Shown here: piece after piece, positions 1-64,000 of the stretch
How positions within the stretch are numbered: position 1 is the first letter of the stretch
Layout of the letters: each line of letters begins with the position of its first letter
Assembly: GCA_015146655.1 (NCBI GenBank)
Contig: VKHL01000010.1
Span: 1 to 64,000, forward strand
DNA: 64,000 bases
Source of the DNA: Ochromonas danica
Lineage: Eukaryota > Sar > Chrysophyceae > Chromulinales > Chromulinaceae
Reading direction: 5' to 3'
Program-made: the position numbers and the translations under genes
The notes under the pieces: model-generated
Database searches by the model: none
Seen by the model: only the letters and a program-made list of their open reading frames with translations
Told to the model about the DNA's origin: nothing

Positions 1-15
1 GTGGTCTGTCGGTTG

Positions 16-70
16 GGTGTGTGTGTGTGTGGGGGTGTGTGTGTGGGGGGGGGGGGGGGGGGGGGGGGGT

Positions 71-108
<38 letters not shown>
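16..108. repeat. (TG)n / poly-G low-complexity tract
   Basis: A run of TG dinucleotides passes into an almost unbroken G homopolymer of about 60 bases. Nothing coding is credible here. The glycine-rich reading frames across it follow only from GGN codons. The length is probably unreliable, since homopolymers and contig ends are common places for sequencing error. Confidence 0.9.
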
Positions 109-109
<1 letters not shown>

Positions 110-644
110 CGGCATTGGCTGTTTTGCGTTTACGGAGGAAAAGTGTGGTCTGGACCACTCTTTCCCAGCGGTTCACTACTATAGCCACAGCTCTCTATCT
201 ATTCTATGCGTTCATCTTCAATTGCAATTAATGCTTGCAGATGAGGGCCAAGGCTATCATTTAGGTTTTTCCTCTTTTCCATTTAGAGGAAGCGTTTGAT
301 GTGCGATTTCCTCTTTGCTATAGACTTCATGCGCATGTCTTTTCATTCAAGTTCCTAATCATGTTCGTACCCTCTTTTGTATGCAAATGGGTCTTTGCAT
401 ATCTTGTCATATTGATATCGTAAGATATTAATCCCTTCTTCACTTTATGTACTGTACCATACCAATACGTAAATGGCTTTTCCTTAAAATTAAGGTTTTC
501 TTATCTGTCGGTCTGCCACCACGAAGTAATATTAACTAATCGCCTACCTATCTTGATATATGAGATGTGATCTCAAAAGAAGCCAATACAAGTACCTAAA
601 CGCCGCAGTTTTTGCATGGGATTCTTGTTGATGTTTGTGTGGGA
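109..644. other. Region upstream of the kinesin gene
   Basis: AT-rich sequence with no open frame that looks like a gene. It probably holds the promoter and 5' UTR of the kinesin. No clear TATA box or other motif could be assigned. Confidence 0.5.
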
Positions 645-3600
645 ATGTCAAACCCCACGCAAACAACAACTTTAACCGCAACGGCGAACGACGACAACGG
701 CGCATCGACAAGAAAAAGAAACTCTGCTCCGAGTAGAGGACTACCTTGTCATCTAATTAATTTGTATTCACTGAACAAGATGAGTTTGGAAGAGCAATTG
801 GCAAAGAAAACAGCAGAGCTGGAGACCTTACAAAGGAGTTTTGATGAATATGTGGAGTCATCGAAAGAACTTGAGAATGAAATGGATAAATCTCTCTCAA
901 TAGCGGAAAGAGAATTGAAAGAGAAAGATCAAAAGATCCAATTCTCTGAATCAAAAATAAAGGAGCTAGTCGAAGAATATACACGCTTGAAGAAAGTGAA
1001 CGGCAATTTACAAGAACAAAGTCTTTCTGCCAAGGCAAAACTCGCTTCACTGGAAGATTCGAAGCGTAACTTGGAAGTGAAGACAGAAGATCTTTCCAAT
1101 CAAGTAAGGATTTTGAAAGCTTCCGAGGAAGATTTGCAACATAAGTTGCTGGAAGCAGAAGAAGATATAATATTTTTGAACAATGACATCGAAGATTTGA
1201 AAGCCAATCATGTGAAATCAGAGGAGAGAATACATGAGTTAGAAAGGCAACTAGAATCTATGCAATCCGAACAAGGCCATAATGAAGCCAAAGAAGCGCA
1301 TAACTCTTACTCGGCGGCGATGCTAGCGGATGCGGAAACAACCATCCAGAGTTTACAGTCTAAGATCAAAGAACTTATAGCAACTAATGAAGAACTTCGC
1401 TCATCTACGACCTTGAACACTGAGCTTGAGAAAGAAATCGTTCAACTACAAGAAGTAATTCGCTTGAAGGAGAATGAGCTTTTTGCCAAGGAGAAAGAAA
1501 TTGACATGTACAAAGAACAAAGGACCAATACCTCCACGCCAGACAAGCCTGGCAGTGAAATTGACCTCATAAATTGTGGAGATATTAAAAGAGAGATAGA
1601 GTCAGAAGAGGATACTCTTATATCACCTAAGGCAGCTTCAGATGAACACTTTGATTTCAATGAAATCGCAAGTCAGCAACTGACTTTTACCAGCCCTGAC
1701 AATACAATGTCTGGCGGGCTAAAACTTGACACTTTGCCTTCAGTCATGCTAAATATGCAGCCTATTTTGGAGAGCAGCGACCTCAACCTTGTCAGACAAG
1801 AACTGCGCAAAATCACCGAAAAATATGAGAATATTCGAAACAGCAATACTCGTTTGATAAACAAAATGCAGGCAATTCGTGGAAATATATTAGTTGGTTG
1901 TCGTACACGACCTGCAAGTGATCAAGAGCTCTTAGCTGGTGGAAAGATTTGTGTTGATGCTTACGATGATGTTGAACTATTGCTGTATGACAAGTAAGTA
2001 CCAATGATATCTGAATTGCCTCGTACATAAGTTACCTCCTGTGGAATTTTAGTTTAGGTATGGCGTGGAAATCCTTTGCTTTTGACCGTGTTTGGCCTGC
2101 GGATGCTAACCAGGTCGATATCTTCGCTGATATTGAGCCGCTGGTGTTATCGACTTTGGATGGATATAATGCTTGCGTTATGGCGTATGGGCAAACAGGA
2201 TCGGGCAAAACTCATACAATGGTAAGCTTGATTTTTTCGTTTTTTAAAGTTTTGAGAATGATGATGTTGAAAACAGGAGGGTACTGGTGATCAGTATGGC
2301 GTCAACTATCGAACCATTCAAACGATGTTCGACGTGCTTCAATATCGGAAATCGCAAGCTGTTGCTCAGTATCGCAAGAGGAAGGAAGCTTCGGTTGTTA
2401 ACGGTCATGTTAAGGCATCTAGTTCAGCTTCTAATCTTACTGGAGCTGCCAGTGTGAAACCCTCTATCGGCACGGATCCGCACAGTTCCGAACCCTTGTA
2501 CACTGTAGATGAAGACAATATCTTCAAGTACAAAATCGAAATTTCTATGCTTGAGATTTATAATGAACAAGTCTATGACCTCTTACATGATTCTGCGGGT
2601 GGAGGACAAAGCAACGGGGCCTCCTTAGATATACGTCTAAGTCCAGACAATGGAATTTCCGTGCCAGGTTTGAAAGCCGTCACCGTTTTTAATATGGAGG
2701 AAGTACAGCAAGTCTTCGCTAAAGGTGCAAAGAATAGAGCAACTGCAACTACCCACCTCAATGAACATTCTAGCCGGTCTCATCTAATAATCCAGGTTGA
2801 TGTATCTGTTGAGTCTGTTGATCAAACTTCTTCGACCTCACTGGACGCCTTCTTTGCTCCTAATGGCGATACAACCGCATCTGATGGCAGTTCCAGTCCC
2901 ACCAAATTCTATAGTGCCCCTGTAACAGGTCGTATGTATCTTGTTGATCTAGCGGGATCTGAACGTATCACCAAGAGCGGTGCCGTTGGCAGTACTCTCA
3001 AAGAAGCCTTGTACATAAACAAGAGTCTTCTAGCCTTGGGCGATGTCATGGAGGCTTTGGATCAAAAACAAAAGCATATTCCTTATCGAAATTCCAAGTT
3101 AACGTTCCTGTTGCAGAATGCTTTGGGTGGTAGTGCTCGTACTATGATGATTGTTACAGTTTGTCCTACCAGTTTAACATATGAAGAATCTCTCTTCACG
3201 TTGCAATTTGCCACGCGAGTGAGAAATATTTCTCTCGGTCCAATTCAGAAGACACATCTTCACTCCAAGAATTTGGAATTAATCGTCAAAAGTCTGAAAA
3301 GTGAGTTGAAAGATGTAAAGAAGAAGAAGATTGCCTTGGAAGAAACTGTGGCGGATATGAAGCGTGAACAAAAGAAACTTTTGGAAAAGTCATCTTCTGT
3401 AATGGAAAATAAGCTCAAAGCGAGCGAAGAAGGCAAACGGATTGCTGATATCCAAGCTCAAAATCTAAGCAAACAGATCGCTGATCTAACTGCGAAATAT
3501 ACGGAGGAGAAGGCAACAAGAGAGCATATGAGTGGTGAGCTTGATTTATGCCAGCGCAATTTAAGGAAGGCTCTAGAGCAAATCGTGGAGCATTCTGTGG

Positions 3601-4657
3601 AGATTGAACGATTACAAACGGTAATCCGTGGAAAAGATCGTGAAATTGAGAGCACTCGAGCTGCTCTCATTCGGGTTTACAACTCCAATCTTTCACCTGG
3701 TGTTAATGGGACCAAAAGCCCTCGAGCAAGCTTGGGAAGTGAGGAAGGACCACCAGAACATCGCTTGTCTTTCAGCGGCAGAGTTGCATTCAAGTTGGAA
3801 GGTGCTGAAGGCACAGGTGGTGACCACGCTGTATCGCACTCCCCAAAACCATCTGTTGATGCCCACGAGGCAGTCAAACATCAATCTTCAGATCGAAAGT
3901 CAACTGCTCGGGCAACGCATACCGGTGATCTTACTGCAGCTATGCCCCCGCCTGCTCCCGTACTCTCGACCGATAACAATCATTCGAGCCAAAGCAATAA
4001 TGGTAGTCGTAACTTTCTCCAGCCTACCACTCAAGTCCATTCATTACCAACTCCACCTTCGAATCGCAGCAGTTTACCAAGTAACTCTGGAACAAGAAGT
4101 AATTCCAACAGTCGTTCTACGCGCAGTTCTGTGGGAAGTGCCACGAAAGCCAACCAGAATACCGCACCACCTTCTGTATCTTCTTCAATCTCTACGCCTC
4201 TGGCAGCGAAAAATACTCGTCCAGCTGCAACGCCTGTTCAGCAGAAGAGCAGTTTGTTACTGGATTCGCGCTCAAATTCTGCAACACGTATGCGCAATGG
4301 TGCAACTGGTGGTACGCCTTCGAGTAGTATTGCCACTCCTTCACCAAATACTGTCAAACAAAGACCTGCGTCTCTTGCAGGCAATAACACTCTTCCAGCA
4401 CATTCAAATAAATCCAGTCTCAATGGTAATTCGGACAATTCATCTCATGCGTCGGTTTCGTCTGGAACCAGTCTCACTGCTAAGATTCCCCTTCTCAGCG
4501 CTCGCTCTGAGGAAGCCTTGCGAAGACACCAGGTTTGTGAATTCTTTAAGAACGAAGTTCATCAGCTAATACTGATCACAATGGTTGTTGTCTTTGTTAT
4601 AAATAGTTACGCATGGAAAAGAGAAGAGAAGCTATGGCTGCGTTAGCCAATCGTTAG
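645..4657 (+). CDS. Kinesin-14 family motor protein
   Basis: A microtubule motor, by family most likely minus-end directed. Four exons give about 1274 residues: 645-1993, 2053-2221, 2277-4532 and 4607-4657; the introns are 59, 55 and 74 nt with GT-AG ends. Residues about 45-400 are charged coiled coil. The neck then leads into GNILVGCRTRP, the arrangement typical of kinesin-14, with the motor following an N-terminal stalk. The P-loop GQTGSGKTHTM lies near residues 496-506, NxxSSRSH and DLAGSER follow, and the motor ends near residue 827. A second coiled coil precedes a Ser/Thr/Asn-rich tail of about 300 residues. The motor carries a long insert of roughly 50 residues after the YRTIQTMF segment. 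The next ATG in frame is at 780 and could be the true start, because the first 45 residues are unlike a stalk. The microtubule role is family knowledge, not shown by the sequence. Confidence 0.9.
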
Positions 4658-5161
4658 AAGGCTGTCGTGTTAAGTATTGTTGTATGCACATCTTTAGGGA
4701 TGTTATATTTCTCGTTTTGTGGTTTAGTAGTGACACAACACGAAGTGTGTGGTGAACAAACAACGTGTGATTGTAATTGGTTAAATACGTTTTGTAAGTT
4801 AATGCTCCCAGCTAGGCCTAATATCTTTTAGGCGTCTTTTGAAATACAGTGGTAAATTTCATGGTGATGATCATCTTTAATATCGTAATCATTATCTGCG
4901 TACATCTCCAGATCTACGATGGACTAGTACAGTAGATCTGGACTGCTGGATGTCCATACGGAGAACAACGACAAACACCCTGCCGGAGTGCTGGAAAACA
5001 GTTTTTTACCTGACCGTTGGTGCGGGAAGAGCAACTGCTTCATCTCATCTCATCCCTCACTATCCATTAGACTTCCAGTCCAACAATTCTCTATTGGTAA
5101 AGTATATCTCTACATCTTCATTCTCCTCTCAAGTAGCTATCTTGTAAGCCTTTTCAATCAA
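4658..5161. other. Intergenic spacer with hairpin
   Basis: It holds the kinesin 3' flank and the promoter and 5' UTR of the next gene, which runs in the same direction. Frames upstream of 5162 open only from non-ATG codons and have no recognisable protein. Apart from the perfect inverted repeat listed separately, nothing stands out. Confidence 0.5.
4907..4942. repeat. Perfect 11-bp inverted repeat (hairpin)
   Basis: The arms TCCAGATCTAC (4907-4917) and GTAGATCTGGA (4932-4942) are exact reverse complements around a 14-base loop. It sits about 220 bp upstream of the coiled-coil gene. The core CCAGATCT also occurs in the 75-bp direct repeats at 32.2 and 34.8 kb, so it may be a shared small mobile-element remnant or a regulatory palindrome. 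Confidence 0.6.
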
Positions 5162-6997
5162 ATGGAAAACTCCTCTGATAGCTCAGTTAATGTGGCAGCC
5201 AATGCCTCTGCCTCTGGCATGGTCACACCCGTCAAGTCCACCAGATTGGGCAAGTCGACACGTTGTCTTTCAGCTACAAAAGCTGATAATAGCCGTGGGT
5301 TTTGGTCATCTGAGAAGAAGGTTTCTCGTCCTGCTACAGCACGTAAAGCTGATATTGCTAGCAGTACTACTAGTACTTCAAAAGAACCCTTTTCTCCTTC
5401 TGCCATGAGTATGAATGAATCTATTCTTTCTACTGCATCAGAATCACGTGAAGCAGCAAGACAAGCTAAGATGAAAAGTGAACAAGATCGTATTAATAAA
5501 GTTGCTCAACTCAAGTTAAAATGGGCACAAGAGAAAGAGCGCAAAACAACATTTCATCAAACACGTCGTGCAGAAGAATTAAAACGATTACAAGATGAAA
5601 ATAACTTTGCTGCTGAATTAAGAAAGAAGCAATTAGATAAACAAAAAGAACTTTCTCATAAGGAGAAAATGGTTGAGAAAGAATTACTTTCAACCTCTCT
5701 TAAAGTACGTGCTCAATTAGCAGAAGATTTATCAAAAGAAGCTAAAGCTAAAAGACGTATCAGTCTTTTCTTAAATCAACAAATGCGTAAACGTGCTCAA
5801 ACGAAAGAAGAAGCATTAGCAAAGAAGAAGAAAGAAGAAGAGGCAAGTCTGTTAGAAAGCAGACGTGTTGATTGTCTATTACAACGTGATGCACAAATGG
5901 CAGAAGAAGTAAGACGTCGTGAAAGTTTAGCACAACAAACATTACGTGCACAAGAATTACGTAAGAAAGAAGAAGAACTAGAGAATCAAAAGAAAGAAGA
6001 AGAACGTGCTCTTCTAGAAATGCGACATTTAAATTGGGAAGATGATAAAACAGCAAAAGATGAAGCAGAACGACTTCGTCGTGAATCTTTAGCTTATCGT
6101 CTGGATAAATGGCGTTCAGAAAAAGAATTGACACAATCAATGAAAGAACAAGAACGTCTTGCTGCAGATATGGATTTTGAATTACAGACTCAAGCTCGAC
6201 AAGATATGTTGAATTATCAGGAGAAATGTGCTGAATCACGAAGACAATCTCTCAGTTATCGTTTAGATAAAGCACGTAAAGATCGTGACTTTGAAAGAGG
6301 ACAGAAAGCTTTAATCGATCTTGTTCATCAAGAAGAGAGTAAGTTGAAAGAACAAGATCGTGATGATATTCAACAATATCGTGATCGTATTCTCGAAGCA
6401 CGTCGTCAATCCATGCAATATCGCAGTCAAGCATTTGTAAGACATCCTTCTTCTGATTTGATGCTTATGATTGACTTGTACTCATTTTGGAATGAATGTT
6501 ATCCTCTATAGAGACAAGAGAAGATGCGCATGGAAGGAGAAAAGCAAGCTGAGCGTGTGGAGCAACAAATGGATTTCACCCTTCGCGAGCAATCTTGGAA
6601 AGATGTTCAAGCTTACAGAGCTAAGCAACGTGAAGAAGCTCGTCGTTCTCTTGCTTGGCGTTTAGCTGATGCTCATCGCCAACAAGAAGCAGCCTTAACA
6701 ATGCACGAAGAGAATCTTCGCAAGACTCATCTCGATCTGCTCTGCAGGCGTGAGGACATGTTGACTCAGCGTGAAGCTCAAGAGCAGGAAGCGCAACGTC
6801 GCCGTCGTAGCATTTCCTTACGTTTACAAAGTTGGAGAGAATGCAAAATGCGTGAAGAGAAAGAGAAAGAACGTATTGAGATGGAGAAGGAAGAGGACGC
6901 CTTGCTTCGAGAGATGGATCGCGAAGAGTTGCTCGCTGCTAAGCTGACTTGCGATCTCATGCAACGCAGAGATGCATTGACCCAGTTCATTCTTTAA
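5162..6997 (+). CDS. Coiled-coil protein built of exact 54-residue repeats
   Basis: I do not recognise the family. Two exons (5162-6436 and 6512-6997, intron 75 nt) encode 586 residues. A Ser/Thr-rich head of about 95 residues is followed by continuous Glu/Lys/Arg/Gln-rich helix. From residue 198 the motif R-R-x-S-[LIM]-x-x-R-L recurs at residues 198, 252, 306, 360, 414, 468 and 522, with a worn copy (QRRDALTQF) at 576: every interval is exactly 54. The single intron falls inside the fifth copy. R-R-x-S is a classic basophilic-kinase (PKA-like) consensus, so the serines could be phosphorylated in a periodic array; that is inference. The strict period suggests a structural filament with a fixed rise, for example cytoskeletal or flagellar. 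ATG 5162 was chosen because frames further upstream lack an ATG. Codon use is A/T-rich in exon 1 compared with exon 2. Confidence 0.85.
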
Positions 6998-7225
6998 AGA
7001 TCGTTCTCCTTCCTCTGTTTTGAACACCATCAATCTCAAACCGTATTATAGATCTATCACAGAGAAATCAATCATGGAAAGACAAAATGGCATTTCCTGC
7101 TACCTTGTTGTAGCTTACTAGTATCGAATTAACAAGTTGGGGTTTGTAACATCCAAACCTATGTATAATTTTGATTTAACACACTTGAAGTATGATTAAT
7201 ATTGCACCAACTATTAATGGAGGCT

Positions 7226-9886
7226 TTACAGAAATGCAAACTGTTGATAGACTACACGGCGTGTATCGAAATAGGCTTTTACTGGTGGACCTTCAATGAC
7301 AACGTCGTTGTTCTCCTTCCGCACTACAACCTGGTCATTGCAAACAAGAGCTCCGCCCTGAGATCCAATATTAAAGTCAACCTTTAATCCTTGTGCTTCG
7401 AGCTGTTGCTTGAGTTGGTTTAGAGTGACTTCGCCCAGAGAGATGGCGCCAACATCTTGTCGGCCTTCCTCAGCGATTACACTCCACAGCGGATTAGCAC
7501 CTCCACTAGTCCCATTCTCCACAGCAGTGTTTGACCCTTCCAATTGACCGTTTTCTTCTTTGTTATTCTCTCTTCCTTCTTCAACATTCGAATCAAGTAC
7601 ATGTTGAGCACTAACAGTTGTTGCTTCACCTTGATACTTGATCAGTCTCATTCCTTCTTGACCAGAGATATTAGCACCTAAAGAAGTAACAGAACCTTGC
7701 AAAAGAAAGACACCACATTCTCCACTCAAACCACCAGCTCCTACAGAGGCAGCAGCAACTGCAGCCGCAGCTCCACCAGTCATCACCGCCGTGGCAATGG
7801 AGGATCCTGTCAATTGCAGACGTTGTAACTTCGCATACTGACGTGGTAAGAGACTTTGAGGGATCTGAACTCTCAAGCGCTCAGTGTGAACAGAGAGTGT
7901 TGCACTGCGACGATTGCGTGGAGCGTATGCTTCCATACCACTCTGTTGAGCAAGTTGAATCAAAGTGTCACAGTCTTTCTCACTGCCACGTAACACAAAC
8001 AAACGAGCAGGAGTAATGCGAGCTAGCAAAGCCTTAAAAGCCTTAAGATCTAATCTACCTGCGATACCCGGTGATGACTCAAGAAATCCACAAGTGAATT
8101 GAACTCGTTCGGTCACACTCTTGGTCTTGTATGGCGCACTTTCGATCAACTGCTGAGAAGTAACTGAATGACCCTTTGAGAGACCATTGGCTTCTTTTCG
8201 ATCAGATGAGCGAGAAGTTGCTGTAGCAGTAGCTGACTGAGCACCATTGACTCCACCTGCAGCAGCCATTGTGCCTACACGATCACGAGCTAGTCTCTCA
8301 TGCCGTACTTCCGTCGATTGAATATCCTGAAAACGCAAATCATCAATCGAGAGACCATATTCATCCATTGTTTGAACATCTTCTTTCCTCTCAAACACTT
8401 GTAAATTAGGTTGTAACACAGACCAAATAGCATTCGCAGCAGCTTTGCCACTCTTCCCTTGTCGAGCTTTCTTGTAGACATGACCATCATCTTCCTCATC
8501 CTCTTCCTCACGGATTATCTCCTTCTGTGTTGCTGTAAGTTGAGCGATTTCAGCTTGTCGACGTTTTCGTTGTCGTTCTTCTTCTTCAGCACGACGTTGT
8601 CGTTCTTGTTCAACACGAAAAGCCGCAAGTTCAGCACCAACAAGTTCTTCCTTTACAGGATGTTGTACAGTAGCAATGACAGGAGGATTTTGAGAGAGTT
8701 GTCTCAATTGAGCAGCAAGACTATATGAAGGAGAAGTATCAGGTGGGAAGATCACTAAACAACGTGGATCACCTCCCCATCGAAGTAACACTTCCTTGCC
8801 TTGACCATGACTTAATGCTGCATCTGTTGCAAAGACAACTTTTGGACCATGAAACTTTCTATCCATTGTTTGTATATTCGTAATACATTTCACAGCAGGT
8901 AATTCAAAAGGATTAGGTTTTCCATTATAAAAAGAACGTGTTAATGAGTCAGAAGTCCATTCTAATTGTGTTCTAGCACATTCTAATACATTACGAGACA
9001 TATGACTTAGAAAGATTAAATGATATAATCCTAACTTATTTTCAGTCCAATAACGATTAAATAACACAAGATATTCCAATATTCTAGCTGTTGTTTCAAC
9101 AGGTAATAAGACATTTCCACCTCTTCGTAATACTGTCAAAATTTGTGTTAAAAGTTGTTGTAAATCATCTTTATCTTTCTTTTTCTTTCCTAATGTTGAA
9201 TAAGAACGACTTGCACATGCTGCTTCAGTGATTAATAACGTTGGTGAAGAAGGAAATAAATCCATCGAAGCACCATCTAATACCACTTCTTTCCTCAAGT
9301 TAATATCCATAGCATAGACTATCTCAGCAGGTCCACATCGTATTCTCCAAATAGCACCACCAATTGTTCTACCTGATGGAATAGCTGAAACAGAGACAAC
9401 TTGTCGTTTTTCTGTTGTTTTCTGTCTTGTTTCAGGTAAATCAATATGTTGACAATATTTTAATGTGATAACATGATGAAAAGCATGATCAATATCATCA
9501 TAATCATAAGGTAATAAGAAATCATCACCTTCATTTTTCATATTAGCTAAATAATCATAAAGTGTTAATTGTGCAAATTTATGAACTGGTAAAGTGGATA
9601 AAATAGGAATTTCATGAAGACCATTTCGACCAGCTATAATAGGTAAAGCACCAATATGATGAAGATCAGCATGACTTAATAAGATTGCATCAACCCCACC
9701 AGCTGAGACAAGATCTTTTGCTAATTGATGAATATGTAAAGTTTCTTCATTGGAAATTCCCAACAGAGAAGCACCACAATCTAAAAGAATTCGTGCACCA
9801 CCAACTTCTAATAAAGTACATGCTGATGTCTCATTACGTCCGCCATAGAGTGGGGTAACACGTATATGACTTGCTTTAACAGCCAT
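7226..9886 (-). CDS. CPSF2: Cleavage and polyadenylation specificity factor subunit 2 (CPSF100)
   Basis: An intronless gene for 886 residues. CPSF100 pairs with the endonuclease CPSF73 in the nuclear pre-mRNA 3'-end processing complex. The N-terminus IRVTPLYGG, the DCGA segment, LLSHADLHHIGALP and the later IPSGRTIGGAIW and EIVYAMDIN blocks follow the CPSF2 order of metallo-beta-lactamase and beta-CASP motifs. Motif 2 reads HADLHH instead of the HxHxDH of the active nuclease, as expected for the pseudo-enzyme subunit. A charged Glu/Arg segment interrupts the beta-CASP region near residue 470, and a low-complexity Ala/Gly stretch lies near residue 720. The C-terminal domain is kept. ATG 9886 was preferred because the longer frame to 9985 begins only with TTG. 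It is divergently arranged with the JmjC gene. Confidence 0.92.
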   Translation of the reverse strand: MAVKASHIRVTPLYGGRNETSACTLLEVGGARILLDCGASLLGISNEETLHIHQLAKDLVSAGGVDAILLSHADLHHIGALPIIAGRNGLHEIPILSTLPVHKFAQLTLYDYLANMKNEGDDFLLPYDYDDIDHAFHHVITLKYCQHIDLPETRQKTTEKRQVVSVSAIPSGRTIGGAIWRIRCGPAEIVYAMDINLRKEVVLDGASMDLFPSSPTLLITEAACASRSYSTLGKKKKDKDDLQQLLTQILTVLRRGGNVLLPVETTARILEYLVLFNRYWTENKLGLYHLIFLSHMSRNVLECARTQLEWTSDSLTRSFYNGKPNPFELPAVKCITNIQTMDRKFHGPKVVFATDAALSHGQGKEVLLRWGGDPRCLVIFPPDTSPSYSLAAQLRQLSQNPPVIATVQHPVKEELVGAELAAFRVEQERQRRAEEEERQRKRRQAEIAQLTATQKEIIREEEDEEDDGHVYKKARQGKSGKAAANAIWSVLQPNLQVFERKEDVQTMDEYGLSIDDLRFQDIQSTEVRHERLARDRVGTMAAAGGVNGAQSATATATSRSSDRKEANGLSKGHSVTSQQLIESAPYKTKSVTERVQFTCGFLESSPGIAGRLDLKAFKALLARITPARLFVLRGSEKDCDTLIQLAQQSGMEAYAPRNRRSATLSVHTERLRVQIPQSLLPRQYAKLQRLQLTGSSIATAVMTGGAAAAVAAASVGAGGLSGECGVFLLQGSVTSLGANISGQEGMRLIKYQGEATTVSAQHVLDSNVEEGRENNKEENGQLEGSNTAVENGTSGGANPLWSVIAEEGRQDVGAISLGEVTLNQLKQQLEAQGLKVDFNIGSQGGALVCNDQVVVRKENNDVVIEGPPVKAYFDTRRVVYQQFAFL

Positions 9887-10060
9887 TGGAATTAGTATGA
9901 GGTCAGGTATGTTATGTGGGGTGAGTGTTGATTGTTGTTTGGACGAGACGATGATGACCGAAGAGGAAGAAAAACGACTTTTCAATGAGAAACGAGATTT
10001 TTAACTTAACAAATTTCTCTCACCCATTGATGAAAACATTGATCGAAAATTGATGAAAAC
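9887..10060. promoter_or_regulatory. Bidirectional promoter between CPSF2 and a JmjC gene
   Basis: Only 174 bp separate the two start codons, so both promoters and 5' UTRs must lie here. The stretch contains a short direct repetition around TGATGAAAACAT. No TATA box was identified. Confidence 0.5.
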
Positions 10061-10888
10061 ATGATGATGATGTTGAGGGTTCCAACTAGAAATGTAAAGC
10101 AGACAGTCTGGCTGCTGCATGGTTCTAGTATTCGATCTATACAGTTACAAGCTATGCCATGTGTGGAATATTCAGCCAACTTAGACTGGTCAGATATTTA
10201 CAATAAAGGGCAGCCTTTGCTCATCACCAATCTGGCTCAATGCTGGCCTGCTGTTCAGCCAACAAGTGGTCGACATTGGAGTAACCTGAAAGGTCTGAGA
10301 GATCGTATTGATTCATCACATGAAGTTGTGGTGGAGATGGGCAAGACCTACATGGACCCCAACGTTCAGAGAGTTACAATTGAATTCGTGCGTTTTCTCG
10401 ACCTGCTCATCGAAGAAGAAGCTGATCCCAGCATAACCCAAGATCTACCTCCTCTCTATTGTGCACAAAATGACTGTCAAACAGTCAGCGGATTGCTGGA
10501 GGATCTCGAAACACCGCTCATCTGCCAGACTGGCAAAGGACATCGCTATTCCACCATGTTCTGGTTGAATGGAATGCGAGGATCTATGAGCCCATGCCAT
10601 TATGATCCTTATCACAATCTCTTAGTGCAAATCTATGGTGAGAAAGAGGTAACTCTATTCTCCCCGCAGCAAAGCTCCAAGCTTTACCCGGCAGTTGGGA
10701 CTCTTCAGAAGAACACTGCCCAAATTGATGTGAACGCACCAGATTTCAAGCAGTTCCCTCTTGCTAGTGAGTTAGAAGGTGTACGCTGCACACTTAAAGC
10801 AGGGGATGCACTGTATATGCCGTTTAAGTGGTGGCACCATTGCCAGACACGAAGTCGCAGCTTCTCTGTCAACTTCTGGTGGCTGTAA
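10061..10888 (+). CDS. JmjC/cupin-8 2-oxoglutarate oxygenase
   Basis: A single-exon gene for 275 residues, the usual size of small JmjC hydroxylases such as the TYW5, JMJD5 and FIH relatives. Residues 180-182 (HYD in CHYDPYHN) provide the first two Fe(II) ligands, and the third is His259 or His260 in KWWHHC. The DSBH framework GEKEVTLFSP and LKAGDALYMPFKWWHH is intact. The likely reaction is Fe(II)- and 2-oxoglutarate-dependent hydroxylation of a protein or a tRNA base; the substrate cannot be told from sequence. Four ATGs in a row open the frame at 10061, and a later Met such as residue 32 might be the real start. There is no clear membrane segment, so it is probably cytosolic or nuclear. 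Confidence 0.8.
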   Translation: MMMMLRVPTRNVKQTVWLLHGSSIRSIQLQAMPCVEYSANLDWSDIYNKGQPLLITNLAQCWPAVQPTSGRHWSNLKGLRDRIDSSHEVVVEMGKTYMDPNVQRVTIEFVRFLDLLIEEEADPSITQDLPPLYCAQNDCQTVSGLLEDLETPLICQTGKGHRYSTMFWLNGMRGSMSPCHYDPYHNLLVQIYGEKEVTLFSPQQSSKLYPAVGTLQKNTAQIDVNAPDFKQFPLASELEGVRCTLKAGDALYMPFKWWHHCQTRSRSFSVNFWWL

Positions 10889-11196
10889 ATTGTCTGGAAG
10901 AATCAGAAGTGGGAAAAGACCAAAGGGTTGTCGTGTTGTAGAATCATTAAAGATCGAGCAATCCTCCACTATGTCACGCGGCATAAATGGATGATGTTAG
11001 AAGCAACAGCTGTAGATAAACAGTAAGAATTGTAGCTTGCTACAGCGTTTTCTTTAACAGATGTAACATACCATAATCTACCATGAAGAGATTCCTGCAC
11101 TCTTTCATTTAGTCGGCGACTAGGCGGACTGGGAAAGAGAAGAAGATATTGGTAGATATGATAGCTAGAGACACATAGAGGAGTCAACGTTCAAGC
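10889..11196. other. Convergent spacer, JmjC gene to glutaredoxin
   Basis: This stretch lies between two converging genes and must hold both 3' UTRs. I see no open frame, RNA gene or repeat in it. Confidence 0.5.
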
Positions 11197-11823
11197 TCAG
11201 AGGTCCTTGCGGGGAAGTGCTCCAGCTTCCTCTAAGAGTTCTCTCAGCACTCCCTCTTTATCCAAGGAGACCAAACCACCGGCTGTGGAGATCACTCGAC
11301 CAGAAGATGAATGCACCTCTTGTGGCCCATCAGAACATCCACCCAAGAAGTGTCCGCCGACCCAAATGCTGGGCACAGAGGTACGGCCTGTGCGACGCTG
11401 TAACTCCTCGCGAATCGCCACACCAACGGAACCTTCTTGATCCAGTGCCACCACTTTCACCGCAGCGCCGTATTTCTCGAGGAGAATAGATTTCGCACGC
11501 ATGCAGTAAGGACAATGAGTGAAGACATATAGAACACAGCTATTGTCATGGATGTCCCGATCTACCATCGCCTTGACTTGTTCGTCATTGACAGAAGAAG
11601 AGTCAGACTGATGGTTTTGTTTTTGCTTCCTTTGTCTTGCTGCAGCGGAGGAGGAGGTATCTTGCTGAGCCCAGACAACCATAGATCCCAACATGATGGC
11701 TTGAAATGACACGAGGAGACTTGTTGGTGTGGAAAGAGAACCAAACAAGGGCATGGGATGAACCTGCTTTGCCATCATTACGATAGCAAAGAAAACAATA
11801 GCTAGGTTAACACTAGTCATCAT
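11197..11823 (-). CDS. Membrane-anchored or secreted dithiol glutaredoxin
   Basis: An intronless gene for 208 residues. A hydrophobic N-terminus (about residues 5-20) and a second hydrophobic segment (about 36-52) suggest a signal anchor or organelle-targeting region. A polar linker leads to a glutaredoxin fold from residue 85. The active site is Cys104-Pro-Tyr-Cys107 in FTHCPYCMRAK, the dithiol form, and TSVPSIWVGGHFLGG supplies the cis-proline and glutathione-binding loop. It should reduce disulfides or glutathione mixed disulfides, probably in a secretory or plastid-related compartment. Its promoter and first 83 codons were copied about 3.4 kb away and now form the 5' end of a chimeric gene. 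The duplicate differs at a handful of bases, so this is the parent copy. Confidence 0.88.
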   Translation of the reverse strand: MMTSVNLAIVFFAIVMMAKQVHPMPLFGSLSTPTSLLVSFQAIMLGSMVVWAQQDTSSSAAARQRKQKQNHQSDSSSVNDEQVKAMVDRDIHDNSCVLYVFTHCPYCMRAKSILLEKYGAAVKVVALDQEGSVGVAIREELQRRTGRTSVPSIWVGGHFLGGCSDGPQEVHSSSGRVISTAGGLVSLDKEGVLRELLEEAGALPRKDL

Positions 11824-12131
11824 TGTTTATATCTTGCTGGGTGCTTTATGTTAGGTCGAGTAGTTTTATCAGTTCTAAATGGATCGTTGCTAGATCTGGG
11901 ATTCTGGACTGGAGATCTTTCGGTTTTCGTTTCCGCGTGATTTCGTTTCCGCTGCGTGCTGTTCCGGTATCTGCTGTTCCGTTTGGGTATCTTCAGCCAA
12001 CACCGCCTGGACGTGCAATGCAAAGGCAATACAATACATTAGTTGAGACCACAGAGCAGTCAAGGCTTGTTGTGTCTCACAAGAACGATTCAGATTTTTG
12101 ATTGTAGTGTATCAAGAAAAGAGTTCAGACC
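11824..12131. promoter_or_regulatory. Shared upstream region: glutaredoxin and helical-family gene A
   Basis: The two genes diverge across 308 bp. The part from 11824 to 12013 recurs next to the chimeric gene at 15220-15399, with substitutions and one deletion of about a dozen bases. The short stretch around 12001-12020 aligns without gaps to the two sequences flanking the transposon in unit A, so it represents the empty insertion site. Confidence 0.6.
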
Positions 12132-13196
12132 ATGTTTAAACAAATACAAAATGCTATTATTACCCAATCGTTAGATACTTTTTCTGATAATGCTATGAAA
12201 AAACTGGACAAGATGCTGGATGCATTAACCGTGGAGGACATAGCAAAAAGTGAAAGCTTCGCCTCTTTCCAAAATAGACTGCATAACTCTATCTTGACCT
12301 ATTATGATGAGCGCACCAAGGCTAAATTGGATATAGTTGCTCCACGCAACTGGGAGGAAGGTGAGACAAGTCGTTGTTCAACATATCAACATGACATTTG
12401 ATTTATCTGGTTTCTGTTTGCATCTCAGATAAAGAAGTAGTCTCAGTCCGAAAACGAATGCTTAAACGTAGATTGGAAGAAAAGGCACCAATAATCAAGT
12501 TTAGGTTTGATACCCTAATGGCGACAAGAACTGAGAAGATAAATGAAGTTCTTCGCTTGTGTCGAGAGAAGATTGAGGAGTTCTTCACCACCGTGCAGCT
12601 TCCTCTCAACCACAAAGATCTTAAAGCGAAATTCAGTTCTTTCCAAGAAATGCTTCGCCAATTTGTTAGTGACCTATATCTGCTAAGCGTTTTCGTTTGA
12701 TAATTGTATGCTGCTTTCCTTTTAACAGATCAATACCAACTATCCTGACGGATTAGCTGCTATGGATAAAGACTGCTTAATATTACTCGGTAACGATGAG
12801 TGCACGAATATCTTTAAGCAAATCGACATGCGCCAGGAAGAATTGATTAAAAAGAACGAGCGGGCAATTGAGAACTTGAAACAGAAATATGTGCAAGAGA
12901 TTATGGAACTTGTTTCCTCTGAGGTCAGTGGTTTTGTTGGATCCGTTTGATAACGATCTGACTTTAATTGTTTTATATTAATTTCTTGGTCAAAGCTGCA
13001 AGTCGCCTTGGTCAAGATTGTCGATGAGAAGGTGGCAAGTTATGATGCCAAGCTTTACTTCTTGGAGTCCTTCGAGAAGAAGCGCTTTAATGAGTATATC
13101 TGTCACGAATCTTCATTGGTTTTATCTAAGAAGAGTCAGTGTGAAGTTGCTGCTCCTTCTCCTATCTCACCTTCTGCTTTTCACTCCTCTAGTTAG
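12132..13196 (+). CDS. Helical family protein, copy A (lineage-specific, unknown role)
   Basis: I do not recognise the family. Four exons (12132-12360, 12429-12664, 12729-12923, 12996-13196) with GT-AG introns of 64-72 nt give 286 residues. The protein is almost wholly alpha-helical and charged, with likely coiled-coil stretches such as EELIKKNERAIENLKQKY, and ends in a Ser/Pro tail. There are no cysteine clusters, membrane segment, signal peptide or P-loop. Copies B and C appear identical. A distant relative at 25.7 kb keeps the same intron positions and the same lengths for exons 1 and 2 (229 and 236 nt), which supports the gene model and real coding status. The helix-rich build loosely recalls the C-terminal helical part of dynamin-like GTPases such as GBPs, but nothing proves that. 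Confidence 0.8.
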
Positions 13197-13797
13197 GCGA
13201 CTGTTAGTGTTGGACCATATTCACCACCTGCTCATATCTTTAACAGACTAGTACTTATTTTGAGTGTCAATTATTTCGAACATGATACGATAAAAATCTT
13301 ATATACTCGTTATGAGGAGATAAAGTAATTGATTTGGATATCCAATTTGTCTTTCCATTTCTGCTCTGTCAGTAGATGCGTAGAACTAGAAAACTGTTCA
13401 GTTGCACGATTACACCTTCCTCCACAGCTCTAGCGAGTACACTGGCATTTCTGTCTCCTGATTGCATCAATTGTTAATTAAATTAGACAACATAGATACT
13501 AACTCCTAACACACCTATACTAAGGTTATTCCTTAGTACATTGATATAAAGAACTAGAACTAGATATAGTAAGCTACGATTTTGATTCCACATGGAAAGG
13601 GATAGTCTTTGTTCCTACACAACATAGGCAAAGCAGTAATTCTTGCACCATCTTGATCAATCAAGGTCGTCCATTTACACACCAGATAAATTATTGCAAA
13701 CTCTTTCTCTTCTTCTTAAGCATACTAAAACATTATAACGGTATCAAACGAATAGAACAATTTCTTCTCTCTCTTTTTGAATATGTTCAGAAGATAT
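13197..13797. other. Spacer between helical gene A and the SBBP tail
   Basis: About 600 bp of AT-rich 3' flank. It recurs apparently unchanged in units B (18514-19114) and C (23508-24108), where in C it is the ordinary spacer to the intact SBBP gene. No open frame or RNA gene was seen. Confidence 0.6.
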
Positions 13798-13882
13798 TTA
13801 GTCACTGATTTTCATATAGAAGATATCTGTCCCACCACTTTTTCTTCTTTTCTCAGACAAAAAGCTCCCTGTCGTTGACCCG
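13798..13882 (-). pseudogene. Severed 3' end of the SBBP-repeat gene, unit A
   Basis: These 85 bp match the last codons and stop of the intact gene at 24109-24193, then the match ends abruptly. The rest of the gene is absent and is replaced by the 3' flank of the ISG12-like gene. This marks one breakpoint of the duplicated unit. Confidence 0.85.
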
Positions 13883-14290
13883 ACGACACCGGAACATCCC
13901 GGATCAGGGCCTGTCCCACCTTTCTGAGAGAGCGAAAGGGATCATCACCCATAATTTACAACAAAGTTTACTGTACCTTCTACCCTACATGAAGTAACTA
14001 TTGGTACTGCTAATTCAATATCTCCTGCAAGAATCAAGTGTTCTGGCAAACGACTTTTGGATTCTCGGCAACAAGATTTGGACCATTTCACCTTAAATAG
14101 GATAGAATTTTTAACTACTTGAGTTTTCCAACAACAATGACAAGAATAATATGTGATAGAAAGACCAATAAGTTACGTGACTTAAAATAATAATGTTGGA
14201 AAAGGCTAGCATTACCAGTCAGTAACAAGTCAATGAAGTAGCTTCGATGACAGAGTGTCAAGAAATGCATTAGATAGAGTTCAGTCATGC
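13883..14290. other. 3' flank of the ISG12-like gene, unit A
   Basis: From about 13896 this is, in reverse complement, the same sequence as the flank downstream of the related gene at 42525-42900, apart from an indel of a few dozen bases. The shared block includes a GC-rich stretch around ATCCCGGATCAGGGC. It is probably 3' UTR. Confidence 0.7.
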
Positions 14291-15219
14291 TTACTGTTGC
14301 TTCTTGTCAGCAGGGGCAGTAACAGCACCAATAGCCGCACCAGTTGCCGCCCCAACAACACCACCAGCAGTGGCTCCTAAGGAATAGGCAGCGCCAGTCA
14401 TAGCTGCCGACTGTGCGAGAGACATTACTGACCCCGTCGCCAAACCCGCTCCCATGTTGGCAGCAAACCACCCGCCAGCAACTGGTCCGAGAGGACCCAA
14501 TCCGACCATAATGAGTGCTCCTCCAACAACTGCAACCCCAACAGCCGCACCACCTACTGTTCCAGTGGCCGAACCAACAGCCATTCTGGCATTCGTTACA
14601 CCAATCGCATCAACTGTCATTTTAGCAGCAGACTATACAAAATGAAACATTAGAGACGTAAGAATAATATAATAAAATAATAGAATAATTGTGAGAATAT
14701 TTTCCCTACATAGACAGGATTATACCACAAGCTATTTTGCTTTGGTTGATTTTCATCTTTCTTTTCTTCCAAGAGTTGATTTTGGGCATTCATAATTGTC
14801 AGAGGCTGATTTTCATCATTCTCTTTTTCCATCATACTCATTCTCTGTTTTTCTTCCTCTTCCATGAGATGAACTTTGACATCAGAATTTTCCAAGGACA
14901 GATTTTCTACCTCCTTCTTTTCATCCGAGAAATCAAGCCACAGGGCATACCTTGTCACAGGGCATACATTGACTTGTTCGTCATTGACAGAAGAAGAGTC
15001 AGACTGATGGTTTTGTTTTTGCTTCCTTTGTCTCGCTGTAGCGGAGGAGGAGGTATCTTGCTGAGCCCAGACAACCATAGATCCCAACATGATGGCTTGA
15101 AATGACACGAGGAGACTTGTTGGTGTGGAAAGAGAACCAAACAAGGGCATGGGATGAACCTGCTTTGCCATCATTACGATAGCAAAGAAAACAATAGCTA
15201 GGTTAACACTAGTCATCAT
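14291..15219 (-). CDS. Chimera: glutaredoxin N-terminus fused in frame to ISG12-like protein
   Basis: Exon 1 (15219-14710) and exon 2 (14632-14291) keep the frame across a 77-nt GT-AG intron and give 283 residues. Residues 1-83 repeat the N-terminus of the neighbouring glutaredoxin, both hydrophobic segments included, but stop before the CPYC fold. About 15 junction residues follow, then from about residue 99 the acidic ISG12-like N-terminal region, and from exon 2 the glycine/alanine-rich hydrophobic core ending in ADKKQQ. The glutaredoxin promoter region is present upstream as far as the transposon, so the gene may be expressed under that promoter. The predicted result is a small membrane protein with a new targeting segment. 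Unit B has the ordinary version beginning MADNND. Expression is unproven. Confidence 0.75.
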
Positions 15220-15399
15220 TGTTTGGGTGCTTCATGTTAGGTCGAGTAGTTTTATCAGTTCTAAATGGATCGTTGCTAGATCTGGGATTCTGGACTGGAG
15301 ATCTTTCGGTTTTCGTTTCCGGGTGATTTCGTTTCCGCTGCATGCTGTTCCGGTATCTGCTGTTCCGTTTGGGTATCTTCAGCAAACACCTTCTGAACT
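14969..15399. repeat. Duplicated glutaredoxin 5' region
   Basis: This is a copy of 11573-12013: codons 1-83 plus the upstream flank. It differs by several substitutions and one deletion of about a dozen bases just upstream of the ATG. It is therefore older than the A/B/C array, whose units look identical. It is absent from unit B. Confidence 0.88.
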
Positions 15400-17326
15400 C
15401 CACACGCGTCATATAATCCGTTTCGTCAAAAATCCGTCACCCCTGCTTCATTTTCATTGAGGAAAGTCCCATCTTTTTCATCTTTTTCTTCACGAACTCA
15501 TAGCTCTTGCCAAAACAAATGACGTAAGTTAATAATGGTAAGTTTATTTCTTGCTTGGTGGTGATTGGGCAACTAATTGTTCGTTTTCTTTTGCGTTTGT
15601 AGGGTCTGAGCTACTCGACGGGGTCACGAGTTTCAGTGACTATTTAAAGGTCGCGCCTACAGCTGCCAATAAAAGAATGATCATGGAAGTATTCCATTAT
15701 TGTGAAAAATCAAGCAGCCAGTTCTGTGCCGACTACAAGCTTCATTGTAGCACTCTGATGTGTTGGAAAAGAAAGTACGGCAGGATGGAGGTCAGGGAAG
15801 GGGTGACTTTCATGGTAAACGAGTTGCCCATCCCAAGATTGATTTCATTGACCTCAATAATATTCACCAACAAGTAGTAGGAGCGGTCAGGATTGAGCGT
15901 TCTATGATAGAAGCTGAATTGGATGTTGCTATTGATGAGGAGGCAGCTGCAACGAAAAAATGGCGGAATATAGCTGCCACAGGGGAGAAGTTGAGTTGGG
16001 ACACTAGAATGAAATATGTAAATTTAACTAATCAAACGGTTAGGCAGGGCCAGCACAGCCCTAGTTCTAGAATTGTCACTGAGACCGATCCTCTGAAATG
16101 TATGCTATGACCATGGCTTTTCGTGAGCAACTCGCTGCATATATGATCTTGAATAGAGACGCTACTCAATACTTAGTACACAATAGTGCAGATTCGTCGA
16201 TGTACGCCGCAAACGGGGAGTTTGATGACCATATTAAATGCGAAAGGCAGGGAAAACTCGAATTTAGCTTCATAGCGTACAATTTTAACTACGCCGCCGG
16301 ATACCCAGCCCCTCCAGTCGATCCCTCGATGTCTATCGATGTCTATCAATGTCTTCAAATGGTGGAATCCTTCACTCGTCATTTTGTAAGAGCATTCTTC
16401 AAAGCAGGCTGGATGATGCTACGATAATTTCGAGGATCGAGCCCTCCGGGCGGCTTTAGAGAGCCAGTTCAACCAGCATGGTACCATTTCGAGTGATAAA
16501 AAGGTCAGTATGTGAGTGGTGTCATGAAAATTGTTTATGCGGTAACAGAGGTCCTCGCAAAAGACAAGACAAAGCTCGGTCTCCAGGAAACCGACAATGG
16601 CCGCTAAATTTTGGCATAGTAATGGGTAAATACACATGAATACAACATCACGAGCTCACTTAGACCGATATTGAACATATATGAACACAGATGCCGAAGT
16701 TGGTGGAGCTGTTTTGGTCTAATAGGCAGGTCACGGAGAAAGACATGGATGGCATAAATATTGTTGGCTGGATAAAGTCACCAAACCCAAGAAAGAGCGA
16801 GACCCTCACCAACAGCACGTAGTGCTACTGAATAAAGAAGATACTGTCGCACGGTTCAAGCTGTAAAAGACGAAGAAAGTGCAAGAGACAGCGGCCAAAG
16901 AGGGAGACGGCTGCAAAGGGAGACCACGAGGCAAACAAGAGAAGCAGTGAACCATGAAAAGCAGCTCCACCAGCAGGGTATGAGAGTCTCTTCGAGGCTG
17001 ATCAAAAGGCAGAGCGGGAGAGAAGAAAACCTGTCCTGCCGGACCAGCAATTTGCCATGAGTGCAAACACAATTGCTCCCAGACAAAAAGTTTCTCAGTT
17101 TTGCTTCCCTTGTGTAGCTTTTTAGACTTAAATGATCACCACACTCATCATTTCCACAAAAGGAGAGACATAATACAGCAATCTCGATGGCTGGAATTGG
17201 ACTTCGACCTCACACTTCAAAGAATTCAGCCACGGAAGTGGGCATATGCCCAATGGAAAGCAAAGTCGCAAAAAACCCGTTGGGGTGACGGATTTTTTGA
17301 CGAAACGGATTATATGACGCGTGTGG
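15400..17326 (+). mobile_element. DNA transposon with terminal inverted repeats, copy A
   Basis: A 1927-bp element. The left end (15400-15443, starting CCACACGCGTCATATAATCC) is repeated inverted at the right end (17282-17326), with near-perfect arms of about 44 bp. AACT flanks both sides (15396-15399 and 17327-17330) as a 4-bp target duplication. The site without the element survives in diverged form at 12001-12020. Inside lie broken transposase frames on the plus strand and about 850 bp of sequence with no long frame. The family is uncertain. The peptide resembles the transposase fragment at 39.3 kb. The element looks non-autonomous. Confidence 0.88.
15604..16427 (+). pseudogene. Degenerate transposase inside element A
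   Basis: Three overlapping frames read like one protein broken by frameshifts. The first, to 15877, looks like a helix-turn-helix region (SFSDYLKV to MCWKRKYG). The second frame contains FHGKR..P.ID followed by a helical block. The third holds LNRDATQYLV, which could be the first catalytic Asp of a DDE transposase. The order and spacing match the fragment at 39.3 kb (KDWVKKY, FHVKRGRP.AID), which supports common family membership. No further catalytic residues were identified. Confidence 0.6.
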
Positions 17327-17448
17327 AACTTGCAATGCAAAGGCAATACAATACATTAGTTGAGACCACAGAGCAGTCAAGGCTTGTTGTGTCTCACAAG
17401 AACGATTCAGATTTTTGATTGTAGTGTATCAAGAAAAGAGTTCAGACC

Positions 17449-18513
17449 ATGTTTAAACAAATACAAAATGCTATTATTACCCAATCGTTAGATACTTTTT
17501 CTGATAATGCTATGAAAAAACTGGACAAGATGCTGGATGCATTAACCGTGGAGGACATAGCAAAAAGTGAAAGCTTCGCCTCTTTCCAAAATAGACTGCA
17601 TAACTCTATCTTGACCTATTATGATGAGCGCACCAAGGCTAAATTGGATATAGTTGCTCCACGCAACTGGGAGGAAGGTGAGACAAGTCGTTGTTCAACA
17701 TATCAACATGACATTTGATTTATCTGGTTTCTGTTTGCATCTCAGATAAAGAAGTAGTCTCAGTCCGAAAACGAATGCTTAAACGTAGATTGGAAGAAAA
17801 GGCACCAATAATCAAGTTTAGGTTTGATACCCTAATGGCGACAAGAACTGAGAAGATAAATGAAGTTCTTCGCTTGTGTCGAGAGAAGATTGAGGAGTTC
17901 TTCACCACCGTGCAGCTTCCTCTCAACCACAAAGATCTTAAAGCGAAATTCAGTTCTTTCCAAGAAATGCTTCGCCAATTTGTTAGTGACCTATATCTGC
18001 TAAGCGTTTTCGTTTGATAATTGTATGCTGCTTTCCTTTTAACAGATCAATACCAACTATCCTGACGGATTAGCTGCTATGGATAAAGACTGCTTAATAT
18101 TACTCGGTAACGATGAGTGCACGAATATCTTTAAGCAAATCGACATGCGCCAGGAAGAATTGATTAAAAAGAACGAGCGGGCAATTGAGAACTTGAAACA
18201 GAAATATGTGCAAGAGATTATGGAACTTGTTTCCTCTGAGGTCAGTGGTTTTGTTGGATCCGTTTGATAACGATCTGACTTTAATTGTTTTATATTAATT
18301 TCTTGGTCAAAGCTGCAAGTCGCCTTGGTCAAGATTGTCGATGAGAAGGTGGCAAGTTATGATGCCAAGCTTTACTTCTTGGAGTCCTTCGAGAAGAAGC
18401 GCTTTAATGAGTATATCTGTCACGAATCTTCATTGGTTTTATCTAAGAAGAGTCAGTGTGAAGTTGCTGCTCCTTCTCCTATCTCACCTTCTGCTTTTCA
18501 CTCCTCTAGTTAG
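17449..18513 (+). CDS. Helical family protein, copy B
   Basis: Exons 17449-17677, 17746-17981, 18046-18240 and 18313-18513 encode 286 residues that read the same as copy A at every residue. The upstream flank differs: here the promoter side is the right end of the transposon, only about 120 bp before the ATG, so its expression may depend on the element. Function unknown. Confidence 0.8.
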
Positions 18514-19114
18514 GCGACTGTTAGTGTTGGACCATATTCACCACCTGCTCATATCTTTAACAGACTAGTACTTATTTTGAGTGTCAATTATTTCGAACAT
18601 GATACGATAAAAATCTTATATACTCGTTATGAGGAGATAAAGTAATTGATTTGGATATCCAATTTGTCTTTCCATTTCTGCTCTGTCAGTAGATGCGTAG
18701 AACTAGAAAACTGTTCAGTTGCACGATTACACCTTCCTCCACAGCTCTAGCGAGTACACTGGCATTTCTGTCTCCTGATTGCATCAATTGTTAATTAAAT
18801 TAGACAACATAGATACTAACTCCTAACACACCTATACTAAGGTTATTCCTTAGTACATTGATATAAAGAACTAGAACTAGATATAGTAAGCTACGATTTT
18901 GATTCCACATGGAAAGGGATAGTCTTTGTTCCTACACAACATAGGCAAAGCAGTAATTCTTGCACCATCTTGATCAATCAAGGTCGTCCATTTACACACC
19001 AGATAAATTATTGCAAACTCTTTCTCTTCTTCTTAAGCATACTAAAACATTATAACGGTATCAAACGAATAGAACAATTTCTTCTCTCTCTTTTTGAATA
19101 TGTTCAGAAGATAT

Positions 19115-19199
19115 TTAGTCACTGATTTTCATATAGAAGATATCTGTCCCACCACTTTTTCTTCTTTTCTCAGACAAAAAGCTCCCTGTCGTTGACCCG
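19115..19199 (-). pseudogene. Severed 3' end of the SBBP-repeat gene, unit B
   Basis: It has the same 85-bp tail and the same breakpoint as in unit A, showing that A and B descend from one rearranged ancestor. Confidence 0.85.
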
Positions 19200-19607
19200 A
19201 CGACACCGGAACATCCCGGATCAGGGCCTGTCCCACCTTTCTGAGAGAGCGAAAGGGATCATCACCCATAATTTACAACAAAGTTTACTGTACCTTCTAC
19301 CCTACATGAAGTAACTATTGGTACTGCTAATTCAATATCTCCTGCAAGAATCAAGTGTTCTGGCAAACGACTTTTGGATTCTCGGCAACAAGATTTGGAC
19401 CATTTCACCTTAAATAGGATAGAATTTTTAACTACTTGAGTTTTCCAACAACAATGACAAGAATAATATGTGATAGAAAGACCAATAAGTTACGTGACTT
19501 AAAATAATAATGTTGGAAAAGGCTAGCATTACCAGTCAGTAACAAGTCAATGAAGTAGCTTCGATGACAGAGTGTCAAGAAATGCATTAGATAGAGTTCA
19601 GTCATGC
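19200..19607. other. 3' flank of the ISG12-like gene, unit B
   Basis: It corresponds to 13883-14290 in unit A and appears unchanged. It is likely 3' UTR, with nothing else visible. Confidence 0.6.
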
Positions 19608-20293
19608 TTACTGTTGCTTCTTGTCAGCAGGGGCAGTAACAGCACCAATAGCCGCACCAGTTGCCGCCCCAACAACACCACCAGCAGTGGCTCCTAAGGA
19701 ATAGGCAGCGCCAGTCATAGCTGCCGACTGTGCGAGAGACATTACTGACCCCGTCGCCAAACCCGCTCCCATGTTGGCAGCAAACCACCCGCCAGCAACT
19801 GGTCCGAGAGGACCCAATCCGACCATAATGAGTGCTCCTCCAACAACTGCAACCCCAACAGCCGCACCACCTACTGTTCCAGTGGCCGAACCAACAGCCA
19901 TTCTGGCATTCGTTACACCAATCGCATCAACTGTCATTTTAGCAGCAGACTATACAAAATGAAACATTAGAGACGTAAGAATAATATAATAAAATAATAG
20001 AATAATTGTGAGAATATTTTCCCTACATAGACAGGATTATACCACAAGCTATTTTGCTTTGGTTGATTTTCATCTTTCTTTTCTTCCAAGAGTTGATTTT
20101 GGGCATTCATAATTGTCAGAGGCTGATTTTCATCATTCTCTTTTTCCATCATACTCATTCTCTGTTTTTCTTCCTCTTCCATGAGATGAACTTTGACATC
20201 AGAATTTTCCAAGGACAGATTTTCTACCTCCTTCTTTTCATCCAGGAAATCAAACAGCTGGTCAAATATTTCACAATCATTATTATCCGCCAT
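19608..20293 (-). CDS. ISG12-like (IFI6/IFI27 family) small hydrophobic protein, unit B
   Basis: Exon 1 (20293-20027) and exon 2 (19949-19608), split by a 77-nt intron, give 202 residues. The N-terminal 89 residues are acidic and Gln/Asn/Glu-rich. Exon 2 encodes a Gly/Ala-rich hydrophobic core with GLGPLGPVAGGWFAANMGAG and SVMSLAQSAAM, the pattern of the interferon-induced 6-16 family (compare G..AGS.AA.MMS.AA and LQS.GAAG in the animal proteins). Animal members are small membrane proteins of mitochondria, ER or nuclear envelope that affect apoptosis and immunity; the role in protists is unknown. The 5' flank resembles that of the gene at 41.8 kb, so this is the unfused form of the chimera in unit A. 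Confidence 0.75.
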
Positions 20294-20393
20294 TTGTTCA
20301 CAAATAAGACAGTAATACCCAGTAGTCTATCAATAATGACAGAGCCTGGAGAGCGGACGCAATAGTTTCTCCCACAGAGACTGGGCCAGAACT

Positions 20394-22320
20394 CCACACG
20401 CGTCATATAATCCGTTTCGTCAAAAATCCGTCACCCCTGCTTCATTTTCATTGAGGAAAGTCCCATCTTTTTCATCTTTTTCTTCACGAACTCATAGCTC
20501 TTGCCAAAACAAATGACGTAAGTTAATAATGGTAAGTTTATTTCTTGCTTGGTGGTGATTGGGCAACTAATTGTTCGTTTTCTTTTGCGTTTGTAGGGTC
20601 TGAGCTACTCGACGGGGTCACGAGTTTCAGTGACTATTTAAAGGTCGCGCCTACAGCTGCCAATAAAAGAATGATCATGGAAGTATTCCATTATTGTGAA
20701 AAATCAAGCAGCCAGTTCTGTGCCGACTACAAGCTTCATTGTAGCACTCTGATGTGTTGGAAAAGAAAGTACGGCAGGATGGAGGTCAGGGAAGGGGTGA
20801 CTTTCATGGTAAACGAGTTGCCCATCCCAAGATTGATTTCATTGACCTCAATAATATTCACCAACAAGTAGTAGGAGCGGTCAGGATTGAGCGTTCTATG
20901 ATAGAAGCTGAATTGGATGTTGCTATTGATGAGGAGGCAGCTGCAACGAAAAAATGGCGGAATATAGCTGCCACAGGGGAGAAGTTGAGTTGGGACACTA
21001 GAATGAAATATGTAAATTTAACTAATCAAACGGTTAGGCAGGGCCAGCACAGCCCTAGTTCTAGAATTGTCACTGAGACCGATCCTCTGAAATGTATGCT
21101 ATGACCATGGCTTTTCGTGAGCAACTCGCTGCATATATGATCTTGAATAGAGACGCTACTCAATACTTAGTACACAATAGTGCAGATTCGTCGATGTACG
21201 CCGCAAACGGGGAGTTTGATGACCATATTAAATGCGAAAGGCAGGGAAAACTCGAATTTAGCTTCATAGCGTACAATTTTAACTACGCCGCCGGATACCC
21301 AGCCCCTCCAGTCGATCCCTCGATGTCTATCGATGTCTATCAATGTCTTCAAATGGTGGAATCCTTCACTCGTCATTTTGTAAGAGCATTCTTCAAAGCA
21401 GGCTGGATGATGCTACGATAATTTCGAGGATCGAGCCCTCCGGGCGGCTTTAGAGAGCCAGTTCAACCAGCATGGTACCATTTCGAGTGATAAAAAGGTC
21501 AGTATGTGAGTGGTGTCATGAAAATTGTTTATGCGGTAACAGAGGTCCTCGCAAAAGACAAGACAAAGCTCGGTCTCCAGGAAACCGACAATGGCCGCTA
21601 AATTTTGGCATAGTAATGGGTAAATACACATGAATACAACATCACGAGCTCACTTAGACCGATATTGAACATATATGAACACAGATGCCGAAGTTGGTGG
21701 AGCTGTTTTGGTCTAATAGGCAGGTCACGGAGAAAGACATGGATGGCATAAATATTGTTGGCTGGATAAAGTCACCAAACCCAAGAAAGAGCGAGACCCT
21801 CACCAACAGCACGTAGTGCTACTGAATAAAGAAGATACTGTCGCACGGTTCAAGCTGTAAAAGACGAAGAAAGTGCAAGAGACAGCGGCCAAAGAGGGAG
21901 ACGGCTGCAAAGGGAGACCACGAGGCAAACAAGAGAAGCAGTGAACCATGAAAAGCAGCTCCACCAGCAGGGTATGAGAGTCTCTTCGAGGCTGATCAAA
22001 AGGCAGAGCGGGAGAGAAGAAAACCTGTCCTGCCGGACCAGCAATTTGCCATGAGTGCAAACACAATTGCTCCCAGACAAAAAGTTTCTCAGTTTTGCTT
22101 CCCTTGTGTAGCTTTTTAGACTTAAATGATCACCACACTCATCATTTCCACAAAAGGAGAGACATAATACAGCAATCTCGATGGCTGGAATTGGACTTCG
22201 ACCTCACACTTCAAAGAATTCAGCCACGGAAGTGGGCATATGCCCAATGGAAAGCAAAGTCGCAAAAAACCCGTTGGGGTGACGGATTTTTTGACGAAAC
22301 GGATTATATGACGCGTGTGG
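20394..22320 (+). mobile_element. DNA transposon with terminal inverted repeats, copy B
   Basis: It has the same length (1927 bp), ends and interior as copy A, and AACT on both sides (20390-20393, 22321-22324). The left flank is ISG12-like promoter sequence rather than glutaredoxin promoter. The element thus sits at the junction where the two units differ, which suggests recombination at the element. Confidence 0.88.
20598..21421 (+). pseudogene. Degenerate transposase inside element B
   Basis: It has the same three broken frames as in copy A, with helix-turn-helix, FHGKR and LNRDATQY segments. The sharing of identical breaks shows it was already dead when the array was duplicated. Confidence 0.6.
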
Positions 22321-22324
22321 AACT

Positions 22325-24193
22325 TGCAATGCAAAGGCAATACAATACATTAGTTGAGACCACAGAGCAGTCAAGGCTTGTTGTGTCTCACAAGAACGAT
22401 TCAGATTTTTGATTGTAGTGTATCAAGAAAAGAGTTCAGACCATGTTTAAACAAATACAAAATGCTATTATTACCCAATCGTTAGATACTTTTTCTGATA
22501 ATGCTATGAAAAAACTGGACAAGATGCTGGATGCATTAACCGTGGAGGACATAGCAAAAAGTGAAAGCTTCGCCTCTTTCCAAAATAGACTGCATAACTC
22601 TATCTTGACCTATTATGATGAGCGCACCAAGGCTAAATTGGATATAGTTGCTCCACGCAACTGGGAGGAAGGTGAGACAAGTCGTTGTTCAACATATCAA
22701 CATGACATTTGATTTATCTGGTTTCTGTTTGCATCTCAGATAAAGAAGTAGTCTCAGTCCGAAAACGAATGCTTAAACGTAGATTGGAAGAAAAGGCACC
22801 AATAATCAAGTTTAGGTTTGATACCCTAATGGCGACAAGAACTGAGAAGATAAATGAAGTTCTTCGCTTGTGTCGAGAGAAGATTGAGGAGTTCTTCACC
22901 ACCGTGCAGCTTCCTCTCAACCACAAAGATCTTAAAGCGAAATTCAGTTCTTTCCAAGAAATGCTTCGCCAATTTGTTAGTGACCTATATCTGCTAAGCG
23001 TTTTCGTTTGATAATTGTATGCTGCTTTCCTTTTAACAGATCAATACCAACTATCCTGACGGATTAGCTGCTATGGATAAAGACTGCTTAATATTACTCG
23101 GTAACGATGAGTGCACGAATATCTTTAAGCAAATCGACATGCGCCAGGAAGAATTGATTAAAAAGAACGAGCGGGCAATTGAGAACTTGAAACAGAAATA
23201 TGTGCAAGAGATTATGGAACTTGTTTCCTCTGAGGTCAGTGGTTTTGTTGGATCCGTTTGATAACGATCTGACTTTAATTGTTTTATATTAATTTCTTGG
23301 TCAAAGCTGCAAGTCGCCTTGGTCAAGATTGTCGATGAGAAGGTGGCAAGTTATGATGCCAAGCTTTACTTCTTGGAGTCCTTCGAGAAGAAGCGCTTTA
23401 ATGAGTATATCTGTCACGAATCTTCATTGGTTTTATCTAAGAAGAGTCAGTGTGAAGTTGCTGCTCCTTCTCCTATCTCACCTTCTGCTTTTCACTCCTC
23501 TAGTTAGGCGACTGTTAGTGTTGGACCATATTCACCACCTGCTCATATCTTTAACAGACTAGTACTTATTTTGAGTGTCAATTATTTCGAACATGATACG
23601 ATAAAAATCTTATATACTCGTTATGAGGAGATAAAGTAATTGATTTGGATATCCAATTTGTCTTTCCATTTCTGCTCTGTCAGTAGATGCGTAGAACTAG
23701 AAAACTGTTCAGTTGCACGATTACACCTTCCTCCACAGCTCTAGCGAGTACACTGGCATTTCTGTCTCCTGATTGCATCAATTGTTAATTAAATTAGACA
23801 ACATAGATACTAACTCCTAACACACCTATACTAAGGTTATTCCTTAGTACATTGATATAAAGAACTAGAACTAGATATAGTAAGCTACGATTTTGATTCC
23901 ACATGGAAAGGGATAGTCTTTGTTCCTACACAACATAGGCAAAGCAGTAATTCTTGCACCATCTTGATCAATCAAGGTCGTCCATTTACACACCAGATAA
24001 ATTATTGCAAACTCTTTCTCTTCTTCTTAAGCATACTAAAACATTATAACGGTATCAAACGAATAGAACAATTTCTTCTCTCTCTTTTTGAATATGTTCA
24101 GAAGATATTTAGTCACTGATTTTCATATAGAAGATATCTGTCCCACCACTTTTTCTTCTTTTCTCAGACAAAAAGCTCCCTGTCGTTGACCCG
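22325..24193. repeat. Tandem array unit C (partial)
   Basis: It carries the helical gene and its 3' spacer and continues without a break into the intact SBBP gene. C is therefore the ancestral arrangement; units A and B joined this block to an ISG12-like locus at the cut near 24193. Confidence 0.88.
22443..23507 (+). CDS. Helical family protein, copy C
   Basis: Exons 22443-22671, 22740-22975, 23040-23234 and 23307-23507 give 286 residues, identical to copies A and B. Its left flank is again the transposon end. It lies tail to tail with the complete SBBP gene, probably the original setting of this gene. Function unknown. Confidence 0.8.
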
Positions 24194-25491
24194 GTAATAT
24201 AGATGTTATCCTCATCGTCAATTGTCAAAGCTCGACCATAATCTTCTCCTCCACTACTATATGAAGTGGAATAAATCAACTCACCCTGCACATCATACTT
24301 TCGCAGCACAATATCACTGTGGCTAATAGTGAAAGAAGATTCAACCTTTCCTTTATAGACATAACCCAGAAAATAAAGGCAATGCTGACTATTCATCGCA
24401 ATCCCCACAGCATTGCTCACTTCTTTCGGATCAAAATGTTTATACCAGACTTCCTTACCATTCTTATCATACTTCATTAATAATGCAACGCTATGCTCCA
24501 AATCTCCCCACACTGATCCAGAGATATAGACATCACCATAGGAAGGATCGACTAAAATACCCAAGCCATTGTCAAAACCCGTCGATCCATATAACTTGGT
24601 GAAAATCGCTGTGCCATCATTACTCCTCACTTTCAATAAGAACAAGTCACTATTGCCTTGATTCTGTTCTCCATGAAGATCACCATAGGTATACCCTGTC
24701 ATGAAGATGTCTTGACTCAAAGGATCCACCGCCACACTCTTACCCTCATCATCCTCGGCAGTGCCATACTGCTTCGTCCAAATCTTCTTACCCATCCAGT
24801 CATATTTCAGGAGGAAGATGTCTTGCTTCCCGTAAGTCACCTGTTCGTTCAAACTTCCTTCCGTCACACCCGTGACATAGACATGACCCAGAGAGTCCAT
24901 GGCCAGAGACTCGCCTTGGTCAAAGCTCGCGGTACCACTCAGTCTGCTGAACAACCTTGACCCATCTTCCTTGCACTTGACCAAAAAAATGTCTGAGTCT
25001 CCATGTGGTCTCAGTGACGAGGAGGAGTGAAAAGAGCCAGTCATGTAGATCGAACCATCTGATTGGTTCATCAGCATGTCCAAGAGGTTCCCTTTGTGAG
25101 AAGTTAACCGATCAACCGCCGGCATCATTGCGAACATTCTCACACTAGTATTAGAAGCCTCGGGGATGGGAGGCGACAGGAGGAGGAGACGCATTGAGGT
25201 AAATTTATCGTCGTGGGATTGAGGCAGCAGAACATCCTGCTGGTAAGATTCTTTTTCTTTCTCGTCCTTCTTCTTGAAGCGAAGAGGACCACCCAGTTCA
25301 CCTGCCAATGTCACCACCACAGAGGAGGAAAAAGCAGAAGAGGAGGGGGAAGACTTTCTCACAGCAATGGCTTGAGCGAAATCACCACCTTTACTGCCAA
25401 ATTGTGCTGTATACAAGACTTTTTGTGACTTCACGTTAGGCAGGAGAAGGGAAAGAACCAGGAGAGGGAGGAGGAGCGAGAACTGCATCAT
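24109..25491 (-). CDS. Secreted SBBP beta-propeller repeat protein
   Basis: An intronless gene for 460 residues. Residues 1-22 form a signal peptide (hydrophobic Leu-rich core ending VKSQ). From about residue 130 onward there are five to six repeats of about 50-60 residues with the pattern DIFLLKYD..G..W.K.YG....D.G..VAVD....+Y+TG, the SBBP signature of a beta-propeller. No catalytic domain is visible, so an extracellular or luminal binding role is likely but unproven. Two ATGs open the frame; the first was used. SBBP repeats are commonest in bacteria, so this intronless gene could be an old transfer. The last 85 bp are shared with the array units. Members of the helical family lie on both sides of it. 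Confidence 0.82.
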   Translation of the reverse strand: MMQFSLLLPLLVLSLLLPNVKSQKVLYTAQFGSKGGDFAQAIAVRKSSPSSSAFSSSVVVTLAGELGGPLRFKKKDEKEKESYQQDVLLPQSHDDKFTSMRLLLLSPPIPEASNTSVRMFAMMPAVDRLTSHKGNLLDMLMNQSDGSIYMTGSFHSSSSLRPHGDSDIFLVKCKEDGSRLFSRLSGTASFDQGESLAMDSLGHVYVTGVTEGSLNEQVTYGKQDIFLLKYDWMGKKIWTKQYGTAEDDEGKSVAVDPLSQDIFMTGYTYGDLHGEQNQGNSDLFLLKVRSNDGTAIFTKLYGSTGFDNGLGILVDPSYGDVYISGSVWGDLEHSVALLMKYDKNGKEVWYKHFDPKEVSNAVGIAMNSQHCLYFLGYVYKGKVESSFTISHSDIVLRKYDVQGELIYSTSYSSGGEDYGRALTIDDEDNIYITGSTTGSFLSEKRRKSGGTDIFYMKISD

Positions 25492-25718
25492 ATATCTTGT
25501 TCAACGCCGTCGATATTCAACACGAACGAGACGAAAAAGGTCACGGCGTACGCGTTTCTGACTTGAAAAATGGTTGATAAACTAGTTTATAGTCACGCAA
25601 CTTGTGCACAGCAAAAGGGGAGTGCACCGGAAAACCTGGGGAAGACGCGCAAATTGTGTTGGCATCACTCACCTCTCTTGTCGTGGTCTTCTTCTCTCTG
25701 TCTGACCTGTCCTATCCA

Positions 25719-26823
25719 ATGATCAAATTTTTCAAAGATCCTATTGAGAAGATCTCTTGTAAGGTATTTCATGATAATGCTGTGAAAAAGTTTGATGCGA
25801 GACTTTCGACTCTCTCCATCCAAGACTTGGACTGTGTGGAGAATGTGGAAGACTTCAAACTCAAGCTCTTCCAAGAAATGTTAACTTACTATGATAAGCG
25901 AGTAAAAGTAAAGCTTGAAACTACTGTTCCTTCCGATTGGATGAAAGGTATTTTTATCTTGAAGTTAAATAGCACCCATTAATTCACGAGTTTGCATATT
26001 GTATCAATAATACCAGACAAAGGCATTATTTCTAAATTCAAACGAGCTCTGCTGAAGGATTTGGAGAGCAAGATATTGCTGATTGAAGCTAAGTACAAGT
26101 TTTTGTTGGCCAAGCGACAAAGAAGTCTGAAAAGTGTCATGCGTGGAGCAGAAGAGATGATCGAGCAGTTCTTTCTATCGGTACAATTCCCTATGAACCC
26201 TGGTGTATTGAAAGATCGTATCTTCTCTCTTGAAGCTGAGCTGCGTAAATTTGTTAGTGCTCCTTCTGACGTCTTTGTCGGTCGCCACTTGTTAGACTGA
26301 CATGGTTTCTTGCATTAGATTGACAATGCCTATCCAACTGGGATCAGAGGATTGGATAGGGACTCTCACTTGATTGATCTATGTTCTCCTGAGTGTACTG
26401 ACTTGTTCAAGCAAGTGCGAATGCAAGCGGAAGTATTGACAGAGAAAAATGAGAGGGCGATAGAGAAAGGTCGAAGGGAAGTCGTTACTGTCGTAAAGAA
26501 TGATGTTGCTGCCAGGGTAAGCCTTGTCATAGCTCTATATCTTATTCAGTGTTATCTATTTAATTTATTGACATTAGCTTGCCAGTATTGTGGAGCTCAT
26601 GGTGGATGAAAAGCTGAATGAGTTAAGCCCCCAATTGTATTACCTGGAATCATACGAAAAGAAGCGTGTTCGAGAGGAGATTTTGACTTGCACCTCAGAG
26701 ATATTGTTGGTGAGACCAAGTCTGTCAACACTGCCTCCCTCCTCTCAGATTCCTTATTCAACTGAAGGCTCTCCAGAGGTAACAGAGACAGTCTTAAGGT
26801 TGGGCATGACTTCCTCCCCCTGA
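25719..26823 (+). CDS. Helical family protein, diverged copy D
   Basis: Four exons (25719-25947, 26017-26252, 26319-26516, 26578-26823) give 302 residues. About a third of residues in exon 1 match copies A-C (for example LTYYD+R.K.KL). Exon lengths 229, 236 and 198 nt against 229, 236 and 195, and identical intron phases, show common descent. Conserved features are DNA.KK.D near residue 20, a Lys/Arg-rich helix in exon 2, FKQ...+.E.L..KNERAIE in exon 3, and VDEK....L+YLES+EKKR in exon 4. It ends in a Ser/Thr/Pro-rich tail. ATG 25719 was chosen because the upstream extension starts with TTG and aligns to nothing. Selection has evidently kept the frame, so the family is functional. Role unknown. 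Confidence 0.8.
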
Positions 26824-27049
26824 ATACCCACGATTTTCTTCTTCTTCCTCCTAAAAACGACCTAATAAATATTATTTTGGACATACCAGCTATTATAGCT
26901 TTGAACAAATTACATTATTGTAACCCATAAACGCACTACGCTCAAGTGACTGACCGCTGATCATGACTGTCTTTCAAATACTTTCAAATAGAGGTTGCTC
27001 TTTTTGCTAGCTATTCATCAGTAAATTATCTCTTTCTATTCATTCAAAA

Positions 27050-29300
27050 TTAATAATGAGTCTCTTCAGCGTGTCCTATATCGAACTTGGATCCACCAAG
27101 AAGTTCTTTCACTTTGGGTGAGAAGCAATACGCTAGTCCTACCAACACCACGACAACCAAGAGGCATGCAAGGACTATCTCCAACACAGCTCCTCCATCA
27201 CCTGCACTTGACGAAGTGCTTCCTTCACTAGATGATTCTGAGAAGAGGCTTCCATTGAGATAACGTTGAAACAGAGCCAAAGCACTTTGGGGTTGATAAG
27301 CAGGGACCTCATGTCCTGCATAATGAACTGTTGCGAAAGAAAATCTGCCTGAGAATTGAGTAAGAAAACCGCCTTGCTGGAGACCATACTCACTATCATA
27401 GTACTGCCATGGCTGATATAAAGAGAGCACCGATGTGCCTTCCACTTGGTAAACCCAATGCTGAGTGCCCACAGTGGCACAGACTCCATCGGAATCGCCT
27501 GAAAATACTAACATCTTGAAATCCTTGCGTTTGGCCGGATGGTTGAAGATCTGCGAGTATAGATGTGTCGTATCAGCTAGAAAATCATTTGATGCCCAAT
27601 TTTCGTTGACATCATCATTGCAAGCTTCCCACGGCACATTCTGTCCATCACGACGAACATGTAATGCCTCCTGCACTTGTGGATTATTTAAATAGCCTAA
27701 AAGATCCAAATATTACACAAAAGAGCTAAATAAGAAAGAATCAAAGATGCTTACCCAGAGTAAGGTATTCAGTGCAAGGACGATACTGGATGGTTGGGGT
27801 TTCCGACTGTGTGCTTGATGCAGGGCTTTCCATCGCGGATTGTGACCGACTTTCTGACAGTAACGATTGTCCGACAAGCATTGAAAGTAACTCTTTCGCA
27901 TCCCTGGATATCTCTTCAGAAGAAATGGGACCATCTCTGGTATGGAAGGATGGAATCGCCTCTACCTCTTCCACATCACTTCTCACATTTCCCTTAATGC
28001 CTTCCCTTGCTAAGAGATGATTACGAACTCGATGACGACTATCGCGCATTAATCGACTCTGATGTGTACCACTAAATGCCAATATTATATACGAAGATAG
28101 TCATGGTTTGGTCAGTTCACAAAAATAGAATATAACAACACAATACCTGTACATACGACCCAGTTTATGCTTGTGTATCTTTTCAGATGCCGAAGCACGA
28201 ATTCCAGTACCAAATTCGCATGTTGGGAAGTCAAGTGCATCTAGACCATTAGAACAATAATATATCAACAATGAATAAAAGAAATGACACTACTAGACAA
28301 GACACTTACAAGGATTGAGCAGGCCAGTGTAATTATAGAAAGCATCGATTACATCAAAGCATTGCGGTAGATACTCTGCAAAGAAATAGGCATCATGGGA
28401 TAACAGCTCACAGGTATAAGATTGAGATAGATCCCAAAGAGGTTTGGGTATTAATTGCAATCCCCACATTATATTTGCTCCTGCAATACTACCAGATGCA
28501 TAGCTCGTGTAAGGATTTCCAACTAAATAGCCAAGGAACTGATCTTTAAGAGAGGTAGAAGATTGATCATTTAAGATTGCTAATGACCATTGTGGAATAT
28601 AATGTCCACCATAGGATTCAGATGCCAGATAGAATCCTTTTCCTGCTTGTTCTGGATAACGTTTGAAAAATGTTTTAATAATTTCTAAATTATCCATTGC
28701 AGCACGATAATCATTGAAATGAGTAATGATATCCTGCTCAAAAGTATAGGAGAATCCAACACCAACAGGTTGTTCTAGGAAGACCATGTTCGCTAGTGTA
28801 GTCCAGGCGAAAGGATTGCTTTCTAACGTGCTATTGGAAGTGGGTCTCCATGGACCCATTTCTAACAAGCAAAACAAGCTTTTCATTAGAAAACAACTAT
28901 CTAAAGAAACAGGTCTAGATAGACTCACTCACCAGTGAATAGACCTAATAGTCCCGAACAGCCTATCCTCGCCCCCCAAAACAACACGGAACAGCATGTG
29001 GAACATCATGAGGAACGACTCGATTAGGAGACAACACGACTGACTTAACTTACCTGGTCCACCATTAGTCCAAAATACCAAAGGATCATTCTTAGGATCT
29101 CTTTCAGATTCGATGAAGAAGTAATGGATGAACCTTGTCGTGGTGATTGGCAAATGCCCACTAAAATGCTTTGATTTCAAAGCTGAAGGAGCTCCTGGTA
29201 AGGAAGCTATTTCATCTTTAAGAGCATCCTGTGTATAGCCATTACACAGACTGTAATAGAGATACAACCAACAAAAGACTGTCCAAACAGTCATTCTCAT
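27050..29300 (-). CDS. Serine carboxypeptidase (peptidase S10), membrane-anchored, KEX1-like
   Basis: Six exons (29300-29054, 28962-28933, 28861-28310, 28240-28147, 28071-27755, 27696-27050) encode 628 residues. It removes C-terminal residues from peptides in the secretory or endosomal pathway. An N-terminal signal peptide is followed by NGGPGCSG, with the second exon a 30-nt microexon that completes this motif, then EMGPW. The nucleophile lies in ESYGGHY, the Asp in VFSGDSDGVC and the His in HYAGHEVPAY, so the catalytic triad is complete. A Ser/Gln-rich insertion in exon 5 separates the two halves of the domain. A membrane helix (VLEIVLACLLVVVVLVGLAY) near the C-terminus and a short cytosolic tail resemble the Golgi enzyme KEX1. 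Splice phases agree at every junction. Confidence 0.9.
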
Positions 29301-29734
29301 ACTAACAATCCTATTTTGATAGTCTCCCTGCTGTCAATGAAAATGTTGGGAACAGATTATAGTTTAAAAGTCCATAGTTTCGAGTTTTGAAGAGAAGAAG
29401 ATTGCGTTAACTTAATAAGATGAGGGACCATTACAACAACCCACTGGGGCATTTCCCAATTCTATCCCTAATCTATCTACTTGGCTATCCTAATCGTGGA
29501 AGCGATTATTAACAAAGATTGTTTCCACAATATCATGTCAGATTTATAACTCTTTTGTTTAATGAATACCCACCATTCCGTAAGTATACTACAACAAGAA
29601 AATCAAAATTGTGTAAATCAACACGAAAAGAAGACAAGAAGGGGAGGTGAAATTTGCTGGAATTATATTCTGGCATTGCCAAGTTTTCAATACAAGAATT
29701 GTGACTACAGATCAGTTGAACATGTAGACAATCC
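29301..29734. other. Spacer between carboxypeptidase and ER JmjC gene
   Basis: It holds the carboxypeptidase promoter and the 3' flank of the JmjC gene. Short frames here show no protein-like composition, and no RNA gene was seen. Confidence 0.5.
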
Positions 29735-31853
29735 TCAGGACTGTACAAGAGAAATCAGATCATTAACCGCATCTCGCATATAGTCAACAGAAACATCGTT
29801 ATTGGATTGTAATCGGTCACGAAATTGATCAATCAGTTGTTTCGCTTCTTCAAGGCGGTTTAAACGCACTAAAAGACGAATGTGGTCGCGAATGGCAGGC
29901 AAGAAAGTCGGATCGAAAGAAGAACTCTTGCCCAACAGTCTCAAAGCAGTGGCCAAGGCATCAAACTACAGTATTGACCAAGCAAAGCAAAGCAATTACA
30001 ATAATACTAAATGAGAAGGAAATGCGTCGTTTTTATTTCACCTGTTCATAAGCGGCTGCAAGCTTGTGATAAAGAGAAGCTAAAGTAAACCTGGGGACTT
30101 GAAGTAGAATAGAATACGCATCATAAGCCTTCTCTGCCTTCATCAAAATTTCAAGGATAGTATCCCATTCTTTTGTACGACTCCCAATGTCACTGAAAAA
30201 GAAGAGTAGCTCAGGATGTAAAGGTCGTATTGCCATTGCCTCCTCCAGCAACGTGAGAGACATGGAAGCTGCAAGCTGTAGATAGACTGTGATATTAGTC
30301 AAAGAGCCACGAATGAGATTATTCTCAGTCATCCATGCTTCTACCAGGGATGGCCATTCTATCCATCGTGTGCTCTCGTACACAACACACTGCGATGGAC
30401 TCCAGACATAGCCTTCAAGACCATCCTGATAGACACCTTCTTGCTTTAATTCCTTCAATACCGTATCATACGAATCTCTGGATAATCCTGGATAGAGCAC
30501 AAGCAGGGGCAGAGAATAGCTTCTACTACTGGCGTTGTCAACACAGCGTTGATCGTCAGACATGAACTGAAGGTCTTCCATGGACAGCTCAGTGCTGGTA
30601 ACCCAAGGTAGGGTCACAACATCGAGACTAGCTGAGACATTTCGTAGCTCCTGTAGTAGCGTAGTCACGAAGGGATCATCTGGTGCATGGAACACCACCG
30701 CCATACTGTCCATACTTCCTTCAGCCAAGTTTACAACTTCCCCAAGCTGCTCCAAAACAATGTTAGGCTCCAAACGTGAGCTGTTCAGACCATTGTTGAG
30801 CATATTTCCCTTCAATTCATCGGTTTGTCGAGCAGCTAAGAAGAAGTTACCCAATGCAAGGTCTTTTATAGTCTCATAGCTCGCACCTCGACCCAGACGA
30901 TAATAACTTTCCCAAGCAATGTCAAAGCGCTCTCCCTCGCCAAGATACTGTTGTCCTCCAATGGCAATAGTCTCCCCGATGTTCATTGTCATGTGGGACC
31001 ACATTGACGGCAGGAAGAGCACATCGCCAGGATGTTGCATGCATTCTAACGGCCGAAAACCTTTATATGCCGCCTCTTCGGCCTCTTCTAGAGAAGGAAG
31101 AACCTCACTGTTGGCCAGTGGAGGCTTCTCATTCGTCCAAGCCAGCACCTTAGCATAATAGTTCGTCAACCAGTCGTGTGCGGAATCTAAAGCACTAAAC
31201 ATTCGATCAACTTCTCTGGGAGGTCCATAACCCGGAGGATAGAGATACCAGTACTTTCTTCCATGTACCACAGCAATCCAAGTTTTCCCATGATTGTGAA
31301 ATTGCAAACCTACTCTGGATGGTCCCAAGGAAAGGAAGTGCCACATCTCGTGCTGCTGTTCCTTCTCTAGGCTATCCCAGTCCTGGAATAAAGGAGGTAT
31401 ATCGAAGTGCGAAGCTAACTCAGGAATAGAAGAGAGTATGGTGGTGTCAAAGATGAATCCTTGTTGACTGTCACTGTCATTCATTGTCTGCAGATAGAAT
31501 CCTAGTTTACTTCCTTTCTCCGCATGTCCAGCACTGTAGACGATCGAGGAATCCGAACCTGATCGAATCATGCGGTTACCATAAAAGTCAATTAACTTGC
31601 CTTTCTTCCACAGGTCATGAGCTAGCCAATGAGAGGTGAGATTGCGGAACAGAATAGGAACATGTGGATAGAAATTCATGTCCAACAGATTGCCTCCATT
31701 GACTATTGGAATATCACAGCCTGGATTGAAAGTGGCTAGAAACAGAGGGTCGTCTTTCCAATTCGATGGATTGAAAGTTCTCTTAATCTCCACTTTGCCC
31801 CATACAAAGTGAACAGCAGAAGACAGGAGAATGATTGCATACAATCTCCACAT
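29735..31853 (-). CDS. ER-luminal JmjC-domain protein
   Basis: Two exons (31853-30042, 29965-29735; 76-nt intron) give 680 residues. A signal peptide (residues 1-19, ending VWGK) sends it into the secretory pathway. The JmjC core lies in the first half: LQFHNHGKTWIAVVHGRKYWYLYPPG, then QHPGDVLFLPSMWSHMTMNIGE with the distal His. The first Fe-binding motif reads HNH, so the usual acidic residue of HxD is missing; either the metal site is altered or the protein has lost activity. This resembles the JMJD8-like group of luminal JmjC proteins. The C-terminal half is helical and TPR-like (residues about 500-680). No KDEL-type ending is present. Confidence 0.75.
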
Positions 31854-32164
31854 GATATGAAAGGGAAGGAGATTTAAGTTGTGTCATTAGGAATCCACTG
31901 ACAAGTGGAGTTGGATCTTAAACCTCACTTCCTCATAACTAACGCCTCGACTGCTCACTCACTGTCACTGGGTCAATCCGCTGTGAACATGATGTCAACG
32001 AGGATGAGACAATACTAACAGCGGGGGATTTCTCCTGGACCACGACATCTATCATTTGATAAACACCAGTTGATCTTCTCATTTAGATCATTTGGCACAT
32101 CAGCAAATGTTAGTAACACACTTAAGTAGTAGCTAAACCGGATTGATGGATCTCATCCCCACCC
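31854..32164. other. Upstream region of the ER JmjC gene
   Basis: It contains the promoter of the JmjC gene and ends at the left 75-bp direct repeat. No other feature was recognised. Confidence 0.5.
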
Positions 32165-32239
32165 TCACCCAACAGGAAGAGGCTAAATATCCAGATCTAT
32201 AAATATCCAAACCACTAAATCTCCAGATCTGGCCAAGAG
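32165..32239 (+). repeat. 75-bp direct repeat, left copy
   Basis: It matches 34827-34901 at 72 of 75 positions in the same orientation. It contains CCAGATCT twice, the second as the palindrome CCAGATCTGG. With the right copy it encloses 2587 bp of broken host genes. Confidence 0.9.
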
Positions 32240-32287
32240 GCACAAGACATCCTTCGAGTTCTTTATTGCCGCTGTTTCAAACTGCTT

Positions 32288-32406
32288 TCCTTTCTTTTCT
32301 TCCTCTTCTTCTTCTTCCTCTTCTTCCTCTCTTCTTCTTCTTCTTCCTCTTCTTCTTCTTCCTCTCCTCCTCTTCTTCTTCTTCTTCTTCTTCTTCTTCT
32401 TTTCCT
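32288..32406. repeat. (CTT)n microsatellite
   Basis: An imperfect CTT/CCT tract of about 120 bp. On the minus strand it extends the acidic-basic tail of the HGH1-like pseudogene as Lys/Glu/Arg codons, and was probably expanded after the gene died. Confidence 0.9.
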
Positions 32407-33290
32407 CAGGGTCTTCATCACCCACTAGGAAGATGCCGACATCGAGGATGACGAAACTGATCGCCTCCTGGTCTTCGATGATGAGATCAAGGTTACGCAG
32501 GATGGGGAAGCCTCTCACGCACTTGACGGCTGTGGCAAAGCAGGAGGATAGGGTTAGATCTCTCTGCTTTGGGTTATGATGATGCATAATCGGGTACGAT
32601 ATGGACAACATGGGGCTTCGACTCTGGCTGCAAGCCTCTTCTTCGTCATCGCCCGCCCAGCCTCTCGAACGCAACCCTGAAATCCAAAAGATAGTATTGG
32701 ACTGCCTGGATAGTCCCAACAGGACCATGGGAACTTGCCTTTTCTGAAAGGGCGGGCCCATGACGAGAGGCAAACACAAGCAAGGCACGATGTTCAATTC
32801 CTCTACTACCCACCAATGACAGCTGGGGTCGAAGAGACAACTACTCGTACCCACACAGAAGCAGTCGATTAGTTGCAGACAGATAATCATCCGCCCTCCA
32901 AATTCTTTCTCCCTCACCTTCGGATAGCTCCAATAGCGTCTAGGCGGCGAAAGAGAGACTTGGATTGGATCTGATTGACCAGCAGAGCCATAAGGTCATC
33001 GTTCATCTTCAAGAAGATCTTCCTGCCCTCATCCACCTGACAGAGATTGCATACTAGCGACCCCACGTATTGCCACTCATCCTCCTCTTCTATCTACCCT
33101 TTCTTTTCCTCCTCCTGCAACTCGAGCTATGGGTTGTACGCCAAGAAGGTGTGCGGGAGAGCCACCGAGTAAAAGAGCTCTGCCAGACGCTGCGATTTCG
33201 TAGCGTTGGTTAAAACGATGCAGCTTCTCAGAGAGGATGCCATATTCTCGGAAGGAGAGAATGATGGAGAAGAGCTGGGAAACTATGGCG
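32390..33290 (-). pseudogene. HGH1-like pseudogene
   Basis: Translation of the minus strand gives, in order, pieces of the armadillo-type chaperone adaptor HGH1. These are an LTNATKSQRL segment, then EWQYVGSLVCNLCQVDEGRK and LFRRLDAIGAIR, a +LNIVPCLCLPLVMGPPF piece like the LLPFLLLPLAGPEDF block, and FPILRNLDLIIEDQEAISFV ending DEDPEE. In-frame stops lie in the first part, and later the pieces fall in different frames without a clean splice pattern. It is a dead copy. HGH1 in other eukaryotes helps fold elongation factor 2; a functional copy presumably exists elsewhere in the genome. It forms part of the patchwork between the 75-bp repeats. Confidence 0.6.
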
Positions 33291-33301
33291 TGATCCGGTC
33301 G

Positions 33302-33740
33302 ATGGACTCTATTTTTCGATGATATCCCTGATATTGCCTTTACCTTCTTGGATGAAATTCATAATGCAAGTGCTAAATGGGGATTTTTCAATGTGATCAA
33401 TCATGGTATTAGTCAAGACCTACAAGACCGCATCTTTCATCAAATGAAAATATTCTTTGACTCACCACGTGAGATCAAAGATACTGTACGCAGATCAGAA
33501 ACGAATAGCCGTGAATATGCTGACTTAGAGTATACCAAACAGCGTATTGATCGTAAAGAAGTGTTTGATGTGGGACCTTTCCACTTGAACACCAGTTGTC
33601 TCTCTGGGCAAGCAAAGAAGGACTATGCTCTCGATGGGGTTAATTTCTGGCCTGATAAGAATGTTTTGCCTGAGTTTGAATCAAAGACACTGTACGCAGA
33701 TCCGAAACAAATAGTATTGTATGCTGTTTATTTAAAATAG
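33302..33740 (+). pseudogene. 2-oxoglutarate oxygenase N-terminal fragment (IPNS/DIOX_N type)
   Basis: The open frame reads IPDIAFTFLDEI..., then AKWGFFNVINHGISQDLQDR, the N-terminal non-haem dioxygenase domain of isopenicillin-N-synthase-like enzymes. There is no ATG in front. The frame stops at 33740 before any of the C-terminal catalytic part (HxD...H and RxS), so it cannot be an active oxygenase. Its last 13 bases overlap the stop end of the protease fragment on the opposite strand. This is a truncated gene fragment, not a small gene. Confidence 0.7.
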
Positions 33741-34826
33741 TGTTTCATGTCAAATACGTCTTGCAGGTTATCCTCCAAGTGGGAAGCTTTCAGCACATAA
33801 GTAATAGGCAGTCCATTCATCTCACCAGCACATAGCATACCTAAGACATAACCAAAAGAGTTGTACACAGGGCCACCAGAAAAACCGTGATCAGCGACCA
33901 TCTGCACCATGAAGAATCGATTGCAACGATATTCCACTCCTTCAGCATCAAACTTCATGGCTTTGTCAGCCTTCTCCCTGCACACCATTCCCTCACAGAT
34001 TGTTGGATTGCCATCTCCAATATCGGAGGCAGTGCCAAACCCAGCAGCAAACACATGTTCGTGGAGGTGAGCGGTTCCGAAATTGTGAGCAATCACGTTA
34101 AATGGCACTACGTCAGAGACCAAGAATGCAATATCACTCTCGATGCAGTCGAACACGCATACTGCAGGAACATTCGCCTGCGAAGCAGACATATACAACG
34201 AGGCAGTAGTTCCAGCCTTCAAAGGTTGCCCATCTCCAGCATGTCGAGCGGAAATCCACACACGTTTGACAGAATGGTCATCATTTTTCAGTTTCAGAGT
34301 TCCTCTGCCAGCGAAAAAGCAGGTTCTGGTATCAACAATTTCACCATCAGCATTGCTTCTTGAAAGATTCTTTGTGGAGAATCTGAGGGTTGCGATGTTG
34401 GTACCAGCTTCCTCACCAGAAAAAGCTCTCTTTCTTTTCTCTAGCTAGCATTGAACAAATTATTCATCAGCAACATCATTAAACACAATAACAAATAAAT
34501 AGGTTGATTAACCAGTAGGTGCATCAGCTAAAACTGGAAGGAAATGAAAACGAAATCAGTGGAAGAGTACAATTGATGCGATCAAAGAAGATATATCACT
34601 TACCTTGCTGTTGGGCTTGTTGTTTAATTCTCTTTCTGATGCTGCTGACTTCATTTAACGAAAGAATGTCCCTTTTGAGAATTTCTCCACAGATAAATTC
34701 ATCATCAAAATCAGGAGGCTCAGTAAAGCCACCATTTGTGAGCTTGGTCTTTATTTCCTCAGACAATCCACTCGCAAATGTGACTTTTCCACCGCCAATG
34801 CAAATCTCACAGTGGGATTTTCTTGG
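33728..34826 (-). pseudogene. 5'-truncated trypsin-like serine protease gene
   Basis: Three spliceable exons remain: up to 34604, a 21-nt microexon at 34513-34533, and 34440-33728. All junctions are GT-AG and in phase. The last exon holds a complete chymotrypsin-fold catalytic set: His in ISARHAG, Asp in ESDIAFL and Ser in HGFSGGPV. The first remaining exon begins with no ATG and a Cys-rich HCEICIGGGK, meets a stop within about 25 codons upstream, and the match ends at the right 75-bp repeat. The 5' part of the gene, with any signal peptide, is therefore missing. The intact catalytic region implies recent capture or truncation. It may still be transcribed. Confidence 0.65.
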
Positions 34827-34901
34827 TCACCCAACACGAAGAGGCTAAATATCCAGATCTATAAATTTCCAAAGCACTAAATCTCCAGATCTGGCCAAGA
34901 G
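34827..34901 (+). repeat. 75-bp direct repeat, right copy
   Basis: It shows three mismatches to the left copy. It ends exactly one base before the ATG of the prolyl 4-hydroxylase gene, so it forms that gene's 5' UTR and perhaps core promoter. Confidence 0.9.
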
Positions 34902-36518
34902 ATGGGGAATAGAGGTGAAGAATTAAGTATGACAAGATTTGTCGCTAAAATCACTTGGCTATTAATCTATACATTACTAGTTCATTCTTTTTCATCTATT
35001 GGATACGAATTATTCTCTTGGAGACGAATTTTCACACCATCTTTACTTCCTCCCTCTAGAACTTTCTCTGGTCCATCATTCACTTCCTCATCTTTCGCAT
35101 TAGCCGATAGTACAATGAGTGACAATGACCTCAATACACAGTTACAACGTGTACTATTGATGCACAAGTCAGGTCAAGTAGAAGAAGCTATTGAAGGCTA
35201 TAATCGTCTAATTCCTAAGATGCCACAGCAAATCCAACTTTCTCTTTTGGGTAATCTTGGTGCACTTTATATGGCAAGAGGACAATATGAAGAAGCCAAA
35301 GAAAGCTTTCTATCTGCTGTCACTATTGCACCTGGTAATTCACAAGCACAGTTTAACTTAGCTGTCTTGTTAACCTCTAAACTAAATGATCATGCCAAAG
35401 CTCTCAAACATAGTGCTTTGGCTATTCGTGCTGATGCTTCTTCATACAAAGCCTTCCATCTGATGGGAAATATCTTACAAAACTTAGGAAAGCATAAAGA
35501 AGCTGAGAAATATTTTGAACAAGCTGAGCTATTGGCTCAAGAAGAACAAAACACTTCCTCGCGGGAAGTCAATAGCGAAGATCATTCTCAGACTTCCTTG
35601 GGTGGGCTGATTTCAATCCCTCTCAAGGCAGGAGAGAGTGTTGAAGTCGAAGCTGAGGGCGAGCATTATATTGTGCGTTGTGCTAGTGAGCAACCGATGA
35701 TTCTTGTGGTGGATGATTTCCTCACTGAGACAGAATGCCAACATATCCGACAGACTGCGATCAAGCAATCCATGGAGAAATCCTTTATCATGGGGAGTGA
35801 TGTAGTCGATACACGATCTATGTATAACACGAAGTCAGCAAGCAAACAAGAGGCAAATGAAGCTGTTGGCAAAGAAGAAGACAAGGAAAGTCATTCGCTT
35901 CAGCAAGATATGATAGAAGATCCCCGTCTTTATCGTTCTAGTTATACTGCTTGGCTACCAAGAGATGATATTTTGGAAAAGTTTCAAAGAAAACTTTCGC
36001 AGCTCTTGGGCTTACCTTTGCCATATATCCAACACAAAAGTGAAGATCTGCAAGTTGTGAAGTATCGACTGGGTGGACAGTTCAAAGCTCACAGTGACTC
36101 CTCTGCTTACCATCCTCGCTTGCTGACTGCATTGGTATATCTCAACACCGTTGATGAGGTCGAAGGAGCTGTAGGAGGAGAGACTTGGTTTCCTTTTGCA
36201 GGCAAGAATGCCAGTAACCCACCACCCAAAACCGTTGAAGAGGCTGTCGTGCAATCGTTAGAGATCTACGAAAGCTCATCCGTAAAAGATCTACCAGGTG
36301 TACGTGTGAAGCCTCAGAGGGGTAGGATAGTTATTTTCTTCAATTACGACCTGTCGTCAGGAGTGTTGGATCCATTAGCGGTGCATTCAGGACTTCCTGT
36401 GCGGAGAGAGGATAACTCACAATCGGTAGCTTTAGATAATGCAGAGAAATGGATTGGCAATTACTGGATCGAGAATGATCCCAAACTCTTAGCTGATCTT
36501 TTGACACGACAGACTTAA
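34902..36518 (+). CDS. TPR-containing prolyl 4-hydroxylase, membrane or ER
   Basis: An intronless gene for 538 residues. A hydrophobic segment (about residues 15-32) acts as signal anchor. Four TPR-like helical repeats follow (about 75-210), with motifs such as LLGNLGALYMARGQYEEAKE and HLMGNILQNLGKHKEAEKYF. The P4Hc domain occupies about 260-525: VVKYRLGGQFKAHSDSS gives the HxD iron ligands near residues 396-398, GETWFPF follows, and RGRIVIFFNYD...AVHSGLPV supplies the distal His near 494. It should hydroxylate proline in secreted or cell-wall proteins using Fe(II), 2-oxoglutarate and ascorbate. Met 34902 touches the end of the 75-bp repeat; Met 34929, just before the hydrophobic segment, is an equally good start. 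Confidence 0.88.
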   Translation: MGNRGEELSMTRFVAKITWLLIYTLLVHSFSSIGYELFSWRRIFTPSLLPPSRTFSGPSFTSSSFALADSTMSDNDLNTQLQRVLLMHKSGQVEEAIEGYNRLIPKMPQQIQLSLLGNLGALYMARGQYEEAKESFLSAVTIAPGNSQAQFNLAVLLTSKLNDHAKALKHSALAIRADASSYKAFHLMGNILQNLGKHKEAEKYFEQAELLAQEEQNTSSREVNSEDHSQTSLGGLISIPLKAGESVEVEAEGEHYIVRCASEQPMILVVDDFLTETECQHIRQTAIKQSMEKSFIMGSDVVDTRSMYNTKSASKQEANEAVGKEEDKESHSLQQDMIEDPRLYRSSYTAWLPRDDILEKFQRKLSQLLGLPLPYIQHKSEDLQVVKYRLGGQFKAHSDSSAYHPRLLTALVYLNTVDEVEGAVGGETWFPFAGKNASNPPPKTVEEAVVQSLEIYESSSVKDLPGVRVKPQRGRIVIFFNYDLSSGVLDPLAVHSGLPVRREDNSQSVALDNAEKWIGNYWIENDPKLLADLLTRQT

Positions 36519-36605
36519 TAACAAGACACAGTATGATGTAAACAATAATCAGGTCACTTTACACCACGTTGCTCTAGAACGATGACTTCTGTGCAAGCTA
36601 GTCTC

Positions 36606-37640
36606 TTACAAAGGGTCGAAGTGAAGCTTATTTATCTTGAAACCAATGTGTTCGTTATCTTCTTCTGATTCAGTTGTTTGATAGCGATTTCGCATAATCT
36701 GCTTGCTCTTGCCATTTGCACAATAATGAGAGATGAAGCATCGAGCCTCAGGTAGATGTGAGAGACACCATCCATTTACAACTCCAGCACGACCTTGCAT
36801 AAAGATACGGTCTGGTTGACTCGCAATTTGAATAACTTCTTTGCTGCGATTGTAAATAGCCATTTGTCGATCTTGTTCCCAAGGCCATTTCAACCGGAAT
36901 TTTCTATTGAGAGAAAAGAGCAAGAAGTGAGATAAGATGACTATATAGAACAAGAATCACTTTAGATCATCGGCTATCCAACCTTTTGATGGGGTTTGTT
37001 TCGTAGGAGTCCATTGTAGAGTTCCACCACTGCCAAAGCACTCTGTGACTCTCAGCATGACGATACCAAACCACTGTACCAGCATTCAAACACATTGTAT
37101 ATCCTATACTAATAATAAATGTACACCACCAACAAGGACCATCTTGATTGAATACCATAGGCTTCTCCTCTGGTTTCCTATTCATCAATCAGAATAACCA
37201 AATGAGAAGGAAGCATGCTGATGATAAGAGAAAAGGAAATTCCCTTACCATGAGAGTCGATTCTGCATGATAGCTAAGAGATGATTCAATGACTCATCAG
37301 CGAATTGTCTGTCTACGACTGCGTCAGAGTCCATATAAACGAAAACTTGCACACCTGGATAGTCTTCTTGAGCATTTATCATAGCCTTAACTTTACACCA
37401 TGCACTTGCTAACTTCTCTTTACCATAATGACAATCTTCATCACTTTGATAATAAAGAAAGAGATGACCATGTTTCTCACAATATGCATGATTCCATTTA
37501 GCTGCTGCTAACCAATAGTTATCTAATGGACGTGAATCAAATTGAACAATGGCAATTTCATCAGGTTTTAAGGATGAAATCTTTACTTGTGTTAATACTA
37601 ACCGAAGTAAAAGAAGAAAGAAGAAACAAAGCGATCTCAT
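36606..37640 (-). CDS. GT34-like (GMA12/MNN10) glycosyltransferase
   Basis: Three exons (37640-37249, 37177-36983, 36903-36606) encode 294 residues, short for the family. A signal anchor (MRSLCFFFLLLLRLVL) places it in the Golgi or ER membrane as a type II protein. Family blocks are SAWCKVKAM, the nucleotide-sugar and metal site MDSDAVV (DxD), LNAGTVVWYRHAESHRVLWQ and WEQDRQMAIY. It probably transfers hexose from a nucleotide sugar to glycans; donor and acceptor are unknown. Met 37640 was preferred to upstream Mets because it starts the signal anchor directly and avoids overlap with the divergent GTPase gene. Splice phases are consistent. Confidence 0.82.
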
Positions 37641-37802
37641 CACTAACCAACTAGACCGGGTCGTTATTGTCCTGCTCAGAAAACACATTGCTTCACCCAG
37701 AAAACAGTTTCTTGCTTCCCATGCAACTAGTAACCGCAGCCACAGCAAGGAGAAGGTGCAGCCAACAAGCATTGAGGGTGTTGATAAATAAATAATCTGA
37801 TC
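37641..37802. promoter_or_regulatory. Bidirectional promoter, glycosyltransferase and Rag GTPase
   Basis: 162 bp between divergent starts. No specific elements could be identified. Confidence 0.45.
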
Positions 37803-39004
37803 ATGGAACAAGGCTGGGGATTGGGTCATGATCTTGATATCCTTCCATATGAGGATGCTATTAAGGAAGGAGAGCGTAGAATTATTCTAACTGGTCCGCG
37901 CAGGTGGGTGGATGTGTTTAGTTTCACCTTTCTTCTTCTCTTCTTGTGGGTCAACTCTAATGCTGTTTGGTCTTCCTCACACCTCACTCTTGCAGGTCTG
38001 GTAAAACAAGTATTGAACGTGTTATCTTCCGCAAGCTCTCACCACATGAAACTCTTTTTCTTGACTCGACTCATGGAGTGGAGATTCGTCTTGTGGATAA
38101 CAATGACTTCTTACGCTTCCAAACTTGGGATTTCGGTGGAGAATTAAACTTTTCACAAGGGGTTGAGTATTCAGGCCATACCTTGTCTATTGACACCATG
38201 CTTAAAGGCTGCAGCACGATGGTCTATGTCATCGATGCACAAGAAAATGACTTTGAAGACTGCCTGCCCAAGCTGGCTGAGACTATAATAGCTGCATACA
38301 AGATAAACCCTGCCATTCATTTTGAAGTCTTTCTTCATAAAGTGGATGGTGATGTTATGCCCGAGGAGAGCAAGGCGGAAAGACAGCATACCATTCAGAA
38401 CTTCATTTCCTCTGAATTATCTGAATTGCATGGGGAGATCCTCGTGAACTATCATCTCACTTCAGTCTTCGATCATAGTGCATTGGAAGCCTTTAGCAAA
38501 GTTGTACAGAAGTTAGTTTATCAGTTGCCTGTGTTAAACAAGTTGATGGACAAGCTTATTGAGAGGTAAGCAGTGATTGAGCCGTGCTGTTGTCTGTGAA
38601 TAGTTGGTGATTTGGTGCTCATGTCTAGTTGTATCATCGACAAGTCCTACCTTCTCGACGTCTTTACTAAGCTCTACATCGCTACGGACTCCAATCCCGT
38701 GGATGGACACGTCTTTGAGCTTTGTGCTGATTTAGTGGATGTTGTGGTGGACTTCTCATGTATCTATGGTCTCTCAGAAGAAGATGGAGCTGCCATTCCT
38801 TATGACCAACAAAGCTCTTCCGCTATTCGACTGAACGGGGGCATGGTACTTTATTTGAGAGAAGTGAGCAAGTACTTGGCCCTTGTTTGTGTCATACGTG
38901 AGGAATACTTCGCAAGAAAGGCATTGCTGGACTTCAACATTAATTGCTTTCGAAAGAGCGTGGATCTTATCTCACAGGAGAGTCCTTCCAACGGCTCTGG
39001 CTGA
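37803..39004 (+). CDS. RagC/D-type (Gtr2) GTPase
   Basis: Three exons (37803-37903, 37996-38565, 38629-39004) encode 348 residues. Rag GTPases act as heterodimers on the lysosome or vacuole to signal amino-acid supply to TORC1. The P-loop GPRRSGKTS spans the first intron. SPHETLFLDST, FQTWDFGG, VYVIDAQ and FEVFLHKVDGD follow, with HKVD as guanine-specificity motif, as in RagC/D rather than RagA/B. The C-terminal roadblock-like half begins after YHLTSVFDHSALEAFSKVVQ and contains IATDSNPVDGH. The length is near that of human RagC/D and yeast Gtr2. All splice junctions are GT-AG and in phase. Confidence 0.92.
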
Positions 39005-39261
39005 TTGCTGTGTTTGATATGAGAGTTCTCTTTATGTGTAGTTGAAGGGTGGAGTAGTAGGTTTTGCGCAGGAATTGTAATTGGAATTGTACAACAGATG
39101 GTTATTTTCTTGTTACTAATTTGGTTTGGAAGCTTGGGAGTTACGCAGAATGGATAAAACTACACTATAAAATATTATAATTAAGTTATGTCAACACAAA
39201 TCATGGGGCGCATGAACATTATACGGTACTGGACAGAGTCCTGCTCAATTACGATCTCTTC

Positions 39262-39798
39262 TTAAGTTAAAGATAGATCTGTTCCGCTCTTCGTCTGCTG
39301 TGGTATGAGTCCCTTCTCGTCTAATGAGTCACTGATCTCGTCTAAGTAGCGAGTAACAGTCTTTGAGGACAATTTTGTAGCTGGAGCTGCGGTATTGCGT
39401 CGTCTTTTGATTTCTTCGGCTTTCTCCCATACTACCCGTCGAACGTCTCTTTTTCCGAGTGTCTTTTGCTGTTCGCTAGCCTCAACTAAAGTTTGTACGA
39501 TAGAATTGATTCCTTCTTGATCTATAGCTCGAGGACGACCTCTCTTGACATGAAAGGTGTTGACTTTCGTCAATAACATTTGGCGATACTTTTTGACCCA
39601 GTCTTTGAGTGTGGAAACAGCAATGCTGTGGGCACTTCCATACTCCCCATATGTTTTTCCGCTTTCCAAAAAGTGTTTTGCAACTGCTATTTTGCCTTCA
39701 ACAGAATTGCCGAAGCTTTTGAGGGGTGCAAAACGAGTGCCTGGAATTTCCACTTCCCCCACATCTAATATGATGCAAAAAGACATTTTTAGTTTCAT
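39262..39798 (-). pseudogene. Transposase N-terminal fragment (helix-turn-helix)
   Basis: The frame gives 178 residues with a helix-turn-helix block (GKIAVAKHFLESG to VSTLKDWVKKYRQ), then FHVKRGRPRAID and a second helical region ending KTVTRYLDE. It has no DDE catalytic part and no inverted repeats that I can find, so it is a remnant of a DNA transposon. The arrangement parallels the broken transposase in the 15.4- and 20.4-kb elements, probably the same superfamily but a different, better-preserved lineage. A domesticated DNA-binding protein is the alternative, because the frame is open over its entire length. Confidence 0.6.
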
Positions 39799-40158
39799 GC
39801 GTTGTCTGCTACCAATATAAAAATATTACTTTCGTCCATTTTTAGCCTTTTCAGAGCCTTTACAGCAGTTCTGGAGGACAATAGGACATAAGAGATCGAA
39901 TTGCTTTTGAGGTTGAATTGCAGTCAGAGTTTTGTCCACCTGCAGCCAAGCATAAACAACCACTTTGATAATACAAAAAACTCAGTTTGAAATCAAACAA
40001 TGCGGTTTTGAAGATCATTTCCAGCATGTGCGACTGGACAGGACCTGTGAGTCAGCAGAAAGAACAACAAGTAACAAGTAAATTGCGTTGAGTGTTCTGT
40101 TGAAGGCTGGAAGAAGAAGAAGAGGAACACAGCAATTATTTATTGATAGATAAAAATC
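39799..40158. other. Upstream region of the START-like gene
   Basis: 360 bp without a recognisable gene. It presumably contains the promoter and 5' UTR of the START-like gene and perhaps the edge of the transposon remnant. Confidence 0.45.
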
Positions 40159-41395
40159 ATGACGTCAAAGGAGGAGAGAGCTCAAGCTTCCATGAAGCAG
40201 ATCATTGACTTGGTGTTAGATTGTCGTTACTTGGCAGCTCATGAACTGTATGCACAACTACTCTCTGACTTGAAGAGCACTGAAGATACTACTACTGCTA
40301 CAACTAGTGCACCAGATGATGAAGCAACTATTATCTCCTATCAACAATTCCTACAAAATCTCTTGAAAGAAAATGATGTCATAATTCAGAAACTCCTCAC
40401 ACGATATCAAGAAGTGATGGAAACTCTTCATTACCAAGATTCTGATCAACCATGGATAGAAGGAGCTCATCTATTTGGAGTGACTACTTCTTATCAATAT
40501 GACACCTCTGATCATTCTCTGATTATCAAGTTAGAAGGTGTGATGGAGGAATTGCCTATTTTTGAACAATGTGCAGTTATTCATGAAGTCGATCTGTTCC
40601 CCACTTGGTTACCTTTTTGTAAAGAAGGAGTTACAGTGGATAAAGTGGGAATAGCGGAGCTCATTCCGTAAGTTTTCTTTCCCTCTTACTTAGCTGTTAG
40701 TGAGATTAATCATTCCTCCTGTTTGTCATGGACATGTAGCTATGTCTATATTTGTGTACCTCCCTTAGGTCGAGATTTTGTCATGAATGCCTATGGAGCT
40801 GACTGTCTCACCGAACATGGTAAATTACTTATAATTGGTAAGTCAATTGATAACTATCCTGAGAAAGAAGTTCCCTTTCGAACACCCGGATGGTTTCACG
40901 ATCGAATGGAGGTAAAACAATTCCGCGCCATCACGGAGGTTCTAACCCCCACTTCCGCCAAGGTAGGTTAGCAAGCTTGAACTGCAGATTGGTATGACTT
41001 AAACAGATCGATTGTTTGATCTATCTTCTATCTGTGTGTAGACTGTAATCGTGGCTGATGTCAACCCGCGCTGTCCATTGCCACAAGCTTTACTGAACTT
41101 TGTCATAAAGAATCTAGCTGGAGTGGTGCTTTATTTCTTCCGAAAGCAAGTAATGAAAGTGCATAAAGATCATAGCTGTGAGCATGCTCATCGCATTCGA
41201 GAGAATAAGGAGTTCTACTCAGGATGGGTGCTGCCGAAGCTGAGAGCCTTCTGCACTCTGCGCGGATGGCCCCAGCCGGTTGTTCTAAGCCTTGGAGAAG
41301 ATGGTCTGCCACCCAAGGACATTGACTCTGAAGTCGAGCTGCAGAAAGAGGCACAAGTAGAGAATTCAGCCTCCTCCAATGAATCGCATGGATAA
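40159..41395 (+). CDS. START/SRPBCC-like lipid-binding protein
   Basis: Three exons (40159-40667, 40740-40962, 41042-41395) encode 361 residues. A helical N-terminus of about 100 residues precedes a segment with the look of a START-type fold: SLIIKLEGVMEELPIFEQCA, then HEVDLFPTWLPFCKE, which resembles the start of many SRPBCC/START proteins (damage or swap at W.PF). A C-terminal strand-helix set ends in ALLNFVIKNLAGVVLYFFRKQ, the usual long C-terminal helix over the lipid cavity. No signal peptide is present, so it is likely cytosolic and may carry a sterol, phospholipid or other hydrophobic ligand. The ligand cannot be inferred. Confidence 0.7.
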
Positions 41396-41844
41396 ATGAA
41401 TTTTGTCAGTAAATTTTGTATAGGTATGTATTTAGCCTACTATTGTGAGTAATAAAATCATTGGAATTGTTGTCTATTTTGCATTGGATTCTACGTAGGT
41501 GATGAAAACAGAGACATTCTAGTTTTCTACTGTATATGCGAGTTGTTTCAAGAGATTTGAACGAGATAATGATTTGACTCTCTTGAATAGAACACAACGA
41601 GTTGGAGAAGAGATGAGGCCAAGCAGCCTAACTCTCATTAGATTCGATACTTTCATCCCGACTAGAGCAACAGAACAATGTGTGGTGATCATCGACTTCC
41701 TTCTCTCTCTCAAAGAAAGCACCCGGATCCGGGACTTTTGTTCTGGTCTGGTCTCTGTGTGGGAGAAACTATTGCGTCCGCTCTGCTCTGTCATATTCTT
41801 ATTATTGATAGACTACTGGGTATTACTGTCTTATTTGTGAACAA
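41396..41844. other. Upstream region of ISG12-like gene 1
   Basis: The last 110 bp or so, up to the ATG, match in reverse complement the upstream flank of the unit-B gene (about 20294-20393), and the match ends close to the transposon edge in B. The remainder shows nothing recognisable. Confidence 0.6.
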
Positions 41845-42524
41845 ATGGCGGATAATAATGATAGTGGAATGTGTTACGTGCTGTTTGAATACCCGGATGA
41901 AAAGAAGGAGGTAGAAAATCTGCCCTTGGAAAATTCTGATGTCAACGTTCATCTCATGGAAGAGGAAGAAAAACAGAGAATGATGGAAAAAGAGAACGAT
42001 GAAAATCAGCCTCTGACAATTATGAATGCCCAAAATCAACTCTTGGAAGAAAAGAAAGATGAAAATCAACCAAAGCAAAATAGCCTGTGGTATAATCCTG
42101 TCTATGTAGGGAAAATATTCTCACAATTATTCTATTATTTTATTGTATTATTCTTACGTCTCTAATGTTTCATTGTGTATAGTCTGTTGCTAAAATGACA
42201 GTTGATGCGATTGGTGAAACGAATGCCAGAATGGCTGTTGGTTCGGCTACTGGAATAGCAACTGGCGCGTACTTGGGAACTGCAGTTGTTGGAGGAGCAC
42301 TCTTTATGATCGGATTGGGTCCTCTCGGACCAGTTGCTGGCGGGTGGTTTGCTGCCAACATGGGAGCGGGTTTGGCGACGGGGTCAGTAATGTCTCTCGC
42401 ACAGTCGGCAGCTATGACTGGCGCTGCCTATTCCTTAGGAGCCACTGCTGGTGGTGTTGTTGGGGCGGCAACTGGTGCGGCTATTGGTGCTGTTACTGCC
42501 CCTGCTGACAAGAAGCAACAGTAA
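41845..42524 (+). CDS. ISG12-like (IFI6/IFI27 family) protein 1
   Basis: Two exons (41845-42105, 42183-42524; 77-nt intron) give 200 residues. The acidic N-terminal region (EEEEKQRMMEKENDENQ) is followed by the Gly/Ala-rich membrane core with GLGPLGPVAGGWFAANMGAG and the tail ADKKQQ. The protein is closely related to the array copies, with differences concentrated in the first residues and around positions 110-125 (IATGAYLGTAVVGG), while the rest of the core is identical. This patchy similarity suggests gene conversion. Small multi-pass or hairpin membrane proteins of this family act at mitochondria or ER in animals; the role here is unknown. Confidence 0.75.
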
Positions 42525-43153
42525 GCATGACTGAACTCTATCTAATGCATTTCTTGACACTCTGTCATCGAAGCTACTTCATTGACTTGTTACTGACTGG
42601 TAATGCTAGCCTTTTCCAACATTATTATTTTAAGTCACGTAACTTATTGGTCTTTCTATCACATATTATTCTTGTCATTGTTGTTGGAAAACTCAAGTAG
42701 TTAAAAATTCTATCCTATTTAAGGTGAAATGGTCCAAATCTTGTTGCCGAGAATCCAAAAGTCGTTTGCCAGAACACTTGATTCTTGCAGGAGATATTGA
42801 ATTAGCAGTACCAATAGTTACTTCATGTAGGGTAGAAGGAACAGTAAACTTTGTTGTAAATTATGGGTGGGGCAGCCCCTGCCCTGATCCGGGATGTGAG
42901 ACTAGCAGGGAAAAGAAGGAATTGAAACAAATGTCAAATTGAAACACAAAGATAGACCTTGATATCCTATCCTATCCTATCCTATATAACCAAGTCAGTC
43001 AAGACAAGTGAATTTCTTTCTTGTCGTTGTCGTTTGATGTCTTTAATTCTGTTCTTTCTCGTGTCATCCTCCTGTCTATCACACTGGCACTGTTCCGGTT
43101 TCCGGTGTTGTTAGTTGGAATTCCATGGAATAGAGCGACTAGAGAATTCCATC
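42525..43153. other. Spacer between ISG12-like genes
   Basis: The first 370 bp or so match the 3' flank of the array copies in inverted orientation. A short (TATCC)n tract of about four copies lies at 42963-42984. The remainder is the upstream region of the next gene. No other coding frame is convincing. Confidence 0.65.
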
Positions 43154-43661
43154 ATGTTGTTTGTTGCGAGAACATCAACTTTGCTCATGAAGGAAGAGAA
43201 AGAGAATAAAGACAATCAGACCGAAGAAGAACAAGAGCATGATGAAAATCAGCCTTTACAAGAAGAGGATGGAAATGATCAAAATAACTTATTACCAGAG
43301 GGAGTTCTTAACGTAAGAAACAATTTTCTTCCTTTACAATTGTTTTCATTATTGTATAACTCTATTGTTCTCACATCTATTATGTATCATTGTATTTTAG
43401 GTTGTAAGTAGAGGCGCAGTTGGTGCGGCTGTTGGGGTTGCAGTTGTTGGAGGAGCATTCTTTATGATCGGATTGGGTCCTCTCGGACCAGTTGCTGGCG
43501 GGTGGTTTGCTGCCAACATGGGAGCGGGTTTGACAGCGGGGTCAGTAATGTCTCTCGCACAGTCAGCAGCTATGACTGGCGCTGGTTATGTCTACGGAGC
43601 CACTGCTGGTGGTGTTGTTGGGGCGGCAACTGGTGCTTTCGTTCGCGAGAAAAAGCAATAA
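43154..43661 (+). CDS. ISG12-like (IFI6/IFI27 family) protein 2
   Basis: Exon 1 (43154-43312) and exon 2 (43401-43661), with an 88-nt intron, give 139 residues. The N-terminal half is short and acidic with DENQPLQEED, recalling DENQPL in the other members. The core from VAVVGGAFFMIGLGPLGPV to GATAGGVVGAATGA is nearly identical at DNA level to the other copies over about 190 bp. Exon 1 has little similarity, and the ending is REKKQ in place of ADKKQQ. Met 43187 is a possible later start. It belongs to the same family with the same exon layout. Confidence 0.7.
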
Positions 43662-43969
43662 TTAGCAGTCTGTCACTCAATGGTGATCTTTTTCTATCGC
43701 ACTCTATCGTTGGAGCTGTTCAACTGCTTCATTGACTTGTTGTTGTTTATTGCTGACGATGGCTGTTTTAACCATTTTCATATGCTGGACTACTGTAAAC
43801 TCATTGGTCTTGCTACTAGATGTTGTTCTTGTCTTTGGTGTTCTTATGATTAGAAAACAAGCAGTTTAAAACAAATGACTATATCTTAAGATGGAAGGAT
43901 CTAAAATCTACAGTAGCAAGATTGGCATTCCAAACGGCTTCACATTACTTTGAGGTCACAGCATGAGTA
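43662..43969. other. Convergent spacer, ISG12-like 2 to RRM gene
   Basis: 3' flanks of two converging genes. No feature is recognised apart from weak similarity to the flank of ISG12-like gene 1 (CATTGACTTGTT). Confidence 0.4.
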
Positions 43970-44735
43970 TTATGGTCCCAACCAGTAGTAAGGCGGGGTC
44001 TGGACAACATGATGACCTCCTTGAGGAAAATTATTATACGAATAGAGCAGAGGAGGGGATCGTGTTTGATGTTGATGCTGATACTGAGGCTGATGCTGAT
44101 GATGAGGCTGATGATGATGCTGAGGAAGAAGAAGAGGGGGAGGAGGAGCGAGAGGATGAATGACTGGCATCTGTGGATAAGCTGAGGATGTTTGCTGAGT
44201 GACAGCATTGGGGAGAGCGGGAGGATAGGGCTGGGGGAATGCCAAAGGTGAGGGGAGATGGGGAAGTTGCTGGAAAGATGGAGGAAAAGTAGGGTAGAAA
44301 GTGGGATACATGGGCATTGGAGGGACCCACACGATGGGAGATGTTTCGACATGAGGTGGTAGAGACAGCTGGCCAAAGCTCTCTGTGAAAGCTTTAGAGA
44401 ACTTGCAATCATAGGCAATGCCATCTAGCAGAGTCTGTCTCATGACCTGGACAGCCCTTAACGCTTCCTCTGTAGTCTCATAGCTTACAAAGCCATAGCC
44501 TGAGGTATTTGTACTATTCTGTGTGTGTGAGAGAGAAGAGGTGAGGATGATAGCTGGAGAGAAAGAGAGAGTATAATGCACCAACCATGAGGATTCTAGC
44601 AAACCAAAGCGATTTGACTCTTCCAAAAGCACGAAAATGTGTTTCTATTAGTTCTTTGATAGTTTTGATGTCATACCATAAGGTTGAGGTCTTGAAAGAG
44701 AAATGAAGTTGTTCGGGTGGGTCCATTACAAGCAT
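43970..44735 (-). CDS. RRM-domain RNA-binding protein with Pro/His/Gln-rich tail
   Basis: Two exons (44735-44586, 44518-43970; 67-nt intron) give 232 residues. A single RRM spans the intron: LHFSFKTSTLWYDIKTIKEL begins it and SGYGFVSYETTEEALRAVQ is the RNP1-like strand (YGFVSY). The rest is low complexity: Pro/Tyr/Phe repeats, then a His/Gln run near residue 200, a composition common in splicing or mRNA-localising factors. An upstream non-coding exon is likely, because an acceptor (TTTGCAG) stands just before the ATG. The RNA target is unknown. Confidence 0.75.
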
Positions 44736-45089
44736 TGTCACAGTTATCTGCAAAGAAGACAAAAGCCACACCACATGACAACAACAACGACAGACTTGAG
44801 CAAACAGACAACAACATAGTCTAGCAGAATAGAAAGAGAGGCTCTTTACCTCTTGTTGTGAGGTGAGGTCTAGTCAAGTAGTCAGTCTTCTAGTAGTCGA
44901 TGAAATGGAAGTGAAGTCTTGTTGTTTGTTGTTGGTCTGCTTGAGAGGCTATCATTGTTGGAGCAGCAGTATTAGCAGGTTGGAAGTAAATCCTCTCAAC
45001 CAATCCTCTCAAGCAATCCTCTCAACAACAACAACACGAACACACACACACCACTCACTATTATTACTTTACACCACGCAATCTAAATT
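44736..45089. promoter_or_regulatory. Divergent promoter region, RRM gene and TSR3
   Basis: 354 bp with CAA/CA-rich and CCTCTCAA direct repeats around 44990-45050. It should contain both promoters and part of the RRM 5' UTR with a possible 5' intron. Confidence 0.45.
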
Positions 45090-46023
45090 ATGAAATTTCA
45101 CTATTATTCTCTACCCTACCACCAGAAAACGCGTTTCTATGTAGTTAACTTAAGAGGAGAATGGGGAATGAGTGTGACAACAACAAGAAAAGGAATGGAA
45201 AAGATGGAAAGTGACGATGAGAATGAAATATCTGAAGAATCTATCCCAAAGAAAGAACTTTCAGTTAAAGTAGTTTTATGGGAATTTGGACAAAATGATC
45301 CTAAAAGGTGAGAAGAGCCTATTCTCTTTCTCTATAGTCTATATGATATATTCATGGTGGTCATACCTGTATGATGTTATTGGGTGGAGTAGAGACAGTG
45401 GCATGAAGCTTTGCCGTCTAGGCTATGCTAAGTCCCTCAAGCCAGGAAAGCCTTTCACTGGCATTGTCTTGTCAGCGGAAGGCTCTAAAGTGGTCAGCCC
45501 AGCAGATGTCGACATTGTACGAAGTCAAGGCATAGCAGGTATTAACTGTTCATGGAATCGTATCAGTGAAGTACCTACTGCCACACTAGGTAAAAGACCA
45601 AATCAACGTCGTCTACCCTTACTCTTGGCTGCCAACACTGTGAATTATGGTCGACCTTGGAAACTCAACACAGCCGAGGCCATCGCGGCCACACTTTACA
45701 TCACAGGCTACCCTGAGGATGCTGTTGCTATCATGTATCCTTTTAGTTATGGATCTGAATTTCTTCGTCTTAACAGTCAGCTATTAGAAGCATATGCTAA
45801 GTGTCGGACAGAAGAGGAAGTAGAACGAGTGAGTCAAGGATTCCTCGCTGGATTAGAGAAGAAGAAGCAAGAGAAGGAAGAACGTGTAGCAGCTGGAAGG
45901 AAGAATGAGAATAATATTGGTGGATATATGGATGATATGGATCTACCCCCTATGGAGAGTGACGAGGAATACTATGAGGAAGAAGAAGAAGAAGTAGAGG
46001 GAGAGAAGACAGCAGAGACATGA
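45090..46023 (+). CDS. TSR3: 18S rRNA aminocarboxypropyltransferase TSR3
   Basis: Two exons (45090-45307, 45393-46023) give 282 residues. TSR3 transfers an aminocarboxypropyl group from S-adenosylmethionine to the hypermodified pseudouridine of 18S rRNA late in 40S maturation in the cytoplasm. Signature blocks are VVLWEFGQNDPKR.SGMKL at the exon junction, GIVLSAEGSKVVSPADVDIV, GINCSWNRISEVP, RRLPLLLAANTVNYGRPWKL and EAIAATLYITGY. The C-terminus is an acidic Glu/Tyr tail. Met 45090 gives an N-terminal extension of about 60 residues unlike the family; Met 45168 or a later Met may be used instead. Confidence 0.92.
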
Positions 46024-46164
46024 AGAATGAGATGATAGTCTCTCTCTCTTTCTCTCTGTGTGTAGATGATAGTCAGTGATAGAAAGTGACATTAATAAGA
46101 ATTATACTTGATAACAAACAATATCATCAACAACTACAGCAGCAGCTGCTGCAACAGTATGAGT

Positions 46165-49100
46165 TTAACTGTCAATGTTGAGACAGAGAGAAACACCTTG
46201 CAGCACCCAATGAGAAGAATGATCTTGTGTGGCGAGGTCTGCTTCGAATACCAAACCAACTCCCATGGCATTGCGTCGAGCTTGTGTCACATAGACAGGA
46301 GTACGGAAGGTATTGTGTAACTTGAGTTTGGAAGCTTCAATGGGAATGATTTGCATAATAGGTAGTTCCACAACGAGCACTTTGGGGTCTTGAGGTCTTA
46401 AGACGGAACGATCGTGATCCCAAGCAGCACCTTCCAGATAGAGTCCATTGACATAACATCCTGAGTCAAGCTTCTTCAATCCTGTTGTCACAGTATGCTT
46501 TGTAACAACAGTATAGAGAGTGGATTTATCCAATGGCCAGCCTCGAGCACGACACGTTGTTTGAACCAAGGCAGTGATATAAGACTCTGGAATATGCAAG
46601 CCAGATAACCACATGACCACTGGTTCTCCATGTTCTACCCACCCACTGTATTGTTGGTGTCTTCGTGTGAAATGTCCCATCCAGCTACCCAATGGTTTTT
46701 GAGTGTCAGGTGCTAAACGACGCCATAATCCAGGCAAGAAGCCGTTAAAGAGGGAGTCTCCCAAGGAATCCAACTCATCAGACATACCAATCTCTCCTAC
46801 AAGAGCACGTTGTAGATCAAGAAGAGATAAAGCCATCTTCTTCACTAGATTATTCCAACGTTCAAGTTCTTGTAAGAGCACGACCTGACAAGGTGTAATG
46901 GTAGTCTGATCTTCTTCATCTGCAAGTTTGTCACGATCACGTGCACTACGACGTTCTTCTAATGCAATAGCATGATTACGTTTGAGTAATAAAGCACGAG
47001 TTTGTAACAAATCAAAGGAACCAATATCCATACTAGCAATAGGAATCTTAGAATAGACATCTCGAGCAGTTGCTGCAATATAATCTTCACGAGACATTCC
47101 TTCACCTGAACCAGCACGACGAGGTTGTAATGAAATCAAATCAACCCACATACTCTTCACAGCATTACTATAATAACCAATTTCAGCATTAGGATGTAAA
47201 CCAAAGACAGCAGGACTATTCGTGAGAGGCAAAGTTTCAATCATTGTACTATAGTTTTCCAATTCTCCCCATTCTGGTAGACGATAATCAAACCCAACTG
47301 AACTAAAACTAAACTTTTGACAATCATCAAAAAGGAAATCACCCATATATTCTTCCAGATAAGTCTTTAATACACGACGATCCATATCATCTGAAACACG
47401 TCCACCATACATAGCATCACCAATCAGATATTTTAATGATCCCCAAGGAAGGAATTCATCTTTATCTTCAAATGACTTTTGTAAGTATAATCCAAGTAAT
47501 CTTCTTGAGATATTGAAGTCAGATTCATTAAAGTCATAATTGACATTCCATCCAATTTTACCATATTTTCTTCTTTCTAAGACAACAGCATGTAAGAAAG
47601 CTAAAACATATAAACATGGACGGAATGCCCAATGTGGACAATCTTCTAACATAGTTTGATCAATACGACTATAAGTTGCTCTCATATTAAGTTTCAAACC
47701 ATCAGGTGGTTCTGTAACAACTTTTAATGATCTTTGTAAGATACCTAAAGGGAATTTCTCGGTTGGTTCAGTTGTTAACCATAAACGGAATTCTTTATGT
47801 GGATCTTTCATTTCATTCAGAATCTTCTCTAAAGTCTTTAACCAAGAAGCTAATAAATGACAATTTTGTAATAACACCCAATTACCACGACGATAACCAA
47901 CTTCTAATAGTTGTTCTGCAATAGGTCCTTGACCTTGACCCAAAGCAACAAATTTAAAGCGATTACTCATACCCATTTCATCACAAAATTTCTGTATATC
48001 AGATTGTGGATCAGCACCAGGAGATAGAATGAAGACCATAGGAGCAGTTGGTGATGATTGAGAGAAGATTCGTGAATAGTCTAAGACAGGTGGTTGTACA
48101 AACTTTTCACCCAAGATTTCCATAACAAATAACTTGACAGCATTGTAAACACGATCTGGACGGAAACATCTCATAACACCTAGTCGTTGTAAAGGAGATA
48201 ATCGATCATGGAATCCATTTGGTATTGGTGTTGTCTCTGGTGCTTCTAAATCATACCATGTTTTCCAAATATCCACATGACTACGGAAATCACGTAGTAA
48301 TTCTAGATAGATCTCATTAATTTGAGACATACAGACTAAATCTTTCCAATTAGCAGCTGTTAACCAAGTTGCTGGACAAGCTTCTGCAACACCTTCTAAT
48401 GAAATATCACCTTTCAAGAAGAAATCTAAGACATGATTCTCTAATGTTCCTTCTCCTTGCATCACCATACAAGTCATTTGAAAGCTAAACATTAGCTTAT
48501 GTCTTTCAAATATACCAGTACATGTATAATCATAAATTTGTCTCATAATCGTATCAATCATATTTCGTAATCGATTATCTAAATTAGCATCTTTCTTTGC
48601 TGTTTCTAAGGCATTCTTGAATACTAACAGAAAGCTATCCAAAGAGATCTCATACATAGAGTTGATCATAGCTAATCCTGCTTCAGCAAAGTAGAGAATA
48701 CTACCACGTTTAGCAACAGGTTTATAAACAGATCGTGCTATACTAATATCATTCTTTGTCTGTTCTGCTAGTTGTAATTTGCCTTGAATCTCAACTGCCT
48801 TGGCTTTAGTATTCTCAAGTGTAGCAATAAGATCACTGTTATCTAGAATATTTCCTTGAGAAGAGGATAACTCGCGGAGTAAGGTATCTTCCAACGTAAC
48901 TAACAGTTGAGCATTCTCACCCATTTCTGAAACCAAATCTGCCCATTGTCTCTCAAGATCAGGTCTTTCATTGGCAACCACTACATTAAGCAATTGATTA
49001 GCAAGACCATCCATTGTAACACCATAGTTAATAATCATAGTTTTACCCATCACCTCCGGAGAATAATGAGGATTAGCAAGCTTCGTTGTGAAGAAAAGAC

Positions 49101-52100
49101 GGAAGTTATCATCCCATTCCACAACTTTGTCACCGAGTTTGATCACTAAGTTACCAGACTCCTTGGTGACATTCTTCTCAAGGACAGGATCAAGCATAGG
49201 ATCCAATTCTTCATCAATATTCTCAAATAAGAAAGCATTACCAAATTGAATTGCTAATTCGAGATGTTTCATAAAATCTGAATCTGTGAGAGTTTTGACT
49301 GTAAGATTCTTGCCTGCATATGTACGTTTAATCCAACTCACTGCTTGTTGTTGAGGATCAATACAAAGAGGGAAACGAGATCCTTTCGTGGTTAAGATAC
49401 CATTTTGAACACTATGTTCATCAGCAGGAAGTCCTTTACTCACCCATCCTTGTACTGTGGCATCAGTCGTTAACAGTTTCTCCAAGGTAAATCCATCTGA
49501 CAAAGGAATCTGACGCTCTTGTATATCACGAAGAAACTTGCCATAGCTTAGATCTTTACGATAGTCTGTGGTGAAAGCTCCCATGTAACTCAAGAAGGAT
49601 GATCCTAATAGACAATCACCTACTAAACGATGAGATTGCTTTTCCAAACTTGCAACATCAGCACTCCAACGAATGCGTTCTCCAGTCAGACCTTCAATCA
49701 ATTGACTAGCAGCATTTAAACGTTTTGTCATGAGAGCAGCTTCTTGTTGCAAGACATCAAGTTCACCATTCGCTTGGGTGAATTGAGCATTTAACTCGTT
49801 GATCTCTTTAGAAAGTGTTGCTAAGGTATTGCGTAGTTCGTCCAACTCTTTCTCAGTCTGCATTTGTGCTTTCTCCATTGCTTTCACCTTCTCTCTTAAT
49901 GGAGCGACATTTTTGGCAACCTCATAATATTTAACAATTGCTACCACCCATACTAATAGACCATATCCAGCCTTGGAGATAGATGACATCTTTTCTAATG
50001 TTAAATCTTCATTGAAATACTTGTTGACTTTCTTAATCTGTTTGTCAGTCAGATCATCCTTGGGAAAGTTTTTCAAAAGTTGAAGGAGCTGAGAGTTACC
50101 AAGCATCTTCTTGGCATCATTCCTATAGAAGACGTCATTAAAAACAAGCATTTATTAGCCATTAATATGCAGCAATAATGCACAGCCAAAGAGAGAGGTA
50201 TCTCTTACCAATTCTCTTCCAGCTTTTCTCCTGTTGGTCGCAAACAAACCAACTGCATACAAAGACTCTTCACAGCCAAAGGAGGATTAGTGAAGGCTTT
50301 TAACTCGGTCAAATCATTCTTGTCAAGGTTCTCCAAAGCTTTGGAAGCTGCTTCAACTGCAGGTAATGCTTCCATCAGAGCATCATCTGCTTCTTCCTTC
50401 TGTTGTTTAATGATAATTGCTTGTTCTGAAGCATATTTTTGCTTCACCGATGCCTTTTCTTGACTTTCATTAGCAACAGCAGTCTTGTCTTGAATAATAG
50501 CAATCAAAGCTTGAACTTTCTCGGTCTTTGCATCCACAACAATTTTCTTTTCTGTTAATTCAACTTTCATTCGATCCACAGCAGAAGCAGCTTCAATAAG
50601 CTTTTGTAAACCACCTTCCAATCTCTTCGTAGATGCTGCAATACGTTTACCAGTTGTTGATAGTAGCTGACGATAATTGCTAATGAAATCCAAATAGTTC
50701 TTGGGGGTGACATAGTAGAAACGTCTCAATTCTTCTGCAAAGCGATGTGCTGCAGATGTCACGTTCTGATGTGTAAACACAAGATGCCCAACAATATTAG
50801 CCCGATGCTCGTCGGGTAGATTCTCTTCGGCTAAGAAATATTCTGCCACCTTTTGCAATGCATCAGCTGGCCAAGGAAAGAACCAATCAATGACAGCATT
50901 CGATACTAAGCCTGGGAAGTTCCTGCATCGTAATCTTAGCTTGCTACCAGATGGAGACATTGCTAAGACAATATGCAGGTTATTTCTACATTTACTAACA
51001 TAGAAAGCCCATAAATTGTCTGGTGTTTCAGGGAGACCCGCTGCACGTACATCAGCTCTCACACTTGCACACAATGCATCCTTTTCATCTTGTTCATAGA
51101 GTGCTGGCACCATACCAGTCGTTAACATATTGTTAATAAACTCTAAAAACCCTTCTTCCACAACATGGGCATCAGTAAATAAGAAAACTACTTCACCCAA
51201 GCCTAATGCCTTGTACAAATCTTTGAGATCAGTTTTAAATTGCTCTTCTCCATAACCACGAGAAAGGGCAATCTGAAATAACTTATAGCCAGCACAGAAA
51301 GATGCCAGACGTGTCAAAGATTGTTTTCCACTTCCACCAACACCCACAAGAAGAGCGTTACCACGAGGATTACGGATGATACGGTGGATGCGGCAAAGAT
51401 GTTCCAGAGCTTGCTCGAATAACACCAACGACATGACCTTGTTGTCTTGATTATAGAGATCCAACACTTCGCTGAAGATTTTTCTGACACTATCATAGTC
51501 ACCCATATCTTTATAAATCCTTGGGTCTTCTGCTTCCCCTTCAGACGTAATACGCTTCACGGATAACTCAAAATCTCCAAAAAGGGATGGATTGCGAACA
51601 GCGTCATCCAAGCAATCAGCAAAGTTCTCTTTCACGATCGCAGATAGTTCTTTGGTGTACGTTGTTTGATCTTCTATAGTCGTTAAACGATCGCAGAATA
51701 CACGATCACATTCATTTCTCCATAATCGAACAAAGACAGATGGAGAATGTACTACATCTGGCATGCCATTGCAAAGACCCTCATAGACTCGAGATAAATC
51801 TCTCAAATTGAAACTGTACCAAACACCAAATTAGATGAGCATACAGAAGAAAGAGAATATAGATAGTCAGTCTCTTACATGTAATGAAACTTGCTCGGGG
51901 TTGGAGGCATCTTATCAACGATAAAAGCAAAGAGACGCAACGTACATGTAGTAATCTTAGCTGCAGCTGCTTTCACACCATCATTAAACTGTAAGTATCG
52001 AGTATTGATGATAGAAGAATAGATGTTGTTAAGCACTTGATTGGTGGGAGGAGTGAGGTTAAAAACATTGAACAAGGCAATGTATCGAGGGTCGACAGGA

Positions 52101-55100
52101 TTACGTCCTCCACCTGGCGGACCCATTGCACCGATATATTGAAGATCCTTGATGAACTTCAAGTTAAGATCCTTTTCACGATCATATAAGCATCCACGAC
52201 CCATGAGGAAGAGAAGCAAGGCGATTGGCTGTTGAGTGCCATAGCTATCAACCTTAGGCATATTGAGATCGTCCATAAATACAATCAGCTTCTTGCCACT
52301 TGCTGGGCCATAGATATTAGCCGAGCGTTTGTCAACATTTGCTTCAATATTGCTCTGAACATCTGCCGCAGTTGTGCGCGAAGAAAAGTTCATATTTAAT
52401 CTGGCATAATTGGAGCTTGGTAAAGTCGACAAATACTTTTGAATAATTGTTGTCTTTGCAGTACCACTCTCACCAACAAAGAGAATTGGTCGTAATGGAG
52501 CCAAATTGGTCAACATATGCGTGTACAAAATGGAGTCAGTAGTGGGTACCATGACTTCATAAAATCGGAAAGGTGAAGGTTCAGCATATTGTGGAACATG
52601 TGTTTGCCATTTCTCCCATTTGTGCATATTAGCATCATAGAAGTGATCATAGAGTAAAGCATCAGGTAAGGGTTCTCTCGAGACACGTTTTACAAATGCA
52701 TCGAACTTAATTCTTGAATCACCAACTAAGGCAGCACCTAATGACCAGATAACACAGAAAATATAAAGATGCTCAATATCCATTTGATCAGTCAATTCTT
52801 TATCAACAAAAGCATCGAGAACAGAACATAATTGCTTGACCATTACTATGTCAGGAATAGGAATAACTTGTTGTAATCTCTGTCCCATTTCTCCTTCCAC
52901 AATACCTGATAAGATCATATCGATACACTTAGGAACATACTTTTCATACATAGCCAACATGACATCGGCAATACCCTGTTTCTCTTCTAGAATAGTAACT
53001 GAGTTACCAAAGCGTGTTCTTATCCAACGTTCATAGTAAGGTAAATACCCAAGATTCTTTGGATCCACCCACACCATACCACATCGAGAGATTGTTGCCG
53101 GAGAAGCGTATTGTAGATCAAATGTCTCACAAATCATGGCGCAATGAGGCTGCAAACGAATACGCTCACCATTTGGAAGTGTAAGGAGACGATTGTCATC
53201 CATGACGGAGTTCATATTCTCCACCCACAACGCATCGACATCACCATCATAGACAATCCATCTCATTTCATTTTCTTTGCCAGGAGGAAGGGGTTCATTT
53301 AACTCACGGAACAACTTGGACAGAATTCCGTCCGTCCAGTCTCTGGAGACTGGATCCATCTCGCCATAGAGTTCATTCAATGGCTGGGCTTTGGGATTGA
53401 GGACGGACATTTTAACCACAACGTTCTCACTTACCAATCGTGCATTCTTTAAAGTCTCCAGTACAAGACTTTTACCACCTCCTGTAGGACCAACAATCAT
53501 TGTTGTATGACGCACCAATTGTGTTTCATACATTTGAATAACTTTATCGGTTTGATCAACAAAAACCGTTTCGTTTGAACAGCGATACCCCTTAGTTTCA
53601 AGATCATGCATAATTGCCTGCTTTAAGTCTTCATAACCCACACGAGGACAATCCATACCGGGAAAGAGGTCATTGATCAGACCGGCAAACAATGGAACAT
53701 CTTCAAAGACGAACTTGGGCATGTTGCTGTCTCTCAAGCAACGCATTAGGACAAGGTCTTCAGGCATTTCTTGATACTGACGCTTCAATCCACCAGCCAT
53801 CACCAACACAGATTTCAAAGCACGCAAACCGAAGTCATAGTGATGCTGCTTGGACAACTGTTCCTTAGACAACTTATATAAAACAGTCATTTTCTTCGCA
53901 AGAACCTTCGCTCCTTCAAAACCTTCCGAGAACAACATGATCTCACAAATTTGCAGAAAGTCAGGAACAATCATGGTGACTGGTCTAAACAAAGCTTTCA
54001 GATTGTCAGGGAGTTCAGTACGGCCAGCATAACCAGGGTTCATGGTTATGAAGAATCCACAAGTAGCAAAACCAGCCACTCGTTTGATCGTCATTTCTCC
54101 TCCAATGCCAATATCACAAGTGGGTTTGTCGTAGATGAGAGCATTCTGAATAGCTCGAAGTTGGGCTGAGACGACTGAAAGCACTTCAATATTGATTCGA
54201 TTAAACTCGTCAAAGCAACCCCAAGCACCAACTTGAACTAAGCCGCTAAAGATACTAGCCATTGCCTTGTAGTCCAAACCATCACCACAATTAATAACGA
54301 AGCACGGAAGAGCTAAACTCTTAGCTAAATCCTTGGTTGTCTCTGTTTTGCCTGTACCAGCCGGACCTGCAGGGCTGCCACCTAGCTTGAAGGTCAGTGC
54401 TTGAGTAAGAGTCATGTAACAACGATCAGTTAAAGGAGTGATGACCAGACGGCCATTCAAACCCATATATTCATAACCGTAACGGAATTGCCCAGTACAT
54501 TGACGAATAATACAGTCATCCACATCACGATCCCAATAGAATCGAAGTTGAGATTCCCAGGCAAACTCTTTCGCGTGAAGAACCGATTCACGGACAAATC
54601 CATCAACAATATCTCTGGCATGCACATCGATAATCAAGAGGGTATTCACTTTCTTGCGAGTGATTCCATCTAATTTATCTCTAACCATCGCGACTAATTC
54701 ATTGAGTTGTCCAGTTAGCTTGCTCTCAAGTTGTTTCATAGCATATTTATTACCCTCTTTCGAGGCACGAAAAGTATCCTCTACCTCCCAAGTCCACCAA
54801 ATCTGACTGCCCACCAGGCCAACCATTCCCAAGACCATCTTTAACCACTCTGTGCGTTCATGCTTTGCGTAAAAGAACACTCCTTCTTTGGTGATATCCT
54901 TGAGTGAAACATGCATCTCATTTTCGCATGCAGTCATCCAACTTTCCACTGGACCATCAATGGTAACTGGGGTACGACAGGTAAAACCCTCTTTCTCGAC
55001 AGATGACATTCCTTCAACTGATTTATTTCCTCGAGCAAACTGCATTTCTTTCACATTGTCAAACAACTTGAGCAAGTGAACTTGAATAGAAGTGGGATCA

Positions 55101-58100
55101 CTATTACCTAGGACGGATAACAGCTCATCATCAGAAATAAAGAAAAATCTGGGAAAAGAACTACGTTTTGTGTCAAGATAATCAGACAAACTCTTTTGAC
55201 AAGAATCCAATCTCTCTGAAAGAGAAGTCAATACTTGCAATCTATTATCCATACTACACGCATCAACAACATTAGGGTTCTTGCTTGTAGCTGTCATGAT
55301 TGTCTTGTATAATTTGTCCATAACATCAAAACGCTTTGCCTCTTCAGGTAATTGCTGTCGAATATCCTCAGCGCCCACGAAAATACCTTCTAAATAAATC
55401 CATTTCCGTTGCACAGTGAACCACATATCCAAGCATTCAGAAACAAGATTTAACGTCTTCTCCCATTTACGCACACGATCCACAAATGCTGCCACAAATC
55501 TAGATCCAGATATTGTCTGCAAATTGAGCATATTATCTTCTAATTCTAATTTTAAATCATCTGCTGCACGCAAGACAAACCCACGATCTTGTCCGTCTTT
55601 CTTATATTTGGTAATACTTAGGGCATGATTTCTCCAGGCTGCATCAATTTTCGCCAATTCATTTTCTATCTTAGCTTCTTGGACAGCCTCATTAATAATA
55701 TCTTCGATCGCTGCAGTGAAGCGATGAAGTTCCATGGAGAAAATATTACTCAAGGTGAGAGTTTTCAAGCTAACATCGAAGGTGACACCTGTGACATCCA
55801 TGAGTTTTTGCCAGTGTCTTGGCTTCATTGCATCATTTTTCAAGCTGACCACTAACGGAAGGGCCTCCTTGAAGTTTAACAGCTTCGCCTCTACGAGCTT
55901 GAAAGTATATACTTCTTTCAACTCTTTTGGAAAGCGTTTGGCTGCTTTCTCGAAATCTTCAGCACCTTTTTGCAAGACAGCAATATCCAAGTCTCCCCAC
56001 AAGGTAGAGGACATGTTGACCTGAAATTCCTTAAAGGAGACATATAAATCATAGATTTTAGAAAGTTGATCAATATCAGATTGTGTTTGTTGTAAATCTG
56101 GGTAAGGCTTGACATCCAAGTTAAACAAATTCTGTGCATTGATTAACTCTGCTTTGATCTTGTTTAACTTCAATAGCTTTCTCTTATATTCTGCTAATAG
56201 CTCCACGCCATCATCCAACGAGGTGGTAGAAACTCCAGGACCAGAATCCAGAAATTCCTTACGCAACTGATGTAAGACTTCTCTGAACTCCACATCTTGC
56301 TGGGATGTAACCTGTCGGAATTGTTGCTTAGTATCCACGAGACGCAAGTCACGCGTTCTACTATCACAATACAGTTTGTGCCATCGTTTTTCGATCCCCA
56401 ATGCTTCTTGCATCTCTTGGGTAGGTACGGAAATGTTGTAGCGAGCTAATGTGCGGTATCGTTCAGTGATATCCATCATTTCCAATTCGACATCTTGAGT
56501 CATGTTCTGAATCTCAGCAACAACATTTAAAACAAACTTGAGCTGCTCTAAATCATTGGTCTCGGATGCAATATGACCTTCCAACGTGGTCATCTTTTCT
56601 TGCAATTTCAAAAGAAGCGCTCGAGAAGTGGCCAAGAGAACTTCTCCGTAGTCATGTTTCCATACTTCTGCCTGCTTCGCCACGCCAATGGCAACCGCGG
56701 TCATGTCAATTTGAAGGAAATCGATGTCTTTAATGGTAGTTTGTGCTTCAACACTCTCCTTTATACCTTGGAAAATGCTCATTGCTTGGTCAAGATAGTC
56801 GCCTGGATGACAGTTATCAGACCGTTAGTCAGTACAATATGAAAAATGCATGTAACATCTAGCAATCCTTACAAGTTGGTCTATGCTTCTCAATTTGTTG
56901 CTTTCGCTTGGGGTTCCACAGACCATTGACTTTATCATATCTTCTCCAACCATCGAGATATTTATTGGTGATGGAATACACCTTATTAGTTTGAGAAGTG
57001 AGTGACAACACAAGCTTCACTACTTGAGGGTTTTGAGATATATCTTGAAAGAAGCTGAAAACATATGGCTCTTCATCTTCATTGATGACTTGAGGCTCTG
57101 TCCGAATGCCTGTTTTATACGATCAATAAATGAAATTAGGTGTTAATGCAATTTGCAAATAATAACGCGCACTTACATGTTCCATGCATCCAACGAACAA
57201 AATGACGAGCTGACTCGACCATATTCTTGGCTCCTTTCGTGATCAACTTGTCAACTTCTGTCAAGGAAGGAGAGATTAATAACTCCTTTCCATTCAAAGA
57301 GACCATTAGCTTGAATAGCGGAGGGCTATCTTTGCACTGCAAGAGTCCAATAAAAGCAGCCATCGAACTGATAATCATCTGTGTGATCGCATTATAAAGA
57401 CATCTCTCCCAATAATGATAGTAGACTGACAGCATTGAGCTACAACCACTAGCTGTCTTAGCAACCACTTCCTCGATCTTCATGAGGAAAGATTCACCAA
57501 TCGTCTTGTAGTCATGCACAAGAGCATCTAAGCGCTCATTACGACGCTTCTCAACAATTTCGAAGAACTCAGAAATATCCATGGGTTGGAAGGTTCCGTC
57601 AGGAGAACGGAAGTCTGCAGCTCGCAGCAACAGTGTATTACTGATTTTCTTGATGACATCTTGAATCATATCAGAGTTCTTATGCACTTGTGAGATAATA
57701 CTACCAAATCGTTCAAGTGCTAACCCCAAATCTTCTATATACGATTGAATACGTTGGGAAGTCCAATTTAAAGGATGGAAACCACCTTTGATGGTTCCAT
57801 TTAACTCATCAATATGACTCTGCAACAACTTACGCTCAACCGCTGACAAGCTACCTAAAATACGATCATATTCAAAAAGCTTCTTATTTAGAGAGCGAAT
57901 AATCTCTTGGTATTTCTTCTCTTGAAGAGTAACATTAAGCGCTGCTTCAGGAACTCTGAATCCTAACTTATCCAAATAGCGAGACTCTTTGATAATAATC
58001 TTAAGCTCAAAAGAAAAACTCACTCGATAAGGTGGAGGAGGAAGTACAAAGGTACCTCCATCTTTGCTTTGCTTCGTAGGTTGTGTAACATTAGGTGCAA

Positions 58101-60538
58101 TAGAACAGAGTACAGGCAACCGTAACTTTTCCAACACAATCTGGGTAATATTTGATTCCCAATCATTGTACAGATCTGTGATATAATTATCCACAGTTTT
58201 GGCAAATTCTAGATAATGTGTCTTGACCGATTCTCCGTATTCATCTTCAAGCAGACCACCATGCTTTTTGAAGCGTAGAATAGGACGTTTAGCACGATGA
58301 TAGAGATCTCTAGCCCAAGCAATCGCCCCAGCCACAGGTGGAAAGTTCTTGTATAATGGTGGACGATCTTTATTCTTCAAGAAAAGCTGTTTAATAATAG
58401 CGAGCTCATTCATATACTGCTCTAATATATCTTTGTATCGCCCAGCAATTTGTTGTTGGATGGAACTGCTGCCAGGAGTAGAGCTGCGATCAGCAGCACC
58501 TCCACCAGTACTGCCAATCTTCTGAAAGTTAATAACCAACTCAAACGCTCCTTCAGCTGAACGTAACTTGCGAAAGCTCTCTTTAATAAACTGTTCGGTC
58601 ATCTTTTCGATCTCAGCCACACTTGAGCGAAACTTTTTCATAATAGCTTCCCAGGCTTTCTCGTACGACTTTTCGAAGATCTTCTCTTCAAATGGAATCT
58701 TTAACGGCACAGAAAGGTTTTCAACTCGTTTGATGACTTCATCAATACCTGCCGAGTCACCAGTAACGGCCTTCAATTCAGGACCAAGAAATACTCGGAA
58801 GTGATCAATCGATTCGATGATTTCAAGGATATTCGAACAGATCTCACTCATATAATCTGTCTTACCAAAGAGCTCTTTGCGATCAAATTCCCATCTATGA
58901 TCAGAACCACTCTCTTCAATTCTTTTTCGCATACGGAAATAGTTCTCACTCCATGAGATCAAGACATCTCTTGCCTCTTGTACCAATCGACGGCTTTGAC
59001 GAATATCCATAGATAGCACTTCAGACAATCTGATTCCTTCTCGAACACGTCTTGCAAGGGTGTCGGCAATCGTTGTCATGAGTGGTGCCATACGGTCATC
59101 AGAATTATAATGTCGAGAAATGACCCAAACCATGCGCAGACCGTTGACCATCGAATGCATACTCTCCAGGATCGTTTGATAGGATCCTTCTGATATGTGC
59201 TTGAAGTGTCTCTCAAGGGTCGAGAGGAATTTTACGTTGTCTCGAGCTTCGAGATAGAGCTTCGCAAGCTCTCCAAAGCGAAAATTGAAGCTGCTAAGTT
59301 GAAGACTGTCAACCATCTTTAAGACTTGAATCATCATTTGGACCCTTGGAGCATTGATTTGATCAAATAGTGCGCTCAAGTTGGCATTACGATCTCTCCA
59401 AAACTCAATCTCTCCTAATGGAGTACGAGTGGTCTTATCTAGATTATGTTCCGCCTCCACCGCCATCGCAATGACATTTGTCCAACTTTCTACTGCTGTT
59501 TCAATCTCAGTAACGAGATGTGAGTCATCTACGGCAGTGTTAGGGTTGGTAATCGTGATATTTGGTATTGTGAGTCGAGTGTCACCACGTGACTGAACCA
59601 CCACATGACGAATCTGTTGTTCGAATTTGGCTATATTTAAATTGAGATCATTGCGTAAAGCTTCGTCAATCTCAACGTCCTTATTCTCATCCACTTCATC
59701 CATAACTTTTGCCTTCTGGACAACAGGCATGTAGACATGATGCATGATATTGGCGATTCCCTGCAGCACTTCACCAAACATAACGTTGAATTCAAACTGA
59801 CCAGCCAAGACTGCAGGATCACTGCTTTCAGATATTCTGGGGACATTGCCATCAAAGCTTCGAATGAAGAATACCACCGTTCTCTCATGCATCTCATTAG
59901 TCATCTTGTCCAAGCTCATAAACATCTCGTACTTGTTGACAACTTCGGTTCGCTTGACTTTAATAATCTTCATTTTGGGAACTTTCACCGTTTCAACCTC
60001 TTCTCCATTTTCTGGATTCCCGCCTTCGGCTGTTCCTTCAGCAGAAGGAGCTGGTGGCTGCGATTCACCTCCAGCAGGTGCTGGGGTTGCCGCTCCTGGT
60101 GCTGTGGGTTGCGAAGGTTGCGGAGAAGTGCCATCAACTGGAGGAGGCGGAACTTCACCGTCCGCCGCTTGCTCTCCTGCTGGGTTACCCTCCTCATTCT
60201 CATTTTCAGCCTCAGTGTCCTCGACTTCGACTTCTTCCTCAACTATCAACAACATGTCGAACGGGTCAGACATATATACAATCAATGTTTTGAAAATTCA
60301 CGGAGCAAGACCAACCTTCCATATTCTCCGTCCAAGAATAGCCAGAGAAGAATATTGTGCTACCAGCACCACAGCTATCACTCAAAAAGTCTTGTAATTG
60401 CTCACGAGCTAATCCAGCAGATCTAGCTCGTTCTAGTTTCTCCGTGAAGTGATCATTGAAACAATCGACAGTTATATCCAATGCGATGACTACTTTCTGT
60501 CGTATCCATTGGATTCGATCATCTTGGAGAAAATCCAT
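46165..60538 (-). CDS. Axonemal dynein heavy chain
   Basis: Six exons (60538-60316, 60242-57177, 57109-56873, 56802-51879, 51813-50209, 50122-46165) read continuously to 4670 residues, the full size of the family. It is the motor subunit of ciliary and flagellar dynein. The N-terminal tail and linker fill about 1-1800. AAA1 has GPAGTGKTE near residue 1990 and Walker B GCFDEFNRI. AAA2 has GPTGGGKS (about 2284), AAA3 GESGTAKT (about 2620) and AAA4 GVGGSGKQS (about 2976). The stalk coiled coils and microtubule-binding tip lie about 3215-3480, then AAA5, AAA6 and the C-terminal domain. Motifs such as INCGDGLDYKAM and the ending SHWVLQGVSLCLN suggest an inner-arm I1/f type (DNAH10-like), but that is tentative. 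A Pro/Gly/Ala-rich insert at about residues 92-152 is unusual. Confidence 0.93.
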
Positions 60539-60910
60539 TTTATATCAAAAAAATAGAATAGACAAATAAACACTCTCTGTTTTCTAATCAAATAATTGCT
60601 AATCTGTCTACTTGCTTGTAATTATTTGATTTTTGGTTTCCAAGCTCAAAGCAAGCACAAGCAGAGCTGAAAGAGTAACCGCTGGACAGAATCCCACGCA
60701 AGCCAATAATCATTGCTGGTTGGTTTTGGTTGTTGTTCTGTTTTTTGTCGTCTTGGTTGGAAACAACAATCCTATCCATGATTTATGATTTATGACTTCT
60801 TTTCGCTCGAAAGGGTTATAATACCGGATCAATTCAATTAGTGTGCATCAAGACTGCAAACTAAAGGTGAATTGCATATCACATAATACTGCAGAAGAGG
60901 ACTTTCGAGG
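60539..60910. promoter_or_regulatory. Divergent promoter region, dynein and bilin reductase
   Basis: 372 bp between divergent starts. A short frame on the minus strand lacks protein character. No defined element was recognised. Confidence 0.45.
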
Positions 60911-61807
60911 ATGGTTGAATTGTTACTGTTCTACCTGTTTGCATGGTTTAATTGCATGGTTGCTATTGACATCAACAATGGTAGAAGAAGAGCCTCATCG
61001 CCCACATGGACAAGCTATATCCCTCAATGGGAGGCCATGATTGCCTCCACTTTTAGCCCTTTAGCCAAAATATCAGTTCCCGAAGAGTTTGCGAATCGGG
61101 AAGGAGTGTTAAATAAAGGACTTGTGAAGATTCAACTTCAGTCATACCAGTGCCAGAAGCTTGCTTGTTTGCGAACGATCTGTTTTGAAGGTGCTGGTTT
61201 TCAGGTGTTCAATCTCATCGCTGTACCAAGAATCCAGTATGACCTGCCCATATTTGGTGTGGACGTAGTCTCCTTGCCTGGTAAGAGGAAGACATCTTCA
61301 ATATGAACAAGCAATCATTATTTTCTGGTTGTTTACTTTGATCGATATGTTTATCTAGGTGGCAATCTTTGTTCGATAGATTATCAGCCAGCCAGATTGG
61401 ATTCTATTCCTTTTGCCCAGCCCCTCTACAGCTCCGCTCGACTTCGATTGGCCAAGTGGAGTCATGCCTTCCCCCATGGTGGTACGATTCCTCCAAATGC
61501 TCAGCAGTTTTTCTCTCCTATTGCTCTCTGGACTCGCTTCCCGCATTCAAATGCAGAGGAACTCTTTGCCAAGGTCAATGAGGCGTTATGTGAATACACC
61601 TATCTCTATGGTGAAGCACTGACGACATGTCTTCCATCCACAGATACAATTCACTTAGACAATAGAAAGGTGGCCACGAAAAGCTACTTAGAGTATCGTA
61701 TTCTTCATGATCCCGCCAGTGGTATTTTGAACAAAACCTTCGGAGAAGAGTGGACTGGGAAATTCCTGGAGAAATATGCCTTTCCGAATTGTTCATCTGA
61801 AAGCTGA
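60911..61807 (+). CDS. Ferredoxin-dependent bilin reductase (PebB/PebA-like)
   Basis: Two exons (60911-61280, 61359-61807; 78-nt intron) give 272 residues. The enzyme family reduces biliverdin or dihydrobiliverdin to phycobilins with electrons from ferredoxin in plastids. Family blocks are RTICFEGAGFQVFNLIAVPR, YDLPIFGVDVVSLPGGNLCS then IDYQPA, GGTIPPNAQQFFSPIALWTR, and a C-terminal YLEYRILHDPASGIL...EEWTGKFLEKYAFP. FFSPIALWTR and the ending resemble PebB more than PcyA or HY2, but this is a judgement by eye. The hydrophobic start (residues 1-20) with a following basic stretch could be the signal peptide of a bipartite transit sequence, as in algae with complex plastids. Confidence 0.85.
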
Positions 61808-61884
61808 AGAACAACCAAAAATTTCGCTCTTAATCAGTGTACTTTATACTGTAAATAGTTACATTTATTTATTTATGTTCAGAT

Positions 61885-63953
61885 TTATTGGACCTTCTTT
61901 TTCCGTGTCACCCGCTTGGACGATTGCAGAGAAAAGATGTAAAGTAACATCCCCACCCATGAGAGTCCAAGGCAAGCCCCCGCCACTACATGCCAGCGCT
62001 TTCCATCAAAGGAAACCTCTCCAATTAACCAATCTACCCAAGCCTCTTCATACACTACGCGACCTTCGTTTCGTCGCTCATACCTTTCCTCCTCTTCATA
62101 TTTAGCCCGAAGGATCTCTTCATCGCCAAGAAGGGATCCTAATTGTTCAGTGGTTGCCACTTTTAGTGTTTTGGGATCAAAACTGCTATCACGTTGCACA
62201 AAGCCAACCATCTCTTGCAAACTGTATCCAGCATCCCAATAAGGTCTTGGAGTAGGTAAAGCGCCATTCTTGTAAGGCTTATCTCTGGCAGGAAACCACA
62301 GCAAAGTTGGATAATTTTTGACTCCCCACAGAGCTGGTATATCATTGGCAGCACCATCTATTTTAGCTATTACGATTCGTGAATCTCCTTGAACAGCACG
62401 TCCCAGAAGATCAAAAGTAGGCAGTAATTTCTTGCACTGTGCGCACCATGGCATGACAACAGCCAATAGTACGTCTTTATCAGGTGCAGAAACAGTCTCG
62501 ATTACATTATTTCCAACCAGTCTTTTCACGGGGCCATTATTAGCCCCCTTCTTATGCAGTGGCTCAGATTTCAGCACCTTGGGGATTAATCCAGTGAGAA
62601 CTCCTACCACAAACTCCTGCATTTCTTCAGCATTCCTTACATCAATTCGTTTGGATTTGAATTTTGAATCAGAAGTGGGCTGGTGCGCAGCAATCATAGG
62701 GAGATCTTTCTCCGTGTCAATGCCAAAATATTCAATAACATCAGCAACTGATGACTCAGTCATGTAGGAGAAAATAGCTTTGCCAGCAAACAGAACAGAA
62801 ATTTCCTTCCATGCAGCAATTACATCATCGTCAAGCATATGAGGCTTCAAGAGCAGAATGAACTTCAGCTTCTTCGAAGAAAAGAATTGTGTGGCATATA
62901 GTTCACCTGAGAAGAAGTGTATGGAATGAGAATGGGCAACAAGAAAATTAAAATGGCTAGACTAATTGTCTCACCTGCACTGTTTGATACTGATAGTTCA
63001 CCCATTTCAGGTGAAGAATTTCGCAATACCCATTCGGAAATGCTCATTTCCAATATTTCTCCAGAATATCTGAGCAATCCATCGCCTTCGCTTGGCATCA
63101 TAAACAATGCAGGCAGGTCAGAATCTTTAAGCTTCAAGCTGGAAGCAATCTCTTCAGAAGAAATTACGAAAAAGTGAGCATGCCTATAAGTCGAAAGAGA
63201 TGATTATTGGTGTACATCTTCAAGTGATGATTGAACAATATACTAACCCTCGAAGAGCATCTGCTGCAGCCATGAACTGATTCCAGGGATCAATGGAATA
63301 CCCCTCCGGAGACTCGTCTACCATGTCTTCTTCTTTAAAGAATCCAAATACCGCAGTCTGGGTGACTATTTCAAGTACTCCTTTCATTTCTTGAATACTA
63401 GACACCCTCTTGACAGAAGGCTGGTTGCAAAATCATAGTGTTACTTGCATTTCTAGTGGAAGATTAGAGCATAGATATGATTATTACCAGAGAATCTTCT
63501 TTTAGGAAGTCAGCGATGCCTTCATCACTATCAAGTGGGCCGCGATATTCACTAATGATACCACGACGGAAAACTCGTATGCTAGGCACAGTGATTCCAT
63601 AGGCATCAATCAACTCTTTTAAGTCAGGTTCCGATCCTAAGGTCTATTAATCAAGCTTAAAATCAAACCTTGCAATTTTGTGCAAGGGAGAGTGTGGTGT
63701 GATAAGAACTCACCTTGGCAATTTCACAGTCTTCCGGCAGGTCTTCTTCTTTTAGAAGTGTCGCTGCATCTATCCATGCTTTTTCCAATCTCTTGCCTTG
63801 CAATGACTCATCATAGAAGAGGATAGCAATATATTTGTAAGCAGTTAAGGTTAACTCAAAATTGGTGCTTTCCAATTCCAAGACTATCCTTGCATTACTT
63901 ATGCAACAAAGTACTAGCAATAAACATGCAAGAATTGGCAAACTTCTTATCAT
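61885..63953 (-). CDS. Membrane-anchored protein disulfide isomerase with KKxx tail
   Basis: Five exons (63953-63714, 63643-63488, 63420-63248, 63183-62975, 62906-61885) give 599 residues. A signal peptide (about 1-21) leads into a first thioredoxin-like domain that lacks CxxC: FYDESLQGKRLEKAW stands where the active site should be, though the cis-Pro loop (TVPSIRVF) remains. Two more non-catalytic domains follow, then an active domain with PWCAQCKKL near residue 413 and YPTLLWFP. Near the C-terminus VVAGACLGLSWVGMLLYIF is a membrane helix, and the protein ends KKVQ, a KKxx-type ER retrieval signal on the cytosolic side. It should catalyse thiol-disulfide exchange at the ER membrane. CAQC is an unusual active-site pair compared with CGHC. 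Confidence 0.88.
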
Positions 63954-64000
63954 TTCTTGATTTATTGACTATCTTGAAATGATCTAATAAGAAAGAAGTA

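Follow-up and report, generated by a model that had tools for sequence, protein, structure and literature searches.

A glutaredoxin/ISG12-like chimeric reading frame at a probable breakpoint of a transposon-associated tandem duplication in Ochromonas danica

The chimeric open reading frame (ORF) found at positions 14291–15219 (minus strand) of the window, that is, the whole stretch of 64,000 nucleotides that was analyzed, is one junction within a three-copy array (12011–24193) of a segment P, which also contains a captured segment Q and two copies of a transposon, Y. In our best explanation, to which we give a probability of about 0.55, this ORF would mark the place where a tandem duplication, recent and associated with a transposon, was end-joined to a partial copy of a glutaredoxin gene (g′), the frame having stayed open by luck. 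The locus would exemplify a known route to chimeric genes, as a new instance that carries a real risk of misassembly.

The ORF is made of exon 1 (15219–14710), an intron (14709–14633) and exon 2 (14632–14291), and its translation along the minus strand from 15219 to 14291 gives 283 residues with no internal stop. Reading from its start, 83 glutaredoxin codons are followed by a 32-bp filler and by the ISG12-like gene with its 77-nt GT–AG intron. Residues 1–83 are those of the parent glutaredoxin except for a change of Ala61 to Thr, and beyond the join region the chimera has the same protein sequence as an unfused sister gene. The 5′ part of one gene and the 3′ part of another thus lie on the same strand with both parents close by, and the homology of each part is far above chance (E-value of 6.4e-124 for the glutaredoxin part and 0 for the sister part). 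Most of what the initial annotation had read from the letters holds: the in-frame join of codons 1–83 with its coordinates and product length, the carried-over intron (14633–14709) with intact splice sites, the hydrophobic segments at the N-terminus (1–21 and 34–52 by hydropathy), and the presence in the window of the parent (11197–11823) and of the sister (19608–20293). The loss of the glutaredoxin domain is likewise confirmed, because the Pfam match (PF00462) begins at residue 97 of the parent and the chimera keeps residues 1–83 only; a Pfam scan of the exon-1 ORF of the chimera gave no match to PF00462, the CPYC domain.

The parent gene, G (11197–11823, minus strand; its segment spans 11197–12012 in the self-comparison map), encodes a protein of 208 residues with CPYC and a PF00462 match at residues 97–159 (E-value 1.1e-13), in which hydropathy places the same two hydrophobic segments, 1–21 and 34–52. 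It presumably resembles the membrane-anchored glutaredoxins of the yeast Grx6/Grx7 type, a likeness that we regard as putative. Judged by eye, both N-terminal hydrophobic stretches are also kept in a database relative (P0013). A search of the organism's own genome (an assembly of 31.19 Mb in 337 contigs) returned g′ as the sole other match to G. The copy g′ (14969–15398, minus strand) comprises codons 1–83 and 179 bp upstream, and matches G at 95.7% over 440 alignment columns, the 430 aligned bases showing 9 substitutions and a single 10-bp deletion. Four of the nine substitutions fall within the last 15 bp beside the first transposon copy, Y1 (P = 1e-4), and without this edge 5 substitutions in 415 bases are left. 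Of the 9 substitutions, 2 fall in the 251 bp of the coding part and 7 in the 179 bp that lie upstream (Fisher P = 0.04), 4 of the upstream changes belonging to the edge cluster, and this contrast may lean slightly toward constraint. The upstream stretch ends after 179 bp at Y1 and bears the 10-bp deletion, and the promoter that the initial annotation held to have been copied is for this reason best called putative. The targeting role that it gave to the glutaredoxin segment is putative as well. By eye, the succession g′, Y1, P2 is base-for-base colinear with G, P1 when Y and one AC are left out, which argues that g′ earlier adjoined P; the G–P order is present twice in the same register, as G–P1 and as g′–(Y1)–P2.

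Self-comparison gave the order G – P1 – Q1′ – filler – g′ – Y1 – P2 – Q2 – Y2 – P3 – beta-propeller gene for the array. The three plus-strand copies of segment P (P1, 12011–13882; P2, 17328–19199; P3, 22322–24193) carry a divergent gene that by eye looks coiled-coil-like, together with the tail of a beta-propeller-repeat gene. Q1′ (13883–14936, minus strand) is a truncated copy of the ISG12-like gene, which supplies the coding sequence of the chimera beyond the join, and Q2 (19200–20392 by self-comparison) holds the sister gene. Both copies of Y, an element of 1929 bp with terminal inverted repeats of ∼45 bp, are on the plus strand (Y1, 15399–17327; Y2, 20393–22321) and therefore in direct orientation. 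The left terminus of Y2 adjoins Q2 at a shared 4-bp GAAC, the junction falling exactly at the end of the element, so that a duplication breakpoint lies at an element terminus between direct Y copies.

P1 is identical to P2 and P3 except at position 12013, and Q1′ to Q2 except at 14927–14928; the 3 differences between P1–Q1′ and P2–Q2 over 2926 positions all lie at most 10 bp from a segment edge. The stretches 15395–19199 (Y1–P2) and 20389–24193 (Y2–P3) are identical over 3805 bp. P3 looks native and is continuous with the beta-propeller gene (24112–25491, minus strand). Two copies on another contig (C77; 84–85%) each align in one gapped alignment across 23931–25493, through the P3 end at 24193, and the C77 homology in the first copy (X1) ends at 13881, which makes P3 the likely native right flank and the P/Q junction derived. 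Both outer native flanks of the duplication were found, G at the left end, P3 and the beta-propeller gene at the right.

Several observations concern the surroundings of the array. The intron-bearing gene of segment P, coiled-coil-like by eye, occurs in three identical copies (12132–13196, 17449–18513, and 22443–23507); in its first copy the gene is divergent from the glutaredoxin, and a relative that by eye looks distant is located at 25602–26300. Relatives of the beta-propeller-repeat (SBBP) gene 24112–25491 form a tandem array on C77 (69000–78900; L033), in which one pair of units is 98.9% alike over 1948 bp. An ORF at 39262–39798 has a weak match, below the cut-off, to a transposase-type helix-turn-helix (PF01527, E-value 5e-4). 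The contig starts with TG repeats and a stretch of ∼64 nearly all-G bases (positions 14–108), possibly a poor contig end. The GC content of the window is 38–46% in 2-kb bins, on which ground Poteriospumella lacustris, with a GC of ∼53% (PMC6738136), was rejected as the source. An Rfam scan of the window at gathering score gave 0 matches.

The Y family counts at least 54 matches in the same genome, including Y1, Y2, fragments, and inverted ends; many of the genome copies are degraded, Y1 and Y2 being identical 1929-bp elements. None of the three Y ORFs scanned has a Pfam match or a recognizable transposase. No target-site duplication beyond an AC was found to flank Y1 or Y2, and none of 15 other loci retains both ends intact from which to read the length of the target site. 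Contig C30 starts inside a Y copy (C30:1–77; L046), identical to Y over these first 77 bp, from which we conclude that Y breaks the assembly.

The unfused sister (19608–20293, minus strand), inside Q2, encodes 202 residues, and the database protein P0001, which comes from a EukProt set, is identical to it over all 202. An inverted paralog at 41845–42524 (plus strand; 95% identity) keeps an intact 200-residue ORF and a 77-nt intron in the same place, and likely belongs to the family that gave Q; by eye, an Ochromonas danica database protein (P0002) is nearly identical to it. A further ISG12-like copy at 43154–43658 carries an in-frame TAG relative to another protein of this species, P0003, which matches two pieces of it at 98% and 97%, one piece containing the TAG. 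The initial annotation called the family ISG12-like. A Gly-rich hydrophobic domain of ∼80 residues, evident from hydropathy and alignment, is in keeping with this, the likeness to ISG12/Ifi-6-16 (PF06140) being that of a small Gly/Ala-rich hydrophobic C-terminal domain. The difference is that neither the sister nor its exon 2 has a Pfam match to PF06140, which at E ≤ 1 was seen in 6 of 24 relatives scanned, always below threshold (best E-value 0.011; in the two relatives with listed scores, 14.5 and 11.7 bits where the cut-off is 29.1), so that no sequence among the sister, its exon 2, and the 24 relatives reaches the gathering score. We therefore keep the name as a subthreshold lead. The sister's relatives share a core around GLGPxGPVAGGWFAANMGAG, and an AlphaFold model of the sister built on the 24-sequence alignment is too weak to judge (mean pLDDT 58).

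The divergence data bear directly on how many events made the array. Outside the 3 edge positions, P and Q show no change in ∼2.9 kb; at the 1.2% of g′ (5 in 415), the Poisson probability of zero changes in that length is 7e-16. Divergence is thus unequal along the duplicated unit (9 changes in the 430 bases of g′, none in P or Q off the edges), and one copying event cannot give both unless the copies were homogenized later. A single event that copied G in cis along with P and Q, with no later homogenization, was rejected on these grounds, and they leave unsupported the idea that the stages in the birth of the chimera could be traced to a copying of the neighboring gene, g′ being too diverged compared with the near-identical P and Q unless these were homogenized afterward. 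The contrast between g′ and P–Q could reflect a second allele joined in cis, later homogenization by gene conversion, or misassembly. Strain 933-7 of Chlorochromonas danica, a name that we regard as referring to O. danica, is tetraploid according to a published study (PMC7954800), which makes a second allele plausible. The assembly published for that strain has 44 Mb and 45.4% GC, compared with 31 Mb here and the 38–46% of the 2-kb bins. An allele by itself leaves the identity of P and Q unaccounted for.

The 32-bp filler at the join (14937–14968, minus strand) contains the 12-mer CACAGGGCATAC twice; the pattern CACAGGGCATACNTTG has two matches in the 31.19-Mb assembly, both in the filler, and the two changed bases of Q1′ sit within 10 bp of it. 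Searches for its source found nothing longer than 7 bp up to 300 bp from the glutaredoxin breakpoint and no match reaching 7 bp near the Q2 breakpoint or in 41700–42000; Y1 gave 9 bp, and the whole window 11 bp, at 38177. A templated origin was rejected, since the longest matches are of 7–11 bp only and a 9-bp match also arises in 7 of 200 shuffles of one 600-bp region. Fillers made of short repeats are a typical trace of error-prone end joining or template switching.

The events could be ordered as follows. Ancestrally, the order was probably G – P – beta-propeller gene, and a captured ISG12-like gene (Q) and transposon Y would have multiplied along with P. The ISG12-like gene would then have broken within its exon 1 and been joined to codon 83 of a glutaredoxin copy, probably another allele with Y between the glutaredoxin and P, and error-prone end joining or template switching at the break may have left the 32-bp filler. 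The allelic origin proposed here would account for the divergence of g′, P and Q being outside its reach: different alleles should give differences in P and Q too, so that homogenization or polishing of the assembly must be added, and this counts against our explanation. The duplication steps also allow other orders. That the frame is open is most likely luck, and the chimera is probably of recent origin and not under selection.

The strongest competitor, unlikely though deserving to be taken seriously, is an assembly artifact in which two haplotypes, or two contig ends broken at a repeat, were laid in tandem, so that the join exists in no molecule. It fits the identity of P1, P2, and P3 and of Y1 and Y2, with differences confined to segment edges, the allelic look of the g′/G divergence, the tendency of Y to break the assembly exemplified by C30, and the fact that near-identical G or P that would represent the other haplotype is missing from other contigs. 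Heterotype and homotype false duplications of this kind are described (PMC8081667). The join itself argues the other way: the window has no run of N, no overlap shared by the two sides is visible by eye, and the filler, with nothing longer than 7 bp in common with the neighborhood of the breakpoints, is what an assembler joining by overlap would not be expected to make, although one could arise from a chimeric read or a poor contig end. Haplotigs also went unseen for the two chunks tested: a 2.5-kb dynein chunk has no near-identical copy on other contigs (a single 55-bp piece at 82% on C3), and G–P is represented elsewhere by 69–89% pieces of the P tail on C77 only. A haplotig comparison with contigs C100 and C213 turned up pieces of repeat families, 25 to 2467 bp long and 85–100% alike. 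A new long-read assembly of O. danica SAG 933-7 has been published (PMC12220804).

We consider improbable, more so than an artifact, a rearrangement driven by transposase itself, in which the ends of neighboring direct Y copies would have engaged in alternative (reversed-ends) transposition followed by re-replication, by analogy with Ac/fAc of maize. The two direct Y copies and the Q2/Y2 junction at the exact terminus, with its shared GAAC, would suit such a process, whose products in maize include duplications and composite insertions with internal joins showing 4-bp, 3-bp, or no microhomology (PMC4270019). Yet Q is absent after P3, hence the array is not a simple tandem direct duplication, only the AC is shared where a target-site duplication would be sought, the chimeric join lies ∼430 bp from Y, and the three Y ORFs scanned are devoid of a Pfam transposase.

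Less probable still is that the chimera works as a new gene, which the glutaredoxin promoter would drive and which selection would maintain for a membrane-anchored ISG12-like product. The open frame and intact splice sites are in its favor, but an open in-frame join arose by chance in 21% of 20,000 simulated joins and is thus weak evidence for a gene; unlike the homology of the parts, frame preservation is not beyond chance. The low count of changes in coding g′ (2 in 251 bp) also favors function, as does the architecture of the relatives: judged by a simple rule on hydropathy, 16 of 24 database relatives (a set that includes P0001, identical to the sister) have a hydrophobic segment placed well before the Gly-rich core, and the sister has none, so that the architecture of the chimera would be common in its family. 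With the sister as query the count is 6 of 11 relatives, and among those that the chimera as query added it is 10 of 13, a figure that the N-terminus and length of the chimera itself may have biased. Against function, the leader has a 10-bp deletion and two out-of-frame upstream ATGs, at −16 (15233–15235) and −124 (15341–15343, both minus strand), which are absent from the parent; the parent has 0 ATGs in its 189 bp up to P1 versus 2 in the chimera's 179 bp. Each ATG sits at one g′ substitution (probability 0.04 that at least 2 of 7 would do so by chance), an ATG-free stretch of such composition is not unusual (10% of shuffles), and the effect of these ATGs, placed on genomic sequence alone, hinges on the transcript start. 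Moreover, Y1 cuts the upstream region off, and none of 21 matching database proteins spans both halves (largest query coverage, 71%) in a search that scored only the 7996 candidates sharing most words. Between sister and paralog, dN is 0.057 and dS 0.049, by which no constraint is seen in the pair. We retain the re-anchored membrane protein as a reasonable minority reading. The boldest version appears very improbable: that two alleles of one locus in a polyploid alga were end-joined in cis next to a transposon, that the ISG12-like protein was thereby equipped with the N-terminal anchor common among its relatives and lacking in its sister, and that a new gene thus arose in one step.

The locus also shows why an intact chimeric frame is no proof of a gene: about one-fifth of random joins are open, and the leader here has upstream ATGs that are new compared with the parent. 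If made, the product would be a membrane-anchored ISG12-like protein, which the N-terminus of the glutaredoxin would direct into the secretory path. A real join would make the locus a compact example, and a very young one, of how chimeras form in a lineage for which genomes are few. The parent, sister, paralog, transposon, and both outer flanks lie within 11.2–42.5 kb of one contig, so that each junction can be tested by PCR.

Three described systems offer comparisons. A heterotype false duplication (PMC8081667) similarly sets two slightly different copies of a locus in tandem; here, in contrast, there is no gap, the join has a filler, and most of the length is identical rather than allelic-looking. 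With maize Ac/fAc (PMC4270019), the array shares element copies beside segmental duplications, a breakpoint at an element terminus, and short microhomology, but no target-site duplication beyond an AC was seen, its unit is incomplete on the right, its chimeric join is away from the element, and the three Y ORFs scanned match no Pfam family. In Drosophila yakuba, tandem duplications form chimeric genes (Rogers, Shao and Thornton 2017, PMC5460883); the O. danica array differs in embedding a third gene (Q) and a transposon, in the filler at its join, and in being known from sequence alone, and resembles that system in that a tandem duplication would create a chimeric structure and shuffle regulatory elements.
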